Notes under the pieces: model-generated
The model's input: only the letters and a program-made list of their open reading frames with translations
The model's database searches: none
What the model was told of the DNA's origin: nothing
Part shown: positions 1 through 64,000 of the stretch, piece after piece
Position numbering within the stretch: the stretch's first letter is position 1
Layout: each line of letters opens with the position of its first letter
Program-made: the position numbers and the translations under genes
Assembly: GCF_020805785.1 (NCBI RefSeq)
Contig: NZ_JAJGZV010000006.1
Coordinates: 62,001 to 126,000, forward strand
Origin: Flavobacterium chungbukense
Lineage (GTDB): Bacteria; Bacteroidota; Bacteroidia; Flavobacteriales; Flavobacteriaceae
Length of the DNA stretch: 64,000 bases
Reading direction: 5' to 3'

Positions 1-107
1 GACTTTTGGCTATACAAGTAATTATAAATAGGTTCGATTATATCAAAAGAAACAATCGATTTTGGATCATTATTACGTCCGAATAAATTGGAAAAAAAGT
101 TCGACAT
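1..107 (-). CDS. Partial hypothetical protein, N-terminal end only
   Basis: Reading leftward from an ATG at 107, an open frame of 35 codons runs off the left window edge with no stop. It begins MSNFFSNLFG and continues with a hydrophilic, Asn/Asp/Ile-rich stretch that has no signal peptide or membrane segment. I do not recognise the family. It lies downstream of, and in the same direction as, the FAD-dependent dehydrogenase, with 87 bases between them. Its reality rests on an uninterrupted frame to the edge and a plausible start; a chance frame of this length cannot be excluded. Confidence 0.5.
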   Translation of the reverse strand, partial: MSNFFSNLFGRNNDPKSIVSFDIIEPIYNYLYSQK

Positions 108-194
108 TCGTTATTTAATTTAAAATATTTGTATTCTCTAAATTAGAAAATGACTAAGTTAAACTAAGATAACAAAGTTTTTTATCGCAAAAAA

Positions 195-1754
195 TTATTT
201 TAAAGATTCTGCAATCATCAAGGCACATTTTTCGCCATCAATTGCAGCAGAGATAATACCGCCGGCATAACCTGCTCCTTCTCCACAAGGATACAATCCT
301 TTTATTTGAAGATGTTCTAAAGTTAGAGGATCGCGCGGAATTCTTACCGGAGATGAAGTTCTACTTTCAGGCGCATGTAAAATGGCTTCATTTGTCAAAT
401 AACCGCGCATTGATTTTCCAAAATCCTGAAATCCCTGGCGCATGATTTGCGTTAAAAAACCTGGAAAAACCTGCCCCAATTCTACCGGAGTTGTTCCTGG
501 AACATACGAAGTTTTCGGAATATCTGCCGAAACTTTACTTTGTGTAAAATCGATCATTCTTTGTGCTGGAACTTTTTGAGTTTGTCCTGCCAAATACCAT
601 GCTTTTTGTTCGATGCTTTTTTGAAATTCCATTCCAGCCAAAGCGCCAAATTTTGCAAAAGGTTTGAAATCTTCTAATTTCAATTCTACCACAATTCCAG
701 AATTTGCTGTAGATTGATCCCGTTTAGATGGCGACCAACCGTTTGTAACCACTTCTCCTGGACTTGTTGCACAAGGTGCAATTACACCTCCTGGACACAT
801 ACAGAATGAATACATTCCGCGGCCGTTTACTTGTTTTACAATTGAATATGGAGCTGGCGGTAAGTGCTCTCCACGATAATCACAACTGTACTGAATACTA
901 TCAATTAATTCTTGCGAATGTTCTGCTCTAACACCTAAAGCAAAAGGTTTTGCTTCTATTAAAATTTTCTTTTTATCTAATAATTCAAATATATCACGCG
1001 CAGAATGCCCTGTTGCCAAGATTAATTTATTGGCGTGAATTTTATCTCCGCTTTGCGTTACGATTCCTTCAACTTCGTTATTCTTCACCAAAATATCGCT
1101 TACACGGGTTTCAAACAAAACCTGTCCGCCAAATTCGATGATTTTTTCTCTGATGTCTTCAATAATCTTAGGCAATTTATTGGTTCCGATATGCGGATGC
1201 GCCTCAACTAGAATATCTTCTGAAGCACCAAAAGCGACTAAAAGTTCTAAAATTCGGGTTACATCTCCGCGTTTTTTAGAACGGGTATACAATTTACCAT
1301 CAGAATACGTTCCTGCTCCGCCTTCTCCAAAACAATAATTAGAATCTTCGTTTACAATATGCTCACGATTTATTGCTTTTAAGTCGCGACGGCGTCCTCG
1401 AACATCTTTTCCGCGTTCTAACACAATGGGTTTCAAGCCTAATTCAATTAATTGCAATGCGGCAAAAAGTCCAGCTGGACCAGCACCGACAACAATAACT
1501 TCTTGTGCGTTAGAAACATCTTTGTATATAGGAAGTTCAATTTTGGTTTCCTGAAATGGTTCGCCTTTTAAGTAAATAAGAACTTTCAAATTGATTTTAA
1601 TGGCTTTCTGACGTGCATCAATAGAGCGTTTTAAAATCGAAACATGCTGAATTTCTTGAGCAGAAACTTTAATCTGCTTAGACAAATGGTCTTTTAGCAA
1701 TGATTCGTTTGCAGCAATTTCTGGTGTAACTTGAAGTAAAAGTTCTTTTGGCAT
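195..1754 (-). CDS. FAD-dependent dehydrogenase (COG2509-like NAD(P)/FAD oxidoreductase)
   Basis: A 519-residue soluble flavoprotein. After an N-terminal domain of about 80 residues there is a Rossmann dinucleotide-binding motif, VVGAGPAGLFAAL at about 88-100, followed by ERGKDVRGRRRD, the segment expected to contact the FAD ribose. The block CFGEGGAGTYSDGKLYTR near 140-158 and the C-terminal LYPCGEGAGYAGGI near 487-500 are typical of the uncharacterised COG2509 family, in which the substrate is not established. The Cys-rich MYSFCMCPGGVI stretch in the middle is also family-typical. ATG start at 1754, with a candidate -7 box about 50 bases upstream. It appears monocistronic, with a gene-free stretch before it. 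The family call is firm; the reaction is unknown. Confidence 0.85.
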   Translation of the reverse strand: MPKELLLQVTPEIAANESLLKDHLSKQIKVSAQEIQHVSILKRSIDARQKAIKINLKVLIYLKGEPFQETKIELPIYKDVSNAQEVIVVGAGPAGLFAALQLIELGLKPIVLERGKDVRGRRRDLKAINREHIVNEDSNYCFGEGGAGTYSDGKLYTRSKKRGDVTRILELLVAFGASEDILVEAHPHIGTNKLPKIIEDIREKIIEFGGQVLFETRVSDILVKNNEVEGIVTQSGDKIHANKLILATGHSARDIFELLDKKKILIEAKPFALGVRAEHSQELIDSIQYSCDYRGEHLPPAPYSIVKQVNGRGMYSFCMCPGGVIAPCATSPGEVVTNGWSPSKRDQSTANSGIVVELKLEDFKPFAKFGALAGMEFQKSIEQKAWYLAGQTQKVPAQRMIDFTQSKVSADIPKTSYVPGTTPVELGQVFPGFLTQIMRQGFQDFGKSMRGYLTNEAILHAPESRTSSPVRIPRDPLTLEHLQIKGLYPCGEGAGYAGGIISAAIDGEKCALMIAESLK

Positions 1755-1801
1755 TTTTTTGTTTTTATTCTATTAGCTTTTCTTTCTATGAAAAGAAGAT
1801 G

Positions 1802-1809
1802 CAAAAGTA
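1802..1809 (-). promoter_or_regulatory. Candidate -7 promoter box for the FAD dehydrogenase
   Basis: On the minus strand this reads TACTTTTG, an exact match to the Bacteroidota -7 consensus TAnnTTTG. It would place transcription start about 40 bases before the ATG at 1754. No clear TTG -33 element is seen at the usual spacing, so this is a motif match only. Confidence 0.4.
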
Positions 1810-1850
1810 CTATTTTGAAATGAGATTTTATCTTTGGTCTAAATTTTCAC

Positions 1851-1880
1851 GCAGATTTACACAGATTTAAGCAGATTTAT
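1851..1880. repeat. Three-copy 10-bp tandem repeat (RCAGATTTAN)
   Basis: Three copies of CAGATTTA begin at 1852, 1862 and 1872, so the period is exactly 10 bases. The array is followed by a T-tract and an AGCCACAGATTA stretch at about 1890-1901. It sits in the 275-base gap between the FAD dehydrogenase and the small hypothetical gene, where no gene is seen. Sequences like this appear, to my knowledge, repeatedly in intergenic DNA of Flavobacterium; that is recollection, not a search. Confidence 0.7.
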
Positions 1881-1940
1881 ATTTTTTTTAGCCACAGATT
1901 ATTTGGATTAAAAAGATTTCTTCAAGAACAGTTTTAAAAA

Positions 1941-2022
1941 ATCTTAGAACCTTAGCACCTCAGAATCTTAGAACCTTTAAGAAAGACTTTGTACCTTTGC
2001 ACCTCTGAACCTTTGCACCTTT
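1941..2022 (+). repeat. Degenerate CCTTTGCACCT repeat tract
   Basis: Imperfect direct repeats based on ACCTTTGCACCT / GAACCTTTG run through this stretch, including AACCTTAGCACCT, GAACCTTTAA, TACCTTTGCACCT and GAACCTTTGCACCT. It ends eight bases before the ATG at 2030. The repeats contain one exact match to the -7 promoter consensus, so the tract may serve as leader or promoter of the next gene. Confidence 0.6.
1992..1999 (+). promoter_or_regulatory. Candidate -7 promoter box for the 79-aa gene
   Basis: TACCTTTG matches TAnnTTTG exactly and lies 30 bases before the ATG at 2030. It is embedded in a repeat tract rich in CCTTTG, so the match may be incidental. No convincing -33 TTG is visible 17-23 bases upstream. 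Confidence 0.35.
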
Positions 2023-2029
2023 AAAAAAA

Positions 2030-2269
2030 ATGTCTAGAAAAATAAAACTAATTTGGGATTTTCGCGGACCAGCTTCTGCAAAAACTGCCGAACATCACGA
2101 AATTCATTTAAAAGAATATATAGCAATTAAAAAATTACCTTTAAACATTACAGGTTTTTTAATTCTAAATGATATGCACGCAATCGCTTTTATGGTTGTA
2201 ACCGATGAAAATATGATTCAGGTAAGAGATGCTTTGAAACCACATCGTGGGGAAGTTTATAGTGAATAA
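2030..2269 (+). CDS. Small conserved hypothetical protein (79 aa)
   Basis: A 79-residue soluble protein starting MSRKIKLIWDFRGPASAKTA and carrying HHEIHLKEY near 22-30 and HAIAFMVVTDE near 50-60. No signal peptide, membrane segment or cysteine is present. The alternating charged and hydrophobic pattern and the compact length look like a small alpha/beta protein. I do not recognise a domain; it resembles small conserved proteins in flavobacterial genomes, which is an impression. It stands alone between a repeat tract and an inverted-repeat region, convergent with recQ. Start chosen at the only ATG, which directly follows an A-rich stretch. Confidence 0.65.
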   Translation: MSRKIKLIWDFRGPASAKTAEHHEIHLKEYIAIKKLPLNITGFLILNDMHAIAFMVVTDENMIQVRDALKPHRGEVYSE

Positions 2270-2284
2270 AATTCCAAAAAAGAA

Positions 2285-2421
2285 AATTCCAAATTCCAAT
2301 TACTTAGAAAAATCTAAAATAAAAAATTCCAAATTCCAATGCTACAGTTTGCTTGGAATTTGGAATTTGTATTTTTTAATGTTTTATTATTTTGGAATTT
2401 GGAATTTCTAAAATTGGAATT
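2285..2421. repeat. Nested inverted repeats between convergent genes (AATTCCAAATTCCAA family)
   Basis: The 15-mer AATTCCAAATTCCAA occurs at 2285-2299 and 2325-2339, and its exact reverse complement occurs at 2353-2367 and 2392-2406, with a shorter half copy at 2414-2421. The inner pair forms a perfect 15-bp stem with a 13-base loop; the outer pair can form a larger hairpin. The element fills the gap between the ends of the 79-aa gene and recQ and could act as a terminator for both, though the stem is AT-rich. Confidence 0.8.
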
Positions 2422-4616
2422 TAATTAGCCACCTCGCTAATAAACTTAATACGCATTAAACGTAATTCGTCAATATCGTAATCGCCGTCAAATTCTTTCA
2501 ATGCGTCCTCGATTTTATCCGACTCTGATTCCATAAAATAATCGTGAATTTCTTCTTGCTGATCATCATCAAGCATGTCATCAATCCAATATTTGATATT
2601 TAATTTGGTTCCAGAATATACAATTTGCTCCATTTCTTTAATCAAAGCATCCATCGTTAAACCTTTAGCAGAAGCAATATCGTTCAGTGACAATTTTCTA
2701 TCGATATTCTGAATAATATACAATTTGTTAGCAGAGTTTACTCCTGTCGATTTTACTACTAAATCATCTGGACGAATAATATCGTTATCTTCAACGTATC
2801 GGCTGATTAGGGCGACAAATTCGCTTCCATATTTTTTAGCTTTTCCTTCTCCTACACCATGAATATTATATAATTCGGTTATAGAAATCGGATATTTAAG
2901 TGCCATATCTTCAAGAGAAGGATCTTGAAAAACAACAAATGGCGGAACCCCAAGTTTTTTGGCTACTTTTTTACGAAGTTCTCGAAGCATTCCAGTCAAA
3001 ACCTCATCGGCAGTTCCAGAAGATTTGCCTCCAGACACAATTGTTTCGTCATCAGCTTCAGTATATTCATGATCTTCAGACATCATAAATGAAACTGGAT
3101 TTTTGATATAATCCAATCCTTTTTCAGTGATTTTAATTATACCATACGTTTCAATATCTTTTGATAAATAATCAGAAACCAAAACTTGTCTTAGGAGAGC
3201 CATCCAATATTTTTCATCATGGCCTGAACCTGAACCAAAATAAGGCTGCGCATCTGTTTTATGTGCTTTAATAACCGCATTAATTCGGCCAATTAAAGTG
3301 AATACAATTTCTTTTGATTTATAAATATGTTTGGTATCGCGAACAATTTCTAGCAGTTTAACCACTTGTTCTTTTGCTTCCACTTTATGTTTCGGATTAC
3401 GAACGTTGTCATCCATATCAGCACCTTCACCTGTTTCGCCATCAAATTCTTCGCCGAAATAATGAAGAAGAAATTTTCTACGCGACATTGAAGTTTCCGC
3501 ATAAGCTACAACTTCCTGCAAAAGAGCAAATCCAATTTCTTGTTCAGCAACTGGTTTTCCAGACATAAATTTCTCCAGCTTTTCTACATCTTTATAAGAG
3601 TAGTACGCCAAACAATGTCCTTCTCCTCCATCACGTCCTGCACGACCAGTTTCTTGGTAATAACTTTCTAATGATTTTGGAATATCGTGGTGAATTACAA
3701 AACGAACATCTGGTTTATCAATTCCCATTCCGAAGGCAATCGTTGCTACTACCACATCTACATCTTCCATCAAAAACATATCTTGATGTTTGGCGCGTGT
3801 TTTTGCATCTAACCCTGCGTGATAAGGAACCGCACTGATTCCGTTTACCTGCAAAACTTCAGCAATCGATTCTACTTTTTTACGGCTTAAGCAATAAATA
3901 ATTCCAGATTTGCCTTTGTGTTGTTTGATAAATCGAATAATATCCGATTCGATATTTTTTGTTTTTGTTCGAACTTCGTAATACAAGTTCGGTCTATTAA
4001 ATGATGCTTTAAAAGTATTCGCATCAGACATATCTAAGTTTTTCAGAATATCTTCCTGAACTTTTGGTGTTGCGGTTGCTGTAAGTCCGATAATAGGAAC
4101 TGTACCTAATTGTTTGATTATATGTCGCAGATTTCTGTATTCAGGTCTAAAATCATGTCCCCATTCTGATATACAGTGAGCCTCATCAATAGCAACAAAA
4201 GAAATTTTGACACTTTGTAAGAAAGTAACATATTCTTCTTTTGTTAATGATTCTGGGGCTACGTACAAAAGTTTGGTTAAACCAGAAGTAATATCTTTTT
4301 TAACTTGAGCAATCTCAGTCTTGGTAAGAGAGGAATTCAATACATGTGCAATTCCATTTTCTGACGAGAGACTTCGAATCGCATCAACTTGATTTTTCAT
4401 CAAAGCAATCAATGGTGAAACAACAATTGCTGTTCCATCCTGAATTAAAGCGGGTAATTGATAACAAAGAGACTTTCCACCGCCTGTCGGCATAATTACG
4501 AAAGTATTCTTATCATTTAAAATACTCGTAATGACTTGCTCTTGCAAGCCTTTAAATTGGCTAAAGCCGAAATACTTCTTTAATTCTTTATGTATTTCAA
4601 TTTCGTTTGAATTCAT
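2421..4616 (-). CDS. recQ: ATP-dependent DNA helicase RecQ
   Basis: A 731-residue 3'-5' DNA helicase of the RecQ family, acting in recombination and fork repair. Helicase motif I is PTGGGKS at 43-49, motif II is DEAH at 144-147, and the motif VI region reads YYQETGRAGRDG near 315-326. A RecQ C-terminal (winged-helix) region and an HRDC domain (about 535-615, containing VPPFVVFQDPSLEDMAL) follow, and an acidic tail of about 110 residues makes it longer than E. coli RecQ. The usual zinc-binding cysteine cluster after the helicase core is not apparent. ATG start at 4616; the gene is divergent from the isomerase gene and convergent with the 79-aa gene. Confidence 0.95.
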   Translation of the reverse strand: MNSNEIEIHKELKKYFGFSQFKGLQEQVITSILNDKNTFVIMPTGGGKSLCYQLPALIQDGTAIVVSPLIALMKNQVDAIRSLSSENGIAHVLNSSLTKTEIAQVKKDITSGLTKLLYVAPESLTKEEYVTFLQSVKISFVAIDEAHCISEWGHDFRPEYRNLRHIIKQLGTVPIIGLTATATPKVQEDILKNLDMSDANTFKASFNRPNLYYEVRTKTKNIESDIIRFIKQHKGKSGIIYCLSRKKVESIAEVLQVNGISAVPYHAGLDAKTRAKHQDMFLMEDVDVVVATIAFGMGIDKPDVRFVIHHDIPKSLESYYQETGRAGRDGGEGHCLAYYSYKDVEKLEKFMSGKPVAEQEIGFALLQEVVAYAETSMSRRKFLLHYFGEEFDGETGEGADMDDNVRNPKHKVEAKEQVVKLLEIVRDTKHIYKSKEIVFTLIGRINAVIKAHKTDAQPYFGSGSGHDEKYWMALLRQVLVSDYLSKDIETYGIIKITEKGLDYIKNPVSFMMSEDHEYTEADDETIVSGGKSSGTADEVLTGMLRELRKKVAKKLGVPPFVVFQDPSLEDMALKYPISITELYNIHGVGEGKAKKYGSEFVALISRYVEDNDIIRPDDLVVKSTGVNSANKLYIIQNIDRKLSLNDIASAKGLTMDALIKEMEQIVYSGTKLNIKYWIDDMLDDDQQEEIHDYFMESESDKIEDALKEFDGDYDIDELRLMRIKFISEVAN

Positions 4617-4640
4617 TCTTTATATTAATGGTATTTTGTA

Positions 4641-4648
4641 TAAATTTG
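4641..4648 (+). promoter_or_regulatory. Candidate -7 promoter box for the isomerase-tatC-lptB run
   Basis: TAAATTTG is an exact TAnnTTTG match located between the divergent recQ and isomerase genes. Transcription from it would start near 4654, which argues that the isomerase starts downstream (TTG at 4703) and not at the earlier in-frame TTG at 4607. No good -33 TTG is seen at standard spacing. Confidence 0.45.
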
Positions 4649-4702
4649 CAACACATAAAGATACAACTTTCTTTTATACATACAAATTTTAAATATTCTG
4701 AT

Positions 4703-5668
4703 TTGATCACAAAAGAAAATATATTGGCGATTGCCAAAAAAACAATACTCTCTGAAAGTGAAGCAATTACAAAACTAATTGATTTTTTGGACGAAAATTT
4801 TTACGAAGCTGTCCAACGTATCTATGAAAGCAAAGGGCGACTTATTGTAACCGGAATTGGAAAAAGCGCGATTATCGCTCAAAAAATGGTTGCTACCTTT
4901 AACTCTACCGGAACCCCTTCTATGTTTTTACATGCTGCAGAAGCTATTCACGGTGATTTAGGAATGATTCAGAATGACGACATCATAATTTGTATTTCTA
5001 AAAGTGGTAATAGCCCCGAAATAAAGGTCTTAGTTCCATTATTAAAAAGATTTGGAAATACCTTAATTGCAATCACTGGAAATATAACTTCATTTTTGGC
5101 AAAAGGTTCAGATTACGTTTTAAATGCAACTGTAGATGCTGAAGCTTGCCCAATCAATCTAGCACCAACAAACAGTACAACTGCTCAACTTGTAATAGGC
5201 GATGCATTGGCCGTTTGTCTAATGGAAATGCGCGATTTTAAACCTGAAGATTTTGCTGTTTATCATCCAGGCGGCGCTCTAGGAAAAAAACTTTTGCTTC
5301 GCGTAAAAGACATGATCGAGCATTCATTAAAACCAGCTGTTACTCCAGAAACCTCAATCAAAAAAGCAATTTTCGAAATTTCTGAAAAAAGATTAGGCGT
5401 AACAGCAGTAATTGAAGACAATAAAATTATCGGAATTATTACAGATGGAGACATCCGAAGAATGCTAAACGACGTAGATACTATTGCGGACTTAACTGCA
5501 AGGGATATTATGTCAAAAAATCCTAAAATAGTTTCATCTGAAACTATGGCGGTTGAAGCTTTAAATATTTTAGAAGATTTCTCCATAACACAATTGATTG
5601 TGGCTGACAATGGTGAATACAAAGGAGTTTTACACTTACATGACATTTTAAAAGAAGGAATAGTATAA
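4703..5668 (+). CDS. kdsD: Arabinose-5-phosphate isomerase, KpsF/GutQ family
   Basis: Converts ribulose-5-phosphate to arabinose-5-phosphate, the first committed step to Kdo for lipopolysaccharide. The frame can be opened as early as a TTG at 4607, but I take the TTG at 4703, giving MITKENILAIAKK and 321 residues, the usual family length; the extra upstream residues look non-conserved and would overlap recQ. An N-terminal SIS sugar-isomerase domain contains VTGIGKSAIIAQKM near 49-62 and AAEAIHGDLGMI near 78-89, and two CBS repeats fill about 200-320. The stop overlaps the tatC start by one base (TAATG), so the two are probably translationally coupled. Non-ATG start and promoter position are inferences. 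Confidence 0.88.
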   Translation: MITKENILAIAKKTILSESEAITKLIDFLDENFYEAVQRIYESKGRLIVTGIGKSAIIAQKMVATFNSTGTPSMFLHAAEAIHGDLGMIQNDDIIICISKSGNSPEIKVLVPLLKRFGNTLIAITGNITSFLAKGSDYVLNATVDAEACPINLAPTNSTTAQLVIGDALAVCLMEMRDFKPEDFAVYHPGGALGKKLLLRVKDMIEHSLKPAVTPETSIKKAIFEISEKRLGVTAVIEDNKIIGIITDGDIRRMLNDVDTIADLTARDIMSKNPKIVSSETMAVEALNILEDFSITQLIVADNGEYKGVLHLHDILKEGIV

Positions 5669-6483
5669 TGGCAAAGAAAAACCTTGGCGAGATGTCATTT
5701 TTAGATCATCTTGAAGAACTAAGATGGTTATTAGTTAGAAGTACATTTGCAATCTGTATAATGGCTTTTGTCACTTATTTTTTTAGTGACTATTTGTTTG
5801 ATCAAATTATTTTAGGTCCAATTAGACCAACATTCTTTACGTATGTTTGGTTTTGCGACTTATCACATCAACTAGGATTTGCAGAAAGTATTTGCATAAC
5901 CGAACTGAACTTTATCATTCAGAATACAGAAATGGAAGGTCAGGTAAACATTTTTGTTTGGATGTGTCTTCTAGCAGGTTTTATACTTGGTTTTCCTTAT
6001 ATTTTATGGGAAGTATGGAAATTTATTAGTCCAGCTTTGTATGAAAAAGAAAGAAAAAATGCTAAAATTTTCATTTTCACTTCTTCATTACTTTTCTTTT
6101 TAGGAGTGATTTTTGGCTATTTTGTGGTAATTCCAATGTCTGTAAATTTCGTTGCCACTTTCTCTATTAGTGATGTGGTGAAAAACCAATTCACGCTCGA
6201 ATCTTATATGGGAATGGTAAAAACGAGTATTTTGGCAAGTGGTTTATTTTTTGAACTTCCAATTATCATTTATTTCTTAACCAAATTAGGATTAGTAACT
6301 CCAGAATTTTTAAGAAAATATTGGAAATATGCTGTAGTTATTATCTTGATTGTTGCAGCTATCGTAACTCCGCCAGATGTAGTGAGTCAAACTATTGTGG
6401 CTATCCCAATGTTAATTATCTACGAAATCAGTATTTGGATTTCTAAGGTTGTTTATAAAAATAAATTGAAAGAAAATGTCTGA
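5668..6483 (+). CDS. tatC: Twin-arginine translocase subunit TatC
   Basis: A 271-residue inner-membrane protein that forms the signal-peptide receptor of the Tat pathway for export of folded proteins. The N-terminal signature MSFLDHLEELRWLLVRS and six predicted hydrophobic helices are visible, as is the conserved PFxxYExWKFISPALYE-type loop, here FPYILWEVWKFISPALYE. An extra segment between helices one and two, about residues 55-95 and containing two Cys, lengthens it compared with E. coli TatC and resembles other Bacteroidota TatC proteins. It overlaps the isomerase upstream by one base and the next gene by eight bases. TatA/B are not in the window. Confidence 0.95.
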   Translation: MAKKNLGEMSFLDHLEELRWLLVRSTFAICIMAFVTYFFSDYLFDQIILGPIRPTFFTYVWFCDLSHQLGFAESICITELNFIIQNTEMEGQVNIFVWMCLLAGFILGFPYILWEVWKFISPALYEKERKNAKIFIFTSSLLFFLGVIFGYFVVIPMSVNFVATFSISDVVKNQFTLESYMGMVKTSILASGLFFELPIIIYFLTKLGLVTPEFLRKYWKYAVVIILIVAAIVTPPDVVSQTIVAIPMLIIYEISIWISKVVYKNKLKENV

Positions 6484-6826
6484 TATCATTCAAGAATTTA
6501 ACGATTATCGTTCTAAAATGAACGAAAAATTATTAGCTGACAATAACAAAATTGTAAAGCGAATTTTTAACCTTGACACCAATGCTTACGCAGAAGGCGC
6601 TCTTGATGTAAAAACAAAAGAACTTTTAGGCTTGGTTGCTTCAACTGTTTTACGTTGCGATGATTGTGTAAAATACCATCTAGAAACTAGCTACAAAGAA
6701 GGTGTCTCAAAAGAAGAAATGATGGAAGCAATGGGAATTGCGACTCTTGTTGGAGGAACAATTGTTATTCCTCATTTAAGAAGAGCTTACGAATTTTGGG
6801 AAGCACTTGAAGAGAGTGGTAAATAA
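6476..6826 (+). CDS. Carboxymuconolactone decarboxylase / AhpD-like protein
   Basis: A 116-residue helical protein of the carboxymuconolactone decarboxylase superfamily. It has the AhpD-type redox motif CDDCVKYH at 61-68 (Cys61, Cys64, His68), preceded by the characteristic LDVKTKELLGLVAS helix and followed by GVSKEEMMEAMGIATLVGG. The CxxCxxxH arrangement suggests a peroxidase-like or disulfide reductase activity rather than decarboxylation, but the substrate cannot be read from sequence. It overlaps tatC by eight bases and therefore belongs to the isomerase-tatC transcription unit. The family is firm, the role inferred. Confidence 0.88.
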   Translation: MSDIIQEFNDYRSKMNEKLLADNNKIVKRIFNLDTNAYAEGALDVKTKELLGLVASTVLRCDDCVKYHLETSYKEGVSKEEMMEAMGIATLVGGTIVIPHLRRAYEFWEALEESGK

Positions 6827-6840
6827 TTAGAAAATGTGCC

Positions 6841-7044
6841 AATTTGATAATTAGATAATTCTTTTGAAACGCGCTAATTATTTAATTTTTGAAGTACAAA
6901 TTCTAAATTTTGAAAACGCAATAATTTGTTAATTGATTTATCGGATTGATTATTTTACATTTATTTTGCCTTTCAAATCAATTAAAATTAAATCTCAGCT
7001 AGTTTGTCAATTATCTCATTTTCAAATTATCTAATTATCTAATT
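6841..7044. repeat. Long-range inverted repeat flanking the lptB leader
   Basis: AATTTGATAATTAGATAATT at 6841-6860 and AATTATCTAATTATCTAATT at 7025-7044 are reverse complements at 19 of 20 positions, separated by about 164 bases. They bracket the 225-base gap before lptB; the right copy ends seven bases before its ATG. No gene is visible between the arms. Whether this folds as a leader hairpin or is a dispersed element inserted twice cannot be told from one locus. Confidence 0.7.
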
Positions 7045-7051
7045 AAAAAAA

Positions 7052-7792
7052 ATGAAGCTAAGAGCCGATAATTTAATCAAAACCTATAAAGGACGTAGTG
7101 TTGTAAAAGGAATTTCTGTTGAAGTAAATCAAGGAGAAATTGTGGGACTTTTGGGACCTAATGGAGCTGGAAAAACAACGTCTTTTTATATGATTGTTGG
7201 ATTGGTAAAACCAAATCAAGGAAATATTTATTTGGATGATTTGAACATTACTGATTATCCGATGTACAAACGTGCACAGCAAGGAATTGGCTATTTGGCG
7301 CAAGAGGCTTCGGTCTTTAGAAAATTAAGTATTGAAGACAACATTTTAAGCGTTTTACAATTGACAAAACTTTCAAAAGAGGCACAAATTGCTAAAATGG
7401 AAAGTTTAATAGAAGAATTCAGTTTAGAACATATTCGCACCAACCGAGGCGATTTACTTTCTGGAGGTGAGCGTCGTCGTACAGAAATTGCACGCGCATT
7501 GGCAACCGATCCAAAATTTATTTTATTGGATGAGCCTTTCGCTGGAGTTGACCCGGTTGCGGTTGAGGATATTCAGAGAATTGTAGCGCAATTGAAAAAT
7601 AAAAATATCGGAATTCTAATTACCGATCACAACGTTCAGGAAACTTTAGCCATTACCGATAAAACATACTTAATGTTCGAAGGAGGAATTCTAAAAGCCG
7701 GTGTTCCAGAAGAATTAGTTGAAGATGAAATGGTTCGCCGTGTTTATCTTGGACAAAACTTCGAGTTGCGTAAAAAGAAACTTGAATTCTAG
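7052..7792 (+). CDS. lptB: LPS export ABC transporter ATP-binding protein LptB
   Basis: A 246-residue cytoplasmic ATPase that powers LptFG to move lipopolysaccharide from the inner membrane across the envelope. Walker A is GPNGAGKTT at about 34-42, the ABC signature is LSGGERRR, Walker B is FILLDEPFAGVDP, and the switch His lies in LITDHNVQETL. The ERRR and DEPFAGVDPVAV wording is characteristic of LptB rather than of amino-acid or other importers. The partner permeases are not in the window. It lies downstream of the Kdo isomerase, which fits an LPS theme, but the 225-base gap with inverted repeats suggests separate control. ATG start after a run of A. Confidence 0.93.
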   Translation: MKLRADNLIKTYKGRSVVKGISVEVNQGEIVGLLGPNGAGKTTSFYMIVGLVKPNQGNIYLDDLNITDYPMYKRAQQGIGYLAQEASVFRKLSIEDNILSVLQLTKLSKEAQIAKMESLIEEFSLEHIRTNRGDLLSGGERRRTEIARALATDPKFILLDEPFAGVDPVAVEDIQRIVAQLKNKNIGILITDHNVQETLAITDKTYLMFEGGILKAGVPEELVEDEMVRRVYLGQNFELRKKKLEF

Positions 7793-7802
7793 AAAAAGTA
7801 TT

Positions 7803-7889
7803 CAGTCGCAGTTTTCAGTCGCAGTGAGCACTGAAAACTGTAACTGAAATTCTTTACAAAAAAATACTGAAAACCGAGACTGAGACTGC
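7803..7889. repeat. Inverted repeats between lptB and GH25 gene (CAGTnnCAGTTTTCAGT family)
   Basis: CAGTCGCAGTTTTCAGT at 7803-7819 pairs with ACTGAAAACTGTAACTG at 7830-7846, 15 of 17 positions, across a 10-base loop. A further related copy, ACTGAAAACCGAGACTGAG, starts at 7866 and reaches almost to the stop of the convergent GH25 gene. The position between convergent genes is consistent with a two-way terminator, but the multiple copies suggest a dispersed repeat family. Confidence 0.75.
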
Positions 7890-7893
7890 AAAT

Positions 7894-8748
7894 TTACTCA
7901 ACCGTAATAAACTGCAACTGTTCAATATCTCCGTTATAAATATTAACATCAACACGATGTTTGATTCCTGGCAAAGAAGCCTTTTCTGTAAACTGCCAGA
8001 AAAGCCAGTCATCTTCGATTTTTTCTCTATAGAAATTGTAGTTCGCAATCCAAAATAAATAATCTCCAAATTCTTCTTTTAAGAAATCAGAATAATATCT
8101 TTCTCCAGAATAAATTATTGGGCGAACCTGATAATGTTTTTCCACTTTAATTAGCCAACGCTTTAAACCTTTCTTTAAACTATCTAAAGACTGATTTTTG
8201 GGCAATTTTTCTATATCTAAAACTGGCGGAAGATCTCCTTTTTGCAATTTTACTGTTTTAATAAACAAATCGGCCTGCTCTATAGAATTTTCGTTTGGAC
8301 GGTAATAATGGTAAGCACCGCGCATAATTTTGTTTTCCTTTGCTCCTTCCCAGTTTCTTTTGAATTGCCTGTCAACTCGGTCATTTCCTGCTGTTGCACG
8401 TATAAACACAAATTGTACTGGATATTTTTCATCTAAAATTTCCACTTCTTCCCAATCTACTTTTCCTTGAAATTCGGATACATCAATGCCAATCACTTTT
8501 CCTTTATGATTTTCAAGAACACGAATATTACGCACATCCGCAAGATGTTTATCTACCTCATCTTCATCCAGAACTTTTTCCGATTTAAAACCTAAATAGT
8601 AAGCAAGCCCTTTACGATAATGGTAAATGATCCCGATAAATAAAAGTGAAAAGAATAGTAGCAAAACCCCTCTAAAAATCCTGCTTAAAAGAGACCTTCC
8701 AGCTGGTTTTCTAGAATATGTTTTACGGTAAGTTGTTTTTCTTGCCAT
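7894..8748 (-). CDS. Membrane-anchored glycoside hydrolase family 25 (lysozyme-like)
   Basis: A 284-residue protein predicted to cut peptidoglycan between MurNAc and GlcNAc. A basic N-terminus (RKTTYRKTYSRKPAGR) precedes a single membrane segment at about 28-43, leaving the catalytic domain in the periplasm. The GH25 domain spans about 83-280 with GIDVSEFQG (Asp89) and LPPVLDIE (Asp178, Glu180), the acidic residues expected at the active site, plus GAYHYYRP and FWQFTE near the end. The gene starts nine bases after the end of pssA, and the two are probably co-transcribed. Cell-wall remodelling in growth is the likely role; a phage origin is not supported because no phage genes are near. Confidence 0.9.
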   Translation of the reverse strand: MARKTTYRKTYSRKPAGRSLLSRIFRGVLLLFFSLLFIGIIYHYRKGLAYYLGFKSEKVLDEDEVDKHLADVRNIRVLENHKGKVIGIDVSEFQGKVDWEEVEILDEKYPVQFVFIRATAGNDRVDRQFKRNWEGAKENKIMRGAYHYYRPNENSIEQADLFIKTVKLQKGDLPPVLDIEKLPKNQSLDSLKKGLKRWLIKVEKHYQVRPIIYSGERYYSDFLKEEFGDYLFWIANYNFYREKIEDDWLFWQFTEKASLPGIKHRVDVNIYNGDIEQLQFITVE

Positions 8749-8757
8749 TAAACAGAA

Positions 8758-9468
8758 TTACTTTTTCAAAGAGAGATTATTGATAATTGAAAGCAATACG
8801 TAAAAAACGATAATAAGCGGAATTGCGATATAATGAAGAAAAACAACCATTAAAATCGAAACGATTAAAAACACTATTTGAAGTGCATTTTCTTTAAAAC
8901 TAAATTTCTTAATTTTTAAAGAAAACAATGGAATTTCAGCATTCAAAATATAAGCACTGCACAATGTTATGATTAACAAAACCCATTGGTTAGTTAAGAT
9001 TTCTAGAATCATTAAAGAATCTGAAAAAGAAATAACCAGAGGAAGACTTAAAATAAACAATGCGTTTGCCGGTGTTGGTAAGCCAATAAAAGAATCTGTT
9101 TGGCGGGTATCGATATTAAAATTTGCCAAACGATAGCAAGAACCCAAAGTAATAATAAATCCTAAAAATGGAATTGCAGGATGTGTGCCCAATTCATGTG
9201 CGCTGTTATTAAACATACTGTACATGACGTATCCAGGAGTTACACCGCTTGTCACCATATCTGCCAATGAATCTAATTGCAATCCTAACGGACTCGAAAC
9301 TTTGAATAATCTTGCAAAAAAGCCATCAAAAAAATCAAAAAAGATTCCTAAACAAACCATATAAAATGCCATTAAATAATTATTCTGAGAAACATAAACA
9401 ATTGCGACACAACCACAGAAAAGATTAATTAATGTGATTAGGTTTGGAATGTGCTTTTTAATATTCAT
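8758..9468 (-). CDS. pssA: CDP-diacylglycerol--serine O-phosphatidyltransferase
   Basis: A 236-residue polytopic membrane enzyme that joins serine to CDP-diacylglycerol to give phosphatidylserine, the precursor of phosphatidylethanolamine. The CDP-alcohol phosphotransferase signature is complete: DG at 48-49, AR at 52-53, Gly62, Asp66 and Asp70 within FFDGFFARLFKVSSPLG and the following LQLDSLAD. At least six hydrophobic helices follow. Length and the early motif position match the Bacteroidota and Gram-positive type II PssA rather than the E. coli phospholipase D-like enzyme. A promoter with an exact -7 box lies about 30 bases upstream. The GH25 gene follows nine bases downstream. Confidence 0.93.
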   Translation of the reverse strand: MNIKKHIPNLITLINLFCGCVAIVYVSQNNYLMAFYMVCLGIFFDFFDGFFARLFKVSSPLGLQLDSLADMVTSGVTPGYVMYSMFNNSAHELGTHPAIPFLGFIITLGSCYRLANFNIDTRQTDSFIGLPTPANALFILSLPLVISFSDSLMILEILTNQWVLLIITLCSAYILNAEIPLFSLKIKKFSFKENALQIVFLIVSILMVVFLHYIAIPLIIVFYVLLSIINNLSLKK

Positions 9469-9496
9469 AGTTTGAAATTTTGATAATGGCAGAGAA

Positions 9497-9524
9497 CAAA
9501 TTTAGCATAATAACTGGATGCAAA
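9497..9524 (-). promoter_or_regulatory. Candidate promoter of pssA
   Basis: On the minus strand, TTTG (9521-9524) is followed after 16 bases by TAAATTTG (9497-9504), an exact TAnnTTTG. Spacing is one base under the usual 17-23. The predicted start of transcription lies about 20 bases before the pssA ATG at 9468. This is the best two-part promoter match I found in the window. Confidence 0.5.
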
Positions 9525-9609
9525 ACGAGTTTTTTCAAGAGTTTTTTAATTCTGGCTTCTACTTTTAGAATATTTAACCTAAGGAACTTATTAGATGAGT
9601 AAAATATTA

Positions 9610-9617
9610 TATTTTTG
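9610..9617 (+). promoter_or_regulatory. Candidate -7 promoter box for the PorV/PorQ-family gene
   Basis: TATTTTTG matches TAnnTTTG exactly and lies 42 bases before the TTG start at 9659, in the divergent gap with pssA. No clear -33 TTG is found upstream. Confidence 0.4.
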
Positions 9618-9658
9618 ATAAAAATTAAAACAGGTCTAGATCTGTAAAAACATATCCG

Positions 9659-10726
9659 TTGAAGAAATTTTTAGTATTTATATTATTTTGGAGTTTTACT
9701 TTTCAGTATGGACAAACCGTTCGAAAATATTCGAATGAATTTATGAATATTGGAGTTGATGCTGCGGCACTTGGAATGTCGAGCGCTGTTACGGCTTCTA
9801 CAAATGATGTAAATGCAGTTTACTGGAATCCAGCAGGTTTAACCAATCTTGAAGATCACCAAATTGCTTTAATGCACGCTAGTTATTTTGCCAATATTGC
9901 ACAATACGATTATATCGGCTACGCAAGTCCGATTGATGATCGAAGTGCATGGGGAATTTCGATGATTCGTTTTGGAGTAGACGACATTATGGACACTACT
10001 CAATTGATCGATAGTCAAGGAAATATAGACTACAATAGAATTCGTCTCTTTTCAACCGCCGATTATGGTTTTACTTTTTCGTATGCCAGAAAACTCCCCG
10101 TTGATGGATTTCAATATGGTGTCAATGCAAAAGTAATTCGAAGAGTAATTGGAAAATTTGCGAATTCGTGGGGTTTTGGGTTTGACATCGGACTTCAGTT
10201 TGAAAGGAATAACTGGAAATTTGGGTTAATGCTTCGCGACATTACAACTACTTATAATGTCTGGAATATTGATGAAGAAGAATACGCTAAAATTGCCAAT
10301 GCAATTCCTGGAGAAAATAACGAATTACCAGAAAGTACCGAAATTACGTTGCCAAAAGCACAATTAGGAGTTTCAAAGCGATTTGATTTTCATAACGATT
10401 ATAGCCTTGTTACTTCTGCAAACTTAAATATGAGATTTGAACAAACTAATGATATTATCTCATCAAAAGTAGTAAGTATAGACCCAGCTCTAGGGTTTGA
10501 GTTTGGTTATACTGATTTAGTATTTGTGAGAGCCGGAGCAGGAAATTTTCAGAATGTAACGCAATTGGATAATACTGAGAAATTAAATTTTCAACCCAAT
10601 ATCGGATTAGGTTTTAGATATAAAGGCATTCAAGTTGATTATGCTTTGACCGATTTAGGAAACCAAAGTACAGCCTTGTATTCTAATATTTTTTCATTAA
10701 AAGTGGATTTAGGAATCTTTAGATAA
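9659..10726 (+). CDS. PorV/PorQ-family outer-membrane protein
   Basis: A 355-residue protein with an N-terminal signal peptide (MKKFLVFILFWSFTFQYGQ) and a beta-barrel-like body. The segment FMNIGVDAAALGMSSAVTA then NAVYWNPAGL near 27-61 is the hallmark of PorV/PorQ proteins, FadL-type barrels tied to the type IX secretion system and surface attachment of its cargo. The chain ends in alternating hydrophobic residues with a terminal Arg after Phe, as in barrels. I cannot tell whether it is PorV, PorQ or a paralogue. The start is a TTG at 9659, giving an intact signal peptide; no ATG lies nearby in frame. DUF4105 gene follows 38 bases downstream. Confidence 0.8.
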   Translation: MKKFLVFILFWSFTFQYGQTVRKYSNEFMNIGVDAAALGMSSAVTASTNDVNAVYWNPAGLTNLEDHQIALMHASYFANIAQYDYIGYASPIDDRSAWGISMIRFGVDDIMDTTQLIDSQGNIDYNRIRLFSTADYGFTFSYARKLPVDGFQYGVNAKVIRRVIGKFANSWGFGFDIGLQFERNNWKFGLMLRDITTTYNVWNIDEEEYAKIANAIPGENNELPESTEITLPKAQLGVSKRFDFHNDYSLVTSANLNMRFEQTNDIISSKVVSIDPALGFEFGYTDLVFVRAGAGNFQNVTQLDNTEKLNFQPNIGLGFRYKGIQVDYALTDLGNQSTALYSNIFSLKVDLGIFR

Positions 10727-10764
10727 TTTTCTAAATCATAAAATTCAAAAAAAAAAATTAAATC

Positions 10765-11901
10765 ATGAAAACTGTCATTTTCAAAAAAACACTTTTTATT
10801 TTATTCTTCTTGCTGAGTTTCATTGGTTTTAGCCAAAGCTTGCCTTTATCTAAAGATGCTAAAATAAGTGTTCTTACTTGTGGACTTGGCAACGAAACTT
10901 ATTCTTACTTTGGACATACTGGTCTTAGAGTTTCTGATCCGGGCAACAATTTTGATGTTGTCTACAATTACGGAACTTTCGATTTCAGAACACCAAATTT
11001 CGTTTTAAAATTTGCAAAAGGAGATTTACAGTATTTCGCTACAGTTCACTCCTACGCAGATTTTTACAATGAATACACATATGAGAAAAGAAGCATTTTT
11101 GAACAAGATTTATTGATTCCGCAAGATTTAAAACAAAAACTTTTTGACGAATTAAATGCTGTTTTAGCTTCTGAAGAACGCTATTATACTTATAAATTTA
11201 TTGATAAAAATTGTACTTCAATGGTTGTTGATGTTATCAATAAATCTTTAGGACAGACTGTAATTACTAAAAAAGAAGATACCGATAAAACATATCGTTC
11301 TATTTTGTTTCCTTATTTTGATGGTCATTTTTACGATCAACTGGGAACTAGTATCATTTTCGGAACAAAAGTGGATCAAATGGGAACGAGAATATTTCTT
11401 CCATTTGAATTGAAAAACAGCTTAGACAAAACTACTTTTCAAAATAAGCTATTAGCTGGCAAAAGCAAAACCTTACTAGAATTTACCAAAGAAACTCCAA
11501 CATCTTGGTGGAATAACATTTACACCTATTTGTTCATCTTGCTATTTGTTATTTTCGCAAAAAGCAAAGGAGTCGACAAAATCTTTTTCTTGATATTGTC
11601 TTTAATTGGAATATTTTTCGTCGTTATGGGATTTTATTCTTTTCACCAAGAACTGGCAATGAATTATAATGTTTTACTTTTCAGTCCACTTTTATTGGTT
11701 TTAATTCTGTTTTCTGTTCTCAAAAACAAATTATGGACTTATCGATTTTCATTAATCAATTTTGTTCTTTTAGTGATTTACTTTTTGTTTTTAATTAACA
11801 AAGCGCACTTCTTTATTACGTTGCCCTTAATTATTACAAGCGGTGTAGCTTTAGTTAGAACAGCAATTAGAAATAAAAAGCCAATTCCTATTATAATTTA
11901 A
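10765..11901 (+). CDS. DUF4105 (Lnb N-terminal-like) membrane protein
   Basis: A 378-residue protein with a signal peptide (about 1-24, ending GFSQS), a periplasmic domain at about 25-235 with the DUF4105 features VLTCGLGNETYSYFGHTGLRV and FDVVYNYGTFDF, and a conserved KFIDKNCTSM block containing a Cys. Four to five membrane helices fill about 248-370. DUF4105 resembles NlpC/P60-like cysteine enzymes: the His of YFGHTGLRV and the Cys of DKNCTS could form an active pair, an inference. Probably co-transcribed with the PorV/PorQ-family gene. Its stop codon abuts, with no base between, the stop of the convergent sugar transferase gene. Confidence 0.82.
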   Translation: MKTVIFKKTLFILFFLLSFIGFSQSLPLSKDAKISVLTCGLGNETYSYFGHTGLRVSDPGNNFDVVYNYGTFDFRTPNFVLKFAKGDLQYFATVHSYADFYNEYTYEKRSIFEQDLLIPQDLKQKLFDELNAVLASEERYYTYKFIDKNCTSMVVDVINKSLGQTVITKKEDTDKTYRSILFPYFDGHFYDQLGTSIIFGTKVDQMGTRIFLPFELKNSLDKTTFQNKLLAGKSKTLLEFTKETPTSWWNNIYTYLFILLFVIFAKSKGVDKIFFLILSLIGIFFVVMGFYSFHQELAMNYNVLLFSPLLLVLILFSVLKNKLWTYRFSLINFVLLVIYFLFLINKAHFFITLPLIITSGVALVRTAIRNKKPIPIII

Positions 11902-13296
11902 TTATTGGCCGCGATAAAACAAAACCGTTGTAATCGTTTTTAGAGTAATGCTCAAATCTAGAAATACGCTTCTATGTTTGATGTAATACAAATCGTATTG
12001 AAGTTTTATCAAGCTTTCTTCTATTGATTCTCCGTAAGAATAATTTACCTGAGCCCAACCTGTCAGTCCCGGTTTAATAACATGGCGTGTTTCGTAAAGA
12101 GGCATTACACTTGCTATTTCTTCAACAAAAAATGGTCTTTCGGGTCTTGGTCCGATTACTGCCATGTCTCCTTTTAAAACATTGATAAACTGAGGAAGTT
12201 CATCAATTCTTGACTTCCGCATAAATTTACCAAAAGGAGTAACTCTTTTATCGTTATGCAATGCAAAAACAGCTCCATCAGATTCTGAATTGGCTGTCAT
12301 GGTTCTAAATTTATAAATCTCGAAAACAACACCATTTTTGCCTATTCGCTCTTGGGTATAAAAGAGGCTACCTTTATTTGCAAAATAATTAGCAATTAAA
12401 ATTATTGGAATAAAAATCAGGCAAATCATCAATCCGAACAGAGAAAAGAAAAGCTCCATTACACGAATCAATAACAAATACAATCTGTTGTTGTTACTTC
12501 TGCTGAATGGGAAAAAACGATAAAAATCTCTTCCTATATATTGCACCGGAATTCGCTGTGTTTTACTCTCGTACACTTGCGTGTACTCACGAATTATATT
12601 TCCGTTTTCTAACAAATGAAGCAATTGCTGATATAAGTCGGTTGTAATTCCATCTGTTTTTTGTGATGCAATAACAATTTCTGAGACATTATGTGTAGTT
12701 ACAAAAAGCTCTAAATCTTCTTTTTTAATTTCTTTTACATAATGAAAATCTACATTTTCATCTGTCAAAGAATCGGAATTTACAAAACCAATAATTTTAT
12801 AATGTGGGTCAACATTTTCAAGTCCCAAAACTAATTCTTCAACTTCTCTTTGATCACAAATTAAAACTACATTTTGAACAAAACGATAAGAGGCAAGAAA
12901 ATAAACATAAAAAAATCGCCACAACAGCAAAGAACTCAAAATGGCGAAATAGAAGATAATAATAATTAATCGCTGTTTAGGAAGTTCTGGCGATAAAATT
13001 GGAGTCAGTAAATATGCCGTTATCGAAGTGACAGAAGTTAAAACAACATTACGTAAAATCTGAAATTGATTACTTGCAGTCTGCAGATTGTATATTTCAA
13101 AAATATTTCCGAAAACATAAAGATAAGCAATCAGTAAAAAAGACTTTAAATATTTACCGTCTTCTAAAACATAATAATGATAGTCAAATAAAAGGCTAAG
13201 AGCATACAGAGCAGTAAAAACAAATATCGCATCAAAAAGATAAAGAAGAACTTTCCTTTCCGAAATTTCGAAATGCATTTTGCTTAGTGTAGGCAT
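11902..13296 (-). CDS. Polyprenyl-phosphate sugar-1-phosphate transferase (WbaP/WcaJ type)
   Basis: An initiating phosphoglycosyltransferase that moves a sugar-1-phosphate from a nucleotide sugar to undecaprenyl phosphate. I choose the ATG at 13296 (MPTLSKMHFEIS, 464 aa) over a TTG two codons earlier; an ATG at 13278 is also possible. Four to five N-terminal helices (about 15-140) precede a cytoplasmic CoA-binding-like region, another helix near 275-300, and the catalytic bacterial sugar transferase domain with FYTQERIGKNG, YKFRTM, RIDELPQF and VIGPRPERP. It is the last gene of the glycan locus and has its own -7 box. The sugar is unknown; glucose or galactose is usual for the family. Confidence 0.92.
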   Translation of the reverse strand: MPTLSKMHFEISERKVLLYLFDAIFVFTALYALSLLFDYHYYVLEDGKYLKSFLLIAYLYVFGNIFEIYNLQTASNQFQILRNVVLTSVTSITAYLLTPILSPELPKQRLIIIIFYFAILSSLLLWRFFYVYFLASYRFVQNVVLICDQREVEELVLGLENVDPHYKIIGFVNSDSLTDENVDFHYVKEIKKEDLELFVTTHNVSEIVIASQKTDGITTDLYQQLLHLLENGNIIREYTQVYESKTQRIPVQYIGRDFYRFFPFSRSNNNRLYLLLIRVMELFFSLFGLMICLIFIPIILIANYFANKGSLFYTQERIGKNGVVFEIYKFRTMTANSESDGAVFALHNDKRVTPFGKFMRKSRIDELPQFINVLKGDMAVIGPRPERPFFVEEIASVMPLYETRHVIKPGLTGWAQVNYSYGESIEESLIKLQYDLYYIKHRSVFLDLSITLKTITTVLFYRGQ

Positions 13297-13332
13297 ATAC
13301 AATATTATTTTTTAGAATCAATTTGGTTGAGA

Positions 13333-13340
13333 CAAATGTA
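13333..13340 (-). promoter_or_regulatory. Candidate -7 promoter box for the WbaP-type gene
   Basis: TACATTTG on the minus strand is an exact -7 match, placed about 37 bases before the ATG at 13296, in the short gap after the O-antigen ligase-like gene. A TTG exists upstream but at 11 bases, too close for a standard -33. Confidence 0.4.
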
Positions 13341-13355
13341 TTGTAAAAAAACAAT

Positions 13356-14705
13356 TTAGCTATCAGCATTTTCTATTTTTTCAGGAATCTTAATCTTAAC
13401 AGAAAGCAAACATAGCGCATATAAAAAAGCTGGTGCCGCCGTTCGCATTGCCGCATGATTTATGGTTAATAACCAAAAAACAAAACACGAAAGAAAATAT
13501 AAATGCTGGCGATTATTGAGATAAAGAATGAAAGGAGTTAGAAATAATATTAACAAACAAAAAATTCCAAATAGTCCGTGTTCAGAAAGCATTCTTGTAA
13601 TTTCATTATGCGACGCAGCTTCTTCTTTTGTTAATTCTAATCGCTTGTATTTACTTAATCCAACACCAACACCTAACACCGGATCATTAAGGAATAGCTT
13701 TATTTCTTCATCCATAATTTCTTCCCTTCCACCTAAACGATCCTTTTTTACTCGTCCTGCAGCATCCTTATTAGCGTATCTCTTCTGAATAAGTCCAGAA
13801 GTCTGTAAAGACGAATAGGTCCAGATACCTGCCCCAATTAAAGCTGTAACCACAAAAACTAGAATAAATTTGCCTCTACTTTTAGCATTTGAGCTTACAT
13901 ATAACAAAAATAACAAACAAACTATCATGGCTACGGCCGTAAAAACTCCTCCTCTTGAAAATGTTACTATTGCTCTGTAGGTGATAAAAATCAACAAAAA
14001 TGCGTTGATAAGTATATCTCTTTTTGATTTTGAAAACAATATCATCTGAGTAAAAAAGACAAACATTCCTAGTCCCAAAATAGTTGAAACCTGGTTTGGC
14101 CCAAAACCTCCTGAAGTTTCAAAATTTGACTGCGTTCCTGTTACCACATCCTTCACGCTCGGATTATATAAAAACAAATATACTGTTGTGGTAATGACTG
14201 GCATACCCATTGCAATTAGAATATTCTGAAAATCAGAAAATAATATTTTCCTTTTAAAGGTATATATTGAAGCTATTGCTAAACAAACGGGTCCCGACAA
14301 ATTAAAAAACAATGCTTTTTTAATATCTATGGAAGAATCTGCCACTGCATTAGTAATTAAAATTCCTGGAATTAATAGAATTAGAAAAAAACAATAAATT
14401 AATGCATTTGCAGAAAAATTGCTATAAAACATTCCCACTAACATAAAGAAAACCACAGTGAATTTTACATATTCATTATTAAAATTCCCACCTGTCATTC
14501 TCAAAAAAACCTCGACTCCAACTAAATAAGCTGCCACCAATAAAACTTCGTTATTTCTATTTTTCGTTTGGTAGACAATACTGAAACCAACAATAAGAAT
14601 TAATAAGCTATATATTTTTGATAAAAAAGGAACAATAAAAACAGCCAATGCTATTAAAGCATGAATAATGATTATGGCTAAGTAGCTGAATTTTGTGCTT
14701 TTCAT
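13356..14705 (-). CDS. O-antigen ligase/polymerase-like membrane protein (Wzy/WaaL superfamily)
   Basis: A 449-residue protein with about eleven to twelve membrane helices. The Wzy_C/WaaL region is seen as TFSRGGVFTAVAM near 248-260 and a large periplasmic loop containing PVLGVGVGLSKYK and ASHNEITRMLSEHGLFGIF near 365-390; the Arg and His of these motifs are those implicated in ligases. Such proteins either polymerise lipid-linked repeat units or transfer the finished glycan to lipid A-core or protein, and sequence alone does not separate these. Neighbour of the WbaP-type transferase downstream and a GT4 enzyme 13 bases upstream. Given the ABC exporter in the locus, ligase function is attractive. 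Confidence 0.85.
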   Translation of the reverse strand: MKSTKFSYLAIIIIHALIALAVFIVPFLSKIYSLLILIVGFSIVYQTKNRNNEVLLVAAYLVGVEVFLRMTGGNFNNEYVKFTVVFFMLVGMFYSNFSANALIYCFFLILLIPGILITNAVADSSIDIKKALFFNLSGPVCLAIASIYTFKRKILFSDFQNILIAMGMPVITTTVYLFLYNPSVKDVVTGTQSNFETSGGFGPNQVSTILGLGMFVFFTQMILFSKSKRDILINAFLLIFITYRAIVTFSRGGVFTAVAMIVCLLFLLYVSSNAKSRGKFILVFVVTALIGAGIWTYSSLQTSGLIQKRYANKDAAGRVKKDRLGGREEIMDEEIKLFLNDPVLGVGVGLSKYKRLELTKEEAASHNEITRMLSEHGLFGIFCLLILFLTPFILYLNNRQHLYFLSCFVFWLLTINHAAMRTAAPAFLYALCLLSVKIKIPEKIENADS

Positions 14706-14718
14706 TAATACGTTTTAT

Positions 14719-15807
14719 TTACTTTGCAAAAGTAGTCAAAGATTTTAACCACAGCAGATAGTCATGTAAAATTGATTTTTCGCTAAAGTGCCGTTCCACA
14801 AAAGATTTTAAGCAACTTCCTATTTCTTTACGAGTATGTTCTTCTTCAATTAACTTTTTTAGCGAACTTACCAATTGATTTACGTTATTAGATTCAATTA
14901 AAAAACCTTCATTTACAGAATAAATGATTTTTGAAATTTCACCTACATTTGTTGCAACAACTGGCAACCCTGATAAACCATATTCCAAAAGAGCTAATGG
15001 AAGCCCTTCTGAAAGCGATGTCAAAACTCCTATTTGACAATACTGAAGCAGATTTTGAGTATTACCTAAGGCTCCGTAAAAAAAAACGGTTTTTGAAAGT
15101 TTTAAATCTTCTACTTTACGAGTTAGTTTCTCGCTGTAGGAGTCATTAAAGTCTTTACCGACTAGATGAAAAGTCCAATCTGGAAATTTTTTATGAATTT
15201 GAAAAGCGCCATCAATTAATAATTCATGATTTTTTTGAGGACGCAAATTGGCAACACAAATAATTCTTTTTCCATCAACACCTTTCAATTCTAACGATTT
15301 TATGGATGCATCTGATTGCTGTATAAAATTAGGAAGATAAACTACTTGTGGGCATTTTAAATAATTTTGTGCCCATTTCCGAAGTGACAAATTCACAGAA
15401 ATAATTCCTGAAAAGAAATAGGAACTCCATTTGAGAACTGCATTTTTCCTTATTTCTAAATTTTGCGAAATTCCATAATGATCATGCCACACAATTTTGA
15501 TTTTAGGAATTAAAATCTTTACTAATACGGCAATAAAAAATGAAGAACTATGTGCATGAATGATACTAACTTTATTACTTTTCAAATAGTTTCGTAATTT
15601 AAAAATGGCCTTTAAATCGAAACTGGATTTTTTTTCTAGAAATAAATAAGATACATTTTTAGTAACGTAATTGTATAACAAACCTTCTTTTCGGGTAACA
15701 ATTAGACCAGAAAACTCTATCTTATCTGAAAGCGAATTAGCATAGTTAACCGCCATTCTCTCTGCGCCTCCAGCCTCTAAAGAATCAATAATTTGAACAA
15801 TTCTCAT
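14719..15807 (-). CDS. Glycosyltransferase, GT4-like
   Basis: A 362-residue GT-B enzyme. It opens MRIVQIIDSLEAGGAERMAV, the donor-domain glycine loop with a GGAER motif common in GT4 enzymes, has IIHAHSSSFF near 98-107, a second Rossmann half starting IICVANLRPQKN near 182-193, and the C-terminal E-x7-E region LSEGLPLALLEYGLSGLPVVA. Likely adds a hexose or amino sugar to the growing glycan on the cytoplasmic face; donor and acceptor cannot be told. It overlaps the next upstream gene by four bases (ATGA), so they are coupled. Confidence 0.88.
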   Translation of the reverse strand: MRIVQIIDSLEAGGAERMAVNYANSLSDKIEFSGLIVTRKEGLLYNYVTKNVSYLFLEKKSSFDLKAIFKLRNYLKSNKVSIIHAHSSSFFIAVLVKILIPKIKIVWHDHYGISQNLEIRKNAVLKWSSYFFSGIISVNLSLRKWAQNYLKCPQVVYLPNFIQQSDASIKSLELKGVDGKRIICVANLRPQKNHELLIDGAFQIHKKFPDWTFHLVGKDFNDSYSEKLTRKVEDLKLSKTVFFYGALGNTQNLLQYCQIGVLTSLSEGLPLALLEYGLSGLPVVATNVGEISKIIYSVNEGFLIESNNVNQLVSSLKKLIEEEHTRKEIGSCLKSFVERHFSEKSILHDYLLWLKSLTTFAK

Positions 15808-16922
15808 TTGAATAAAAGTTTTTTTATTTCTGCTTCAAAAAGTTCTAAAGTATAATATTGCGACCAGTTTTGCGACAATCTGCTTTTGTTTCTAAAATTA
15901 CTTTCATCCTTAATAATATGTTCCATTTGATCTAAATCTTGATTTAAATCCATTTCTAATAAAACACCTCTATTCCCAAAATCAAGTATAAAAGGAACAC
16001 ACGAAACTTTTGTTGCTATTGGAACGCATCCCCAGAACATTGCTTCGGCAATAGCTTTGGGCCAACCCTCACTTTTAGACGGCAATATTACAAAATGACT
16101 TTTTTTATAGGCTATTTTAATAGTTTCTTTGTTTTTATTTCCATGAAAAATAACAATATCCTGAAGTTTATTTTTTTGAATATACTTCTGTAATCTTTCT
16201 TTTTCAGCGCCGTCGCCGTATAAATTTAAGATAACTGATCTGCCTTTTTCTGTCAGTTTCTCAATTAACTTTATTGCATACAATGGATTCTTTCCTGGTA
16301 CTAAACTGCCTACAAAAACCAAATCAATTACTGGATTTAAACTTGTTTTAGCAACAGCTTCTTTTTCTGAATCTGAATAAGTTGCTGTAAAAAATGGTTT
16401 TATATTCTTAGATTGATTTTTCCAATCGCCATAAACCAGCACTTGCATATTTCGAGTTAAAAATGTATTTTTTAAAATCCATTTTTGAATATTGTAGGTA
16501 AATGGTTGTTTACTTTGCGAATCCCAATTACCTGCATATTTTGCTGTCTTGATTTTATTCGGAAACAAAATCTGAACAAAACAGCCAATTAATCCCACAT
16601 TTCCAGGACATCGCAAATGAATATGATCTGCTTTTTTCATTGCACAAAATATTTCCCAAAAAATAATCGGTAACTTGAAGAGTGAACTAAATGTTTTATT
16701 AAAACTAGTAAAACTAAAATCAGGTACCTTTCTAAAATCTATTTTCTCATGATTATAAAGGCTGTCTATAACTGTTGGCGTGCCTTTTTTTACTGGAGCA
16801 ACAATAATTACTTCATTTACATATTTAAACCATATATTCATTTCGTAAACATAAGGCGCATAGCCAAAATAATTATTAGCTTGCTGAATATGATTGACAT
16901 GTGTAATTATTGCAAATTTCAT
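15804..16922 (-). CDS. Glycosyltransferase, GT4-like
   Basis: A 372-residue GT-B enzyme beginning MKFAIITHVNHIQQANNYFG, followed by Tyr- and Asn-rich segments of the acceptor domain. The donor half begins DLVFVGSLVPGKNPLYAI near 200-217 and contains SEGWPKAIAEAMFWGCVPIA, the EAxxxGxxxIA nucleotide-sugar motif. The basic segment ADHIHLRCPGNVGLIG near 94-109 resembles loops in enzymes that bind lipid-linked acceptors, a weak hint. It shares an ATGA overlap with the downstream GT4 and a one-base TAATG overlap with the gene upstream, so the cluster is tightly coupled. Confidence 0.87.
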   Translation of the reverse strand: MKFAIITHVNHIQQANNYFGYAPYVYEMNIWFKYVNEVIIVAPVKKGTPTVIDSLYNHEKIDFRKVPDFSFTSFNKTFSSLFKLPIIFWEIFCAMKKADHIHLRCPGNVGLIGCFVQILFPNKIKTAKYAGNWDSQSKQPFTYNIQKWILKNTFLTRNMQVLVYGDWKNQSKNIKPFFTATYSDSEKEAVAKTSLNPVIDLVFVGSLVPGKNPLYAIKLIEKLTEKGRSVILNLYGDGAEKERLQKYIQKNKLQDIVIFHGNKNKETIKIAYKKSHFVILPSKSEGWPKAIAEAMFWGCVPIATKVSCVPFILDFGNRGVLLEMDLNQDLDQMEHIIKDESNFRNKSRLSQNWSQYYTLELFEAEIKKLLFK

Positions 16923-17905
16923 TATATTTTTTTACCTAGTTTTTCGATTACCGATTGAGGTGCTAAATGTTCATCAAAATAATCTCTCGCTTTCAGTTCT
17001 AATTTAATTTTAAATTCAGGATCTGTCATAAGTTTTTGTATTGCGTCTTTTATACTTTTACTATCCTCTGCATACATTAAATGCTCGTTATCTTTTAATG
17101 CTGCTGGCAAAACATTAAAATGATTGGTTGAAATAATTGCCTTTCCTAAAGCTAAAAATTCCGCTAGCTTCCATCCGTGACAAGACAAAACTGCGGGAGT
17201 ATTGAATACTACCATAGAATTTTTAATTTTCTTCAAATACGTTTTTAGCGGAATTTTTTCAGAATACACAAAACTATCATACCCTAAATTATCTCCATTA
17301 GCTCTCGCAGCAAAGCCTCCTTCAAAAGTTATTTCTTTAAATTCTCTACAAATCTCTATAAACAGCGCTCTGTAACTATTGGTTTTTTTTTCTTCCTTCC
17401 AAATACTATTCATTTGGAAGACTTGATCATTTGACGATTTCAAAGGCTTATAATCCTTCAAAGAAAATCTCTTGTACTGCCTCCAGTAATTGGCAAAAAA
17501 CTCTCTTTTATTTATGATTGCTTTTCTAAATCGGAAAAAATTAAATATCATATGGAAGGATGTCTGCCAGAGATTCCAAATTTTCACTCCAAAACTTGGT
17601 CCAATTGTTATGATCTTCTCAATTCCTGTTGAAGGAAGATTACTCTCGTTATAATTTATTTTACCATAGATATCACACCATTGCAACAAACCTTTGTCAA
17701 TATCTGTTTTGTCTGTTGAATCAATAACTATTCTTCTCGAATAAAACTCATTTTCTATTATAAATGCAAAATTTCCCTGTCTCAATTTTGGAAATCTAGA
17801 TATATTAAATCTGTAATTTCCGTAAACTTTTTTAATGCCTTGAATATAGTAACCATCGTAATGCACATCGCATAAGCCATAAATATACACCGTATTTTTC
17901 ATCAT
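16922..17905 (-). CDS. Putative glycosyltransferase, GT-B fold (divergent)
   Basis: A 327-residue protein I cannot assign to a numbered family with certainty. The C-terminal half has a GT-B donor-domain look: LSCHGWKLAEFLALGKAIISTNHFN-type motif near 242-266, in which Glu, Gly and Lys of EFLALGK fit the usual E-x-x-x-x-G position, then AEDSKSIKDAIQKLMTDPE and the ARDYFDEHLAP tail seen in GT1/GT4 enzymes. The N-terminal half carries VYIYGLCDVHYDGYYIQG and shows no familiar motif. It overlaps its neighbours by one and four bases. A glycosyltransferase role is inferred from fold hints and context. Confidence 0.65.
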   Translation of the reverse strand: MMKNTVYIYGLCDVHYDGYYIQGIKKVYGNYRFNISRFPKLRQGNFAFIIENEFYSRRIVIDSTDKTDIDKGLLQWCDIYGKINYNESNLPSTGIEKIITIGPSFGVKIWNLWQTSFHMIFNFFRFRKAIINKREFFANYWRQYKRFSLKDYKPLKSSNDQVFQMNSIWKEEKKTNSYRALFIEICREFKEITFEGGFAARANGDNLGYDSFVYSEKIPLKTYLKKIKNSMVVFNTPAVLSCHGWKLAEFLALGKAIISTNHFNVLPAALKDNEHLMYAEDSKSIKDAIQKLMTDPEFKIKLELKARDYFDEHLAPQSVIEKLGKKI

Positions 17906-18900
17906 ATCATTTTTGGCTTATTTAAAAGTAAACTCCACCATCCTATAATTCTTCCAAATGTTTCTGTAATGGCTGCTTTTTTTTCCTTTTCTGTCAATAT
18001 ATTGCTAAAACGAATCATGGTCAGTAAAATGGTAATAGCATGCCACTTGAAAAAATCTTTAAATTCTGGATTTGAATTTTTAATTCTCCATACATACCAG
18101 CCATTACGCACAACCATCTTACCATATTTAAATTGATTTGGTCTTCCTGATGGATCATGAAAATGGTTTAATTTGGCATTTGTATTCACTACATTTTTAC
18201 CAAACTTTAATGCTCTTAAACTATAGTCTGCATCTTCATATAAACCATAGCCTTCAAAAAATTTAGAAAATTTAATTTCATTAAATACATTTCGCCTAAA
18301 AGACATAGACATTCCAATCAACAAATCAACTTCATAGGTTTTGCCAGTAAGAGGAAAACCGCAAGTTCGTCCGTGAGAATACAAAGGCATTTTTCCTGGA
18401 CCTAAATTAGAAGCAAGGCAAAGATAATTTCTCGCTATATTTCGCAAACCTTCAGGATAAAAATATTGTTCGAACAAATAATATTTTTTTTTGTTGTAAT
18501 CAACTCCTTCTTCCTGAATCTTCCATCTATTTTCATTTATGGCTACTCCGCCAACTCCGCCAACAGCTTCGTCATTTTGAAAGGTTTTAATAATTTCTGA
18601 AAAATACTCTGGTTCTAAAACAGTATCATCATCAAGAAAACAGATAATTTCGGAATCAGAATTTACTTTTGAAATTCCAAAATTACGTTGCTTGGTTAGT
18701 CCTCGATCTTCAGCATTTACTTTAAAATAGGTAAGATTTAGAAAATTATTTTTCTGTAAAAGAATTTCTGTATCGCTATTTGTTGAGCCATCAATGATTA
18801 AGACCTGATTTGGATATAAAATCTGTTTTTCAAGAGACTCAAGCAACTTAAACAGTGGTTCTGGTCGCAAGTACGTACAAATTATTAATGAAAAATACAT
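17902..18900 (-). CDS. Glycosyltransferase, GT2
   Basis: A 332-residue GT-A enzyme. It starts MYFSLIICTYLRPEPLFKLLESL, has IDGSTNSDTE near 35-44, TKQRNFGISKV near 70-80, and the metal-binding DDD in ICFLDDDTVLEPEY near 87-100. An RNYLCLASNLGPG stretch and YGLYEDADYSLRALKFG near 215-231 provide the ED acceptor-side motif. Transfers an unknown sugar. It ends by overlapping the divergent GT-B gene by four bases and starts eight bases after the methyltransferase gene. Family firm, linkage unknown. Confidence 0.9.
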   Translation of the reverse strand: MYFSLIICTYLRPEPLFKLLESLEKQILYPNQVLIIDGSTNSDTEILLQKNNFLNLTYFKVNAEDRGLTKQRNFGISKVNSDSEIICFLDDDTVLEPEYFSEIIKTFQNDEAVGGVGGVAINENRWKIQEEGVDYNKKKYYLFEQYFYPEGLRNIARNYLCLASNLGPGKMPLYSHGRTCGFPLTGKTYEVDLLIGMSMSFRRNVFNEIKFSKFFEGYGLYEDADYSLRALKFGKNVVNTNAKLNHFHDPSGRPNQFKYGKMVVRNGWYVWRIKNSNPEFKDFFKWHAITILLTMIRFSNILTEKEKKAAITETFGRIIGWWSLLLNKPKMI

Positions 18901-18907
18901 ATCTCAA

Positions 18908-19777
18908 TTATACTTTTAAGACAACTAAAATATTTCCTGCTGTCAGTTCTTCATCTGAATATTTCAAAAAATCTTCATGAAGTTTTACCTTTTTAAACAA
19001 ATGATATTTTTCAGTTCCGTCTTGAAGACTTTCGTAGTCAAGATGTAGAATTTCATAATCATATTTTTTAAAAATGTCTATAAACTGAGGCAATCGTAAT
19101 CTGTTATGATAATCAAATTTAGTTCGAATTTTGGCCCATTCTTGTTTACTATATTGCAAAAAATCATGCTGTGCCAAAGAATTATCGCCATGCTGCCTTA
19201 AATCACTTGGAGAAATAAAATGAATGATTAACGAATCTTTTTTTAGTTGAGTTTTCATTTTTTTATGTAAAACATCAACATCATCCTCGTTCATATGTGA
19301 CAATACATATCTTGAAAAAACAAAATCTACTTCTGGAAAATCTTGATTTATGATATTATAATTTGGAAAATAGTCTATATCAACGGGAAGTGCATATTTA
19401 TTGTGTAATTCCGGAATTACTGCAACATCATAATTCTTTGAAAAAATACCATTTAATTCTAATACAATTTCCTTTTTAAAATGTTTATTAATGTCAATCG
19501 TTATTACTTTTTCGGCTTCAAATTTATATTTAAAGAAATAAGGCATTGTTGGAAACCATCCAGAACCTATTTCAAATACTATTTTATTCTTCAAATCAAT
19601 GTCTAATTTTTTTAAAACTTTCGAAAGCCTTAAATAAGTCGACTCGACACTTTTGACACGATTCTCTAAAGTTGATTTATCAAAAAAACTTTGAATCTTA
19701 TGATAGCAATAATCATCTATTTTATTAGGCAATAGTGCAATTGTCTTAAATAAAAGTGTTTTTACTTTATGATTCAT
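18908..19777 (-). CDS. Class I SAM-dependent methyltransferase
   Basis: A 289-residue cytoplasmic protein with a Rossmann-type SAM-binding motif, IVFEIGSGWFPTMPYFFK near 65-82 (motif I ExGxG), an acidic residue at the end of the second strand (KVITIDINK near 90-98) and a motif IV-like stretch VDFVFSRYVLSHMNEDDVD. It probably methylates a sugar of the glycan, as in other O-antigen loci, but acceptor type (O- or N-) is not readable. The long lead segment of about 60 residues before motif I and the ILVVLKV ending look normal. Six bases separate it from the deacetylase-like gene upstream. Confidence 0.78.
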   Translation of the reverse strand: MNHKVKTLLFKTIALLPNKIDDYCYHKIQSFFDKSTLENRVKSVESTYLRLSKVLKKLDIDLKNKIVFEIGSGWFPTMPYFFKYKFEAEKVITIDINKHFKKEIVLELNGIFSKNYDVAVIPELHNKYALPVDIDYFPNYNIINQDFPEVDFVFSRYVLSHMNEDDVDVLHKKMKTQLKKDSLIIHFISPSDLRQHGDNSLAQHDFLQYSKQEWAKIRTKFDYHNRLRLPQFIDIFKKYDYEILHLDYESLQDGTEKYHLFKKVKLHEDFLKYSDEELTAGNILVVLKV

Positions 19778-19783
19778 CTATTC

Positions 19784-21403
19784 TTAGTTTATTTTTTTAC
19801 TGTGTAAATCTGAATTTATTTCTGTAAATAAATTGCCATTCTTGTCGATATTTAAAACCATCGTTTCAAAGCCTTTCCAATATTCAACTAATTCACTTAA
19901 AGTCGGATTCCAGATTTCTTTATTTTGGACTTTTGCTCCTAATAACTTGAAATTTTCAAAAACATTTTCATCAATTTTATCAGAAGTTGAAAACAATTTG
20001 CCTTTATGATAATGCATTGGAACCGAAAAGTAAGTATGCGCGATAAAAACTCCTTTTTCGTTTACCAAACTATCAAGATTAAAACGAGATAATGACTCTT
20101 GAAAATCAAGCATTTCTAAAGTTTGAAACACATAAAACTCTTTTTCGTGAATGATATGTTTAAAAACAAGTGGCGAATATTTGGCTAATTTATAAGGTTT
20201 ATTTTTAACTCTATTCCAAGATAAAACTATTGAAAAAATAGCTATTCCAAGGTCGAAAGCATTTTTTAGAAGAGGTAAAAAAAACTTTATTTTCTTCTGA
20301 AAAACAATCTTCTTAAAATTCCCTGCTGTACTCTGATATTTCAGAATCATATTTTCATCATTATAATAATGAAAAATAATATTCTTAATCATAAGCTGCG
20401 TTTTCTTGACAAGACCTAAATCTTTATTTCCTTTTTTAAAACCTGCCAAGGTAAACTGCTGATTATTTAATTGATTTACAACTCCTTCTGCAGAAGTCCC
20501 AGAATCTATATAATTCCAAAGAATGTTAATGTTTTTACCTTCTAAAATTTTTTCAAACTTTTCATTTGTCAAATTATTTTTCTTCAGAAGAGAAAAATTA
20601 TAAGGCTGATATCCATGATCAATCCAAACTTTAAGGTCAGTTAAAGGCGGAACAAATTGTTCAAAATCGTTAAATCTTTCTATTTCACTTTTAATAGATT
20701 GTGAAAGAGAATGATAACAGAGTTCATGCCCGTCATTTTTCCATTTTAGAAGTTCTTCTTTATCATTTTCAAACGATGCATTATCGGAACGTTTTGAGAA
20801 ATGATTTAAAAAAAATCCTTTTGTAATCTTTATTTGAGTTTCCTTAAAAAACTTTCTTTGGATGGATAAATTTTCGACAGTATCAAAATCACAATGATCT
20901 GTAAAACAAGCTACAGCTGTAAAAGGATATTTAGATCTGCTAAACTCTAAAGCATAATTTTCAGGAAATAAAAGTGTCGGATTTTCAGGAAAATGAAATC
21001 TCTTTTTAGAAGATTCAGCTTTTTTCCTATTATCACTGCCTAAGTAAGTTGTGATTGATTCTGCAAACTCTGGATTGAAACGCCAAAGTAGAACATTTTT
21101 GTTCTTCTTATTTATTTCCCAAATTCCAGCATGAATATTAGCCTGCACTAACTGTCCGTTTTGAAGTTTAATTACTTTAGGACAAAATTGATTTGAAATT
21201 CTATCTTCATTACATTTTACCCACGTATAATCATGATTTCGAAATTCTGAAATAGATTGTTCAAATACGATTTCAATATCAAAAGAATTAAGTTCTGAAA
21301 GTTTTATTTTAGTAATGTCAATACTCCATTTATGCTTTTGATCTGTGTCAAAAACATAACTTTGTTTTATTGAATTACTATTTATTGAAATCGATTTTAT
21401 CAA
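19784..21403 (-). CDS. Polysaccharide deacetylase-like protein (NodB-related, divergent)
   Basis: A 539-residue protein without signal peptide or clear membrane anchor. Residues 1-140 look like a beta-rich N-terminal domain. The central part resembles the NodB/CE4 deacetylase fold: CFTDHCDFD at 167-174 supplies the Asp-containing metal motif and HELCYHSLS at 226-234 supplies two His, matching in order the first two NodB motifs, with WIDHGYQPYN near 260-270 as a possible third. It could remove an acetyl group from an amino sugar during assembly. The two conserved blocks and context support this; the exact family (for example the WbmS-like deacetylases of O-antigen loci) is uncertain. Some 16 bases separate it from the GT2 upstream. 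Confidence 0.6.
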   Translation of the reverse strand: MIKSISINSNSIKQSYVFDTDQKHKWSIDITKIKLSELNSFDIEIVFEQSISEFRNHDYTWVKCNEDRISNQFCPKVIKLQNGQLVQANIHAGIWEINKKNKNVLLWRFNPEFAESITTYLGSDNRKKAESSKKRFHFPENPTLLFPENYALEFSRSKYPFTAVACFTDHCDFDTVENLSIQRKFFKETQIKITKGFFLNHFSKRSDNASFENDKEELLKWKNDGHELCYHSLSQSIKSEIERFNDFEQFVPPLTDLKVWIDHGYQPYNFSLLKKNNLTNEKFEKILEGKNINILWNYIDSGTSAEGVVNQLNNQQFTLAGFKKGNKDLGLVKKTQLMIKNIIFHYYNDENMILKYQSTAGNFKKIVFQKKIKFFLPLLKNAFDLGIAIFSIVLSWNRVKNKPYKLAKYSPLVFKHIIHEKEFYVFQTLEMLDFQESLSRFNLDSLVNEKGVFIAHTYFSVPMHYHKGKLFSTSDKIDENVFENFKLLGAKVQNKEIWNPTLSELVEYWKGFETMVLNIDKNGNLFTEINSDLHSKKIN

Positions 21404-21418
21404 TTTATTTAAGTAAAA

Positions 21419-22957
21419 TTATTGTTTTAATTTTTCTGCCCAGAATAAACTTGACTTCCATTGTCTACGAAAGTTTGTAAAGTACTTTATCGGATTTTTA
21501 ATTTTTTGATGTTTATAAAATTTAAAAAATAAGACCGTTTTATAACCATTTAACTGCTGTTTTTTTAAATTTAGTATTTTATAAAGCATAACGGTTGGCG
21601 ATGGTTTCGGCTGAATTACATCGCTGTTCCAAGCTAAAACTGGTTTTGCTCTAAAACCTCCAATTGGAGCTTTTATATGAACAATTTCAGGTTTTGGTGA
21701 GTGCATTATATCAAAACCTGCATTTCGTAGTTGTGCTCCAAAATCGTTATCTTCTCCATATCCAAATTCGAAACTGGTATTGTAAAAAATAGTTTTGATA
21801 TTCTTAGTTTTTACTATACTGCAACCTGAACCAAAACTGTCCCATTGAATTTTTTGTTTTTCCTTTTTATGCTCTGGATAATTAACTTCATAACATCCAA
21901 AAGTAACTTGTTCAACACCATCTTTCTCTATAAAATCGAATGCTTTTTCTATAAAATCATTTTCAATTCTAATATCATCATCTGCCATAAAAACCCATTC
22001 GCTTACAACTTCTTCTAAAGCTAAATTTCTTGCATTGCAAGCTCCTGCCTGATTGATAAATTTATGCTTTATCTGAAATGGCCAATTTTCGCTTTGTATA
22101 AAATCGAGTTCAGAAATACTATTTAAATCTGGGTTTTGCTCAACTATAATAACATTTTTAGGCTTAAGAATTTGCATCGACAAATCTTTAAGAAAATCGT
22201 GAAGATACTTTTTTCTGCCTATCGTTGGAATAATGACATCGATATTTCTTTTATCAATAACTTTTCTATAGGATGGAGAACTTATTGTATTTAATATCTT
22301 TTCATTCAAGTTTCTTTTCTTATAAAACAAACTATAAACCAATGGAAAAATGGTTATTTTTTTTTCGTATAAAAATAAATTTAAGAACAGTAAAAAAACC
22401 CATCGTGTTTTATAATGTTGCTTTACAAAACGAAAAACCAAAAGGTTATTTGACTTATTCCTTTGCAATTCTTGATTAATATTTTTGACCAATAATGGCT
22501 CAGAATAGCAAACCAAACCATTTAGCATTGCTAATTTCGCAATCGAATTCAGAAAATAGTCAAAATTAGAATCTGCTTTAATTTCATTTTTTAAAACCTT
22601 CAATATCGAAGCATGAATTCCACCTACATAGCTACTCATTTGCCAGGTTGGATAAGTAACATTTTTTTTAACATTAACAAAAAGAGATTCGTCTACATAA
22701 CCAATTGAATCTGATAAAAAAAAATATTTGGACAAATCATAAGAAGCCATTATTTTATTATGATGAAAAATTTCATTCAAATTTTCAATATTCAAATTTG
22801 ATTTAAAATCTAAATGACACCAAATTATAAGATGATCAGGATATTTTTGAGCAATTTCAAATAAATTCTGAGAAATACTTTTGTTCGCTAATACAGCAAT
22901 TTCTTCCGAAAACTGAACCTCAACAATTTTATTATTTTGATGAAAAATTACAATCAT
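21419..22957 (-). CDS. Large glycosyltransferase with C-terminal GT2 domain
   Basis: A 512-residue protein. A GT2 domain begins at about 239 (DVIIPTIGRKKYLHDFLKDL), has NQAGACNARNLAL near 310-322, the metal motif MADDDIRIE near 330-338 and FGYGEDNDFGAQLRNAGF near 398-415 as acceptor-side ED motif. Residues 1-235 form an additional domain that I do not recognise; LIIWCHLDF and YVGGIHASILKVLK suggest an alpha/beta unit that could be a second, degenerate transferase. Double-domain GT2 proteins sometimes make two linkages. It overlaps the upstream GT4 gene by one base (TAATG). Confidence 0.82.
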   Translation of the reverse strand: MIVIFHQNNKIVEVQFSEEIAVLANKSISQNLFEIAQKYPDHLIIWCHLDFKSNLNIENLNEIFHHNKIMASYDLSKYFFLSDSIGYVDESLFVNVKKNVTYPTWQMSSYVGGIHASILKVLKNEIKADSNFDYFLNSIAKLAMLNGLVCYSEPLLVKNINQELQRNKSNNLLVFRFVKQHYKTRWVFLLFLNLFLYEKKITIFPLVYSLFYKKRNLNEKILNTISSPSYRKVIDKRNIDVIIPTIGRKKYLHDFLKDLSMQILKPKNVIIVEQNPDLNSISELDFIQSENWPFQIKHKFINQAGACNARNLALEEVVSEWVFMADDDIRIENDFIEKAFDFIEKDGVEQVTFGCYEVNYPEHKKEKQKIQWDSFGSGCSIVKTKNIKTIFYNTSFEFGYGEDNDFGAQLRNAGFDIMHSPKPEIVHIKAPIGGFRAKPVLAWNSDVIQPKPSPTVMLYKILNLKKQQLNGYKTVLFFKFYKHQKIKNPIKYFTNFRRQWKSSLFWAEKLKQ

Positions 22958-24117
22958 TATCTTACCAAATTAGAATTTATAATTTCAGTATAAAAAGTCA
23001 TGTTATCTTTTGCAATTTTCTGTATATCAAATTTATCTTCAACTTTTAATCTTGCTTTTTTTCCAATTTCTAAAACTAAATTTTTATGCTTTAAAAGTTC
23101 TACAATTCTATTAGCATATTCAAGATGATTAGCAGGATGAACTAGAAAACCGCTTTCTTTGTCTTCAATTAATTCTTGCGCCCAGCCGATATTCGTATTT
23201 ACAATTGCCTTTTGCAAAGCCATTGCTTCTATAGTAACCATTCCTAAAGTTTCTGCAAAGCTTGGAAACACACAAACATTTGCCTCTTTAATATGTTTTT
23301 GAACTTCTTGGTAAGGAAGTTGCCCTAAATAGAAAACATTGTTAAAATCCTCAATATCAAAGTTATTCTGCATTATTTTCCAAGTTGAATCTGATTCTGT
23401 TTGTATATCAAAAGAATCACCTCCTATTAAAATCAATTTTGCATTTGGAATTGTTTTTCGAACTTGAGAAAAAATTGCTGGTAATTCTAAAACTCCTTTT
23501 TTTCTAATTAATGTGCCGACATAAAGTAATAAGTTTTCAATATATTCTTCTGGAAACTCATTTTTAAATAGCGTCAAATCTATACCATTCGGAATAACTG
23601 TGGTTTTTATGTTTTGATTTTTAAAAAGCGAATTGGTTAATTTTCCAGCAAAATCTGTTGGTGCAATAAAAGCATTTGCATTTTGCAAAGCCATTTTTTC
23701 GAACCAAAAGTTTTTCTTTTTTTGCTTACGTTTTTCTAAATGACAAAAATAAGTATCACTTCCATGAAAGCGAATCACCAAGGGCACTTTGAATTTCATA
23801 AAAGCCGTAATACCTGTCCAGTCTGGGGCTTCAAGAATTTCAATCTTTTCTCTTTTTATAACTGAATTACAATAATTTTGAATATGTTTTCTATGCAAAT
23901 ACCATCCTAAAAGGGGATATTTTTTATTTTTAATAAGATGAATTTTAACTCCATTATCATCTACTATTTCTTGAACAGATTGTCCGTAAACAAAAATGGT
24001 GATGGCATTTCCTTCCTTTTGCAATGCAATTGCCAGATTTTTTATACTCGTACCTATTCCAGCCGCATGTGCAACTTTAGGATGTGAATATTCTGATGTC
24101 AGAAATGCTATTTTCAT
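22957..24117 (-). CDS. Glycosyltransferase, GT4-like
   Basis: A 386-residue GT-B enzyme that starts MKIAFLTSEYSHPKVAHAAG, followed by GIGTSIKNLAIALQKEG, the typical GT4 glycine-rich acceptor-domain loop. Mid-protein APDWTGITAF and RFHGSDTYF fit the family; the donor half has LLYVGTLIRKKGVLELP near 213-229 and ETLGMVTIEAMALQKAIVNT near 298-317 with the E-x7-E spacing. Probably a retaining transferase of unknown donor. One base separates it from the SGNH-like gene upstream, so it follows the acylation modules in the same transcript. Confidence 0.9.
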   Translation of the reverse strand: MKIAFLTSEYSHPKVAHAAGIGTSIKNLAIALQKEGNAITIFVYGQSVQEIVDDNGVKIHLIKNKKYPLLGWYLHRKHIQNYCNSVIKREKIEILEAPDWTGITAFMKFKVPLVIRFHGSDTYFCHLEKRKQKKKNFWFEKMALQNANAFIAPTDFAGKLTNSLFKNQNIKTTVIPNGIDLTLFKNEFPEEYIENLLLYVGTLIRKKGVLELPAIFSQVRKTIPNAKLILIGGDSFDIQTESDSTWKIMQNNFDIEDFNNVFYLGQLPYQEVQKHIKEANVCVFPSFAETLGMVTIEAMALQKAIVNTNIGWAQELIEDKESGFLVHPANHLEYANRIVELLKHKNLVLEIGKKARLKVEDKFDIQKIAKDNMTFYTEIINSNLVR

Positions 24118-24118
24118 C

Positions 24119-25000
24119 TTACTTATTAAAAAAATCTTTTATAATTTTTGCTGTAAAAATTCTTGCTCCAGCATCTGTCATGTGTCCACAAGAAGAAAAA
24201 TATTTATCTTCGATTACTACGTTTTCATAATTATAAATTTCTGGATAGGCTTTTTTTACTTTATCAAAGTAATTCATTCCCACAACATTTTCGCACATTG
24301 GCGTCATAACAGCAATAAAATTGATATTGTTTTTTTTACAGATATTTTTAATTTCCTCGTAATATTTATTGTGAGGCAACGGATTTAAATTGACAATATT
24401 ATTTTTCATATTGCCATTTTTGTGCTTTTCTAATGGGTAATAACCTAAATTGTCCTGTGAATTTGTTTTCTTATGAATAGCACTAAAAAAAACTTCTCTT
24501 ATACCTATTTTTCCATCGTATTTTATATATCTATAAAATGGAATATAATACAGCTCGTTAAAATCACTTTCATTCTTAAAATGATCTTTTATAATTGTTG
24601 AATTATGAATAAAAGGAATAAACAGAGACCCTATTCCTTCTGCCATTTTTTCGTTTGATAAATTCAAGTCTGCCTCTAAAATTACATTTTTGATTTCATA
24701 TTTTCTTTCTATCATTAATTTTAGCATTAATGAAGCCTCAAACAGATGTCCGCCGCTCATTCCGTAATTAAATGTTTTTAGTCCTTTCTCTTCAAACATT
24801 TGAGAAACAAAATGATTATTGGCTCTAGAAGATCCTAAAATAACGACATCATATTTTTTTGCTTCAGAATTTACTACCGCTTCGATTTTTCCACGATTTT
24901 TTGATTGCATAAAAATGTAAGTATACAATCCGTCTAATACAACCGCAACCAAAACTGTTACTAGAAAAATTTTGAATATGTAGAATAAAAACTTTTTCAT
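24119..25000 (-). CDS. SGNH-hydrolase-like partner of MBOAT, catalytic Asp apparently missing
   Basis: A 293-residue protein with one N-terminal membrane helix (about 5-29) and a predicted periplasmic domain. VVILGSSRANNHF with Ser at 57 or 58 matches the SGNH block I nucleophile, and a C-terminal H273 occurs in SCGHMTDAGARIF. In SGNH enzymes the His is preceded three residues earlier by Asp (DxxH); here that position is Ser270. The upstream paralogue at 26437 keeps D295-T-F-H298. It follows an MBOAT gene with a one-base overlap, like DltD/AlgJ-type partners. Possible roles are final acyl transfer to the glycan or a non-catalytic support protein. Confidence 0.72.
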   Translation of the reverse strand: MKKFLFYIFKIFLVTVLVAVVLDGLYTYIFMQSKNRGKIEAVVNSEAKKYDVVILGSSRANNHFVSQMFEEKGLKTFNYGMSGGHLFEASLMLKLMIERKYEIKNVILEADLNLSNEKMAEGIGSLFIPFIHNSTIIKDHFKNESDFNELYYIPFYRYIKYDGKIGIREVFFSAIHKKTNSQDNLGYYPLEKHKNGNMKNNIVNLNPLPHNKYYEEIKNICKKNNINFIAVMTPMCENVVGMNYFDKVKKAYPEIYNYENVVIEDKYFSSCGHMTDAGARIFTAKIIKDFFNK

Positions 25001-26433
25001 TAAAATTGGAAATAAATAAATTCTTTGTAATCTGAATAAGTTCCGAAAGCAATTATTGCCATAATAGCTAATGCCATTTTAAGCATACTTCTTTTCCCCG
25101 AAATTGGTTCTACCTTAGTTCTATTGTTCCATTCCACTAAAACAAATAAGCCAATCATCAATATTAATTCATAATTATATCTTTCGTTTTCTAAGTATTG
25201 AAACCCAAAGTTTCTATCTGTTATTATTCGTTTCAAATATAAAATAGCATCTGTAATTGTTCTGGCTCTAAAAAATACCCAAGCAATACAAGTTAATACA
25301 AAAGTCGTTAGAATACTAAATAATACTTTTATAGAATCTAAATTCCACTTTAAAACAACAGAATCTATATTATTTCTATTGCTGTTGGACAATAAAAGCG
25401 GAAGAAAATAAACGGCGTTAATAAAACCCCAGACAATGTATGTCCAATTGGCCCCATGCCAAAATCCGCTGACAATAAAGATTATAAAAGTATTTCTGAT
25501 TTTCATCCAAAGTCCGCCTTTACTTCCTCCTAGCGGAATATACAAATAATCTCGAAACCAAGAAGAAAGCGAGATATGCCATCGACGCCAAAATTCTGCA
25601 ATATCTCTTGAAAAATAAGGATAATTGAAGTTTCTCAATAAATCTAAGCCAAACAATTTAGAGACACCAAGCGCAATATCTGAATATCCAGAAAAGTCTC
25701 CATAAATCTGGAACGCAAAATAAATAGCTCCCAAAATCAACGAAAAGGAATTCATTGAAGGATAATGATCAAAGATAGCATTTGCGTAAACCGCACAAGT
25801 GTCTGCAATAACCACCTTTTTTACTAAACCCCAAACAATTTGATAAACACCTTCTTTTGCTTTTTCTAAATTAAATTCGCGTTTTACTTTTAATTCCGGC
25901 AATAAATGAGTAGCTCTTTCAATTGGTCCTGCAACTAAAAGCGGAAAATAACTTACGAAGAGAGAGTAATCTACAAAATTGTATTCGGCTTTTATTCTTT
26001 TATAATAAATATCAATTACGTATGATAATCCATGAAAAGTGTAAAATGAAATTCCGACCGGCAAAATAACATTGAGCAAAAACGGACTTACCTTAAACCC
26101 AAAAGAAGTAAACATTTCTGCAAATGAACTGGCAAAGAAATTATAATATTTAAAGATTCCTAGAAAACCTAAATTGACCAGAATACTAAGCCAAAACCAA
26201 AATTTTCGCTTTTTATCCGAATCACTTTTTTCAATCTGTATACCGGTGAAATAATCTAAAAATGTGGAAAAAACCAATAAAAAAAGAAATCTCCAATCCC
26301 AGCAAGAATAGAAATAGTAACTCGCAACAATTAACAAAGCATTTTGTGTGCTTTTATTTTTATTGAAAACAAACCAATACAGAAAAAAAACGATTGGCAG
26401 AAAAATGGCAAAAGCCAGAGAGTTGAAAAACAT
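25000..26433 (-). CDS. MBOAT-family O-acyltransferase (copy 2)
   Basis: A 477-residue polytopic protein of the membrane-bound O-acyltransferase family (AlgI/DltB/PatA type), which passes acyl groups, often acetyl, across the inner membrane for glycan O-acylation. About ten to twelve helices are visible. The signature AEFWRRWHISLSSWFRDY places His286, and SGFWHGANWTYIVWG places the presumed catalytic His326. The first 179 residues differ from the MBOAT at 27414 at only four positions by my count, whereas the last 140 have diverged strongly. It overlaps the downstream SGNH-like gene by one base and lies three bases after the other SGNH-like gene. Confidence 0.95.
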   Translation of the reverse strand: MFFNSLAFAIFLPIVFFLYWFVFNKNKSTQNALLIVASYYFYSCWDWRFLFLLVFSTFLDYFTGIQIEKSDSDKKRKFWFWLSILVNLGFLGIFKYYNFFASSFAEMFTSFGFKVSPFLLNVILPVGISFYTFHGLSYVIDIYYKRIKAEYNFVDYSLFVSYFPLLVAGPIERATHLLPELKVKREFNLEKAKEGVYQIVWGLVKKVVIADTCAVYANAIFDHYPSMNSFSLILGAIYFAFQIYGDFSGYSDIALGVSKLFGLDLLRNFNYPYFSRDIAEFWRRWHISLSSWFRDYLYIPLGGSKGGLWMKIRNTFIIFIVSGFWHGANWTYIVWGFINAVYFLPLLLSNSNRNNIDSVVLKWNLDSIKVLFSILTTFVLTCIAWVFFRARTITDAILYLKRIITDRNFGFQYLENERYNYELILMIGLFVLVEWNNRTKVEPISGKRSMLKMALAIMAIIAFGTYSDYKEFIYFQF

Positions 26434-26436
26434 GAA

Positions 26437-27399
26437 TTAATTTAATTGTTCATTAATTTTTGCTGAAACTTTTTTAGAAAACAAATTTGCACCAGTTTCA
26501 TTTAAGTGAAATGTATCATAATAATATTGATCATGATTTGAAATATCGTCGTAAGCCATATCGATGAAAATAAAATTTTTATACTTTTTTTGCATTAAAC
26601 ACAGCTCCTCAACTATTGTTTCTCTTTTCAGATCATAGCTTTTATTTAATCTCATTTTGTTTTCAGGCATCCAGACAAATATAAGTTTTGAATCTTTATC
26701 TAACCTTGAAAAGTAAAAATAAATCATTTTGTGCAAAAGGTCTATTTCTCTTTTGTTTAGTGATTTGGTTTTCGTTTCTGGTATTTTTTTTAAGTTGTGG
26801 TAATCAATTCTAAAAGGTCGGTCTTGCGGACAATAACCTTTTAATGTTGTTGCATTTTTCTTTGTTGAATTTGAAAAATTAGCCACTATTCCTTCTTCAA
26901 GCATTTTAAAACTCTGATTGTATTTCAATAATGGAATAATCTTAAATAAATTAAATTTATTTTCGTATTTCCCCACTAAAGAATTAATATCTTCATTGTA
27001 AACTAAAGGATAAAATTGTGATACTTCTGGAAGTTCTTTATTTTCTCCAAAATGCGCTATATCAATATTTTGAATAACAATCTTAGGTTTTTTATTTCTT
27101 TTAAGATAAGTATCAAATTTGTATTGCTGTAATTTATAGCATCCTGCATTAAAACTGATATTAAAACAGTCTCCTTTCAAATTTTCTTCTATAATTTGAG
27201 AATTGTAACCAACAAATCCACGAGAAGAGCCATTAATAATAATGTCACTATTTATTCTCCCATTGACTATATTATCCCAATCATTATACTGCGTATTTTT
27301 AAGATTTCGGAAACCATAATCTGCCAGATATTGAATTCCGAAGGAAACAATATAAGTCATGGCAACAATTCCTATAATATATTTGAGAAAAAATTTCAT
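26437..27399 (-). CDS. SGNH-hydrolase-like partner of MBOAT (copy 1)
   Basis: A 320-residue protein with an N-terminal membrane helix (about 5-24) and a periplasmic domain. IIINGSSRGFVGYNS at about 53-67 carries the block I Ser, and YYYDTFHLNETGANLF near 292-307 carries the Asp295/His298 pair, so the catalytic triad looks complete. A RLNKS-containing strand and the IFIDMAYDD block precede it. The layout matches acyl-transfer partners of MBOAT proteins such as DltD and AlgJ, but overall similarity to these is low, so the call rests on motif order and on the neighbouring MBOAT genes at 14 and three bases. The acyl acceptor is not identifiable. Confidence 0.75.
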   Translation of the reverse strand: MKFFLKYIIGIVAMTYIVSFGIQYLADYGFRNLKNTQYNDWDNIVNGRINSDIIINGSSRGFVGYNSQIIEENLKGDCFNISFNAGCYKLQQYKFDTYLKRNKKPKIVIQNIDIAHFGENKELPEVSQFYPLVYNEDINSLVGKYENKFNLFKIIPLLKYNQSFKMLEEGIVANFSNSTKKNATTLKGYCPQDRPFRIDYHNLKKIPETKTKSLNKREIDLLHKMIYFYFSRLDKDSKLIFVWMPENKMRLNKSYDLKRETIVEELCLMQKKYKNFIFIDMAYDDISNHDQYYYDTFHLNETGANLFSKKVSAKINEQLN

Positions 27400-27413
27400 G
27401 TTAATGGTACTAT

Positions 27414-28841
27414 TTAGAACTGAAAATAAATGAATTTACTTTGAATATCAAATTGTCCAAATAACAAAATAAATATTAGTGTTGTGATGGTCTTAATGCC
27501 TGAATATCTATCAAACAGCGGACATTCTTTTTTTCTGTTATTCCACTCAAGTAAAATTAAATAAGGTAGAATAATTATAATGATATAACTTATCTGTTCT
27601 TTTAAACCATCTAAATCAAATGAAAAGAACGTAATTCTTTTAATATATTCAAATGCCATATGTATATTCTCAGATCTAAAAAAAATCCAAGCAACACAGG
27701 TAATACCGAAAGTAAATAGAATATTGCAAATCATTTTTAAGGAAGAAAAATTAAATGAAATAGCTTTTTCTTCTATATTATTTCGGTTTGTTTTTATTAA
27801 AAGTAGCGGTAAAAAATAAAATGCATTTATTGCTCCCCAAGCTATATAAGTCCAATTGGCTCCATGCCAAAATCCACTCAATAGAAAAATAATGAAAACA
27901 TTTCTAACTTGAATTGTTTTAGAGCCTTTGCTTCCACCTAACGGTATGTAAACATAATCTCGAAACCAAGAAGATAGTGAAATATGCCAACGGCGCCAAA
28001 ATTCAGCGATGTCTCTTGAAAAGTAGGGATAATTGAAGTTTTTTAATAAATCAATACCGAATAATTTAGATACTCCTAAAGCTATATCTGAATATCCTGA
28101 AAAGTCGCCATAAATTTGAAAAGCAAAATATACAGTCCCCATAATAAGAGAAACCGAATCCATTGATGTGTAATGATCGAAGATATTATTAGCATAAACA
28201 GCACAGTTATCTGCTATAACTACTTTTTTAAATAGTCCCCAAATAATCTGTAGAAAACCTTCTTTTGCTTTCTCTAAATTAAACTCACGTTTTATTTTTA
28301 CTTGTGGCAATAAATGCGTTGCTCTTTCAATTGGTCCAGCAACTAATAAAGGAAAGTAACTAACAAACAAAGAATAATCTATAAAATTATATTCTGCTTT
28401 TATTCTTTTATAATAAATATCAATTACATACGATAAACCATGAAAAGTGTAGAATGAAATTCCGACCGGCAAAATAACATTGAGCAAAAACGGACTTACT
28501 TTAAACCCGAAAGAATTGAACATTTCTGCAAATGAACTTGCAAAGAAATTATAATATTTAAAGATTCCTAGAAAACCTAAATTGACCAAAATACTAAGCC
28601 AAAACCAAAATTTTCGTTTTTTATCAGAGTCACTTTTTTCAATTTGTATTCCGGTGAAATAATCTAAAAATGTGGAAAAAACCAACAGGAATAAAAACCT
28701 CCAATCCCAGCAAGAATAGAAATAATAACTTGCAACGATTAATAAAGCGTTTTGGGTACTTTTGCTTTTATTGAAAACAAACCAATACAGAAAAAAAACG
28801 ATTGGCAAAAAAATGGCAAAAGCTGTAGAATTAAAAAACAT
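27414..28841 (-). CDS. MBOAT-family O-acyltransferase (copy 1)
   Basis: A 475-residue membrane O-acyltransferase. RDIAEFWRRWHISLSSWFRD and LSGFWHGANWTYIAWG supply His286 and His326, both at the same positions as in the second copy. N-terminal halves of the two copies are nearly identical in protein and close in DNA, including synonymous sites, while the C-terminal 140 residues differ greatly, for example KRITFFSFDLDGL here. This points to tandem duplication followed by divergence, or gene conversion of the 5' halves. It forms a module with the SGNH-like gene 14 bases downstream. The gap of 22 bases upstream separates it from the GT-B-like gene. Confidence 0.95.
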   Translation of the reverse strand: MFFNSTAFAIFLPIVFFLYWFVFNKSKSTQNALLIVASYYFYSCWDWRFLFLLVFSTFLDYFTGIQIEKSDSDKKRKFWFWLSILVNLGFLGIFKYYNFFASSFAEMFNSFGFKVSPFLLNVILPVGISFYTFHGLSYVIDIYYKRIKAEYNFIDYSLFVSYFPLLVAGPIERATHLLPQVKIKREFNLEKAKEGFLQIIWGLFKKVVIADNCAVYANNIFDHYTSMDSVSLIMGTVYFAFQIYGDFSGYSDIALGVSKLFGIDLLKNFNYPYFSRDIAEFWRRWHISLSSWFRDYVYIPLGGSKGSKTIQVRNVFIIFLLSGFWHGANWTYIAWGAINAFYFLPLLLIKTNRNNIEEKAISFNFSSLKMICNILFTFGITCVAWIFFRSENIHMAFEYIKRITFFSFDLDGLKEQISYIIIIILPYLILLEWNNRKKECPLFDRYSGIKTITTLIFILLFGQFDIQSKFIYFQF

Positions 28842-28863
28842 TAATATTTTATTTTTTAATTAG

Positions 28864-30261
28864 TTAGTGTAAAATTTTGATTATTGCTTCCCATGTTCTT
28901 TCTGAAGAGTCTTGAGCTGGATGCTGATTTATAATTTTGAACCATTCTCGTGCATTTTCGATTGTTTTATCAGATTTTTTTAATACCAATTTTATTTTAT
29001 CTGCAATCTCATCTGAAGAATTCAGCCATATGACGGCATTTTTATCGGGCATTGAACGAAAATGAATATAATTATAGATTTTTGAAACGGACCAATCTGC
29101 TTGAATTTTATTTGCAACATCGTAGTTTAAATAAGCGCAAGGTTTATTAAAACAAGCATAATCAAAAACCATTGACGAACCAAGATTTACAACCATTTCA
29201 GAATGAAAAATAGTGTTGGATAGTAATCTCACATCTTCTTTAGTAGGCAAAATAGTATCCCAATCTTCACCAATCTTTTTCCATATTGGATCTACAGCTG
29301 TAATCAGATCTTTATTTTTTTCCAAAATAGCATCATAACGACCAGAGAAATCTACTGGACAACGTCTGAATATAATTCCTAATGCGTTATGATTTTCTTC
29401 ATTCAATTTTCTAATAGCATCTGCTATATCCGACAAATATTGTGGATCATCTGGACAGGTAACAAAATCATCACCAGAATAACAGATGTATTTTTTATTG
29501 TGATCCAAATTGTATTGATTGAAAAACTGTATTTTATCACTAATACTTTCTTGATCAAAATGACTTTCAAATTGTGGCGTGCCTACAACAAAAACCTGTT
29601 TTTCATCTATATAAGAATAATATTTTAGAAGCTCAGATTTCATATGTTCGCTCCAGACAAAATAATAATCTGTTTCAATGACCATCGTTGCTTTTGGCAA
29701 ATTGTCCCAAGAAAAAATGAAAGTTCCTGTTGGTATACCAACCTCTTTAGCTGCTAAAATTGGCGCAATTGCTAATAATGGTCTTTGATTTGTACAAAAA
29801 ACAAAATCGGGCTTATTATTTTGAAGAGTCTCGATACATTGCGAAAAAAAGTCTGTTTTTTTCTCACTGCTTATTATTTGCTTTCTAACTTTTTTTAATC
29901 CTTTTTCTGAATTATAAATCGTAATTAAAAATCTGGTCAAATAGCTTTTTACCGCCGTTTTTAATTTTTTATAGGAAAAAGGAAATCTATAATTATCGTA
30001 AGCAGACTCATTTTCTGCTTTAATATTCAGGTTGAGTTCTATATGTTTTCGGGCATTTTTATAACTCTCCGTTAAAGGATATGATTTGGCGTTTTTAATT
30101 TTAATTTCATTAAAACCTAAACTAGTCAAATCAAATGGAGTATTATTCCAATAGGTAATATCAAATTTCTTTTCTATTCCTATTTTATAAAAATTAGAAA
30201 ATGCAAAATTTCGAAGCCCTACTCCGTCTGGCAGTAAAATAAATATTTTTTTATTAGGCAT
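28864..30261 (-). CDS. GT-B-like glycosyltransferase, candidate nonulosonate transferase
   Basis: A 465-residue protein from the ATG at 30261 (MPNKKIFILLPDGVGLRNFA). The frame is open further up to 30390, but that part lies inside neuC and gives a non-conserved leader, so I reject it. FIFSWDNLPKATMVIETDYY and FVWSEHMKSELLKYY near 210-240, and VVNLGSSMVFDYACFNKPCAYLNYD near 380-405, resemble GT-B or CDP-glycerol transferase-like proteins that decode activated donors. It overlaps neuC by eight bases, so it is made together with the nonulosonic acid genes; transfer of that sugar is a guess from position. No clear family was recognised. Confidence 0.6.
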   Translation of the reverse strand: MPNKKIFILLPDGVGLRNFAFSNFYKIGIEKKFDITYWNNTPFDLTSLGFNEIKIKNAKSYPLTESYKNARKHIELNLNIKAENESAYDNYRFPFSYKKLKTAVKSYLTRFLITIYNSEKGLKKVRKQIISSEKKTDFFSQCIETLQNNKPDFVFCTNQRPLLAIAPILAAKEVGIPTGTFIFSWDNLPKATMVIETDYYFVWSEHMKSELLKYYSYIDEKQVFVVGTPQFESHFDQESISDKIQFFNQYNLDHNKKYICYSGDDFVTCPDDPQYLSDIADAIRKLNEENHNALGIIFRRCPVDFSGRYDAILEKNKDLITAVDPIWKKIGEDWDTILPTKEDVRLLSNTIFHSEMVVNLGSSMVFDYACFNKPCAYLNYDVANKIQADWSVSKIYNYIHFRSMPDKNAVIWLNSSDEIADKIKLVLKKSDKTIENAREWFKIINQHPAQDSSERTWEAIIKILH

Positions 30262-31387
30262 TACTGTCTCTAAATTGTTTTTGGTGATTGAGCTGCCAAA
30301 TATCCGACTTCTGTAGACAATTAAGAAATAATTCTGCACTATTTCCTTGCCCAAAATCGTCATCTGATTTTTGTACTTTATGAGACTCAATCATGGAAAG
30401 CGATTCTGTAATTTCTTTTTCAGAATAATCTACATTTATTATATCGGCATGAACTGCTCTGTTTTGCTGTCTGGTACCAATATTAATAATTGGAATTCCA
30501 TAATAGGGAGCTTCCCTAATACCAGCGCTACTATTTCCTATAATGAATTGGCTATTTTTTAAAAGTGTTAGAAAATACTCAAATCTAAGAGAAGGGAAAA
30601 TTCTAAATCGTTCGTTTAATTTTAATTTTTCATAACTATCTAAAACAAAACGGCTTCCCAAATCATTGTTGGGGTAAATAACAATATAATTATGATTATG
30701 ATTATCTTTTAGTAAAGCATTGACAAAATTATCTGCATACTGTCTCATGTTCTGAATCTCGGTAGTTACAGGATGAAACATAACTATAGAAAAGCTTTCA
30801 AAAGGAATTTTATAATATTCTTTAACCGTCTTCAAATCTGGAAGCTGATCAGAAAACATGATGTCTATATCTGGCGAACCAATCGTAAACACAGATTCTT
30901 TTACCTCTCCCATTTGAATTAGTCTTTTCGCAGCTTCTTCATTTGAAACAAAATGAATATGGCTCAATTTGCTTACGCTATGTCTTATCAATTCGTCTAC
31001 GGTGCCAGATACTTCTCCTCCTTCTATATGAGTAACCAAAATATTATTAAGCGACCCAACAATAGCACCAGCAAGAGTTTCAACGCGATCTCCGTGCACT
31101 ACAATCATATCCGGTTTTACGGTGTTGCAATAAGCAGAAAAACCTTCAATCGTTTTGGCTAGCGTCAAATCCATTGTGGTTTCGTGGGTATGATTCACAA
31201 AAGTGTGAATATTTTTAAAATTACATCGCTCGATTTCTATTAAGGTATAGCCATATTCTTCTTGCAAATGCATGCCTGTAACAAAAACAAAAACCTCAAA
31301 TTCTTTTTGTTTTTCAAGAATTGAGATTAATGATTTTATTTTTCCGAAATCGGCTCTTGTGCCTGTTAAAAAAAGGACTTTCTTCAT
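30254..31387 (-). CDS. neuC: UDP-N-acetyl sugar 2-epimerase (hydrolysing), NeuC/LegG type
   Basis: A 377-residue enzyme that inverts C2 and removes UDP from UDP-GlcNAc, or from UDP-diNAcBac in the LegG variant, giving the aldose used by NeuB. LFLTGTRADFGKIKSLI near 5-21, IVVHGDRVETLAG near 97-109, HIEGGEVSGTVDELIRHS near 120-137 and IGNSSAGIREAPYYGIP near 285-301 are the family blocks, with the catalytic His and Glu residues in place. Which substrate is used cannot be read; a PglF/PglE-like set in the same locus makes UDP-diNAcBac possible. It lies seven bases after neuB and overlaps the GT-B-like gene. Confidence 0.92.
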   Translation of the reverse strand: MKKVLFLTGTRADFGKIKSLISILEKQKEFEVFVFVTGMHLQEEYGYTLIEIERCNFKNIHTFVNHTHETTMDLTLAKTIEGFSAYCNTVKPDMIVVHGDRVETLAGAIVGSLNNILVTHIEGGEVSGTVDELIRHSVSKLSHIHFVSNEEAAKRLIQMGEVKESVFTIGSPDIDIMFSDQLPDLKTVKEYYKIPFESFSIVMFHPVTTEIQNMRQYADNFVNALLKDNHNHNYIVIYPNNDLGSRFVLDSYEKLKLNERFRIFPSLRFEYFLTLLKNSQFIIGNSSAGIREAPYYGIPIINIGTRQQNRAVHADIINVDYSEKEITESLSMIESHKVQKSDDDFGQGNSAELFLNCLQKSDIWQLNHQKQFRDSNA

Positions 31388-31394
31388 GAAAATT

Positions 31395-32435
31395 TTATTG
31401 AATATCTTCCCAAGTTAATTGTTCGTCATTCTCAATATTCCTTGTTGCTGTTTTACCAATTATATTATTAAAGCTTTCCGCTAAGATTTTTCCTGTTCCA
31501 GGTCTTTTAACCCAAATATTTTCTTTGGTAAAAATTTCACCTTTCTTAATTGGAGCAATAGAACAGACTGTTGCAAAAGCAAAATCTATTGTTACTTGTT
31601 CTTCAGCTGCAGGTTTTTTTGTACCGCCGCGCATTTGCGCAATTTCTGTACTGGAAACAATTAATTCGCGACAAGCATTTTCATCCATGCTACACACTAT
31701 ATCTGGTCCTGTACGCTGCATATGATCTGTAAAATGTCTTTCTAAAATACTTGCGCCCAAAGCTACAGCTCCTAAACAAGCATTGTTGTTTAAGGTATGA
31801 TCACTTAAACCAAAAACTTTATTTGGAAAAGCTTGATTCAATTCGACCATAGCTCCGAAACGAACCAAATGAATTGGAGTTGGATATAAGTTTGTTGTGT
31901 GCAATAAAGCGACAGGAACATTATATTTATCAAAAACAGCCACCGCTTTTTGAATACTTTCAATCGTATTCATTCCTGTACTTAAAATTACAGGTTTTCC
32001 AAAAGAGGCAATATGTTCTAGAAGCGGATAATTATTACATTCTCCAGATCCAATTTTGTAAGCTGGAATATCAAACTTTTTTAATCGATCTGCTGCTGCA
32101 CGAGAAAAAGGTGTCGATATAAAAATCATGCCTTTGCTTTCTACATAATTTTTAAGTTCTAACTCTTCTTCTTCATTTAATGAGCAACGTTCCATAATTT
32201 CAAAAATCGAAACATCTGCATTGCCAGGAATTACTTTTTTTGCCGCACCTGTCATTTCATCTGCAACAATATGCGTTTGATGTTTTACTACCTCAGCACC
32301 TGCTCTTTGAGCGGCATCTACCATTTCTTTAGCTACTTGAAGAGAACCTTCATGATTAATTCCGATTTCAGCAATTACTAATGGAGGATAATCTTGACCT
32401 ATTTTGCGGCCTGCTATTTCGATATATGGATTCAT
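31395..32435 (-). CDS. neuB: Nonulosonic acid synthase, NeuB family
   Basis: A 346-residue enzyme that condenses phosphoenolpyruvate with an N-acetylated aldose to give a nine-carbon acid (Neu5Ac, legionaminic or pseudaminic type). The TIM-barrel domain has [16 protein letters not shown] near 20-35, [13 protein letters not shown], the metal and substrate residues of [15 protein letters not shown] and HTTNLYPTP near 179-187, and [12 protein letters not shown]-terminal antifreeze-like SAF domain starts near 285 ([20 protein letters not shown]). Length and motifs are typical. Bears a 45-base gap from the SDR upstream. The exact product depends on the NeuC substrate. Confidence 0.94.
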
Positions 32436-32480
32436 AAAACGTCTTATTCTAAATTATATTCTTTTGTTTATTTTTAAAAA

Positions 32481-33278
32481 TTACCAAGCTGTCCATCCAC
32501 CATCAATAATCAAATTGTGTCCCACAACATGACTGCTAGATTCACTGGCTAGATAAACTATTCCTCCACGAAGTTCCGATTTATCACTCATTCTCCCAAT
32601 TGGATTTAAATTTTTAAATCGTTCTAAAAACAATCCATCATGACCGTTCCATATACCTCCTGGCGTTAAACTATTTACTCTAACCCCTTCCTTGGCCCAA
32701 AGCGTTGCCAAATATTTAGTTAATGCAATTACTCCGTGTTTGCTAACACTATATGCAACAGGCTGAGAGATTCCCGTTTCAGGATATATATTATGATTCG
32801 GACTAACAACTCCGTAAAGCGAAGCTATATTAATTATGGAGCCTGATTTTTGTTTCAACATTTGACTTCCCACTACCTGACAACCCAGAAAAGCTCCTGT
32901 TAAATTAACATTCATAATAGCATTCCAGTCTTCTAAGGGAAAATTTTCGAATGATGCATCAAAATTTTTAGACTTACTTTGATTGGTAAATCCAGCATTG
33001 TTTATCAAAATATCTATTTTTTGATATTTATCCAGAATAAACTTTAAAAGCTCTTGCCAACTATCTCTTGAAGTAACGTCGCATTTTATAAAATCAATTT
33101 CGCAATCTTCCTCTTTTAAAAATGCTGTTATTTCTTTTGCTCTATCCAAATTAATATCTGCCAAAATCACTTTTGCACCATACTCACTTAAAGCAAGTGC
33201 ATGTTCTGTCGCAAGCAAGCCTGCTCCTCCTGTTACGAGCGCAACTTTGCCTGTTAAGTCAAACAAATTATTTTTCAT
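32481..33278 (-). CDS. SDR-family oxidoreductase of the nonulosonate cassette (PtmA-like)
   Basis: A 265-residue short-chain dehydrogenase. VALVTGGAGLLATEHALAL near 12-30 is the cofactor-binding motif in a slightly unusual form (GGAGLLA rather than GxxxGIG), LINNAGF gives NNAG, and the YSVSKHGVIAL segment gives the Tyr-x3-Lys pair, with Ser in NIASLYGVVS. The C-terminal IDGGWTAW is a classic SDR ending. Related SDRs, including PtmA, occur in legionaminic or sialic acid clusters, where the substrate is debated. It overlaps neuA by 11 bases, supporting shared expression. Family is secure, role is inferred from position. Confidence 0.85.
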   Translation of the reverse strand: MKNNLFDLTGKVALVTGGAGLLATEHALALSEYGAKVILADINLDRAKEITAFLKEEDCEIDFIKCDVTSRDSWQELLKFILDKYQKIDILINNAGFTNQSKSKNFDASFENFPLEDWNAIMNVNLTGAFLGCQVVGSQMLKQKSGSIINIASLYGVVSPNHNIYPETGISQPVAYSVSKHGVIALTKYLATLWAKEGVRVNSLTPGGIWNGHDGLFLERFKNLNPIGRMSDKSELRGGIVYLASESSSHVVGHNLIIDGGWTAW

Positions 33279-33960
33279 TTAGTAAAAACTCTATTAATTT
33301 AAAATCTAATTCTGTGTCAATATCAACGGCTCTTTCCCTCGGCATTTCACTTATCATACACTTTGCTTCGCTCCAATGCTGATAGTTATATAAAGCTTCT
33401 TTTTTTATTACATAAGCCGCTGGTGTCAAGCTAAATACTTTAGGAGCGTCTTGTCTTCTAACAATAGGTTTAGCTGTTTTTTTGACCATCTCTGCAAAAC
33501 CTGACTCATTGATTTCCATCATATTAAAATACGGATTCCTTTCTGGTTCGTAACCCGTTATTACTACATCAATTTCCGGTGACTGCAATGCTAGTTCAAT
33601 GGCTTTGTCAATATCATCTGTAGTTTTCAAAGGTACAGTGACATCCATATCTACAATATAACTAACTTTTTTTCCTGAAAGCCTTTCATATTCTTCAACG
33701 GCATTAAGAAAAACGGGCCATTTACTAGCGGTATCTGTTGCTAATTCCTGCGATCTGACCAAAGTATTTTCTATACCATTTTCTTTTGCAATATTTAATA
33801 TATCCTCGCTATCAGAAGAAACTACTAGATCATTAAGGTATTTGCTTTTCTTTGCCGTATCGATGGTATAAACTATCAAAGGAATACCATTAAGAGGTCT
33901 GATGTTTTTTCCTAAAACACCTTTTGAGCCTCCTCTGCAACATATTGTTCCTAATATCAT
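33268..33960 (-). CDS. neuA: Acylneuraminate cytidylyltransferase (CMP-nonulosonate synthetase)
   Basis: A 230-residue enzyme that activates a nonulosonic acid with CTP to the CMP-sugar donor. ICCRGGSKGVLGKNIRPLNG at about 6-25 is the nucleotide-binding signature, followed by PLIVYTIDTAKKS, SSDSEDILNIA near 48-58, VPLKTTDDIDKAIELA and DIDTELDFKLIEFL near the end, as in the compact NeuA/LegF/PseF enzymes without the C-terminal esterase of some NeuA. It is three bases after the Gfo/Idh gene and overlaps the SDR by 11. The compact length leans to LegF/PtmB-type over long NeuA, a soft argument. Confidence 0.93.
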   Translation of the reverse strand: MILGTICCRGGSKGVLGKNIRPLNGIPLIVYTIDTAKKSKYLNDLVVSSDSEDILNIAKENGIENTLVRSQELATDTASKWPVFLNAVEEYERLSGKKVSYIVDMDVTVPLKTTDDIDKAIELALQSPEIDVVITGYEPERNPYFNMMEINESGFAEMVKKTAKPIVRRQDAPKVFSLTPAAYVIKKEALYNYQHWSEAKCMISEMPRERAVDIDTELDFKLIEFLLNEK

Positions 33961-33963
33961 TTC

Positions 33964-34944
33964 CTAGTTTATTGAAATAAATTGTTTATTTGTTGAAGAG
34001 TTTTTAGCAGCAATTACCATTTTTAAACTGACTAAAGCTTCTTTAAAAGTTGTTAGTCTATAATCAAATGTAGTATCGTTCATAAAAGCCTTTACACTCT
34101 CAATATAGCGTTGATTTCTTTCAAAACCAGCATAAGAAAAAATTTCAGTTTCTTGATTATGAGCAACTATTTTAACTTCAGACTTTGCTAAATCCCAAAA
34201 AAGCGTTCCTTTTTCGCATGTAATCATGCAATTTCTAACCAATTCTTTCTGATGATAATCTAAATGAATTGTTGCTGTTGAATTATTTTCGAACTGTATC
34301 AGCACATCTGCAACATCTTCTGTTTCTATTTCTAAATTTGGATTATTCTGAAAAAAACAAGCAATAGTGGCCGGTTCACCAATTAACCATCTTAGATAAT
34401 CAAATTCATGCACAAGATCTAGCATTACTCCGCCTCCTTTACTGATTTTGGCACTCATGCTTTGTTTATAATCTTGGTCTGGTCTCCAATCTGGAAGATA
34501 TTGCCCTACCAAAGCATTAATTGAAAATATCTTTCCTAATTTTTCTTCGCAAATTAATTCTTTTACTTTCATTAATCCTGGATCAAAATGCAAATCATAA
34601 CCAACAACAATTCTTTTAGAATACTCTAATAAACCGCTAATTTTTTCTATATTATTTAAGTTGTTGCTAATAGGTTTTTCTAAATAAATATTAGCAATAC
34701 GGTGCTCTAATAAAAGAATTAAATCTGAAATATGATTGGATGTTGGAGTACAGATAAAAGCATGCGAAATTGCATTTTCTTGTAGCGCTTTTTCTGTATT
34801 TGGATATATTGCAAAACTCTTAAACTCTTCAGGAATATTTTCGGAAGTACTAACTATGCTAATATTCCTTTCTCCTAAAAAAATAAGATTTTTCAAATGC
34901 CTTTTGCCAATAGAACCAAGGCCAATAATTAGAATATGATTCAT
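33964..34944 (-). CDS. Gfo/Idh/MocA-family oxidoreductase of the nonulosonate cassette (PtmF-like)
   Basis: A 326-residue NAD(P)-dependent protein. The N-terminal Rossmann domain starts ILIIGLGSIGKRHLKNL at about 4-20, AFICTPTSNHISDLI follows, and NIYLEKPISNNLNN gives the EKP motif of the family. The substrate-binding domain has GGVMLDLVHEFDYLRWLIGE near 170-190 with the usual His. The gene is first in the transcription order of the cassette and has its own -7 box upstream. PtmF-type oxidoreductases occur in the Campylobacter legionaminic cluster, a parallel drawn from memory; the reaction here is unknown. Confidence 0.87.
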   Translation of the reverse strand: MNHILIIGLGSIGKRHLKNLIFLGERNISIVSTSENIPEEFKSFAIYPNTEKALQENAISHAFICTPTSNHISDLILLLEHRIANIYLEKPISNNLNNIEKISGLLEYSKRIVVGYDLHFDPGLMKVKELICEEKLGKIFSINALVGQYLPDWRPDQDYKQSMSAKISKGGGVMLDLVHEFDYLRWLIGEPATIACFFQNNPNLEIETEDVADVLIQFENNSTATIHLDYHQKELVRNCMITCEKGTLFWDLAKSEVKIVAHNQETEIFSYAGFERNQRYIESVKAFMNDTTFDYRLTTFKEALVSLKMVIAAKNSSTNKQFISIN

Positions 34945-34969
34945 TTTAAAAAGGCGTTTTCATTTACAT

Positions 34970-34977
34970 CAAAAGTA
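34970..34977 (-). promoter_or_regulatory. Candidate -7 promoter box for the nonulosonate cassette
   Basis: TACTTTTG on the minus strand, 26 bases before the Gfo/Idh ATG at 34944, matches TAnnTTTG exactly. It lies in a 97-base gap, one of the larger ones in the glycan locus, so a separate transcription unit for neuC-B-A is plausible. No -33 TTG was found at 17-23 bases. Confidence 0.4.
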
Positions 34978-35041
34978 AATAAATAAATTACTTTTTTTAA
35001 ACTTTCGTTTTTCAATGCTCTTGTATTTTTTTTCCTTCTAA

Positions 35042-36130
35042 TTACTGCATATTTTTTTTAGCATTTTCTATAATTTTATTCATCCCCAAATTCCAGTTTT
35101 TAGAAGAGTAGAGATCTTCTAGAAAAGAAATCGACGGATTTTCATTAGATGCTAAAAAATCTACAATAGCATTCTCCCATTCTTCAATAAAATTTGGATT
35201 TTCAATCAGTTTGCCTAATTTTCCATATTGCAAAACTTCTGGAACTCCTCCATTTGCAGAGGCAATGCAGTAGCAACCACAATGTAAGGCTTCAACCAAA
35301 CTCAAACCAAAACCTTCATGACACAATGTTGGAAACAAGTAGCAATCTGCAATTTGATAATATTTTGGCAACTCATTATTTGGAATTCTTCCTAAAAAAG
35401 AAACCCCTTCTATTTCAATTTCCCTATTTGAACCAATTACTAAAAGAACTGCATCTTTTTCTTTTATTCTTTTCCAAACATTTAATATTAAATCTAATCC
35501 TTTTTTCGGACGATCTTGCGAACACCAAATAAATACTTTTTTGTTTGTAATTTTTAGCTGTTTCTTTAAATTTTCCTTTTCTCCAGCTGCTATTTTATAG
35601 AATTTAGAAGTATCAATTCCGTTATGTAATACGGAAAACTTAGTTGGAAGAATCGTGTATTGTTGTTTATGAACTTTATACGAATCATGGGTTAATAAAA
35701 CCATTTCATCAATACTTTCAAAAAACCATCTCCCATGAAAATTTTCATAAAAGGGAGGAAAACCATGATAAAAAAACTGAAGGTAGCAATTGTTTCTTTT
35801 TTCAATTTTTTCTAAAAAACCAATAAGAGGCTTTACAATTCCAAAATTGTCAATGATTTGAATGATGAATTGATCATCGCTTTCAATGATTTTTTTGAGT
35901 GCTTTGAAATATCCTAAATAATTGTTTTTTAAAAATTTCTTTTGAATTTTCAAAAAGCTGGTATTTTCAACAATACCGTATTTTATTTTAGGAAAATAAT
36001 TTTCTGGTTTTTCGCAAACTATATAATCAATCTTATGATTATCAGCTAAATAATTATGATACAATGTAGTCCAGCTCCCGATTTGAGAATAGGGTAATGG
36101 AACTTGCGAAATCAGAATTACTTGAGGCAT
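35042..36130 (-). CDS. Glycosyltransferase, GT4-like
   Basis: A 362-residue GT-B enzyme beginning MPQVILISQVPLPYSQIGSW. The donor half contains KVFIWCSQDRPKKGLDLILN near 195-214, a strand-loop with Arg and Lys typical of GT4, VSFLGRIPNNELPKYYQIAD and HEGFGLSLVEALHCGCYCIA near 280-300 with the E-x7-E pattern. HNGIDTSKFY is the family linker. It is the last of a long run of glycosyltransferases and is separated from the nonulosonate cassette by a 97-base gap, which may mark the end of the upstream transcript. Confidence 0.9.
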   Translation of the reverse strand: MPQVILISQVPLPYSQIGSWTTLYHNYLADNHKIDYIVCEKPENYFPKIKYGIVENTSFLKIQKKFLKNNYLGYFKALKKIIESDDQFIIQIIDNFGIVKPLIGFLEKIEKRNNCYLQFFYHGFPPFYENFHGRWFFESIDEMVLLTHDSYKVHKQQYTILPTKFSVLHNGIDTSKFYKIAAGEKENLKKQLKITNKKVFIWCSQDRPKKGLDLILNVWKRIKEKDAVLLVIGSNREIEIEGVSFLGRIPNNELPKYYQIADCYLFPTLCHEGFGLSLVEALHCGCYCIASANGGVPEVLQYGKLGKLIENPNFIEEWENAIVDFLASNENPSISFLEDLYSSKNWNLGMNKIIENAKKNMQ

Positions 36131-36172
36131 TTTTAGTGAGATTTGAGTAAAAATAAGAAAATTAAATTTTAT

Positions 36173-37249
36173 TTATTTTTTTATTCTGAAAGTGATGCTT
36201 TTTAAATCTTTACTGATCTTATAGGAATATGGGTAAGTATGATAAAAAGAAATTATATGCAGTAAAACTTTATCATTGATTTCTTTTAAACTGAAATAAT
36301 TAGGAACTTTTTTACCTGCTGCTTTTTTAATTTTATATTTTAATGTGGATTGAAATTCATCTTGGATAAATCTCACAGATAAAATTCCGTCTTGAAATTT
36401 TGGAAGTTTTACAAATAAAAAATGATCAATGACATCCGTCTCATTGGTTAAAATCAATTCATTTTCAAAAGTTTCTAATTGTTTAAAATCAAATTCTGAA
36501 CTTATTTCGCCCCATTTTGGAGAGTTGACAATTACTTTTTGATTTTCGACATTGTATTTTAAATGAATACTATTAATCTCCACAATACGAGACAACTGCA
36601 ATTCTAGATTAAGCTTCTGAGTTTCTCTTTGTCTATAATTTTTATGCCACTGATGAAGCATTAATAATTTTGAATTATAAAATTCAATTTGACATCCTTG
36701 TTTTTTCAAACGGTTATGGATATCAGTATCTTCAGAGCCCCAAAAATGAAAAAACTCATCAAATCCTTGAATATCTCTTAACTTTTGAACAGGAAAAAGT
36801 GTCATTCCTGTTGCTTCTTCGTTAGTTAAAAATTTTATTTTATAATCGTCAAAATTCAAATCCTTTGAACTTTCTTCTTCTGACAAAAAACCAACTTGAA
36901 AATAAACTAGTTTATCTAAATCTTTATTTTTTTCCAGTACTGATGTAAATTCTGGATGAAAAATCATATCAACATCAGCATTGAAACAATAATCTGCAGT
37001 GATTTTTTTCACAGCATAATTGAGCGCTTTAGATTTATTCCAAGGTTGATACTTTGTAAAGAGATATTCATATTTTGCAAAATTATAATTAGCAATCAGG
37101 TCTTTTACCTTAATTGCTAAATCTTGATCAGAACCATAATCAATAAATAATACCTCGAAATTTTGATTTGATTGTTTTTTCAATGAATCTAAAGAACGCT
37201 TTATTCGTTCTAGATTTCTATTTCGATAAGTATATAAAATGGTAATCAT
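36173..37249 (-). CDS. Glycosyltransferase, GT2 with Glyco_transf_7C-like part (paralogue A)
   Basis: A 358-residue GT-A enzyme. MITILYTYRNRNLERIKRSL starts the domain, FIDYGSDQD near 35-43 follows, NADVDMIFHP near 90-99 holds the DxD metal motif, and GFDEFFHFWGSEDTDIHNRL near 163-182 is the galactosyltransferase-type acceptor block. A C-terminal domain of about 100 residues ends YSYKISKDLKSITFRIKK. The enzyme at 42961 has the same length, block order and C-terminus, so the two are paralogues within the locus. Product linkage unknown; galactose or GalNAc transfer is common for this architecture. Confidence 0.88.
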   Translation of the reverse strand: MITILYTYRNRNLERIKRSLDSLKKQSNQNFEVLFIDYGSDQDLAIKVKDLIANYNFAKYEYLFTKYQPWNKSKALNYAVKKITADYCFNADVDMIFHPEFTSVLEKNKDLDKLVYFQVGFLSEEESSKDLNFDDYKIKFLTNEEATGMTLFPVQKLRDIQGFDEFFHFWGSEDTDIHNRLKKQGCQIEFYNSKLLMLHQWHKNYRQRETQKLNLELQLSRIVEINSIHLKYNVENQKVIVNSPKWGEISSEFDFKQLETFENELILTNETDVIDHFLFVKLPKFQDGILSVRFIQDEFQSTLKYKIKKAAGKKVPNYFSLKEINDKVLLHIISFYHTYPYSYKISKDLKSITFRIKK

Positions 37250-37280
37250 TTCAATTATTGCTTTATTACGATTGTTATAT

Positions 37281-38030
37281 CTATTTAATTCGGAAAGCCA
37301 TCTTTAGCAATCTTAAAAAAACTCTCTTGTTCGTTCCATAATATTTAAAAAAGTAAAATGGAAAATCTAAAAATTGCGTTTTTAATCTTTCTTTGTGCGC
37401 TTTGTATTTTGTTTCTCCCTTACTCGTCAATCCATATACATCATAATTTGCAAAAGGAACATTGAAATGAATAAAAGCTATCTTATTCTTGAACAGATTA
37501 AAATGCATTTTCCAATCTGAAATAAATTTTAAGTTTTCGTCAAAAAAATTATTATCAAAAACCGATAAATGGTAAATTACAGCTTGTTGGCATAATGTGT
37601 TTGTAAATGCAAACTTCTCCTCTATCATTATTGGATATTCGACCAACTCTTTAATTGCATTATTGTTTTCTAAATATATTGGTGCGTAATAAACAGCCTT
37701 GTTTTGCAAATTTAAAACGACTTTTTTAAGTATCTCTTCATCTTCTAATAACGAATCTCCACTATTTAAAAATAGAATAAAATCTCCAGTGGCCTTCGAG
37801 ATACCTTTATTCATCGCATTATAAATTCCTTTATCTTTTTCACTTACCCAATATGAAATATGTTTTTCATGGTCAATAATGATTTGTTGGCTACCATCTG
37901 TACTGCCACCATCGATTATAATAAATTCAAAGTCTTTATAGGACTGAGAAGCAACACTCTCAATTGTTTTTTTTAACCCTTCGGCATTATTTCGGTTAAT
38001 AGTTATAATAGATAATGAATACTTGTTCAT
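37281..38030 (-). CDS. Glycosyltransferase, GT2 (WcaA-like)
   Basis: A 249-residue GT2 enzyme of the short WcaA/WfgS type. LSIITINRNNAEGLKKTIES near 5-24, FEFIIIDGGSTDGSQQII near 35-52, YWVSEKDKGIYNAMNKGIS near 60-78 and FLNSGDSLLE near 87-96 are the standard blocks (the DxD position is SGD, as is usual for this subgroup). It has no membrane segment. It sits 31 bases before the paralogue A gene and 49 after the next GT2, so it is part of the same leftward transcript. Donor unknown. Confidence 0.9.
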   Translation of the reverse strand: MNKYSLSIITINRNNAEGLKKTIESVASQSYKDFEFIIIDGGSTDGSQQIIIDHEKHISYWVSEKDKGIYNAMNKGISKATGDFILFLNSGDSLLEDEEILKKVVLNLQNKAVYYAPIYLENNNAIKELVEYPIMIEEKFAFTNTLCQQAVIYHLSVFDNNFFDENLKFISDWKMHFNLFKNKIAFIHFNVPFANYDVYGLTSKGETKYKAHKERLKTQFLDFPFYFFKYYGTNKRVFLRLLKMAFRIK

Positions 38031-38079
38031 AATGCTTTTAAGTATGTTTATAAAGGATAATCTTTTGAGTTTAGACCAA

Positions 38080-39102
38080 TTATTTTAAATAATTTTCGGA
38101 CTCCTCTTTTGAAAGACCTTTATAACGAATGAAATATTTCATCACTTTTTTATTCAATATAATTTTACCAAAAATTTTACTTTTGATAAAATAAGTCCAT
38201 TTAGAGCCCAATTTTACAGGTTTTAGGAAAAAATCAGTACTTGTTTGATTTGGTTGTAATTTAGAAACCTCATCATTCATCCAATTTTCCACGACATTTC
38301 CCATATGGTAAGCGTAATTATCCGAAGTCGAAAGGCGCCACAGATCATTTTGAACTACAGGAATATCTAAAATTTTACTTTCACTGTCTCCTCCTAATTT
38401 ATAATTTGAATATTTAATTTTTAAATCATTGAAAATTATACCTCTGTAAGTTCCTGCAAAATGTCCAGCACCTACAACCGCTTTTTCATTTTTATTAGAA
38501 ATCGTAAAATATTTTTCTATATGAGCTTCATTATAAAAATCGGGGCTTCCTATACTATTTGCAAAGTTTTTTAATGCAAAAGGATTTTTAACTTTTGAAA
38601 AAGAAAGATCCTTTGATAAAATTTTGTCCCAATAAATATTGGATGTAAAAGTTCTTAAAGAACGTGATGAAGGCGTTGGGCAGACAATACCAGCTTTAGG
38701 AAAATTATCAAAAACCGAATATGTCGCGTCTTGCCATCCCTTTAAAAATAAAACATCTGAGTCTGTAATTGTAATTAACGGAAAATTATGACCAACAATC
38801 CCTTTCAAAATAGCATTTAATTTCCCAATATTTGTGGTATCTAAAAGTTCATGTATTTTTTCATTTAAATACAATTCTTGCAAATAGTTCTTTACTTCCT
38901 GACAGCTTCCATTATTAACAATAGTTATAAAAGTTTTTTTATGAACAGTACGAAATAACGATTCCAAAGATAATTTTAGAATAGCCAGACTATCTTTAAA
39001 ATAGTTTTCTTGATTGGGAATGTAAACTGGAATTATAATTTGATGAAAATACACCAAATCATTATTTTGCTGATCTTTATTTGGATTAAAGCCTATTCGC
39101 AT
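38080..39102 (-). CDS. Glycosyltransferase, GT2-like (divergent)
   Basis: A 340-residue protein with a GT-A look. IIIPVYIPNQENYFKDSLAI near 22-41 opens it, FITIVNNGSCQEV near 58-70 gives the nucleotide-binding strand, NIGKLNAILKGIVG near 91-104 and ITITDSDVLFLKGW near 109-122 provides the DSD metal motif. The second half (from 130) lacks the usual ED acceptor block but keeps HFAGTYRG and YAYHMGNVVENW. It overlaps the GT4 gene upstream by 10 bases, so coupling is likely. GT family assignment is moderately secure. Confidence 0.8.
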   Translation of the reverse strand: MRIGFNPNKDQQNNDLVYFHQIIIPVYIPNQENYFKDSLAILKLSLESLFRTVHKKTFITIVNNGSCQEVKNYLQELYLNEKIHELLDTTNIGKLNAILKGIVGHNFPLITITDSDVLFLKGWQDATYSVFDNFPKAGIVCPTPSSRSLRTFTSNIYWDKILSKDLSFSKVKNPFALKNFANSIGSPDFYNEAHIEKYFTISNKNEKAVVGAGHFAGTYRGIIFNDLKIKYSNYKLGGDSESKILDIPVVQNDLWRLSTSDNYAYHMGNVVENWMNDEVSKLQPNQTSTDFFLKPVKLGSKWTYFIKSKIFGKIILNKKVMKYFIRYKGLSKEESENYLK

Positions 39103-40235
39103 TGTAAAATTGTTTTATACATCTCCAATACTTTTAATTTATTACTTAAATAGCCTAGTTTTTCTGCCGCTATTTTTTCATTTGTAATTGCTGCAGTTTC
39201 TATGAGTTTTAAATTTGATAGCCCTTTTAAAATAGTTTCTTCAATTTCTGATACTGATTCTGGATTATGAATTAAAAATCCATTTTCGCCATCTCTGATT
39301 ATTTCTTCGGTAACGCCACCAGGATTAGACTGAATAGGAAATGCGCCCATTACAATAGCTTCCAAAAGTGTATTTGGCATTCCATCAGAAATACTGTTTC
39401 CGATGTAAATTAAAGACTCGCCCATCAATCGAATTAATTCATCATGAGAGAGATCATGTCTTCCAAAAAAAGCAAAATCTAAATTATTACTTTTTATATA
39501 ATCAATTATTTTAGCATGTGATCCAAAAACAATTATCTTATAGTTTTTAATTTCTTCTAATATAGAGTGAAGTGCTTTTACAACATTTAAACCTCGACCA
39601 AAACTATGCTCATATCCTTTAACTAAAATAATTTTTCTCTGAGAAATGAGCAATTTAAAAGAAGTCAATTCTTCTAATTGGTATCCTGTTCCTCCGGGAA
39701 TGACACCTAAAAACTTTCCTGAGAAATTTAGTTTTTTAGCCAAATCGAAATCTCTTTTACAATCTGTATGTAAAAAATCTACTCTCTTTAGAACATTCTT
39801 AATTTTAGATTTGTGTTCTTTAAAATTCTTAAAATAAAACAGATCGTTACCCCAGCAAGAATAAAGCCATTTTACTTTTCGAAATTTTTGCATTGTTTTC
39901 AAAATAGGATAGGAACAATTCTGCATTTCAAAACTATGAACTATGTCTGGCTGTATCTCTAAAATTATTTTTTCTAAAACTTCATTTGCAGTCACTTCAA
40001 GATAAGAACGAATTTTTTGATATAAATCAGGATATTTTTTACTTAAAAAATATTCTCCTTTTATATAAGTCAATTTTCTTTTTTCCCATCCATAAAACTG
40101 ATGTAGAGAATCGAAAGTTTCCAGTTTTCCTTTTCCCAAAACATCAAACCAATACAATTCATAATTGGTATCTTTTAAATTTTCTATCCATCGAATAGCA
40201 TGAATAGAGGGCATGGAGACAAAAAGAATTTTCAT
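39093..40235 (-). CDS. Glycosyltransferase, GT4-like
   Basis: A 380-residue GT-B enzyme starting MKILFVSMPSIHAIRWIENL. DIVHSFEMQNCSYPIL near 105-120 and WLYSCWGNDLFYFKNF near 134-149 fit acceptor-domain loops; the donor half has IILVKGYEHSFGRGLNVVKA near 200-219, a GRGL loop unlike most neighbours, and GNSISDGMPNTLLEAIVMGAF near 287-307 in place of SEGxPxxLLEAM. The motif wording resembles GT4 enzymes that read N-acetylated donors, an impression only. One-base overlap (TAATG-like) with the GT2 upstream and ten-base overlap downstream. Confidence 0.87.
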   Translation of the reverse strand: MKILFVSMPSIHAIRWIENLKDTNYELYWFDVLGKGKLETFDSLHQFYGWEKRKLTYIKGEYFLSKKYPDLYQKIRSYLEVTANEVLEKIILEIQPDIVHSFEMQNCSYPILKTMQKFRKVKWLYSCWGNDLFYFKNFKEHKSKIKNVLKRVDFLHTDCKRDFDLAKKLNFSGKFLGVIPGGTGYQLEELTSFKLLISQRKIILVKGYEHSFGRGLNVVKALHSILEEIKNYKIIVFGSHAKIIDYIKSNNLDFAFFGRHDLSHDELIRLMGESLIYIGNSISDGMPNTLLEAIVMGAFPIQSNPGGVTEEIIRDGENGFLIHNPESVSEIEETILKGLSNLKLIETAAITNEKIAAEKLGYLSNKLKVLEMYKTILQCE

Positions 40236-41080
40236 TATAAAATTATTCTATTAAGAAATCCTACATGAAATTTTATACAAAGATCTGCTATTCTATTTTT
40301 CTTGTACAATAAAGACGGACTGCCCCATTTATTATGAAACTTTATATAATCGTCCAAAACTTTTTTGTCTTCTAAAAGATATTTGTTAGCTTCTGTAAGT
40401 ACATAATTAGGTAGTTTATTTAGATCTAAATCAACATTTTCTCTAAGTTTTTTAAATCCTACACTTAGTCCTTCTCGATTTTTTTTTGTTTTTTCTCTTT
40501 CAAGATGTTCCACTTTAGAAGAATTAACCAAAGCGTGCCTAATATTATATTTTTTTAAAGTCATCGCATAATCATTATCTGCATATCCAAGATTAAATGT
40601 CTCGTCAAGATAACCAATTCTTTTTATAACTTTTTTAGTTGTTACTAAACACCATCCTAAAACATGTGTTCTTACCTTGTATCCCAACTCAAATTCTTTC
40701 GCAAAATCGAAATCGTTTATTTTACCACTTGGCGAAAATGATTCGATATGAGAATTATTTTTATGTACTTCTAAAATTTTACTAAACCAATTTTCATAAA
40801 AAATTAAATCATTATTACATAAAGCAACAAAATCACCTTTTGATTCTTTTACTCCAATATTCAGAAACTTATGAAAATTGAAATCTGATTCCGGAACAAT
40901 AACTTTTACAAATTCTGGATATTTAAATTCCGAATTGACATAATCTTTATTTGACTCCACCAAAATAACCTCAATTTGAATAGACTTTTCAGATGCTATT
41001 AGAGAATTGATACAATTAGAAGTCATTTCAAATAATCCTTCTGTAGTGGTATATGACAATATTATGACTGATAATTTCAT
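40235..41080 (-). CDS. Glycosyltransferase, GT2
   Basis: A 281-residue GT2 enzyme. LSVIILSYTTTEGLFEMTSN near 3-22, VILVESNKDYVNSEF near 40-54, FHKFLNIGVKESKGDFVALC near 70-89 with NNDLIFYENW as the DxD region, and IGYLDETFNLGYADNDYAM near 160-178 are family blocks. The tail after 200 is short and basic. It shares one base with the GT4 gene downstream. Typical of rhamnosyl- or galactosyl-transferases in O-antigen loci, but no acceptor can be assigned. Confidence 0.9.
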   Translation of the reverse strand: MKLSVIILSYTTTEGLFEMTSNCINSLIASEKSIQIEVILVESNKDYVNSEFKYPEFVKVIVPESDFNFHKFLNIGVKESKGDFVALCNNDLIFYENWFSKILEVHKNNSHIESFSPSGKINDFDFAKEFELGYKVRTHVLGWCLVTTKKVIKRIGYLDETFNLGYADNDYAMTLKKYNIRHALVNSSKVEHLEREKTKKNREGLSVGFKKLRENVDLDLNKLPNYVLTEANKYLLEDKKVLDDYIKFHNKWGSPSLLYKKNRIADLCIKFHVGFLNRIIL

Positions 41081-41132
41081 GCTAACTAGTACAGCTAAAA
41101 AGAAATTTCTTTAGAGCTAATGTTTTTATAAT

Positions 41133-41993
41133 TTATTTTTTTGTTCTTCTAAGAAATGCTTTTACTAATTGAAAAAATCCAATACCAGTTAAAACTTGTT
41201 TATTTTTTTCTGCATATGAATGTATAAAATCTTCTATTGAGGAAGAGGGCAGATAATGTAATTTATCCCACATCTCAGGCCTCTGCGGATGCATATTTAA
41301 AAAACTCTCGTAATTATCAGCATTCAAATTTTTCCAAAACTCAAAATACCTTTTTGTGTCAAAATCATCGCGATGTCCCCAATTGGATAGCTTAAAAAAA
41401 ACCTGTTCTTCTGATCTTGCCCAAGATTGATGAATTACTTTAGCACGCATAAGATGGTTACTAATACTATGATTTGCTCTCGCTCCTTCATAATGTTTGC
41501 AGTTTGTAATAAAAGAAAATTTCTCGTTATTTTCTATATATAAATATCCGTCTGGTAATTTTTTAAATAGAGTTATAAAATAACCTTGAAAAACAATTGG
41601 TGTCAGTTTCGGAAAAAGAGTTAAATACCAATGTTGCTTCAAAAACCTCCTAACCTTTGAAAAATCATATAAATATTCATCAACATCTAACTGCATTAGC
41701 CAGCCTTTACCCATTTTTTTTAAAAGCATATTTCGTTCCCTAGTTTCACATTCCATTGGAGACAATCCGGGTACATAAAAGTCGTCAAAGTAAAATTCAA
41801 TTTTCTTTTTAAGATCAAAAAGTTTTACTTCTTCAAAAAAATCATTTTCAATTTCAAAATAATTTCCGCTCCAAGTTTGATGATTCTTATCAATTGCTAC
41901 ATAAATTTTATCTGCATAATTATAGACTTGCTTTACCGAGGTAAAAAACATTTCATAATCATACGATACTACATATCCAATCTTTATTCTCAT
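41133..41993 (-). CDS. Glycosyltransferase-like protein, GT-A fold (GT2-related)
   Basis: A 286-residue protein. It has no classic GT2 opening, but IGYVVSYDYEMFFTSVKQVY then ADKIYVAIDKNHQTWSG near 28-44, CETRERNMLLKKMGKGW near 82-98 and MQLDVDEYLYDF near 100-111 match the glycosyltransferase-like proteins in which DVDE supplies the metal site. The second half holds HYEGARANHSISNHLMRAKVIH, with several His, then YAEKNKQVLTGIGFFQLVKAFL. Domain length fits a single GT-A domain. Sits in the run of GT genes, 23 and 52 bases from its neighbours. Moderately sure of the fold, unsure of activity. Confidence 0.72.
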   Translation of the reverse strand: MRIKIGYVVSYDYEMFFTSVKQVYNYADKIYVAIDKNHQTWSGNYFEIENDFFEEVKLFDLKKKIEFYFDDFYVPGLSPMECETRERNMLLKKMGKGWLMQLDVDEYLYDFSKVRRFLKQHWYLTLFPKLTPIVFQGYFITLFKKLPDGYLYIENNEKFSFITNCKHYEGARANHSISNHLMRAKVIHQSWARSEEQVFFKLSNWGHRDDFDTKRYFEFWKNLNADNYESFLNMHPQRPEMWDKLHYLPSSSIEDFIHSYAEKNKQVLTGIGFFQLVKAFLRRTKK

Positions 41994-42015
41994 TCTATTA
42001 CTATTAAATTAGATT

Positions 42016-42954
42016 TTACAAGAGTTTATAGCCTTTTTTAAAAATACTATAAACAGTAAATCCAATTATTGTTTTAATCATTTCTGAAAATTGAAAGAGC
42101 TTTATTTCTGCAAGTAAAAGTTGTTCCAAATAATAAAATTTATGCTTATTATTCTGGACAGCTGCATCTCGTAATATAAACTTGCAACGATTTTTTAAAT
42201 GTGCTTTCAAAACGTTTGCATTTGCTGCTTTGTTTTCTTTTACTAATGATATATGTTTTTTAATTGCTTTAAATTCTGACTTTATTTCTTTAAAGTTTAG
42301 TTTACCTATTTCATGAGACAAAGACTCATTATGCACTCGATATTGAATATGTTCTTCATCTAAATAAATTACAACAGGATTCTGATATAACATTCTAAGA
42401 TTAAAATCCCAATCATCCAAATTTGTAATCGTTTCATCAAAAAGATTGGGCTGGAGAATTAAAAAACCCCTTTTCCATGTTGGAGTGAAGGTGTAGTAAG
42501 TAATCTTAGCAGTCATATAATCTTGAATTACATTCTCCGATCTAAAAGAATGTTTTTTATTCAAGACTTTATTGTTAAAATCAATATACTGTAATGACGA
42601 TACAATTAAATCAGGATGGTTTAAAAAATTATTACTTATAGTCTCAAGAGCTTTCGGCAATAAAATATCATCACTGTCAAACCATTTTATATAATCTCCT
42701 TTGCTTAACTCAAAACCGTAATTTCTGCAGGAATTTGGACCTTTTAGTCTTTCCTTAGGTCTTTTATAATATTGAAATCTATTATCTGATGCAAGATATG
42801 CCGCTAATAGCTCTTCTGTGTTGTCTGTAGATCCGTCATCAATTATTATACATTCCCAATTTTTGTAGGTTTGCTGTGCAATACTATTTAGCGTTTCTAT
42901 TATTAGGTTTGCCCTGTTATATGTCGGAATTATAATTGAAATTAATTTAGACAT
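42016..42954 (-). CDS. Glycosyltransferase, GT2
   Basis: A 312-residue GT2 enzyme of textbook form. LISIIIPTYNRANLIIETLN near 4-23, CIIIDDGSTDNTEELLAAYL near 35-54, GPNSCRNYGFELSKGDYIKW near 73-92 and FDSDDILLPKALE near 93-105 give every catalytic block including the DSDD metal site. The last 110 residues are helical and basic and end in a hydrophobic stretch (MIKTIIGFTVYSIFKKGY) that may rest on the membrane. Adds an unidentified sugar. Six bases separate it from paralogue B upstream. Confidence 0.93.
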   Translation of the reverse strand: MSKLISIIIPTYNRANLIIETLNSIAQQTYKNWECIIIDDGSTDNTEELLAAYLASDNRFQYYKRPKERLKGPNSCRNYGFELSKGDYIKWFDSDDILLPKALETISNNFLNHPDLIVSSLQYIDFNNKVLNKKHSFRSENVIQDYMTAKITYYTFTPTWKRGFLILQPNLFDETITNLDDWDFNLRMLYQNPVVIYLDEEHIQYRVHNESLSHEIGKLNFKEIKSEFKAIKKHISLVKENKAANANVLKAHLKNRCKFILRDAAVQNNKHKFYYLEQLLLAEIKLFQFSEMIKTIIGFTVYSIFKKGYKLL

Positions 42955-42960
42955 ATGGCA

Positions 42961-44037
42961 TCATTTCTTAATTTTTAATTGAATGCTTTTTAAATCTGAA
43001 CTGATTTTATAGGTATATTGATAATCTCTATAATAGACTAATAATTGTCTAACAAGTAAATCATGAATGTCTTTTAGAGAATAATATTGATGCATTTTTA
43101 CTCTAAAAATTTTCTTTATCTTATAATTTAATGAAAGTTGATATTGATAATCCTTGAAAATAACATTCACAACATCATCATGGGTATTGGGTAAAATGAT
43201 ATTAATAAAATTTTCTACAAGTAGTTTTTTATTCGTTATTACGGTAGAATCTTGATGAGAATTTAAAAACTGAAATTCTTCTTCAGTCATTAATTTTCCC
43301 CAATTTTCATTATTAGGCTTTAGTATTTGTTTTTGCTTATTAAACATTAACTTTTGCTTATTCAAACCAAATGCTTCTGAAAAATAAAGTTCTTCTGTTA
43401 ATTTCTCTTTATTTATACTAGTAAAAGTTTCATGCCATTGGTGCAATAGTAAAATAGTATCATTGTAGAATCGCGAAGAATATCCCGCTATTTTAAGTCT
43501 AGCGTAAACATCTTCATCTTCAGCGCCCCAGAAATGAAAAAACTCATCAAATCCGCCAACAGTTAACAAAGATTTTAAACTAAAAAGAGATAATCCCTGC
43601 CCTTCGGGTATACTTTTAGAAGAAATATTGTATTGATTAAATTCTTTAGATTGCTTGCTCTCCTTTTCATCTAAATAGCCTACCTGGAAATACACATTCT
43701 CTTGTTCATCTTTTAATTTGTGCAATGTAGCAACCAAATCAGGATGAAAAATAATATCTATGTCTGCAATAAAAACAAACTCAGTTTCTGCAAATCGAAG
43801 ACCAATATTGATTGCCTTTGAACGAGACCAAGGCTGATCATTATGAAATGAATGAATGTATTTTACGTATTTATATTCTTCTACTATTTTTTTTACAGAA
43901 CTGGATATATCAAAATCAGACCCATAGTCGACAAAAACAACACAAAAATCTTTATTAGATTGCAAGACTAACGAATCAAGAGATTTCTTGATTCGAGATA
44001 GTTCTCTATTTCTATATGGATATATTATTGTGATCAT
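42961..44037 (-). CDS. Glycosyltransferase, GT2 with Glyco_transf_7C-like part (paralogue B)
   Basis: A 358-residue GT-A enzyme. MITIIYPYRNRELSRIKKSL, FVDYGSDFDISSSV, IADIDIIFHPDLV (DxD) and GGFDEFFHFWGAEDEDVYARL are in the same order and at the same positions as in the enzyme at 36173, and both end in a YKIS-DLKS-IKK tail. The two have equal length and clear but not close similarity, so the duplication is older than that of the MBOAT genes. They may add related sugars at different positions. Part of the GT run, 26 bases after the next GT2 gene. Confidence 0.88.
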   Translation of the reverse strand: MITIIYPYRNRELSRIKKSLDSLVLQSNKDFCVVFVDYGSDFDISSSVKKIVEEYKYVKYIHSFHNDQPWSRSKAINIGLRFAETEFVFIADIDIIFHPDLVATLHKLKDEQENVYFQVGYLDEKESKQSKEFNQYNISSKSIPEGQGLSLFSLKSLLTVGGFDEFFHFWGAEDEDVYARLKIAGYSSRFYNDTILLLHQWHETFTSINKEKLTEELYFSEAFGLNKQKLMFNKQKQILKPNNENWGKLMTEEEFQFLNSHQDSTVITNKKLLVENFINIILPNTHDDVVNVIFKDYQYQLSLNYKIKKIFRVKMHQYYSLKDIHDLLVRQLLVYYRDYQYTYKISSDLKSIQLKIKK

Positions 44038-44063
44038 TTTTTCGTTAAATATTAAGTCTTAGA

Positions 44064-44987
44064 TTAACTTCTTATTATTACAGAATGCTTAATCACGCTT
44101 AGATATCTTTTTATTGCTGTCTTTTTTTTACAGTTTAGAAAGTTGTTCAAAAATGTATAAAATGAAGCGTAATACATTTTATTATTTAGCTCTATTTTAA
44201 ATTTCTCAATTGAATAATCGTTTATACGGCTTATTGTTAATAAAGAATAATTTTTATATCCTATATATTTTTTAATCTTTAAAATTTGGTTAATATGCAT
44301 TTCTTGATACTTTAGCAAGGATAAAGACATCATAACACCCGATTCATGAATTCTATAAACCGAAAAAAAATCGCAACTTCTGTATGCCTTTAATTTGCTA
44401 TGATTTAAGATCATAATATATAGAAACCAATCGCCAAAAGTTACGGTAGGAAAATGTTTTAATAAATCCGCAAAATCATTACGAAACATTACAGTACAAG
44501 TTACTAAATGGTTTTGGCTGTAAAAGTTTGTCTCATCAAAAATCTTTCTATTAATATCTAACCCTATAATTTCATCATTTAAAACATCGCCTCTAATTAT
44601 TTTTGCTGCAGAACTATGAATTACATATTCTGGGTTAGTCTCTAAAAAATCAACTTGTTTTTGTAGTTTTAATGGATCAATCCAGTAATCATCTCCTTCG
44701 CAAAGTGCTATGAATTGCCCTTGGCATTGTTGCATTGCAAAAATAAAATTAGGCATCATGCCTTTATTTTTTTCATGCTTAAAATATTTAATCCATGATG
44801 CTTTAGGATGATTTGATAAAATATCCTGAATAACACTATCTGTTTGATCCGGAGAGCAATCATTAGCCAAAATAAGCTCAACTGCAAAATCACATTCTTG
44901 CATTAAAACTCCCTCAATAGCTTCACGAATAAATTGTTCATGTCCATAGGTGATCATGCAGACACTAACTTTTAAATCTTTCTGCAT
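44064..44987 (-). CDS. Glycosyltransferase, GT2
   Basis: A 307-residue GT2 enzyme. KVSVCMITYGHEQFIREAIE near 5-24, LILANDCSPDQTDSVIQDIL near 38-57 (with NDCS in place of DDGS), NFIFAMQQCQGQFIALCEGD near 78-97 and GDDYWIDPLKLQKQVDFL give the family blocks. The GDDYW motif is common in rhamnosyl- and amino-sugar transferases of capsule loci. Two bases separate it from the acetyltransferase gene, which suggests joint expression with the VioA/VioB-like pair and possibly use of their sugar. That use is inference. Confidence 0.9.
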   Translation of the reverse strand: MQKDLKVSVCMITYGHEQFIREAIEGVLMQECDFAVELILANDCSPDQTDSVIQDILSNHPKASWIKYFKHEKNKGMMPNFIFAMQQCQGQFIALCEGDDYWIDPLKLQKQVDFLETNPEYVIHSSAAKIIRGDVLNDEIIGLDINRKIFDETNFYSQNHLVTCTVMFRNDFADLLKHFPTVTFGDWFLYIMILNHSKLKAYRSCDFFSVYRIHESGVMMSLSLLKYQEMHINQILKIKKYIGYKNYSLLTISRINDYSIEKFKIELNNKMYYASFYTFLNNFLNCKKKTAIKRYLSVIKHSVIIRS

Positions 44988-44988
44988 A

Positions 44989-45636
44989 TTAAAAATCTAG
45001 TGGTTTCAATTCTTTAATAACTTTGCCCGGTGTTCCAATTACTAAAGAATTGTCGGGAACATCTTTAGTTACGACAGATCCTGCACCGATAATTACATTT
45101 TCACCAATAGTAATATCTCGCAAAATTGTTGCGTTAGCCCCAATTTGGCAATAGTTTCCTATTTTACATCTTCCTAAAATTGTTGCCCCAGGTGAAACCT
45201 CAACAAAATTTCCAAGTAAACAATCATGCGTTACAATCGAATTATAATACAGAATGGCTCCAATCCCTATTTGAACACTATTTGAGACATTAGATCCGGG
45301 TAATATATTTGACCCCGTACCGACATTAACATCATATGTACCAATAATCGCTAATTTACTAACAGTAGAAGTAAAGATTCCTCCTATTGCAGTAAAATCA
45401 TTATACAGTTTTTTTCTCAAATTTGGGTTTCCGATTCCAATCGTAAATCGATTATCTATTGTTTCAAAATAATTAGAAGCTTCTTCAATAGATTTTATAA
45501 TAGGAAATTCATTAAACAGTTTTCCACTTACATCATCATTAATGTTATCATAGAATGAAAGATTTTCAATCTGATCTAGTTCGCTAACAACCTGCAAAAC
45601 TTCTTTGGCAAAACCCTTAGCTCCTACAATTATCAT
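44989..45636 (-). CDS. Sugar O/N-acetyltransferase, NeuD/PglD/VioB-like left-handed beta-helix
   Basis: A 215-residue enzyme: an N-terminal Rossmann-like nucleotide-sugar-binding part (MIIVGAKGFAKEVLQVVSEL, PglD_N type) and a hexapeptide-repeat left-handed beta-helix from about 85, with IGIGAILYYNSIVTHDCLLG, His in THDC as the probable general base, GRCKIGNYCQIGANATI and VIGAGSVVTKDVPDNSLV. Homologues acetylate the C4 amine of UDP-sugars (PglD) or dTDP-Qui4N (VioB), or sialic acid O-groups (NeuD). It overlaps the VioA-like aminotransferase by four bases, favouring N-acetylation of that amine. It may also serve diNAcBac synthesis. Confidence 0.88.
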   Translation of the reverse strand: MIIVGAKGFAKEVLQVVSELDQIENLSFYDNINDDVSGKLFNEFPIIKSIEEASNYFETIDNRFTIGIGNPNLRKKLYNDFTAIGGIFTSTVSKLAIIGTYDVNVGTGSNILPGSNVSNSVQIGIGAILYYNSIVTHDCLLGNFVEVSPGATILGRCKIGNYCQIGANATILRDITIGENVIIGAGSVVTKDVPDNSLVIGTPGKVIKELKPLDF

Positions 45637-46727
45637 AAGTTAGAGTTAATAAGTAAAACAATCTTTTCTAATTCCTCTAATTTTAAGCCCACATAAAGAG
45701 GTAAACACATAATACGTGAAGCAACACTTTCTGAAATTGGCATTTTAGAGCCTTTCATATATTCAATTGTATTTAACGATGGATAAAAATATCGCCTTGG
45801 AAAGATATTATGATCATTTAATTCTTTTTGAACTTGTAACAATTGTTTTTCTGAATCAAAAATAAGAGGATAATAGCTAAAATTCCAAAGAGTGTTTTCT
45901 CTTATTTTTAAGTCTTTCACTTTTGAAAAATCAAGTTTATTGTTATAAAATTCAACTACTTTTTTTCTTTCAGTAATTATTTTATCCATATGTGGTAAAA
46001 TAGTCAAACCCATTGCAGCTTGCAATTCAGAAATTTTTCCATTTATGCCAAGACCATGAAATTCCAATGGTCCGTTATGTCCAAAATTATGAGAATAAAA
46101 TAGTTTATGTTGTATTTCTAAATCGTTTGTAAACATTGCACCTCCCTCGGCTGTATGAAAAATTTTCGTTGCATGAAAACTACAAGTGCTTACATCTCCA
46201 TATTCAAAAATAGATTTATTGTTGAACTTGACACCAAAACAATGAGCAGCATCATAAATAACTTTTAAACTATGCTTTTTTGCAATAGCCTCAATAGCCA
46301 CGATGTTACAAGGATTTCCGAATACATGAGTAGCTAATATTGCTGTAGTTTTTGATGTAATTGCCTTTTCAATTTTACTCTCGTCTATGGTTAAGTATTG
46401 CGGATCTATATCTACAAAAATTGGAGTACAATTTTCCCAAACTATTGTCGCCGAACTAGCTACATAACTAAATGGAGTTGTGATAATTTCACCATTGCCT
46501 CCAAATAATTTCAATGCTATTTGCAATGGTATAGTTCCATTATTAGTAATAATTATATTGGAAATATCTAGATAACTTTTTAATTTTTCTTCAAGTTCTA
46601 ATACGAGTTCGCCTCGGTTAGTTAACCATTCATTATTCCAAGCAGTTTTAATTGTGCTCTGATATTCAGACAATGAAGGCAGAAACGTTTTTGTAACATT
46701 AATTATTTTATCCTTTTGGCTATTCAT
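45633..46727 (-). CDS. PLP-dependent sugar aminotransferase, DegT/DnrJ family (VioA-like)
   Basis: A 364-residue aminotransferase acting on a nucleotide-linked 4-keto-6-deoxy sugar. VTKTFLPSLSEYQSTIKTAW, NEWLTNRGELVLELEEKL near 31-48, NNGTIPLQIALKL near 64-76, FSYVASSATIVWENC, VIYDAAHCFGVKFNN and CSFHATKIFHTAEGGAM, whose Lys is the PLP anchor, match VioA (dTDP-4-amino-4,6-dideoxyglucose synthesis) better than PglE as far as I can recall. Its substrate would then be made by RfbA and a missing RfbB. Coupled by a four-base overlap to the acetyltransferase gene. An 88-base gap follows the preceding GT4 gene. Confidence 0.88.
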   Translation of the reverse strand: MNSQKDKIINVTKTFLPSLSEYQSTIKTAWNNEWLTNRGELVLELEEKLKSYLDISNIIITNNGTIPLQIALKLFGGNGEIITTPFSYVASSATIVWENCTPIFVDIDPQYLTIDESKIEKAITSKTTAILATHVFGNPCNIVAIEAIAKKHSLKVIYDAAHCFGVKFNNKSIFEYGDVSTCSFHATKIFHTAEGGAMFTNDLEIQHKLFYSHNFGHNGPLEFHGLGINGKISELQAAMGLTILPHMDKIITERKKVVEFYNNKLDFSKVKDLKIRENTLWNFSYYPLIFDSEKQLLQVQKELNDHNIFPRRYFYPSLNTIEYMKGSKMPISESVASRIMCLPLYVGLKLEELEKIVLLINSNL

Positions 46728-46815
46728 TAATTGTATTAAAAATTGTTTTGTTATTTATAGGAACTCAAATTAATTTAAATTAAGCTTCAATGAGATTTTA
46801 TTAAGCCATGAAATA

Positions 46816-48009
46816 TTAAGCATAGAAACTATCCATTTTAGAGAGAAAAGAGGCTCTCCCACATTGCGAAATTGTAAAATCTCTAAGGTAATTTGAATCA
46901 AAATTTAAAGTGCTGTTTCTAATTTTCAATAAAGCATTTGCAATAGCTTCATAATCGCCAATATCTACCTTTACTCCAGTTTTTTCATTAACAGCATCTT
47001 CTACTCCTCCACTTTTTGTAACAACAACCGGAACACCACATAACATAGCTTCCCTTACTGCTACACCAAAAGTTTCTGCAATACTCGTAGATATAAATAC
47101 ATTTGCAGTTGTCAAGGTAGCAAAAACCTCATCTCTAGGTAAGAAAGGCACAAAAACACATTTAGAATAAACATTATATTTTCTTGCTAAATTTTCAAAA
47201 ACAGTAGTATTTGCATTAGCAAGATTGTCAAATGAATTATTCCCAATCACAACAACTTCAATATCAAAATCCGTTATTTTACAAAAATGCTCAATGCTTT
47301 TAAAAAAAGTATCCATATCTTTTATAAAACTCGGATATGATATCGTTACAACTCGAAATTTTAAATTTGATGTATTAGATATTTTTATAATCTTTTCTTC
47401 ATCTATAAAATTCCAAATAATATACGGATTACATTCAATTGAGTTCATTAAAATGCATCTCTTCTGGTGATTACTTACTGCGCCAACTTTACTAGCATCT
47501 TGAAGTGATTTTCTAATAAGCTGTTGTTTAAATTTTGAATAATAATTTAACAAAAACACTTGATGTTCAGTTATTAGGTATGGGATTTTAAATACTTCGC
47601 TCAAATTATTTGCAATTATACCTCCATCAACAGTACATTGCGCGTGAATTAAATCAGGTTTCCAGCCAGTTGCTAACAGTTCAATAAAAGCCTTAGAGTA
47701 TTCGCGACAGAACTCATTATGAATCTTTTTTTCATTCCATTTAAAAAATTTCATTATAGAAAAAGAAAATGCTTCTGGACCTTGAATTAAAAAATCTTTC
47801 TTGAGTATTGTCTTTTTAGGGGAAAAAAAACTATTAATTTTTAACTTAAAAAAATTGATATAATTAACCTCTTTTATATTTCCGTATAGAACTTTAATAT
47901 CATATCCATTATCTGTTAAAAATGATGCTTGTTCTTGAAAAAAAGAACCAATTATATCATTTTTAACATTCGGATACCAAGAAGGAATAATTAAGACTTT
48001 TTTTTTCAT
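46816..48009 (-). CDS. Glycosyltransferase, GT4-like
   Basis: A 397-residue GT-B enzyme. VLIIPSWYPNVKNDIIGSFF near 5-24 is the typical opening with a SWYP motif, DLIHAQCTVDGGIIANNL near 115-132, LITEHQVFLLNYY near 142-154, and the donor half has VVTISYPSFIKDMDTFFKSI and IAETFGVAVREAMLCGVPVV near 320-339 with the E-x7-E pair. Such SWYP enzymes are common in capsule and exopolysaccharide loci. It overlaps the FkbM methyltransferase by four bases. A short AT-rich gap of 88 bases separates it from the aminotransferase gene. Confidence 0.9.
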   Translation of the reverse strand: MKKKVLIIPSWYPNVKNDIIGSFFQEQASFLTDNGYDIKVLYGNIKEVNYINFFKLKINSFFSPKKTILKKDFLIQGPEAFSFSIMKFFKWNEKKIHNEFCREYSKAFIELLATGWKPDLIHAQCTVDGGIIANNLSEVFKIPYLITEHQVFLLNYYSKFKQQLIRKSLQDASKVGAVSNHQKRCILMNSIECNPYIIWNFIDEEKIIKISNTSNLKFRVVTISYPSFIKDMDTFFKSIEHFCKITDFDIEVVVIGNNSFDNLANANTTVFENLARKYNVYSKCVFVPFLPRDEVFATLTTANVFISTSIAETFGVAVREAMLCGVPVVVTKSGGVEDAVNEKTGVKVDIGDYEAIANALLKIRNSTLNFDSNYLRDFTISQCGRASFLSKMDSFYA

Positions 48010-48725
48010 ATATTATTTTTAAATGCAATAGCGTCATTGTCTAAAATTATAATATTATAATCATTTTCAAATAGAAGAGTTTGGCATTCCACAAATCGAT
48101 TCATATTTATAATACCTTGTCGCATACCATGCTCGAAAGAAATTATCCGAGGCGATATCTGATTAAAATTAATCATTTTAATTATTTCTAAATCATATCC
48201 CTCAGTATCAATTTGCAAAAGATCTATTCTGTTTATCGAATACTCCTTTATCAAAGCATCAAAAGATATACATTTCACAGATTCTTCAATAATATCATAT
48301 TCAGGAATATTTCCAAGTTTATGATGATCTTTATTAAATGAAGGAGTTCCCTTTGTCCAATCTGGATAATTTGTCTTTTTAGGATCCACTCTGTACATCT
48401 TCATTTCAGTTTGATCTTTGTGTATTGCAAGATTCAAAAGTTTTACATTCGGATGTTTATCATAATTTTTTTCTAGAAGTTTAAAGATATCAGGCATTGG
48501 TTCAATTGCAATACCTTTTACTTTTTCTTTAGTCACCAATTCATATATCGGGTCAAAACTGATTCCATCGTTGGCACCAATTTGAACAAAGAAAAAATCA
48601 TCATGCAATGTTTTGTAGAAAAGTTGAGATAATGGTAAAAATTGATTCCTTAGTCTAAAATGACTAGTGTAAAATGATTTCTTTAGAAGAATTAAACCAA
48701 ACTTGCCTAGAATTTTATTTATCAT
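48006..48725 (-). CDS. FkbM-family SAM-dependent methyltransferase
   Basis: A 239-residue methyltransferase. FFVQIGANDGISFDPIYELV near 47-66 is the SAM-binding motif I of the FkbM family, KGIAIEPMPDIFKLLEKNY gives the acidic strand 2 end, and RIDLLQIDTEGYDLEIIKMI near 175-194 is the family's DxEGxD-like motif. Enzymes of this family O-methylate sugars or polyketides. The gene overlaps wzt by 11 bases, a tight link to the exporter; in some ABC-dependent O-antigens a terminal methyl group caps the chain and is read by Wzt. That link is inference. Confidence 0.88.
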   Translation of the reverse strand: MINKILGKFGLILLKKSFYTSHFRLRNQFLPLSQLFYKTLHDDFFFVQIGANDGISFDPIYELVTKEKVKGIAIEPMPDIFKLLEKNYDKHPNVKLLNLAIHKDQTEMKMYRVDPKKTNYPDWTKGTPSFNKDHHKLGNIPEYDIIEESVKCISFDALIKEYSINRIDLLQIDTEGYDLEIIKMINFNQISPRIISFEHGMRQGIINMNRFVECQTLLFENDYNIIILDNDAIAFKNNI

Positions 48726-49992
48726 GATTTATCTTATTTTTTCTCAAATTTATTTCTAACACTGGAGAAACTGCTCCTCCCCAACCTTTATTATATTTAT
48801 TACCTCTTCTAAAATTATCATCAATGACATTAAAAGATAAAGCCTCCTTCACGTACAAAAGTTGTTCAAAATTTCCAGTCTCATCTACAATAGAAATATC
48901 AATAGTATGAAATCCTGGATTTAATAAGTATTTAGGTATTATACATTCTATATAATATTCTCCAGGGCAATTTATTTTTTCGTCTTTATAAAAACTAGTT
49001 GCAACAAATGATAGAGTAGACTCTCTAAATACCGGAATTGTGATAGAATATGATTTATTTATAGATCCGACAAAAGTAGTTCCCAAAATCAAATCCATAG
49101 CATTTGTAATAAGATCTACTTCATTAACGATTCTAGTATTCAAAATCATACAGTTTTCGCCATGATATGTATTAGGATTTATTAAAATTTCATCAGACTT
49201 TTCGTTAATTAAATATGTACTAATTGCCTCATCAATATCCCCATTAAAAACTATCCTTCCATTATCCAACACAACTCCCCTTGTACAAAGGTTTTTAACA
49301 GCTGCCATATTATGACTAACAAAAAGTACAGTTCTCCCCTCTCCTCTAGAAATATCTTGCATTTTACCAATAGCTTTCTTTTGAAATTCAGCATCACCAA
49401 CTGCCAAGACCTCATCGACAACTAAGATTTCAGGGTCTAAAAAAGCCGCTACAGCAAAAGCTAAACGAACTGTCATTCCAGAACTATATCTTTTTACAGG
49501 TGTGTCAATATAACGTTCGCAACCAGAAAACTCAATAATCTCATCTAACTTTGAATTGATTTCTTTTTTAGTCATTCCTAAGATAGCACCATTAAGAAAA
49601 ATATTCTCTCGGCCGGTCATCTCTCCATTAAAACCAGTTCCAACTTCTAGCAAAGAAGCAATACGACCACGAGATTTAATACTTCCAGTTGTAGGAGCCG
49701 TCACTTTTGAAAGAATCTTTAAAAGTGTCGATTTCCCAGCACCATTTTTCCCAATAATGCCTAATACTTCTCCTTTTTCTATTTCAAAGTTAATATCCTG
49801 TAAAGCCCAAACATAATCTGAATTTCCTTTTTTAGAACGATCATTAGTATCTCCTATTCGTAAATAAGGATCTTCTTTACCTCTAATTCTATGCCACCAT
49901 CTGTTTAAATCATGACTTAAGGTTCCTGTTCCAACTTGACCTAAACGATATTGTTTAGAGATATTTTCAGCTTTTAATATAATCTCTCTCAT
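48715..49992 (-). CDS. wzt: Polysaccharide ABC transporter ATP-binding protein with C-terminal Wzt-like domain
   Basis: A 425-residue ATPase. The nucleotide-binding domain (about 1-245) has Walker A GKNGAGKST at 81-89, signature RYSSGMTVRLAFA, Walker B DPEILVVDEVLAVGD and switch His in VLFVSHNMAAV, of the O-antigen/teichoic acid/KpsT kind. From about 265 a beta-rich domain of some 150 residues (with LGTTFVGSINKSYSI and the PVLEINLRK end) matches in place and size the Wzt C-terminal domain that binds the non-reducing end of the glycan. Pairs with wzm, one base apart; exports undecaprenyl-linked glycan across the inner membrane. Confidence 0.93.
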   Translation of the reverse strand: MREIILKAENISKQYRLGQVGTGTLSHDLNRWWHRIRGKEDPYLRIGDTNDRSKKGNSDYVWALQDINFEIEKGEVLGIIGKNGAGKSTLLKILSKVTAPTTGSIKSRGRIASLLEVGTGFNGEMTGRENIFLNGAILGMTKKEINSKLDEIIEFSGCERYIDTPVKRYSSGMTVRLAFAVAAFLDPEILVVDEVLAVGDAEFQKKAIGKMQDISRGEGRTVLFVSHNMAAVKNLCTRGVVLDNGRIVFNGDIDEAISTYLINEKSDEILINPNTYHGENCMILNTRIVNEVDLITNAMDLILGTTFVGSINKSYSITIPVFRESTLSFVATSFYKDEKINCPGEYYIECIIPKYLLNPGFHTIDISIVDETGNFEQLLYVKEALSFNVIDDNFRRGNKYNKGWGGAVSPVLEINLRKNKINHDK

Positions 49993-50862
49993 TTATACGG
50001 TATCTATAAAGCTTTTTTCTGTTCTATTAAAAACCAATAATCCAACAAAAAAAACGACTAACGTAACTACTATTGTATATATCAGACCTAAAATTGATAT
50101 ACTGCCAATATCTAAGAGCATATAACGAGAAGTTTCTATCACATATGCTAATGGATTATATTGTACAATCCAGCCAAATTTTGGTAACTTTTCCTTGATT
50201 AATTCCATTGGGTACATTACAGCAGATACATACATAAGCAACTGTATTCCGAAACCGACTAAATTATTTAAATCTCTATATTTAGTTACCATGGACGAAA
50301 TCAACATTCCTAAACCAAGACCTAAAACTCCCATTATAACAATTAATACCGGAAAGAAAAATAATGAACCATTCAAAGTTAATTTTGCGCCATTAAAAAA
50401 ATAAAAAATGTAAAAGATAACAAATATGCCAAATTGGATTCCAAATTTGATTAAGTTCGAAATTACAATAGACAAAGGAGTAATAATTCTAGGGAAATAG
50501 ACTTTCCCAAAAATGGCCGCATTCGATTTAAATGTATCCGATGTTCCAGTCAAACAAGAAGTAAAGTAATTCCATACCATTATACTGCCGAGATTAAATA
50601 AGAATGGAGGAATAGATCCCGTTTTAATTCCTGCAACATTATTAAAAATTATAGTAAAGGTTATGGAAGTAAATAAAGGCTGAATTAAGTACCAGAGAGG
50701 TCCAAGTACCGTTTGCTTATAAACGGTTATAATATCCCTTTTGACAAAGAGAAATAACAGATCTCTATATTGCCAAATCTCTTTAAAATTTAGTGCGAAA
50801 AAGCGATTTTTAGGGGTTATTTCAAACAGCCATTCATTTGTCTTATCAGCGTAATTGTTCAT
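49993..50862 (-). CDS. wzm: Polysaccharide ABC transporter permease
   Basis: A 289-residue membrane protein of the ABC-2 family with six predicted helices. FKEIWQYRDLLFLFVKRDI near 25-43 is the amphipathic entry region, YKQTVLGPLWYLIQPLFTSI near 46-65 is a strong O-antigen permease signature, and MYVSAVMYPMELI plus YNPLAYVIETSRYMLLDIG mark the C-terminal half. It forms the export channel with Wzt. The gene starts after a strong terminator, so the exporter is probably the start of a new transcription unit, although I see no exact -7 box, only a TAATTTTTG one base longer than consensus. Confidence 0.93.
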   Translation of the reverse strand: MNNYADKTNEWLFEITPKNRFFALNFKEIWQYRDLLFLFVKRDIITVYKQTVLGPLWYLIQPLFTSITFTIIFNNVAGIKTGSIPPFLFNLGSIMVWNYFTSCLTGTSDTFKSNAAIFGKVYFPRIITPLSIVISNLIKFGIQFGIFVIFYIFYFFNGAKLTLNGSLFFFPVLIVIMGVLGLGLGMLISSMVTKYRDLNNLVGFGIQLLMYVSAVMYPMELIKEKLPKFGWIVQYNPLAYVIETSRYMLLDIGSISILGLIYTIVVTLVVFFVGLLVFNRTEKSFIDTV

Positions 50863-50943
50863 TTGATAGTTAGGGAAAAATGTTATTTTAAAAAATCAAA
50901 AATTAACAGGATTTTTAACATTTTAGACTTAGTTTAAAAATGC

Positions 50944-50974
50944 CAAAAGGTGTTTTTATAAAAAACACCTTTTG
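50944..50974 (-). terminator. Strong intrinsic terminator downstream of the 4,6-dehydratase gene
   Basis: CAAAAGGTGTTTTT (50944-50957) and AAAAACACCTTTTG (50961-50974) are perfect reverse complements: a 14-bp stem with a three-base loop. On the minus strand a T-rich stretch (GCATTTTTAAA) follows the stem. It lies 30 bases past the stop of the WbpM/PglF-type gene and about 80 bases before the wzm start, dividing the locus into at least two transcripts. Confidence 0.8.
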
Positions 50975-51004
50975 ATTCTATTTAATTTATGTTATAAAAT
51001 GAGA

Positions 51005-52972
51005 TTACTTATCTAGAACCTCAAATGTAGAATTCATACTTTTAAATTCTGGAACGATTTTTTTCATTTTAGCTACAATATCATCATTTTCATAAAAATC
51101 GGCAATTCCGATAAGTTCATCTACATCAATATGCAGATTTTCATACTCATCTTGAATTTCCTGAGCGATCATGATTTTGTTATGATATGTTGGCAATGTT
51201 TTAGAAGTATCATTTAACAGTTCCTCATAAAGTTTTTCACCAGGTCTTAGACCGACAATCTTGATTTTTATTTCTTTATCCGGAATAAAACCAGCTAGTT
51301 TAATCATTTTCTTAGCTAAATCAATAATTCGAACTGGTTTACCCATATCAAAAATATAGATTTCGCCACCATTACCCATCGCTCCAGCTTCTAATACCAA
51401 CTGACAAGCCTCAGGAATTGTCATAAAATAACGAATAATGTCTTGATGTGTTATCGTTACAGGACCGCCTTCTGCAATTTGCTTCGTAAATAATGGAACA
51501 ACAGAACCATTAGAGCCTAAAACGTTTCCAAAACGAGTCGTGATAAATTTAGTTCCTCCTTCTACATTTTCTTTTTGGTTTTTCAAGAACAACGACTGAA
51601 CATATTTTTCTGCGATTCTTTTGCTGGCTCCCATTACATTACTAGGGTTTACCGCTTTATCTGTAGAAACCATTACGAATTTCTTCACATTATACTTGCA
51701 GGCTAAATCAGCTAGATTTTTAGTTCCTTTTATATTTGTTTGAATTGCCTGAGCCGGGTTCTCTTCCATAAGAGGAACGTGTTTGTATGCAGCAGCATGA
51801 AAAACAACGTGAGGTGTATAATTTTTGAATACTTTCTCTAATGCTTTTTTACTTCTAACATCAGCAATAACAGCTACAATTTTAGTAGTCACATTCATGC
51901 CCTGTGTTTCCAAACATAAATTATGCAAAGGTGTTTCGGCATGATCAACAACAATAACCTTTTTTGGATTAAAATTTAAGACCTGTCTTACAATCTCACT
52001 ACCGATAGAACCAGCAGCTCCAGTAATTAAAATTGTCTTATCTTTTAATTGTTTAGAAATTGATTTGCTATCTAAAACGATTGGTTTTCTCTCTAGTAAA
52101 TCTTCAATCTGGATATTTTTTACTTTTTGAGAAATCTCTTTTTGGTTTTCCCAGTCTGAAATCAATGGAACTGTATAAACTCGGTAATTAAATTCTAAAC
52201 ACTGATCAACTATAATAAGCTGTTCGTCTTTGGTTAAGCTTTTATCGGCAATGATAACTCCTTCTGCAGCGACAGAACGCATTAAAGCCGGCAGTTTTTT
52301 TCTTAAGATTAAAATGGGAAGATCCAGCATACGCTTAGATGCATTCTGATTGTTTTTATCTACAAAACCAACAATTTTAAATCGAGAAGGTGTCTCAAAT
52401 TTTAACGCATTTGCTACAGAGATGGCATTGGCGTCTGTACCATAAATTACAGTTCTAACCAATTTAGTAGTAGCTTTTTCTGAAAAGTACATTTCAAATG
52501 TCTGTTTTACGATCACGCGGTATAAGAATAATCCGCAAAAAGATAAAACCAAATTGATAAAAAGCGCTGTATTCAGAAAGGCTTTATGGCCAGAATACAA
52601 TTCGAAAACTAAATTTATAAACAAGAAAAAAACTAAAACTGACATTTGAGAAAACAGCAGTTTTATGGCATCTATATAAGATGAATGTCTAATAATTCCC
52701 GAATAAGTTCTAAAAAGCCAAAAGAAAAATATATTGACTAGAATTAAACTAGTCACAAAATAAAAATCGTGTGAAGTTATAATATAACCAATTGCAGTAC
52801 CTTCAAAAAGCAGGTAGGTGAAAGAGAACGAGAAAAACAAAACCATTACATCAATAGCAATGATAATCCACCTAGGAAGATAACTCAAATTATTGATGTT
52901 AGCCCTAAGATTTCGAGGCGAAAAAGTTTTATATAACAAAGAGGTTATATTATTTGGTTTGTCTGTATTCAA
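51005..52972 (-). CDS. UDP-GlcNAc 4,6-dehydratase, large membrane type (WbpM/PglF/FlaA1 family)
   Basis: A 655-residue enzyme converting UDP-GlcNAc to its 4-keto-6-deoxy derivative, the entry to QuiNAc, FucNAc, bacillosamine and related sugars. Four N-terminal helices (about 33-155) precede a CoA-binding-like domain (170-290) and a Rossmann catalytic domain with ILITGAAGSIGSEIVRQ near 314-330. The catalytic triad appears as STDK...NVMGASKR, with Met in place of Tyr, the SMK form of WbpM-like enzymes. The start is a TTG (MNTDKPNN), the next Met being far inside. An exact -7 box lies 39 bases upstream and a terminator follows. Product sugar not certain. Confidence 0.93.
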   Translation of the reverse strand: MNTDKPNNITSLLYKTFSPRNLRANINNLSYLPRWIIIAIDVMVLFFSFSFTYLLFEGTAIGYIITSHDFYFVTSLILVNIFFFWLFRTYSGIIRHSSYIDAIKLLFSQMSVLVFFLFINLVFELYSGHKAFLNTALFINLVLSFCGLFLYRVIVKQTFEMYFSEKATTKLVRTVIYGTDANAISVANALKFETPSRFKIVGFVDKNNQNASKRMLDLPILILRKKLPALMRSVAAEGVIIADKSLTKDEQLIIVDQCLEFNYRVYTVPLISDWENQKEISQKVKNIQIEDLLERKPIVLDSKSISKQLKDKTILITGAAGSIGSEIVRQVLNFNPKKVIVVDHAETPLHNLCLETQGMNVTTKIVAVIADVRSKKALEKVFKNYTPHVVFHAAAYKHVPLMEENPAQAIQTNIKGTKNLADLACKYNVKKFVMVSTDKAVNPSNVMGASKRIAEKYVQSLFLKNQKENVEGGTKFITTRFGNVLGSNGSVVPLFTKQIAEGGPVTITHQDIIRYFMTIPEACQLVLEAGAMGNGGEIYIFDMGKPVRIIDLAKKMIKLAGFIPDKEIKIKIVGLRPGEKLYEELLNDTSKTLPTYHNKIMIAQEIQDEYENLHIDVDELIGIADFYENDDIVAKMKKIVPEFKSMNSTFEVLDK

Positions 52973-53010
52973 TTGAGCTATATTTAAGTCAGTAAAATTT
53001 GAACTTTATA

Positions 53011-53018
53011 CAAAAATA
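53011..53018 (-). promoter_or_regulatory. Candidate -7 promoter box for the 4,6-dehydratase gene
   Basis: TATTTTTG on the minus strand matches TAnnTTTG and lies 39 bases before the TTG start at 52972. With the terminator at 50944 this would give the dehydratase its own short transcript. No -33 TTG is found at the usual spacing. Confidence 0.4.
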
Positions 53019-53056
53019 CAAATTAAAGGTTTTAAACCATTACTTATAGGTTCAAA

Positions 53057-53941
53057 TTAAATTTTAACACCTTTTTTCTTTTGTTTTAAAAATTCAATCA
53101 GGTACGTTCCATAGCCAGATTTAAGCAAGGGCTGTGCTAACTCTTCAAGTCGTGCATCATTAATGAACCCTTGTCTCCAAGCAATTTCTTCGATACAACC
53201 CACTTTTAGTCCTTGTCTTTCTTCTAGAACTTGAACAAATTGTCCTGCTTGCATCAAACTATTAAAAGTTCCAGTATCCAACCAAGCAGTCCCTCTACTT
53301 AGTATACCTACTTTCAATTGTCCTTTTTCAAGATAAACTTTATTTACATCAGTAATTTCATATTCACCGCGAGCACTTGGTTTTATATTTTTAGCTATTT
53401 CAACAACAGAGTTATCATAAAAATAAAGTCCTGGCACAGCATAATTCGATTTTGGTTCTAATGGCTTCTCTTCAATTGAAATAGCATTTTTGTTTTCATC
53501 AAATTCTACCACTCCATATCTTTCAGGATCAGAAACATGATAAGCAAAAACAACTCCACCATTTGGATCTGCATTATCTTTTAAAAGTTGTTGCATATTT
53601 GTTCCAAAGAAAATATTATCTCCTAATACTAAAGCAACTTTATCAGTACCAATAAACTCTTCTCCTATTACAAAAGCTTGAGCCAAACCATTTGGATTCG
53701 GTTGTTCAGCATAACTAAATTTACAACCAATAGTACTTCCGTCCCCTAGAAGTTTCTTAAAATGAGGCAAATCATGTGGAGTAGAAATAATTAAAATTTC
53801 ATTAATTCCTGCCATCATTAACGTTGACAATGGATAATAAATCATCGGTTTATCATAAACTGGCATTAATTGTTTACTAACCGCTAACGTTAGCGGATGT
53901 AATCTTGTACCAGAACCTCCAGCTAATATAATTCCTTTCAT
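53057..53941 (-). CDS. rfbA: Glucose-1-phosphate thymidylyltransferase RfbA
   Basis: A 294-residue enzyme that makes dTDP-glucose from dTTP and glucose-1-phosphate. [20 protein letters not shown] at the start holds the GxGTRL nucleotide-binding loop, [18 protein letters not shown] gives the following Lys and sugar contacts, [10 protein letters not shown] near 110-119 holds the metal Asp, and [20 protein letters not shown] near 157-176 is the EKP block. Length and the [11 protein letters not shown] motif are typical of RfbA. It follows rfbD with a 62-base gap. The partner rfbB is not found in the window. Confidence 0.96.
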
Positions 53942-54003
53942 AAAATTTGATGTAAGATTTTAAAATTTCTATTCATAATTAAACTAAAATATAAAATCAT
54001 CTT

Positions 54004-54849
54004 TTAAACAAATATTTTCTTTAGACTCTTTTTGTAATTTGGAATTTCTAGATTATAAACTGATTTTATTTTTGTTTTATCCAACAATGAAAAATTTGGG
54101 CGTTTTGCAGGTGTCGGATAAGATGATGTTGGAATCCCTCCTACTTTGCAATTGTAACCACCAAATTCTTTTATACTTAACGCAAATTCGTACCAGCTAA
54201 TTTCTCCTTCGTTTGAATAATTATAAATTCCTGGGATCCACTTTGGCGATTCTATTATATCAATCATTGCTTTTGCTAAATCGGCAGCATATGTAGGTGA
54301 TCCTATTTGATCATTTACCACATTAATTTCGTCTCTTTCTTGCATTAACCTTTGCATTGTTTTCACGAAATTGTTTCCGAACTTACTGTAAACCCAAGAA
54401 GTTCTAATGATAATTGATTCTGGATTTTCTTTTATACAAGCAATTTCGCCATCTAACTTACTTTCTCCGTAAATATTTATAGGGTTAGTTTTTGAGTCTT
54501 CGCATAAGGCTATTGAAGAAGTGCCATCGAAAACGTAATCTGTCGAAATATGAATTAATCTTGCATTCTTTTCTGCTGTATATTTTGCAATTAATGCTAC
54601 CGCAGCTTGATTTATAGTATATGCCAATTCTTTTTCCGATTCAGCTTTGTCAACTGCAGTGTAAGCTCCACAATTAAATACAATATCTGGATTAATTGCT
54701 TCTATTTGAGTTTGAAGTAATTCTAAATTATCTAATGTTGCTTTCGTACGATCGGCAAATATCCATTCATATTGAGGATACTTAGGTGCTAAAACAGAAA
54801 GTTCGGTTCCTACTTGTCCTGTTGCGCCGGTTACTAAAATTTTTTTCAT
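54004..54849 (-). CDS. rfbD: dTDP-4-dehydrorhamnose reductase RfbD
   Basis: A 281-residue SDR-type reductase giving dTDP-L-rhamnose in the last step of the pathway. KILVTGATGQVGTELSVLA near 3-21 is the NAD(P)-binding loop, DIVFNCGAYTAVDKAESEKE near 55-74 is a signature of RfbD, HISTDYVFDGT near 101-111 gives the catalytic-strand block, and INIYGESKLDGE near 126-137 supplies Tyr-x3-Lys. It overlaps rfbC by one base and is coupled to it. Together with rfbC and rfbA this indicates dTDP-rhamnose, provided an rfbB exists elsewhere. Confidence 0.94.
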   Translation of the reverse strand: MKKILVTGATGQVGTELSVLAPKYPQYEWIFADRTKATLDNLELLQTQIEAINPDIVFNCGAYTAVDKAESEKELAYTINQAAVALIAKYTAEKNARLIHISTDYVFDGTSSIALCEDSKTNPINIYGESKLDGEIACIKENPESIIIRTSWVYSKFGNNFVKTMQRLMQERDEINVVNDQIGSPTYAADLAKAMIDIIESPKWIPGIYNYSNEGEISWYEFALSIKEFGGYNCKVGGIPTSSYPTPAKRPNFSLLDKTKIKSVYNLEIPNYKKSLKKIFV

Positions 54850-55397
54850 TAAAATAAACTGTTACAATTATCTATAAAAGGAAGAATCTGATCTTTCTCA
54901 GAAACTATTGCTTCTTCTAAATTCATTCCCCAATCAATATTTAAAGATGGATCATCATATTTAATTCCGCCTTCTGAAGCTTTATTATAAAATTGATCAC
55001 ATTTATACATTACTGAGGCAGTATCACTTATTACTGAAAAACCATGAGCGAAGCCTTGAGGAACTAATAATTGTTTTTTATTTTCTGCAGATAACAAAAT
55101 GCTAAATGCTTTCCCGTACGTAGGAGAATCTTTTCTTAAATCTACTGCAACATCAATAATTTCACCTTCTAAAACTCGAACTAATTTTGTTTGAGCAAAA
55201 GGAGGATTTTGATAATGTAATCCCCTTAAAGTTCCTTTTTTAGAAAAGGATTGATTATCCTGAACAAAATCAATATTAATTTCTAAATCTTCAAATTTTG
55301 CTTTACTGTAAGATTCAAAAAAATAGCCTCTTTCATCTCCAAAAACTGTAGGTTCTACAATTACTAAATCTTTTATAAATGTTTTTTCAATTTTCAT
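54849..55397 (-). CDS. rfbC: dTDP-4-dehydrorhamnose 3,5-epimerase RfbC
   Basis: A 182-residue cupin epimerase. PTVFGDERGYFFESYSKAKF near 16-35, QDNQSFSKKGTLRGLHYQNP near 46-65 with the catalytic His, AQTKLVRVLEGEIIDVAVDL near 69-88 and VPQGFAHGFSVIS near 111-123 are the standard blocks; the proton-donor Tyr is in MYKCDQFY. Length matches the family. It ends in a one-base overlap with rfbD and starts 13 bases after the PglE-like aminotransferase gene. Product is the rhamnose precursor dTDP-4-keto-L-rhamnose. Confidence 0.95.
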   Translation of the reverse strand: MKIEKTFIKDLVIVEPTVFGDERGYFFESYSKAKFEDLEINIDFVQDNQSFSKKGTLRGLHYQNPPFAQTKLVRVLEGEIIDVAVDLRKDSPTYGKAFSILLSAENKKQLLVPQGFAHGFSVISDTASVMYKCDQFYNKASEGGIKYDDPSLNIDWGMNLEEAIVSEKDQILPFIDNCNSLF

Positions 55398-55410
55398 TTT
55401 TTAATGTTAT

Positions 55411-56538
55411 TCAGTTAAAGAAATTAAATATAACCTCTTTTATTCTAATTTTATCTTGCTGTTTTAAATTTGATCCTGATGGCAAACACAACCCTCTTTC
55501 AAATAACCTTTCCGCTATATTATTACCGTAGTAAGGGTATCTTTTAAAAAGTGGCTGTAAATGCATTGGTTTCCATAAAGGACGACTTTCTATATTTGCT
55601 TCTTCAAAAGCAATTCTGAAATTTTCTCTTTGTTCTTTTGTTTTTAATAATATTGTATTAAGCCAATAATTTGAAAAAAAATCCTCATTAAGATTGTCAA
55701 AAAGCTCTACGTCATTGATGCCTTTAAAAGCTTCTTTATAAAACAGGTGATTATTTCTTCTAGACAGAATATTGTGTTCTAATATTTTCAGCTGTCCGAG
55801 ACCTATTCCTGCGCAAATATTACTCATTCTATAATTGTATCCCAATTCACTATGCTGATAATGTACCGCCTTTTCTTTAGATTGTGTAGCGTAAAAAATT
55901 GCTTTATTTTTTTCCTCTTTTGAATTAACTATTAATGCTCCTCCGCTTGAAGTTGTAATAATTTTATTTCCATTAAAAGAAATGATTCCAAAATCACCAA
56001 ATTTACCACATTTCTTTCCTTTATAAGTACTTCCAAATGCTTCTGCACTATCTTCGATTATTGGAATACCATACTGGTCAGCAATAGCATGAACTTCATC
56101 TACTTTATAAGGTGTACCATATAAATGAACTGCGATAATAGCTTTCGGTTTTTTTCCTTTTTTTATTCGATCTTTTATGGCAATTTCTAAATTTTCTGGA
56201 CAAATATTCCATGTTTCAGACTCACTATCAATAAATAATGGAATTGCATTTTGATACAAAATTGGATTTGCTGATGCCGAAAATGTCATAGTTTGGCAAA
56301 TTACCTCATCTCCATCTTTTACTCCTAACAAAATTAACGCTATATGTATCGCAGATGTTCCAGAATTCAATGCCGCAATAAATTTTTTTTTTCCAAAATA
56401 ATCTTGGAGCTCATTTTCAAATTCATCTACGTTTGGTCCTCCAGAAGTAATCCAGTTTGATTTAAAAGCCTTTTGAATATATTTTTGTTCAAAACCACTT
56501 TCTTGAGATAACGACAAATAAATTCTTTTATTACTCAT
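55411..56538 (-). CDS. PLP-dependent nucleotide-sugar aminotransferase, PglE/EpsN-like
   Basis: A 375-residue DegT-family enzyme from the ATG at 56538 (MSNKRIYLSLSQESGFEQKY); the frame is open to 56577 but that part lies within the cupin gene. Blocks FKSNWITSGGPNVDEFENEL, LNSGTSAIHIALILLGV, EDSAEAFGSTYKGKKCGKFG, then SFNGNKIITTSSGGALI (PLP Lys), SRPLWKPMHLQPLF and ERGLCLPSGSNL follow Campylobacter PglE closely as I recall it, so the likely reaction is 4-amination of UDP-4-keto-6-deoxy-GlcNAc from the WbpM/PglF-type enzyme. It overlaps the cupin gene by eight bases. The product is either UDP-4-amino sugar for diNAcBac or similar. Confidence 0.88.
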   Translation of the reverse strand: MSNKRIYLSLSQESGFEQKYIQKAFKSNWITSGGPNVDEFENELQDYFGKKKFIAALNSGTSAIHIALILLGVKDGDEVICQTMTFSASANPILYQNAIPLFIDSESETWNICPENLEIAIKDRIKKGKKPKAIIAVHLYGTPYKVDEVHAIADQYGIPIIEDSAEAFGSTYKGKKCGKFGDFGIISFNGNKIITTSSGGALIVNSKEEKNKAIFYATQSKEKAVHYQHSELGYNYRMSNICAGIGLGQLKILEHNILSRRNNHLFYKEAFKGINDVELFDNLNEDFFSNYWLNTILLKTKEQRENFRIAFEEANIESRPLWKPMHLQPLFKRYPYYGNNIAERLFERGLCLPSGSNLKQQDKIRIKEVIFNFFN

Positions 56539-56959
56539 TAGGAATTGACCAATAATCTGCTGGATAACGCACATCATCCTCGCTTACATTTGTTAATGGT
56601 AATGTAGAAAATGACATTAGTTTCGAGTTCTCTTCTAAAGATTCTATAGCATTAGCATAACCTGCGGGAATGTGAACAATTTTACTGTCAAATTCCGAAA
56701 CTAAAATCGTCTCAATGATTAAATCTTTTGAAGGATTTTCCCAATTATCAATTTTTATAAAATGCACTTTAAAAGATCCTGTAAGACAATAAAAATTTTT
56801 AGCATCTAATTTATGTCCTTGCCATGCGCGCAAAGGATTTTCTTTGGAGTTGCTTATAATATAAAATCTTTCGATATCAGAAAAATCAAAATCATTTACA
56901 AAAGTGATACTTCCCCTATGATCGGCAAAATTCCCACCTTGAATTACTTTTGGTTTCAT
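56531..56959 (-). CDS. WxcM-like / FdtA-type cupin sugar isomerase or epimerase
   Basis: A 142-residue single-domain cupin. IQGGNFADHRGSITFVNDF near 6-24 resembles the entry of RfbC, RFYIISNSKENPLRAWQGHK near 31-50 holds the GHK motif, LTGSFKVHFIKID near 59-71 and SKIVHIPAGYANAIESLEEN near 92-111 complete the two cupin halves. Similar proteins are 3,4-ketoisomerases of dTDP-3-amino sugars (FdtA/QdtA) or unassigned sugar epimerases next to PglE-like aminotransferases. Overlaps the aminotransferase by eight bases and the WecA-type gene by four, so these are co-expressed. Reaction unknown. Confidence 0.75.
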   Translation of the reverse strand: MKPKVIQGGNFADHRGSITFVNDFDFSDIERFYIISNSKENPLRAWQGHKLDAKNFYCLTGSFKVHFIKIDNWENPSKDLIIETILVSEFDSKIVHIPAGYANAIESLEENSKLMSFSTLPLTNVSEDDVRYPADYWSIPNE

Positions 56960-57921
56960 GCGTTTAATCTTAAATTATTTTTATTTAGCAAATAAAATTT
57001 TAATGAATAAACAACAATCAAAGGCAGAATTATAATTAAAAAGATAACTGCATCGTTAACTTTCTGATAAAGATTTACCACTATACATGAAATTATAATT
57101 TGAACCAACCCATAAAGTAATGATACCATTCTGTGTTGTATTTTATATTCATTACTTAAGATTTGATAAAAATGCAGACGATGTGCCTCAAATATATTTT
57201 GTTTTAAATATAATCGGTGCATAATGGTACATATTGAATCAACACCATATACAGCTAAAAACAAAAGCCAAATTAGTGATTCTGTTACAAGAATTAGTTT
57301 TAAAGTTAGATAAATTACCCAAAATGCAATGGCAATACTCCCAACATCTCCAGCAAAGCATTTTGCCTTTTTTCTATAATTAAAAAACAAAAATATTAAG
57401 CTAGCCATCATCGAATACTTTATAAAACCGCTATCCGTAAAAAGCTGGAGTTTTGTATTTACATATAATAGCGATCCCATAACTACTAAAGTGTAAACTC
57501 CAGTAATACCATTAATTCCATCCATGAAATTATAGGCATTTATTAGACCAATTGCTAAAACATAAGCCAATGCAATACCCCAAATTGGAAATAAAGTGAA
57601 TAACCCTAGGTCAAAAAAAATGAGGGTAATGGAAAGAAAATGAATTGAAATTCTAATTTTATTTGATAAACTTTGAATATCGTCCCAAAAACTAACTAAA
57701 CTTACTAATGTTATTCCTGTAAAGAAAAAATAATTTGTTTGGATATGCTGTATAAAATAAAGCAAAGCTGAAAACCAGAAAATAATTCCTCCTCCTCTTA
57801 ACGTTATCTCTGTATGCGAACTCCTTTGATTGGGTTTGTCAATTATATTAAAATGATCAGCAACTTTAAAATAAAGTAGCATTATGATCATTAAGATAAT
57901 TCCTAAAATTGTATATTCCAT
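56956..57921 (-). CDS. Undecaprenyl-phosphate sugar-1-phosphate transferase, MraY/WecA family (WbpL-like)
   Basis: A 321-residue polytopic membrane enzyme that starts glycan assembly on undecaprenyl phosphate. About ten helices are seen. FWDDIQSLSNKIRISIHFL holds the DD metal motif near 92-97, INAYNFMDGINGITGVYTLV near 128-147 the NxxxxxDGINGI motif, FAGDVGSIAIAFW the later Asp, and FEAHRLHFYQ near 244-253 the His-rich cytoplasmic loop of WecA/WbpL. The short loop and small size fit WecA-like enzymes rather than MraY. A neighbouring SDR (60091) and the WbpM-type dehydratase favour a QuiNAc- or FucNAc-1-phosphate donor, an inference. Ten bases follow the fcl gene. Confidence 0.92.
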   Translation of the reverse strand: MEYTILGIILMIIMLLYFKVADHFNIIDKPNQRSSHTEITLRGGGIIFWFSALLYFIQHIQTNYFFFTGITLVSLVSFWDDIQSLSNKIRISIHFLSITLIFFDLGLFTLFPIWGIALAYVLAIGLINAYNFMDGINGITGVYTLVVMGSLLYVNTKLQLFTDSGFIKYSMMASLIFLFFNYRKKAKCFAGDVGSIAIAFWVIYLTLKLILVTESLIWLLFLAVYGVDSICTIMHRLYLKQNIFEAHRLHFYQILSNEYKIQHRMVSLLYGLVQIIISCIVVNLYQKVNDAVIFLIIILPLIVVYSLKFYLLNKNNLRLNA

Positions 57922-57930
57922 TTTACGAAA

Positions 57931-58863
57931 TTATTCCCAGTTAGTATCTTTTATTTCATCATAAACTTTCTGAATACCTTCTTCTAAAGTTGTTTTTGCT
58001 TTCCAACCAAAACCATTTAACTTAGAAACATCCATTAATTTACGAGGTGTACCATCTGGTTTAGAAGTATCAGTTAAAATTTCGCCTTCAAAAGCAACTA
58101 TTTTTTTTACTAAAATAGCTAAATCTAAAATTGAAATATCTTCTCCTACTCCAATATTTACAAGACCTTCTTCATTGTAATTTTCCATTAAATAAAGACA
58201 TGCTTCAGCAAGATCATCGGCATGTAAAAATTCTCTTTTTGGACTTCCTGTTCCCCAAATAGTAACAGAAGATTCATTATTACGTTTCGCGGTAATAAAT
58301 TTTCTTAACATTGCGGGAAGAACGTGCGAATTCTTTAAATCGTAATTGTCATTAGGACCATACAAATTTGTTGGCATAACAGAAATAAAATTACATCCGA
58401 ATTGGTCTCTGTATGCATCACACATTTTTATTCCAGCAATTTTAGCAATAGCGTAAGGTTCGTTTGTAGGCTCTAATTCTCCTGTAAGCATATACTCTTC
58501 CTTTAACGGTTGTGGAGCCATTTTAGGATAGATACATGAAGAACCTAAAAACATTAATTTCTTTACATTATTTAAGTAAGACTGATGAATTACATTATTT
58601 TGTATCATCAAGTTTTCATAAATAAAATCCCCTCTGTAGGTATTGTTAGCAATAATACCCCCTACTTTTGCTGCTGCTAAAAAAACATAATCTGGTTTTT
58701 CTTCAGCAAAGAAATCTGATACCGCCTGTTGATTTCTCAAATCTAGTTCTGAAGAAGTCTTCAATACAAAATTTGTGTATCCTTTTTCTTTCAATTGACG
58801 TAAAATCGCTGAACCAACCATACCTCTATGCCCAGCTATATATATTTTATCTTGTAAATTCAT
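57931..58863 (-). CDS. fcl: GDP-L-fucose synthase
   Basis: A 310-residue enzyme, the epimerase/reductase that turns GDP-4-keto-6-deoxymannose into GDP-L-fucose. I use the ATG at 58863 (MNLQDKIYIAGHRGMVGSAI); a TTG five codons earlier is possible. IYIAGHRGMVGSAIL near 7-21 is the NADP-binding loop, LGSSCIYPKMAPQPL near 105-119 gives the Ser, ANEPYAIAKIAGIKM-like segment (here TNEPYAIAKIAGIKMC) gives Tyr-x3-Lys, and NLYGPNDNYDLKNSHVLPA follows. It is preceded by gmd with a gap of 41 bases. The pair defines a fucose supply. Confidence 0.95.
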   Translation of the reverse strand: MNLQDKIYIAGHRGMVGSAILRQLKEKGYTNFVLKTSSELDLRNQQAVSDFFAEEKPDYVFLAAAKVGGIIANNTYRGDFIYENLMIQNNVIHQSYLNNVKKLMFLGSSCIYPKMAPQPLKEEYMLTGELEPTNEPYAIAKIAGIKMCDAYRDQFGCNFISVMPTNLYGPNDNYDLKNSHVLPAMLRKFITAKRNNESSVTIWGTGSPKREFLHADDLAEACLYLMENYNEEGLVNIGVGEDISILDLAILVKKIVAFEGEILTDTSKPDGTPRKLMDVSKLNGFGWKAKTTLEEGIQKVYDEIKDTNWE

Positions 58864-58904
58864 AGTGTTCTTCTTCAATCTAGATTATGAAGCATACTAA
58901 ATAA

Positions 58905-60023
58905 TTAGTATCTAATAGTTGATCTTACTTCATTTAACATCTTTTCTCTTTGAACATATTGAAGATCAGACATCATCATTTCTTTTACTAATCCAGCCAA
59001 ATCATACTGTGGTACCCATCCAAGTTTTGTTTTAGATTTTGTTGGGTCTCCAATAAGCAAGTCTACTTCTGTTGGGCGGAAATATTGTGGATCAACGGCA
59101 ATAACTTGTTTACCAATCTCGATTTGATAACTTGGATTACTGCAAGATGCCACATACCCTTTTTCATCTACTCCTTCTCCCCTAAATTCAATATCAATTC
59201 CCACCTCTGCAAATGACATTTTAACAAAATCACGAACATAGGTAGTTTCTCCCATTGCAATCACATAATCTTCTGCCTCATCTTGCTGTAAAATACGCCA
59301 CATCGCTTCTACATAATCTTTTGCATGCCCCCAATCACGTTGTGCATCTAGATTACCTAAATATAAGCAATCTTGTTCTCCGAGAGCAATAGCAGCAGTA
59401 GCCATAGTTATTTTACGAGTTACAAAAGTTTCTCCTCTACGTGGCGATTCGTGATTAAACAAAATTCCATTACAAGCAAAAATATCATATGCCTCTCGGT
59501 AATTTTTAGTAATCCAAAAACCATAAATTTTTGCTACCCCATAAGGAGAACGTGGATAAAAAGGTGACTGTTCATCATAAAGTCCTTTTTCGTTTTTATT
59601 TTCCGCTAAACCACCATATAATTCAGAGGTTGATGCTTGATAGATACGTGTTTTCTTTTCTAATCCTAGAATACGTACAGCTTCTAAAATTCTTAGAGTT
59701 CCAATTCCATCTACATTTGCAACATATTCAGGAGAATCAAAAGAAACCTTAACGTGGCTCATTGCGCCTAAATTGTAGATTTCATCAGGTTGCACTTCTT
59801 GAATAATTCTAATAACATTGGTAGAGTCAGTTAAATCTCCATAATGCAATTTAAAATTGACATGAGCTTCATGCTGATCCTGATAGATATGATCAATACG
59901 TTGAGTATTAAAAGAAGAAGCTCTCCTTTTAACACCATGAACCATATATCCTTTTTCTAATAATAATTCTGCCAAGTATGATCCGTCTTGTCCAGTAATT
60001 CCTGTTATAAGTGCAATTTTCAT
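58905..60023 (-). CDS. gmd: GDP-mannose 4,6-dehydratase
   Basis: A 372-residue NADP-dependent SDR enzyme that starts GDP-L-fucose synthesis. [20 protein letters not shown] near 3-22 is the nucleotide-binding motif, [20 protein letters not shown] and [20 protein letters not shown] are family blocks, [11 protein letters not shown] near 128-138 and [17 protein letters not shown] near 160-176 provide the catalytic Thr/Ser, Tyr and Lys, and [16 protein letters not shown] near 191-206 is diagnostic of Gmd. Works together with fcl just downstream. The product may also feed perosamine or rhamnose in other organisms, but fcl points to fucose. Confidence 0.97.
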
Positions 60024-60090
60024 TTCGTATGTTATTTTTCTTGTTTTGTTATTACTATTTTTTACAATAAATCTCTTTATAAGATTTAAA

Positions 60091-60990
60091 TTAAATTTTA
60101 TTTTTTTTTATGTAACTAATTACAGATTGTGGATTCCAACCCAATTCAACTTTAGCTTTTTTATCATCAAATGTTAAATCAGAAGTAATTTTTTTTACTT
60201 TTAATGAGTTAATTGGTGCTTTACTACCAAAAAAATCCCCTAGTTTTCCTAGAGTTTTTGCAAATCTAATTGATAAACTCATAGGATTTGACTTATTCTC
60301 ATTTTTTGCAATAGCCAGACTTAACTCATTAAAACTTGGATGAACTCCATCTGTCAGATTATAAATACCTCCTTCAGAAGAAACATTTATTAAAAATTTT
60401 GCCACATCTTCTGCTAGAACCATACTTTTACGTGCTTTTCCACCATCAATGTTAAAATAATAGCCTTTTCTTATAGCTTTTATCATTGCACCTAAATTGC
60501 CTGGAGGGTTTGTACCTACTAATAAAGGTAAACGCAATATTGAACAAATTACATTATTTTCTTTACACCAATTTTCTACTAACTTTTCAGCTCGAATTTT
60601 ACTTAGTCCATAAGCATCATTGGCCTCTAGCAGGCATTTTTCATTTATTTCACTGCCAAAATCTTTACCATAAACCGAAACTGAACTTATAAATACAAAT
60701 TGTTTGGGAACTCCATTTCTTTTTAATGCTTTTAACAAATTTTCCGTACCAATAACATTAACTTCATAGAATTCTCTTTCTTCAATTTCCGTTTTAGGAA
60801 CTGAGTGGGCTTTGCCTGCCGCATGGATGACAGTATCAAAATGATGACTAAATTCTGGAACTTCTTTATTTAAAGATAATTGATAGTTTCCTGAACTACG
60901 TGATAAAGTAATTATGTTTGATTTTTGATCAAAAATTCGAATAATTTCTTTCCCTAAAAAACCATTTGCTCCCGTTAATAATATAGTCAT
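60091..60990 (-). CDS. NAD-dependent epimerase/reductase (SDR), WbpV/WreQ-like
   Basis: A 299-residue extended [23 protein letters not shown] near 3-22 is the cofactor loop, [13 protein letters not shown] near 55-67, [20 protein letters not shown] near 101-120 and [20 protein letters not shown] near 133-152 give Ser and Tyr-x3-Lys, and [20 protein letters not shown] near 184-203 is typical of UDP-4-keto-6-deoxy-GlcNAc C4 reductases or UDP-GalNAc epimerases. Its place near a WecA/WbpL-type gene and a WbpM-type dehydratase suggests UDP-QuiNAc or FucNAc production. Overlaps the GT4 gene upstream by one base. Confidence 0.82.
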
Positions 60991-62138
60991 TAGATTTTTA
61001 ATGTTTTGTCAATTATATTCCAAATTTTTGTCTGCTCAAAATTTTCACGAACAAACTTTCTACCATTATCACCGTGAATTTTTGCAATTTTATTGTTTTT
61101 AAAATAATAACTAATTTTAAAAGCTATATCTGAAGGTTCATGTGTTATAAAAAGTCCCGTTTCATTTTCAATAATAGCTTCTGTACATCCAGTTGCTCTA
61201 GTTATTAAAACAGGTATTTTCATTGAAGAAGCTTCCAATGCAACGGTAGGGAATCCTTCTCTATAAGATGGTAAGATAAAAACATTCATTAAAGAATAAT
61301 AAATCGATGCGTCCAAAATAAAATCTGTAAAAATAATAGACGGATCATTTTTAATTTTTTCTTTCGAAAATTCTGAAATTGAATCTCTCGACTCAATTGG
61401 CCCAACTAACAATAATTTAACTCTTTGACAATTTTTCTTAACACTTTCCCATGATAAAATTAATTCATTAATTCCTTTGTCTTTAACTATTCGTCCCACA
61501 AATCCCACTACAAAATCATCCTCATGGATATTAAGTTTAGATTTTAACGATTGAATACGATTTTCATCATAAGATTCTGGATTATACTTTTCCTCAGCAT
61601 CTATACCATTACATGTACCTAACCCTAAAACAACATTTTTTGAAGAATTATTTAATTTTTCTCGCTCACTAATTTCACGTATTGAATTACTAACGCAAAC
61701 AACTTTTGTTGCCAGAGAACCAGATAGTTTATCGATGCTTTTTAAAATTACTCTTTTTAAGCCGGTGCTAGTTTCATAAATAATACCATGTCTGAAATAA
61801 ATTCTTTCTGGAACTCGTGCTAAAAAAGAAGCTATCATTGCCACCATTCCTCCTTTAGGGGTGTGCCCTATAACTTTTTCTATTTTATTTCTCTTTATAT
61901 AAGTATAAGTACAAAATATAGATTTTAAGTCTTTAAATGGGCTTATTTCTCTTGTTATTAATAAACTAAAAGGAATATAATCTAAATCATTGGCTAATTG
62001 AAAAAATTCTTCTGAAGGTGAACAGCCAAGGTGATACTCATTACCATTCTTTTTTGTGAGATACGAAAATTGTTTTCCAAAAAAATAATTAATTGAAAAT
62101 GAAACTGCAATAATGTGCAAAATTTTTTTACTTTTCAT
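60990..62138 (-). CDS. Glycosyltransferase, GT4-like
   Basis: A 382-residue GT-B enzyme. I place the start at the ATG 62138 (MKSKKILHIIAVSFSINYFF) rather than the GTG two codons earlier. IGHTPKGGMVAMIASFLARV near 90-109 and RIYFRHGIIYETSTGLKRVI near 112-131 are typical of enzymes acting early in O-antigen synthesis, including fucosyl- or N-acetylgalactosaminyl-transferases next to WbpV-like SDR genes. The donor half has VVGFVGRIVKDKGINELIL near 208-226 and YREGFPTVALEASSMKIPVL near 295-314. Overlaps its neighbours by one and 11 bases. Confidence 0.87.
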   Translation of the reverse strand: MKSKKILHIIAVSFSINYFFGKQFSYLTKKNGNEYHLGCSPSEEFFQLANDLDYIPFSLLITREISPFKDLKSIFCTYTYIKRNKIEKVIGHTPKGGMVAMIASFLARVPERIYFRHGIIYETSTGLKRVILKSIDKLSGSLATKVVCVSNSIREISEREKLNNSSKNVVLGLGTCNGIDAEEKYNPESYDENRIQSLKSKLNIHEDDFVVGFVGRIVKDKGINELILSWESVKKNCQRVKLLLVGPIESRDSISEFSKEKIKNDPSIIFTDFILDASIYYSLMNVFILPSYREGFPTVALEASSMKIPVLITRATGCTEAIIENETGLFITHEPSDIAFKISYYFKNNKIAKIHGDNGRKFVRENFEQTKIWNIIDKTLKI

Positions 62139-63234
62139 AACCACTTTTAAACAAATCCTTATATTGGCTTAATTGCTTTTCTATCATAAAATTGATACTA
62201 AATCTTTTGGAAACCTCCAAACCTGAATTTGCAACTTTATTATAATAATCATTATCACTAAAAAACTTTATTATAATTTTTGCAAGTTCCTTTTCATTCC
62301 CTTTTTCAAATAAAACCCCTCCATCTTGTACTACATTTGACAGACCAGGAACGTTGGATGCAATTACAGGTTTTCCTGAAGCCATACCTTCAACAGCAGC
62401 TAGGCCAAAACCTTCCCAATGAGAACTGACTACTGATAAATCAGCGGTTTTTAATAAATTAGGCACATCAATTCTTACTCCAAGAAAAAAAACTCTTCTT
62501 CCTAATCCTAAATGATCTGCAAGTTCGATACAATCATCCATTAAATCACCTTCTCCAACTAAAACCAACTTTACATCTTCATTTAAATATTTTAAAGCTC
62601 GAATTACTGTTTTTTGATCTTTTTGGGCCCTAAATCCTGCTATTTGAATTATCAGTTTATCTGATTCTAAAATTTCATTATTTATTTGATTTTTTAATAA
62701 TGGTTTCGAGTTAATAATTGTATCGAGATTAATCCCATTTTCGATAACAATAATGTCTTTCGATTTAAATTTGCAATATTTGATTAAGACATCCTTAACT
62801 TCATTTGTTATACAAATAACTTTGTTGTAGAATCTATAAATATTCCTGTCAAGAGTTCGAAAAATAAAATTTTGCATTCTCTTATTTGATGTGTTGTGTT
62901 CTGTAAAAATTAATTTTACTTTGGAAAAACTTAAGATTTTTGCAATTGCTACCCAATATTGTGCAGGAAATAAATGAACATGAATAAGTTCGTATTTTTT
63001 TAAATAAGGGATAATTTTAAAAACATTAAAGGGATTATATAGGTTTCCTGTTCCAAGAGAATAAATGTTACAACAATTTAATTCTTTTAATTGTTTCATG
63101 TATGGAGTAAAGGTATTATCCAATACTAATAAATCAACTTCTATACCTTTTTTTTGTAACAATGGAATGCTTTCAATAATTAATTTCTCTGCTCCTCCTG
63201 TTGAAAGATTATTTATTATTTGAAGAATTCTCAT
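62128..63234 (-). CDS. Glycosyltransferase, GT4-like
   Basis: A 368-residue GT-B enzyme beginning MRILQIINNLSTGGAEKLII, the GGAEK loop being typical for GT4. LIHVHLFPAQYWVAIAKIL near 86-104 and LIFTEHNTSNKRMQNF near 110-125 fit the acceptor domain; the donor half includes IIQIAGFRAQKDQKTVIRAL near 200-219, VFFLGVRIDVPNLLKTADLS and HWEGFGLAAVEGMASGKPVI near 275-294. Overlap of 11 bases with the GT4 downstream and four bases with the partial GT2 upstream, so all three are one unit. Donor unknown. Confidence 0.9.
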   Translation of the reverse strand: MRILQIINNLSTGGAEKLIIESIPLLQKKGIEVDLLVLDNTFTPYMKQLKELNCCNIYSLGTGNLYNPFNVFKIIPYLKKYELIHVHLFPAQYWVAIAKILSFSKVKLIFTEHNTSNKRMQNFIFRTLDRNIYRFYNKVICITNEVKDVLIKYCKFKSKDIIVIENGINLDTIINSKPLLKNQINNEILESDKLIIQIAGFRAQKDQKTVIRALKYLNEDVKLVLVGEGDLMDDCIELADHLGLGRRVFFLGVRIDVPNLLKTADLSVVSSHWEGFGLAAVEGMASGKPVIASNVPGLSNVVQDGGVLFEKGNEKELAKIIIKFFSDNDYYNKVANSGLEVSKRFSINFMIEKQLSQYKDLFKSGYEK

Positions 63235-64000
63235 ATTTTTGACTTGTCTTTTTTATACATTAAATATCCTAAAGGCATACAAAATAATGATAGAAGAAAA
63301 GAAACATTTTTAAATTTTTCAGCAATAGAAAAATCAGTATTAAATGAAAATCTCCAATAATTTGTAACTGCTTTTGATTTTTCCTTAAAAGGTATTTTAT
63401 ATTTAGCCAATTCTGAATAATACAACATTGACGAATTTGGAGAATTCATTCTAATTTTAACACTATTACTTGTAAGGCCGTCTTCTAAGTATTCGCAATT
63501 ATATACAACTTCATTAAACCATAAAAAGTCATAATTTAAAGCTATTCTATTCCAAACTAAACTTTCTGGACAAAATTTCTCATTTTCAAAGCTTGGAAAT
63601 TTATAATTTTTAAGAACTTCTGTTTTAACTACTTCTGCCATGTCTCCAGATATTTTATACAAATACCTAAACCCTATAGCATTAGTTATCAATTCATTAT
63701 AATCACCTTTATTACCAATTATTGTATTATTTTTATATCCTCGCCTCCCTATTACTCCTGCAATATTTTTATCTTCTTGAATCTTTTTATACTTCAATAA
63801 AATGTCACATACACTATTTTGAGGCAATTCATCATCACTGTCTACAATAAAAAACAACTCTCCTTTTGCCTCTTCAACTCCTTTATTTATTGCTATATGT
63901 TTTCCTCTATTTAAAGTTTTAATATAATTAATATTTAATTTTCTTTCGTGGATAAAAACATCAACTAATTGTTTTGTGTCATCAATGGATCCATCATCAA
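63231..64000 (-). CDS. Glycosyltransferase, GT2, 5' end beyond the window
   Basis: The frame stays open to the right edge, so the true start lies outside. From 64000 leftward the reading gives DDGSIDDTKQLVD, then NRGKHIAINKGVEEAKGEL and FFIVDSDDELPQNSV; these are the DDGS nucleotide motif, the N-R-G-K-H helix and the DSDD metal site of GT2 enzymes in the right order. A TTG at 63857 just before FFIVDSDD could be mistaken for a start but cuts the domain in half. At least 256 residues are present. The C-terminal tail ends with a hydrophobic stretch (FLLSLFCMPLGYLMYKKDKS). Overlaps the next GT4 by four bases. Confidence 0.9.
   Translation of the reverse strand, partial: DDGSIDDTKQLVDVFIHERKLNINYIKTLNRGKHIAINKGVEEAKGELFFIVDSDDELPQNSVCDILLKYKKIQEDKNIAGVIGRRGYKNNTIIGNKGDYNELITNAIGFRYLYKISGDMAEVVKTEVLKNYKFPSFENEKFCPESLVWNRIALNYDFLWFNEVVYNCEYLEDGLTSNSVKIRMNSPNSSMLYYSELAKYKIPFKEKSKAVTNYWRFSFNTDFSIAEKFKNVSFLLSLFCMPLGYLMYKKDKSKI

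Follow-up and report, generated by a model that had tools for sequence, protein, structure and literature searches.

The locus examined here raises the question of how two neighboring MBOAT genes, each followed by an SGNH-like gene, can encode proteins that are almost the same in their N-terminal parts and strongly different toward their C-termini. The window analyzed is a stretch of 64,000 nucleotides from Flavobacterium chungbukense. The explanation that we consider very likely is that an old tandem MBOAT-SGNH pair, lying in a surface-polysaccharide cluster, has had the first ~180 codons of its MBOAT genes repeatedly homogenized by homologous recombination (gene conversion).

Organization of the tandem modules

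Four open reading frames on the minus strand lie head to tail, in agreement with the preliminary description, and the ORF list gives the transcription order MBOAT-B, SGNH-B, MBOAT-A, SGNH-A. MBOAT-B (27414..28841, 475 aa) is the patchily present copy and MBOAT-A (25000..26433, 477 aa) the conserved one; both match PF03062 (E 3e-32 and 1.2e-29, respectively) and end in FIYFQF. The window MBOATs score 104.1 and 112.7 bits against PF03062, for which the Pfam gathering cut-off is 27, and 151 and 152.6 bits against the DltB equivalog TIGR04091, below its cut-off of 375. SGNH-B (26437..27399, 320 aa), the partner of MBOAT-B, was assigned from its ORF and motifs, including a GSSR nucleophile motif. 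SGNH-A (24119..25000, 293 aa) comprises an N-terminal helix (residues 2-32) and an SGNH-fold domain, and its first base is the last base of MBOAT-A, giving a 1-nt overlap at position 25000.

A Pfam search with both SGNH-like proteins returned no match. The SGNH fold is supported by a model for SGNH-A only (AlphaFold2, pLDDT 95.1), which has DltD 6o93 as its top Foldseek match (E 2.4e-5), with 3bma also among the best, and which aligns with PatB 7tlv at Z 13.1 and rmsd 3.7 over 165 residues (VIA-align). SGNH-B resembles SGNH-A at a BLASTP E of 2e-8 in a two-sequence comparison. Residues G56, S58, N78, and H273 are invariant in 38 SGNH sequences, and the conserved Ser, Asn, and His (S58, N78, H273), which we take to be catalytic, occur in both SGNH-A and SGNH-B. 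In the SGNH fold an Asp is expected at the third position ahead of the catalytic His; it is present in SGNH-B (D-T-F-H) and absent from SGNH-A (S-C-G-H). A profile search of the PDB with the SGNH alignment retrieved PAF acetylhydrolase (2.8e-4) and PatB1 (0.004), both below repeat-protein matches that were taken for artifacts.

Identity along the two MBOAT genes

Exactly four differences separate the two MBOAT proteins in their first 179 residues (positions 6, 26, 109, and 154), the number given in the preliminary description. The matching DNA had also been held to be close to identical at synonymous sites, which proved wrong: 52 differences fall within the first 537 nt, with pS = 0.41 and dS = 0.59 (NG86), and a pS of this size means that the DNA there is not near-identical at such sites. 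Codons 1-179 of MBOAT-B (28305..28841) and of MBOAT-A (25897..26433), both on the minus strand, form the arms of a direct repeat at an offset of 2408, not the 2400 implied by the example positions paired earlier. DNA identity between window A and B descends from 90.3% across these arms to 79.6% in codons 180-300 and 56.2% from codon 301 to the end, where protein identity is 48.6%. The suspected identity step is real, beyond chance and protein constraint, but it is a three-level descent and not one cliff.

Distribution and age of the modules

The comparison covered 61 loci of the genus, namely the window and 60 other genomes: the window with 40 high-ranking A matches, 16 additional A matches, and 4 genomes selected on the basis of SGNH-B. 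An A-type MBOAT is present in 60 of the 61 loci; the remaining locus (L165) has a single divergent MBOAT, which was excluded from all MBOAT trees. Module B lies directly upstream of A in 12 loci, always in the same gene order, and a third MBOAT type, X, stands upstream of A in one further locus (L179), giving 13 A-B/X pairs. Since some loci were chosen for SGNH-B and the sample is not random, 12/61 overstates the frequency of B, which occurs in 9 of the first 41 loci (the window and 40 A matches). In the genome searches, where at most five candidates were scored per genome, SGNH-B orthologues (37% or more) were found among the matches listed in at least 13 of 398 genomes of the genus, own genome included. 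A plasmid search gave 13 records with partial MBOAT-region matches, and none of the best 5 of these 13 covered 80% of the query.

The 3' tree of 73 sequences splits 60 A copies from 13 B/X copies by a long branch with 100/100 support, the window MBOAT-B 3' end grouping with other B copies. Together with the orthology of both copies in 12 genomes, this overturns the recent duplication suggested earlier. Such an event in the window lineage, with a 3' half that then diverged fast or was replaced, would account for the mere four amino-acid differences at the N-terminus; we nevertheless hold it to be very improbable, given the conserved gene order in 12 genomes, the relatedness of B 3' ends across species, and the window 5' pS, and it is contradicted by the B orthologues in other genomes. 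Judged from the loci of the 60 other genomes, the duplication is an old one.

Homogenization within genomes

Within codons 1-179, mean A-B identity is 91.6% in the own genome versus 81.5% between genomes, and none of 10000 shuffled pairings gives so high a value (13 pairs). In codons 180-300 a small own-genome effect remains (80.3% vs 79.0%; 2/10000 pairings), which counts against strict 5' confinement, and from codon 301 to the end there is no pairing effect (58.9% vs 58.8%; 3570/10000). Own-genome paralogues are thus closer than orthologues, as in concerted evolution, in the first stretch and not in the last.

Synonymous divergence at the 5' end ranges from pS 0.11 to 0.67 between own-genome A and B. 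The A-A mean is 0.65 in this part and 0.63 in the 3' part, so slow evolution is not a general property of the 5' part. The own A-B pS falls below that to the nearest other A in 8 of 13 pairs, is tied in the window, and does not in four. Over codons 1-179, the own A is the best of the 13 A copies for B/X in 11/13 and ranks first among all rows in 9/13; on the opposing side, in four pairs (L115, L116, L118, L166) the nearest 5' sequence is other than the own A. Identical A-B runs extend over 290 nt in L164 and 275 nt in L133. The matches listed for 54 selected genomes include 19 further MBOAT copies (to E 1e-40) that are 60-74% identical to window A in residues 1-179; among these matches, no second copy reaches 87% except the tandem ones of G082 and G243. 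The homogenization is region-confined and recurrent, and it is absent from the other MBOAT copies examined. Old orthologues lacking an identity step had been named as the finding that would speak against conversion of the 5' part; related genomes hold old orthologues with the step, so that claim stands.

Near-identical repeats can suffer mis-assembly, but a collapsed or mis-joined repeat is a barely credible source of thirteen pairs in separate genomes, the one-contig assemblies G149, G243, and G345 among them, with frames open in all A, B, and X copies; an assembly artifact was set aside.

Other MBOAT arrays occur in related loci, most of their pairs being without homogenization. Copies 1 and 3 of the array in L087 share 81-89% over codons 1-360 and then 69%, which may represent a second case of partial homogenization.

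Phylogenies, patches, and breakpoints

Seven of the 13 pairs (L117, L126, L133, L134, L163, L164, L179) have B or X as the strongly supported sister of the own A in the 5' tree. AU tests reject B monophyly in the 5' part, with lnL 787 worse, and reject A+B pairing in the 3' part in all seven pairs tested of the 13. In the 5' part, A+B pairing is neither shown nor rejected for the window (p 0.161) and is not rejected for L120 (p 0.46). Also in the 5' part, rejection of one clade for the B copies of L117, L118, and L120 is borderline (p 0.046), and a single clade is not rejected for the A copies of these loci (p 0.151) or of the window trio (p 0.457). Stronger purifying selection on the first 179 residues, acting without recombination, would accord with an A-A pN of 0.060 there against 0.114 in the 3' part. 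As the sole cause it is scarcely plausible, being contradicted by synonymous sites that follow own-genome pairing, by the shuffled pairings, none of which reaches the observed identity, and by a 5' tree in which B monophyly fails by those 787 log units.

An informative-site scan of window MBOAT-B against L166_B detects an A-type patch (1/10000 permutations over nt 1-900; 25/10000 within nt 1-540). The youngest such patch in the window spans ~160 nt (gene nt 159-316; 28526..28683, minus strand), and its MBOAT-A counterpart occupies identical gene positions (26118..26275, minus strand). A-type patches younger than the split of related B copies occur in the window, L117, and L120; the scan found the B copies of L115 and L118 to be without a patch. 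With its pS of 0.41, the window homogenization itself is not very recent. Breakpoints lie at codons 48-196, scattered in weak pairs, and the six pairs with an lnL gain above 20 cluster at 172-195. Conversion direction was read by eye from the 5' and 3' trees for L133 and L134; the 5' and 3' places of A agree, which indicates A onto B. Own-genome identity, trees, and patches together bear out gene conversion confined to the 5' part, recurrent in several species.

Possible arrival of modules through the 5' part

The 5' identity might instead arise at module arrival, the incoming B/X 3' end and SGNH gene recombining into a resident A via the conserved 5' part, so that local 5' sequence is duplicated on entry and later conversion is minor. 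We regard this as a real possibility of somewhat less than even probability, compatible with the best explanation. The B-3' and A-3' trees disagree as this account would have it, L133_B-3' grouping with the window trio and L133_A-3' not, and X in L179, a different MBOAT in the position of B, likewise has the 5' sequence of the A gene in its host (93.7% identity). The L117, L118, and L120 loci fit less well: they share a module (B 3' identity 95-97%), yet L117_B and L120_B bear separate later A-type patches, and window B has its own patch relative to L166_B. The upstream 150 nt of B/X resemble those of single-copy A genes in 12/13 (best match 68-87%); the stretch upstream of the own A attains no more than 56-61% in 13/13, close to the shuffled 55-58%, again in line with arrival. 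So is the presence of B, which requires at least 9 changes on an rpoB tree of the 61 genomes, although the resolution of that tree is poor. Arrival through the same 5' stretch is perhaps an added cause of homogenization, beside recurrent gene conversion.

Catalytic site and SGNH partners

The C-terminal FXYXXF motif is found in 74/74 MBOATs (FIYFQF in 73, FIYFAF in one), and H326 is invariant in 44 MBOAT sequences. In DltB, His336 is catalytic and a carrier-docking helix is described (PMC11035591); counted on the alignment, MBOAT-A H326 aligns with this residue, and the catalytic His and docking helix map to about residues 299-326 of A. One acyl-donor channel had been proposed to feed two acceptor specificities; this region lies outside the homogenized stretch, and a shared channel is not supported.

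Identity of the B 3' part tracks SGNH-B identity with a Spearman coefficient of 0.90 among 11 B copies, compared with 0.68 for the 5' part; L126_B, with a frameshift in SGNH-B, was excluded. Among the 13 tandem A copies the same correlation is 0.89 in the 3' and 0.84 in the 5' part, so B is not alone in linking its 3' end to SGNH. In the calculation over all A copies, three single-copy loci (L174, L175, L177) lacked an SGNH ORF next to the end of the MBOAT gene.

Proposed mechanism

In the preferred reading, module A is the conserved copy and module B a patchy one, the B 5' end standing where the A 5' end stands in single-copy genomes. Gene conversion within one genome repeatedly homogenizes the first ~180 MBOAT codons, and the few cases with a readable direction run from A to B. 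The 3' part of each MBOAT, like the SGNH protein paired with it, remains different between the modules, and the two covary. Selection on partner-specific 3' sequence, together with falling sequence identity, probably keeps the conversion border in place. By analogy with PatA/PatB, the Tyr in the C-terminal FIYFQF of each MBOAT would be loaded with an acyl group, probably acetyl, which the MBOAT would pass through the membrane to the SGNH protein of its own module for placement on the glycan. The window genes probably attach acyl groups to surface sugars, and, if each MBOAT serves its own partner, A and B probably acylate different positions of the surface glycan; we infer O-acylation at two acceptors as their function.

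A more tentative idea, which we consider rather doubtful, is that the shared ~540-bp 5' part is a homology socket at which B/X plug-in modules (MBOAT 3' end and SGNH) enter, leave, or swap, with MBOAT-A left intact each time. On this view, the tandem pair would switch surface-glycan acylation in a reversible manner, with homogenization keeping the socket usable.

To our knowledge, the part of an MBOAT that selects the SGNH partner and acceptor is not settled. The same half-swap has recurred during evolution in several species, offering ready-made chimera borders; as the first ~180 residues are exchanged between systems with different partners, the choice of partner and of acceptor is expected to reside chiefly in residues ~180-477.

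Comparison with known systems

The literature searched contained no report of such a case among MBOAT genes under gene conversion, Flavobacterium MBOATs, or duplicated or converted O-acetylation genes, and our statement is limited to that search. PatA/PatB, a peptidoglycan O-acetyltransferase of MBOAT and SGNH proteins with a Tyr acyl shuttle in a C-terminal FXYXXF, shares with the window modules the paired architecture, the catalytic His, the motif, and the SGNH N-terminal membrane helix, as described in PMC12148441. The window differs in that its polymer is probably a surface polysaccharide and its modules are two in tandem. DltB/DltD supply the best Foldseek matches of MBOAT-A (6bug, 8jem) and SGNH-A (6o93, 3bma), but the window MBOATs fall below the DltB equivalog cut-off and have their own C-terminal shuttle motif, which according to PMC12148441 is absent from DltB.

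For the evolutionary process, TLR1/TLR6 of mammals offer a close parallel: as reported in PMC2077338, gene conversion affects a single region common to both genes, with nearly matching borders across independent species, and, like the window pair, these are tandem paralogues with one region converted and another diverged. They are mammalian receptors, whereas the window pair encodes membrane acyltransferases of a bacterium, lies in a polysaccharide cluster, has a linked partner gene, and includes one patchily present copy. A survey of long-lasting concerted evolution in prokaryotes reports 26 genes whose same-genome paralogues, as in the window, are closer than orthologues, synonymous sites included; its main text contains neither 'acyltransferase' nor 'Flavobacter' (PMC6053082). 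Unlike the cases described there, homogenization in the window covers part of the gene only. The finding adds a clean new instance of an evolutionary process that is already known, not a new kind of system; as a bacterial case of conversion restricted to one portion of a gene, it is well sampled.

Organisation of the tandem modules

The two modules consist of four minus-strand ORFs, in transcription order MBOAT-B (28841-27414), SGNH-B (27399-26437), MBOAT-A (26433-25000) and SGNH-A (25000-24119). MBOAT-A overlaps the next SGNH gene by one base in all 13 A copies of tandem-type loci. NeuC-, NeuB- and PseF-like genes and glycosyltransferases lie beside the MBOAT-SGNH pair in the window, and the surroundings also hold a bacterial sugar transferase, an O-antigen-ligase-like protein and two ABC transporter components, of which the ATPase is most like polysaccharide exporters, with scores under their cut-offs. 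The predicted gene content marks this setting as a polysaccharide cluster. The first ~42 residues of the neighbouring ORF 28864-30390 overlap the NeuC-like gene (30254-31387); its real start is probably at about residue 43, because most homologues align only from there onward.

MBOAT-A and MBOAT-B of the window differ at four of their first 179 residues, a count correctly given in the preliminary description. The near-identity at synonymous sites claimed there did not hold, as the matching 537 nt contain 52 differences (90.3% identity; synonymous difference per site, pS, 0.41; dS 0.59). DNA identity is 79.6% over codons 180-300 and 56.2% from codon 301 to the end, and SGNH-A and SGNH-B share 30% protein identity across 162 residues.

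Occurrence in the genus

The search for MBOAT-A covered 299 genus genomes; with paralogues counted, 268 of them matched at E 1e-60 or better. The comparison set comprised the window and loci (L-numbers) of 60 other genomes (G-numbers); four of these 61 genomes were selected for having SGNH-B, and the first 41 loci by A alone. An A-type gene is present at 60 of 61 loci, the exception being L165 (G333), which has a divergent MBOAT instead. B-type MBOAT with SGNH-B lies immediately upstream of A at 12 of 61 loci (window, L115, L116, L117, L118, L120, L126, L133, L134, L163, L164 and L166), nine of them among the 41 A-chosen ones. At one locus, L179 (G243), a third MBOAT type, X (7533-8981), and another SGNH gene occupy this position; X and its neighbouring A have A's 5' part in common (93.7%), with 54.6% DNA identity from codon 301 on. 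Among 398 genus genomes, 13 (window genome counted) hold an SGNH-B orthologue at 37% or more: the 12 with these tandem loci, and G333.

Homogenisation of the 5' part

Own-genome and other-genome identities were compared for 13 A-B (or A-X) pairs against 10000 shuffled pairings. In the 5' part (codons 1-179), A and B of one genome average 91.6%, compared with 81.5% between different genomes, a level reached by 0 of 10000 shuffles. The corresponding values are 80.3% and 79.0% for codons 180-300 (2/10000), and 58.9% and 58.8% for the 3' part, from codon 301 on (3570/10000). Among A copies, pS averages 0.65 over the 5' part and 0.63 over the 3' part; therefore, the 5' part is not inherently slow. 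Synonymous sites follow the same pattern: seven pairs (L117, L118, L120, L133, L134, L164, L179) have an own-genome 5' pS between 0.11 and 0.29. As counter-evidence, the nearest 5' sequence is not the own A in four pairs (L115, L116, L118, L166), and by pS the own pair is closer than the nearest other A in eight of 13, the window being tied (0.41) and four not closer.

MBOAT trees were built from 73 rows, with L165_M excluded. The 3' tree separates the 60 A copies from the 13 B/X copies (support 100/100); of the 13 pairs, seven were tested there for A grouped with its own B, which was rejected every time (p 0.0012 to 4e-10). In the 5' tree, seven of 13 pairs (L117, L126, L133, L134, L163, L164, L179) unite B or X with its own A as sisters at starred support. 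A six-row group (100/98) holds the A and B copies of the window, L115 and L166, with the three B copies as a clade inside it. Forcing the 12 B copies together there is 787 log units worse (AU p 1.4e-128), loss of the L117/L118/L120 B clade is borderline (p 0.046), and pairing window A with B is not rejected (AU p 0.161). For codons 180-300, B monophyly passes without rejection (p 0.37).

Other MBOAT copies were surveyed at E 1e-40 or better in 54 genomes, mostly selected for more than one MBOAT match. Nineteen such copies have 60-74% protein identity to window A over residues 1-179, and no second copy apart from those in the tandem pairs of G082 and G243 reached 87%. The L089 MBOAT, ~6 kb upstream of B, was compared over codons 1-300 (for A, to codon 250 only) and keeps 59-78% DNA identity with B and A. 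Against the A copy of L118, L124 shows 88-95% past codon 180 and 80-88% ahead of it, and L128 shows 88-93% limited to around codons 21-140; MBOAT-A sequences seem to recombine between species. L087 (6001-13424) holds three MBOAT genes within 7.4 kb, copies 1 and 3 being 81-89% alike to codon 360 and 69% thereafter, perhaps another partly homogenised case.

Tracts and borders

Identical A-B runs span 290 nt in L164 (from nt 250), 275 nt in L133 (from nt 247), 188 nt in L117 and 171 nt in L120. In a two-rate scan of the pairs, six gained more than 20 log units, and their borders lie at codons 172, 179, 179, 184, 189 and 195; borders of the remaining seven scatter from codons 48 to 196. The AlphaFold2 model of MBOAT-A (pLDDT 75.6) has the border about the loop joining helices 174-181 and 189-222. 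With thresholds set by us, 12 residues were diagnostic of A versus B, nine of them at 361-468 and none before codon 204.

The youngest A-type patch in window B covers nt 159-316 (1/10000 permutations over nt 1-900; 25/10000 within nt 1-540). The B copies of L117 and L120 carry similar patches by the nt 1-900 test (0/5000 each), and none was detected in those of L118 (838/5000) and L115 (4911/5000). The L166 B copy has a patch against that of L115 (18/5000) and none against the window (741/5000).

Position of module B and variants of the locus

In 12 of 13 loci, the 150 nt upstream of B or X have their best match, among 47 upstreams of single-copy A, at 68-87% (L163, 59%), compared with 55-58% for shuffled B upstreams (mean of best of 15); the B 5' end therefore occupies the place of A in single-copy genomes. 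Upstream of tandem A, the match is 56-61%. The two arms of the direct repeat, ~540 bp each, lie 2.4 kb apart, and recombination between them would remove exactly the B 3' end and SGNH-B, leaving one intact MBOAT. A bolder 'homology socket' reading is compatible with the data.

Other variants of the locus were observed. SGNH-A is tandemly duplicated behind a single MBOAT-A in L117, L118, L120, L124, L126, L129, L131, L136, L140, L167 and L171, the second copies being about 53-74% to window SGNH-A (fragmented in L131); MBOAT-A may work there with two SGNH proteins. In L165 (5631-8915), two SGNH genes, first an SGNH-B-like (36%) and then an SGNH-A-like one (45%), come after the single divergent MBOAT, an arrangement that reads as a rearranged or partly lost module. 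L126 (G082) carries a frameshifted SGNH-B (7037-7977) beside an open MBOAT-B, the mark of a decaying B module. In L174-L177, MBOAT-A and SGNH-A lie 0.3 to 2.6 kb apart, with other sequence in between.

Partner choice and comparison with known systems

H326 is invariant in 44 aligned MBOATs, and the C-terminal FXYXXF motif is present in 74 of 74. PatA uses the motif's Tyr to carry acetyl to its SGNH partner, PatB, whose membrane helix has a modelled contact with PatA helices 1 and 17 (PMC12148441). SGNH-A is modelled as an SGNH domain after one N-terminal helix (pLDDT 95.1), with structure matches to DltD (6o93, E 2.4e-5) and PatB (Z 13). An Asp three residues ahead of the conserved His is found in SGNH-B (D-T-F-H) and not in SGNH-A (S-C-G-H; window SGNH-A, 24119-25000).

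MBOAT identity among 11 B copies tracks SGNH-B identity, with Spearman coefficients of 0.90 in the 3' part, 0.76 in codons 180-300 and 0.68 in the 5' part; for tandem A copies, the correlation is 0.89 in the 3' and 0.84 in the 5' part. Common ancestry alone could explain these correlations. On this basis two cognate pairs are likely, with partner and acceptor choice mostly in the 3' part. Some partner contact is probably common to A and B, because helix 1, one of the modelled PatB contacts, sits in the homogenised part. The earlier idea of a shared acyl-donor channel is unsupported, since the MBOAT residues aligned with the catalytic His336 and DltC-binding helix of DltB (positions from PMC11035591) fall at about 299-326.

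The MBOAT-A/-B case is of experimental use, and the process itself is already known. In TLR1/TLR6, conversion is likewise confined to one region, with almost the same borders in nine mammals (PMC2077338), and concerted evolution in prokaryotes is documented, although rare (PMC6053082); given these precedents, the MBOAT case is a well-supported further instance.
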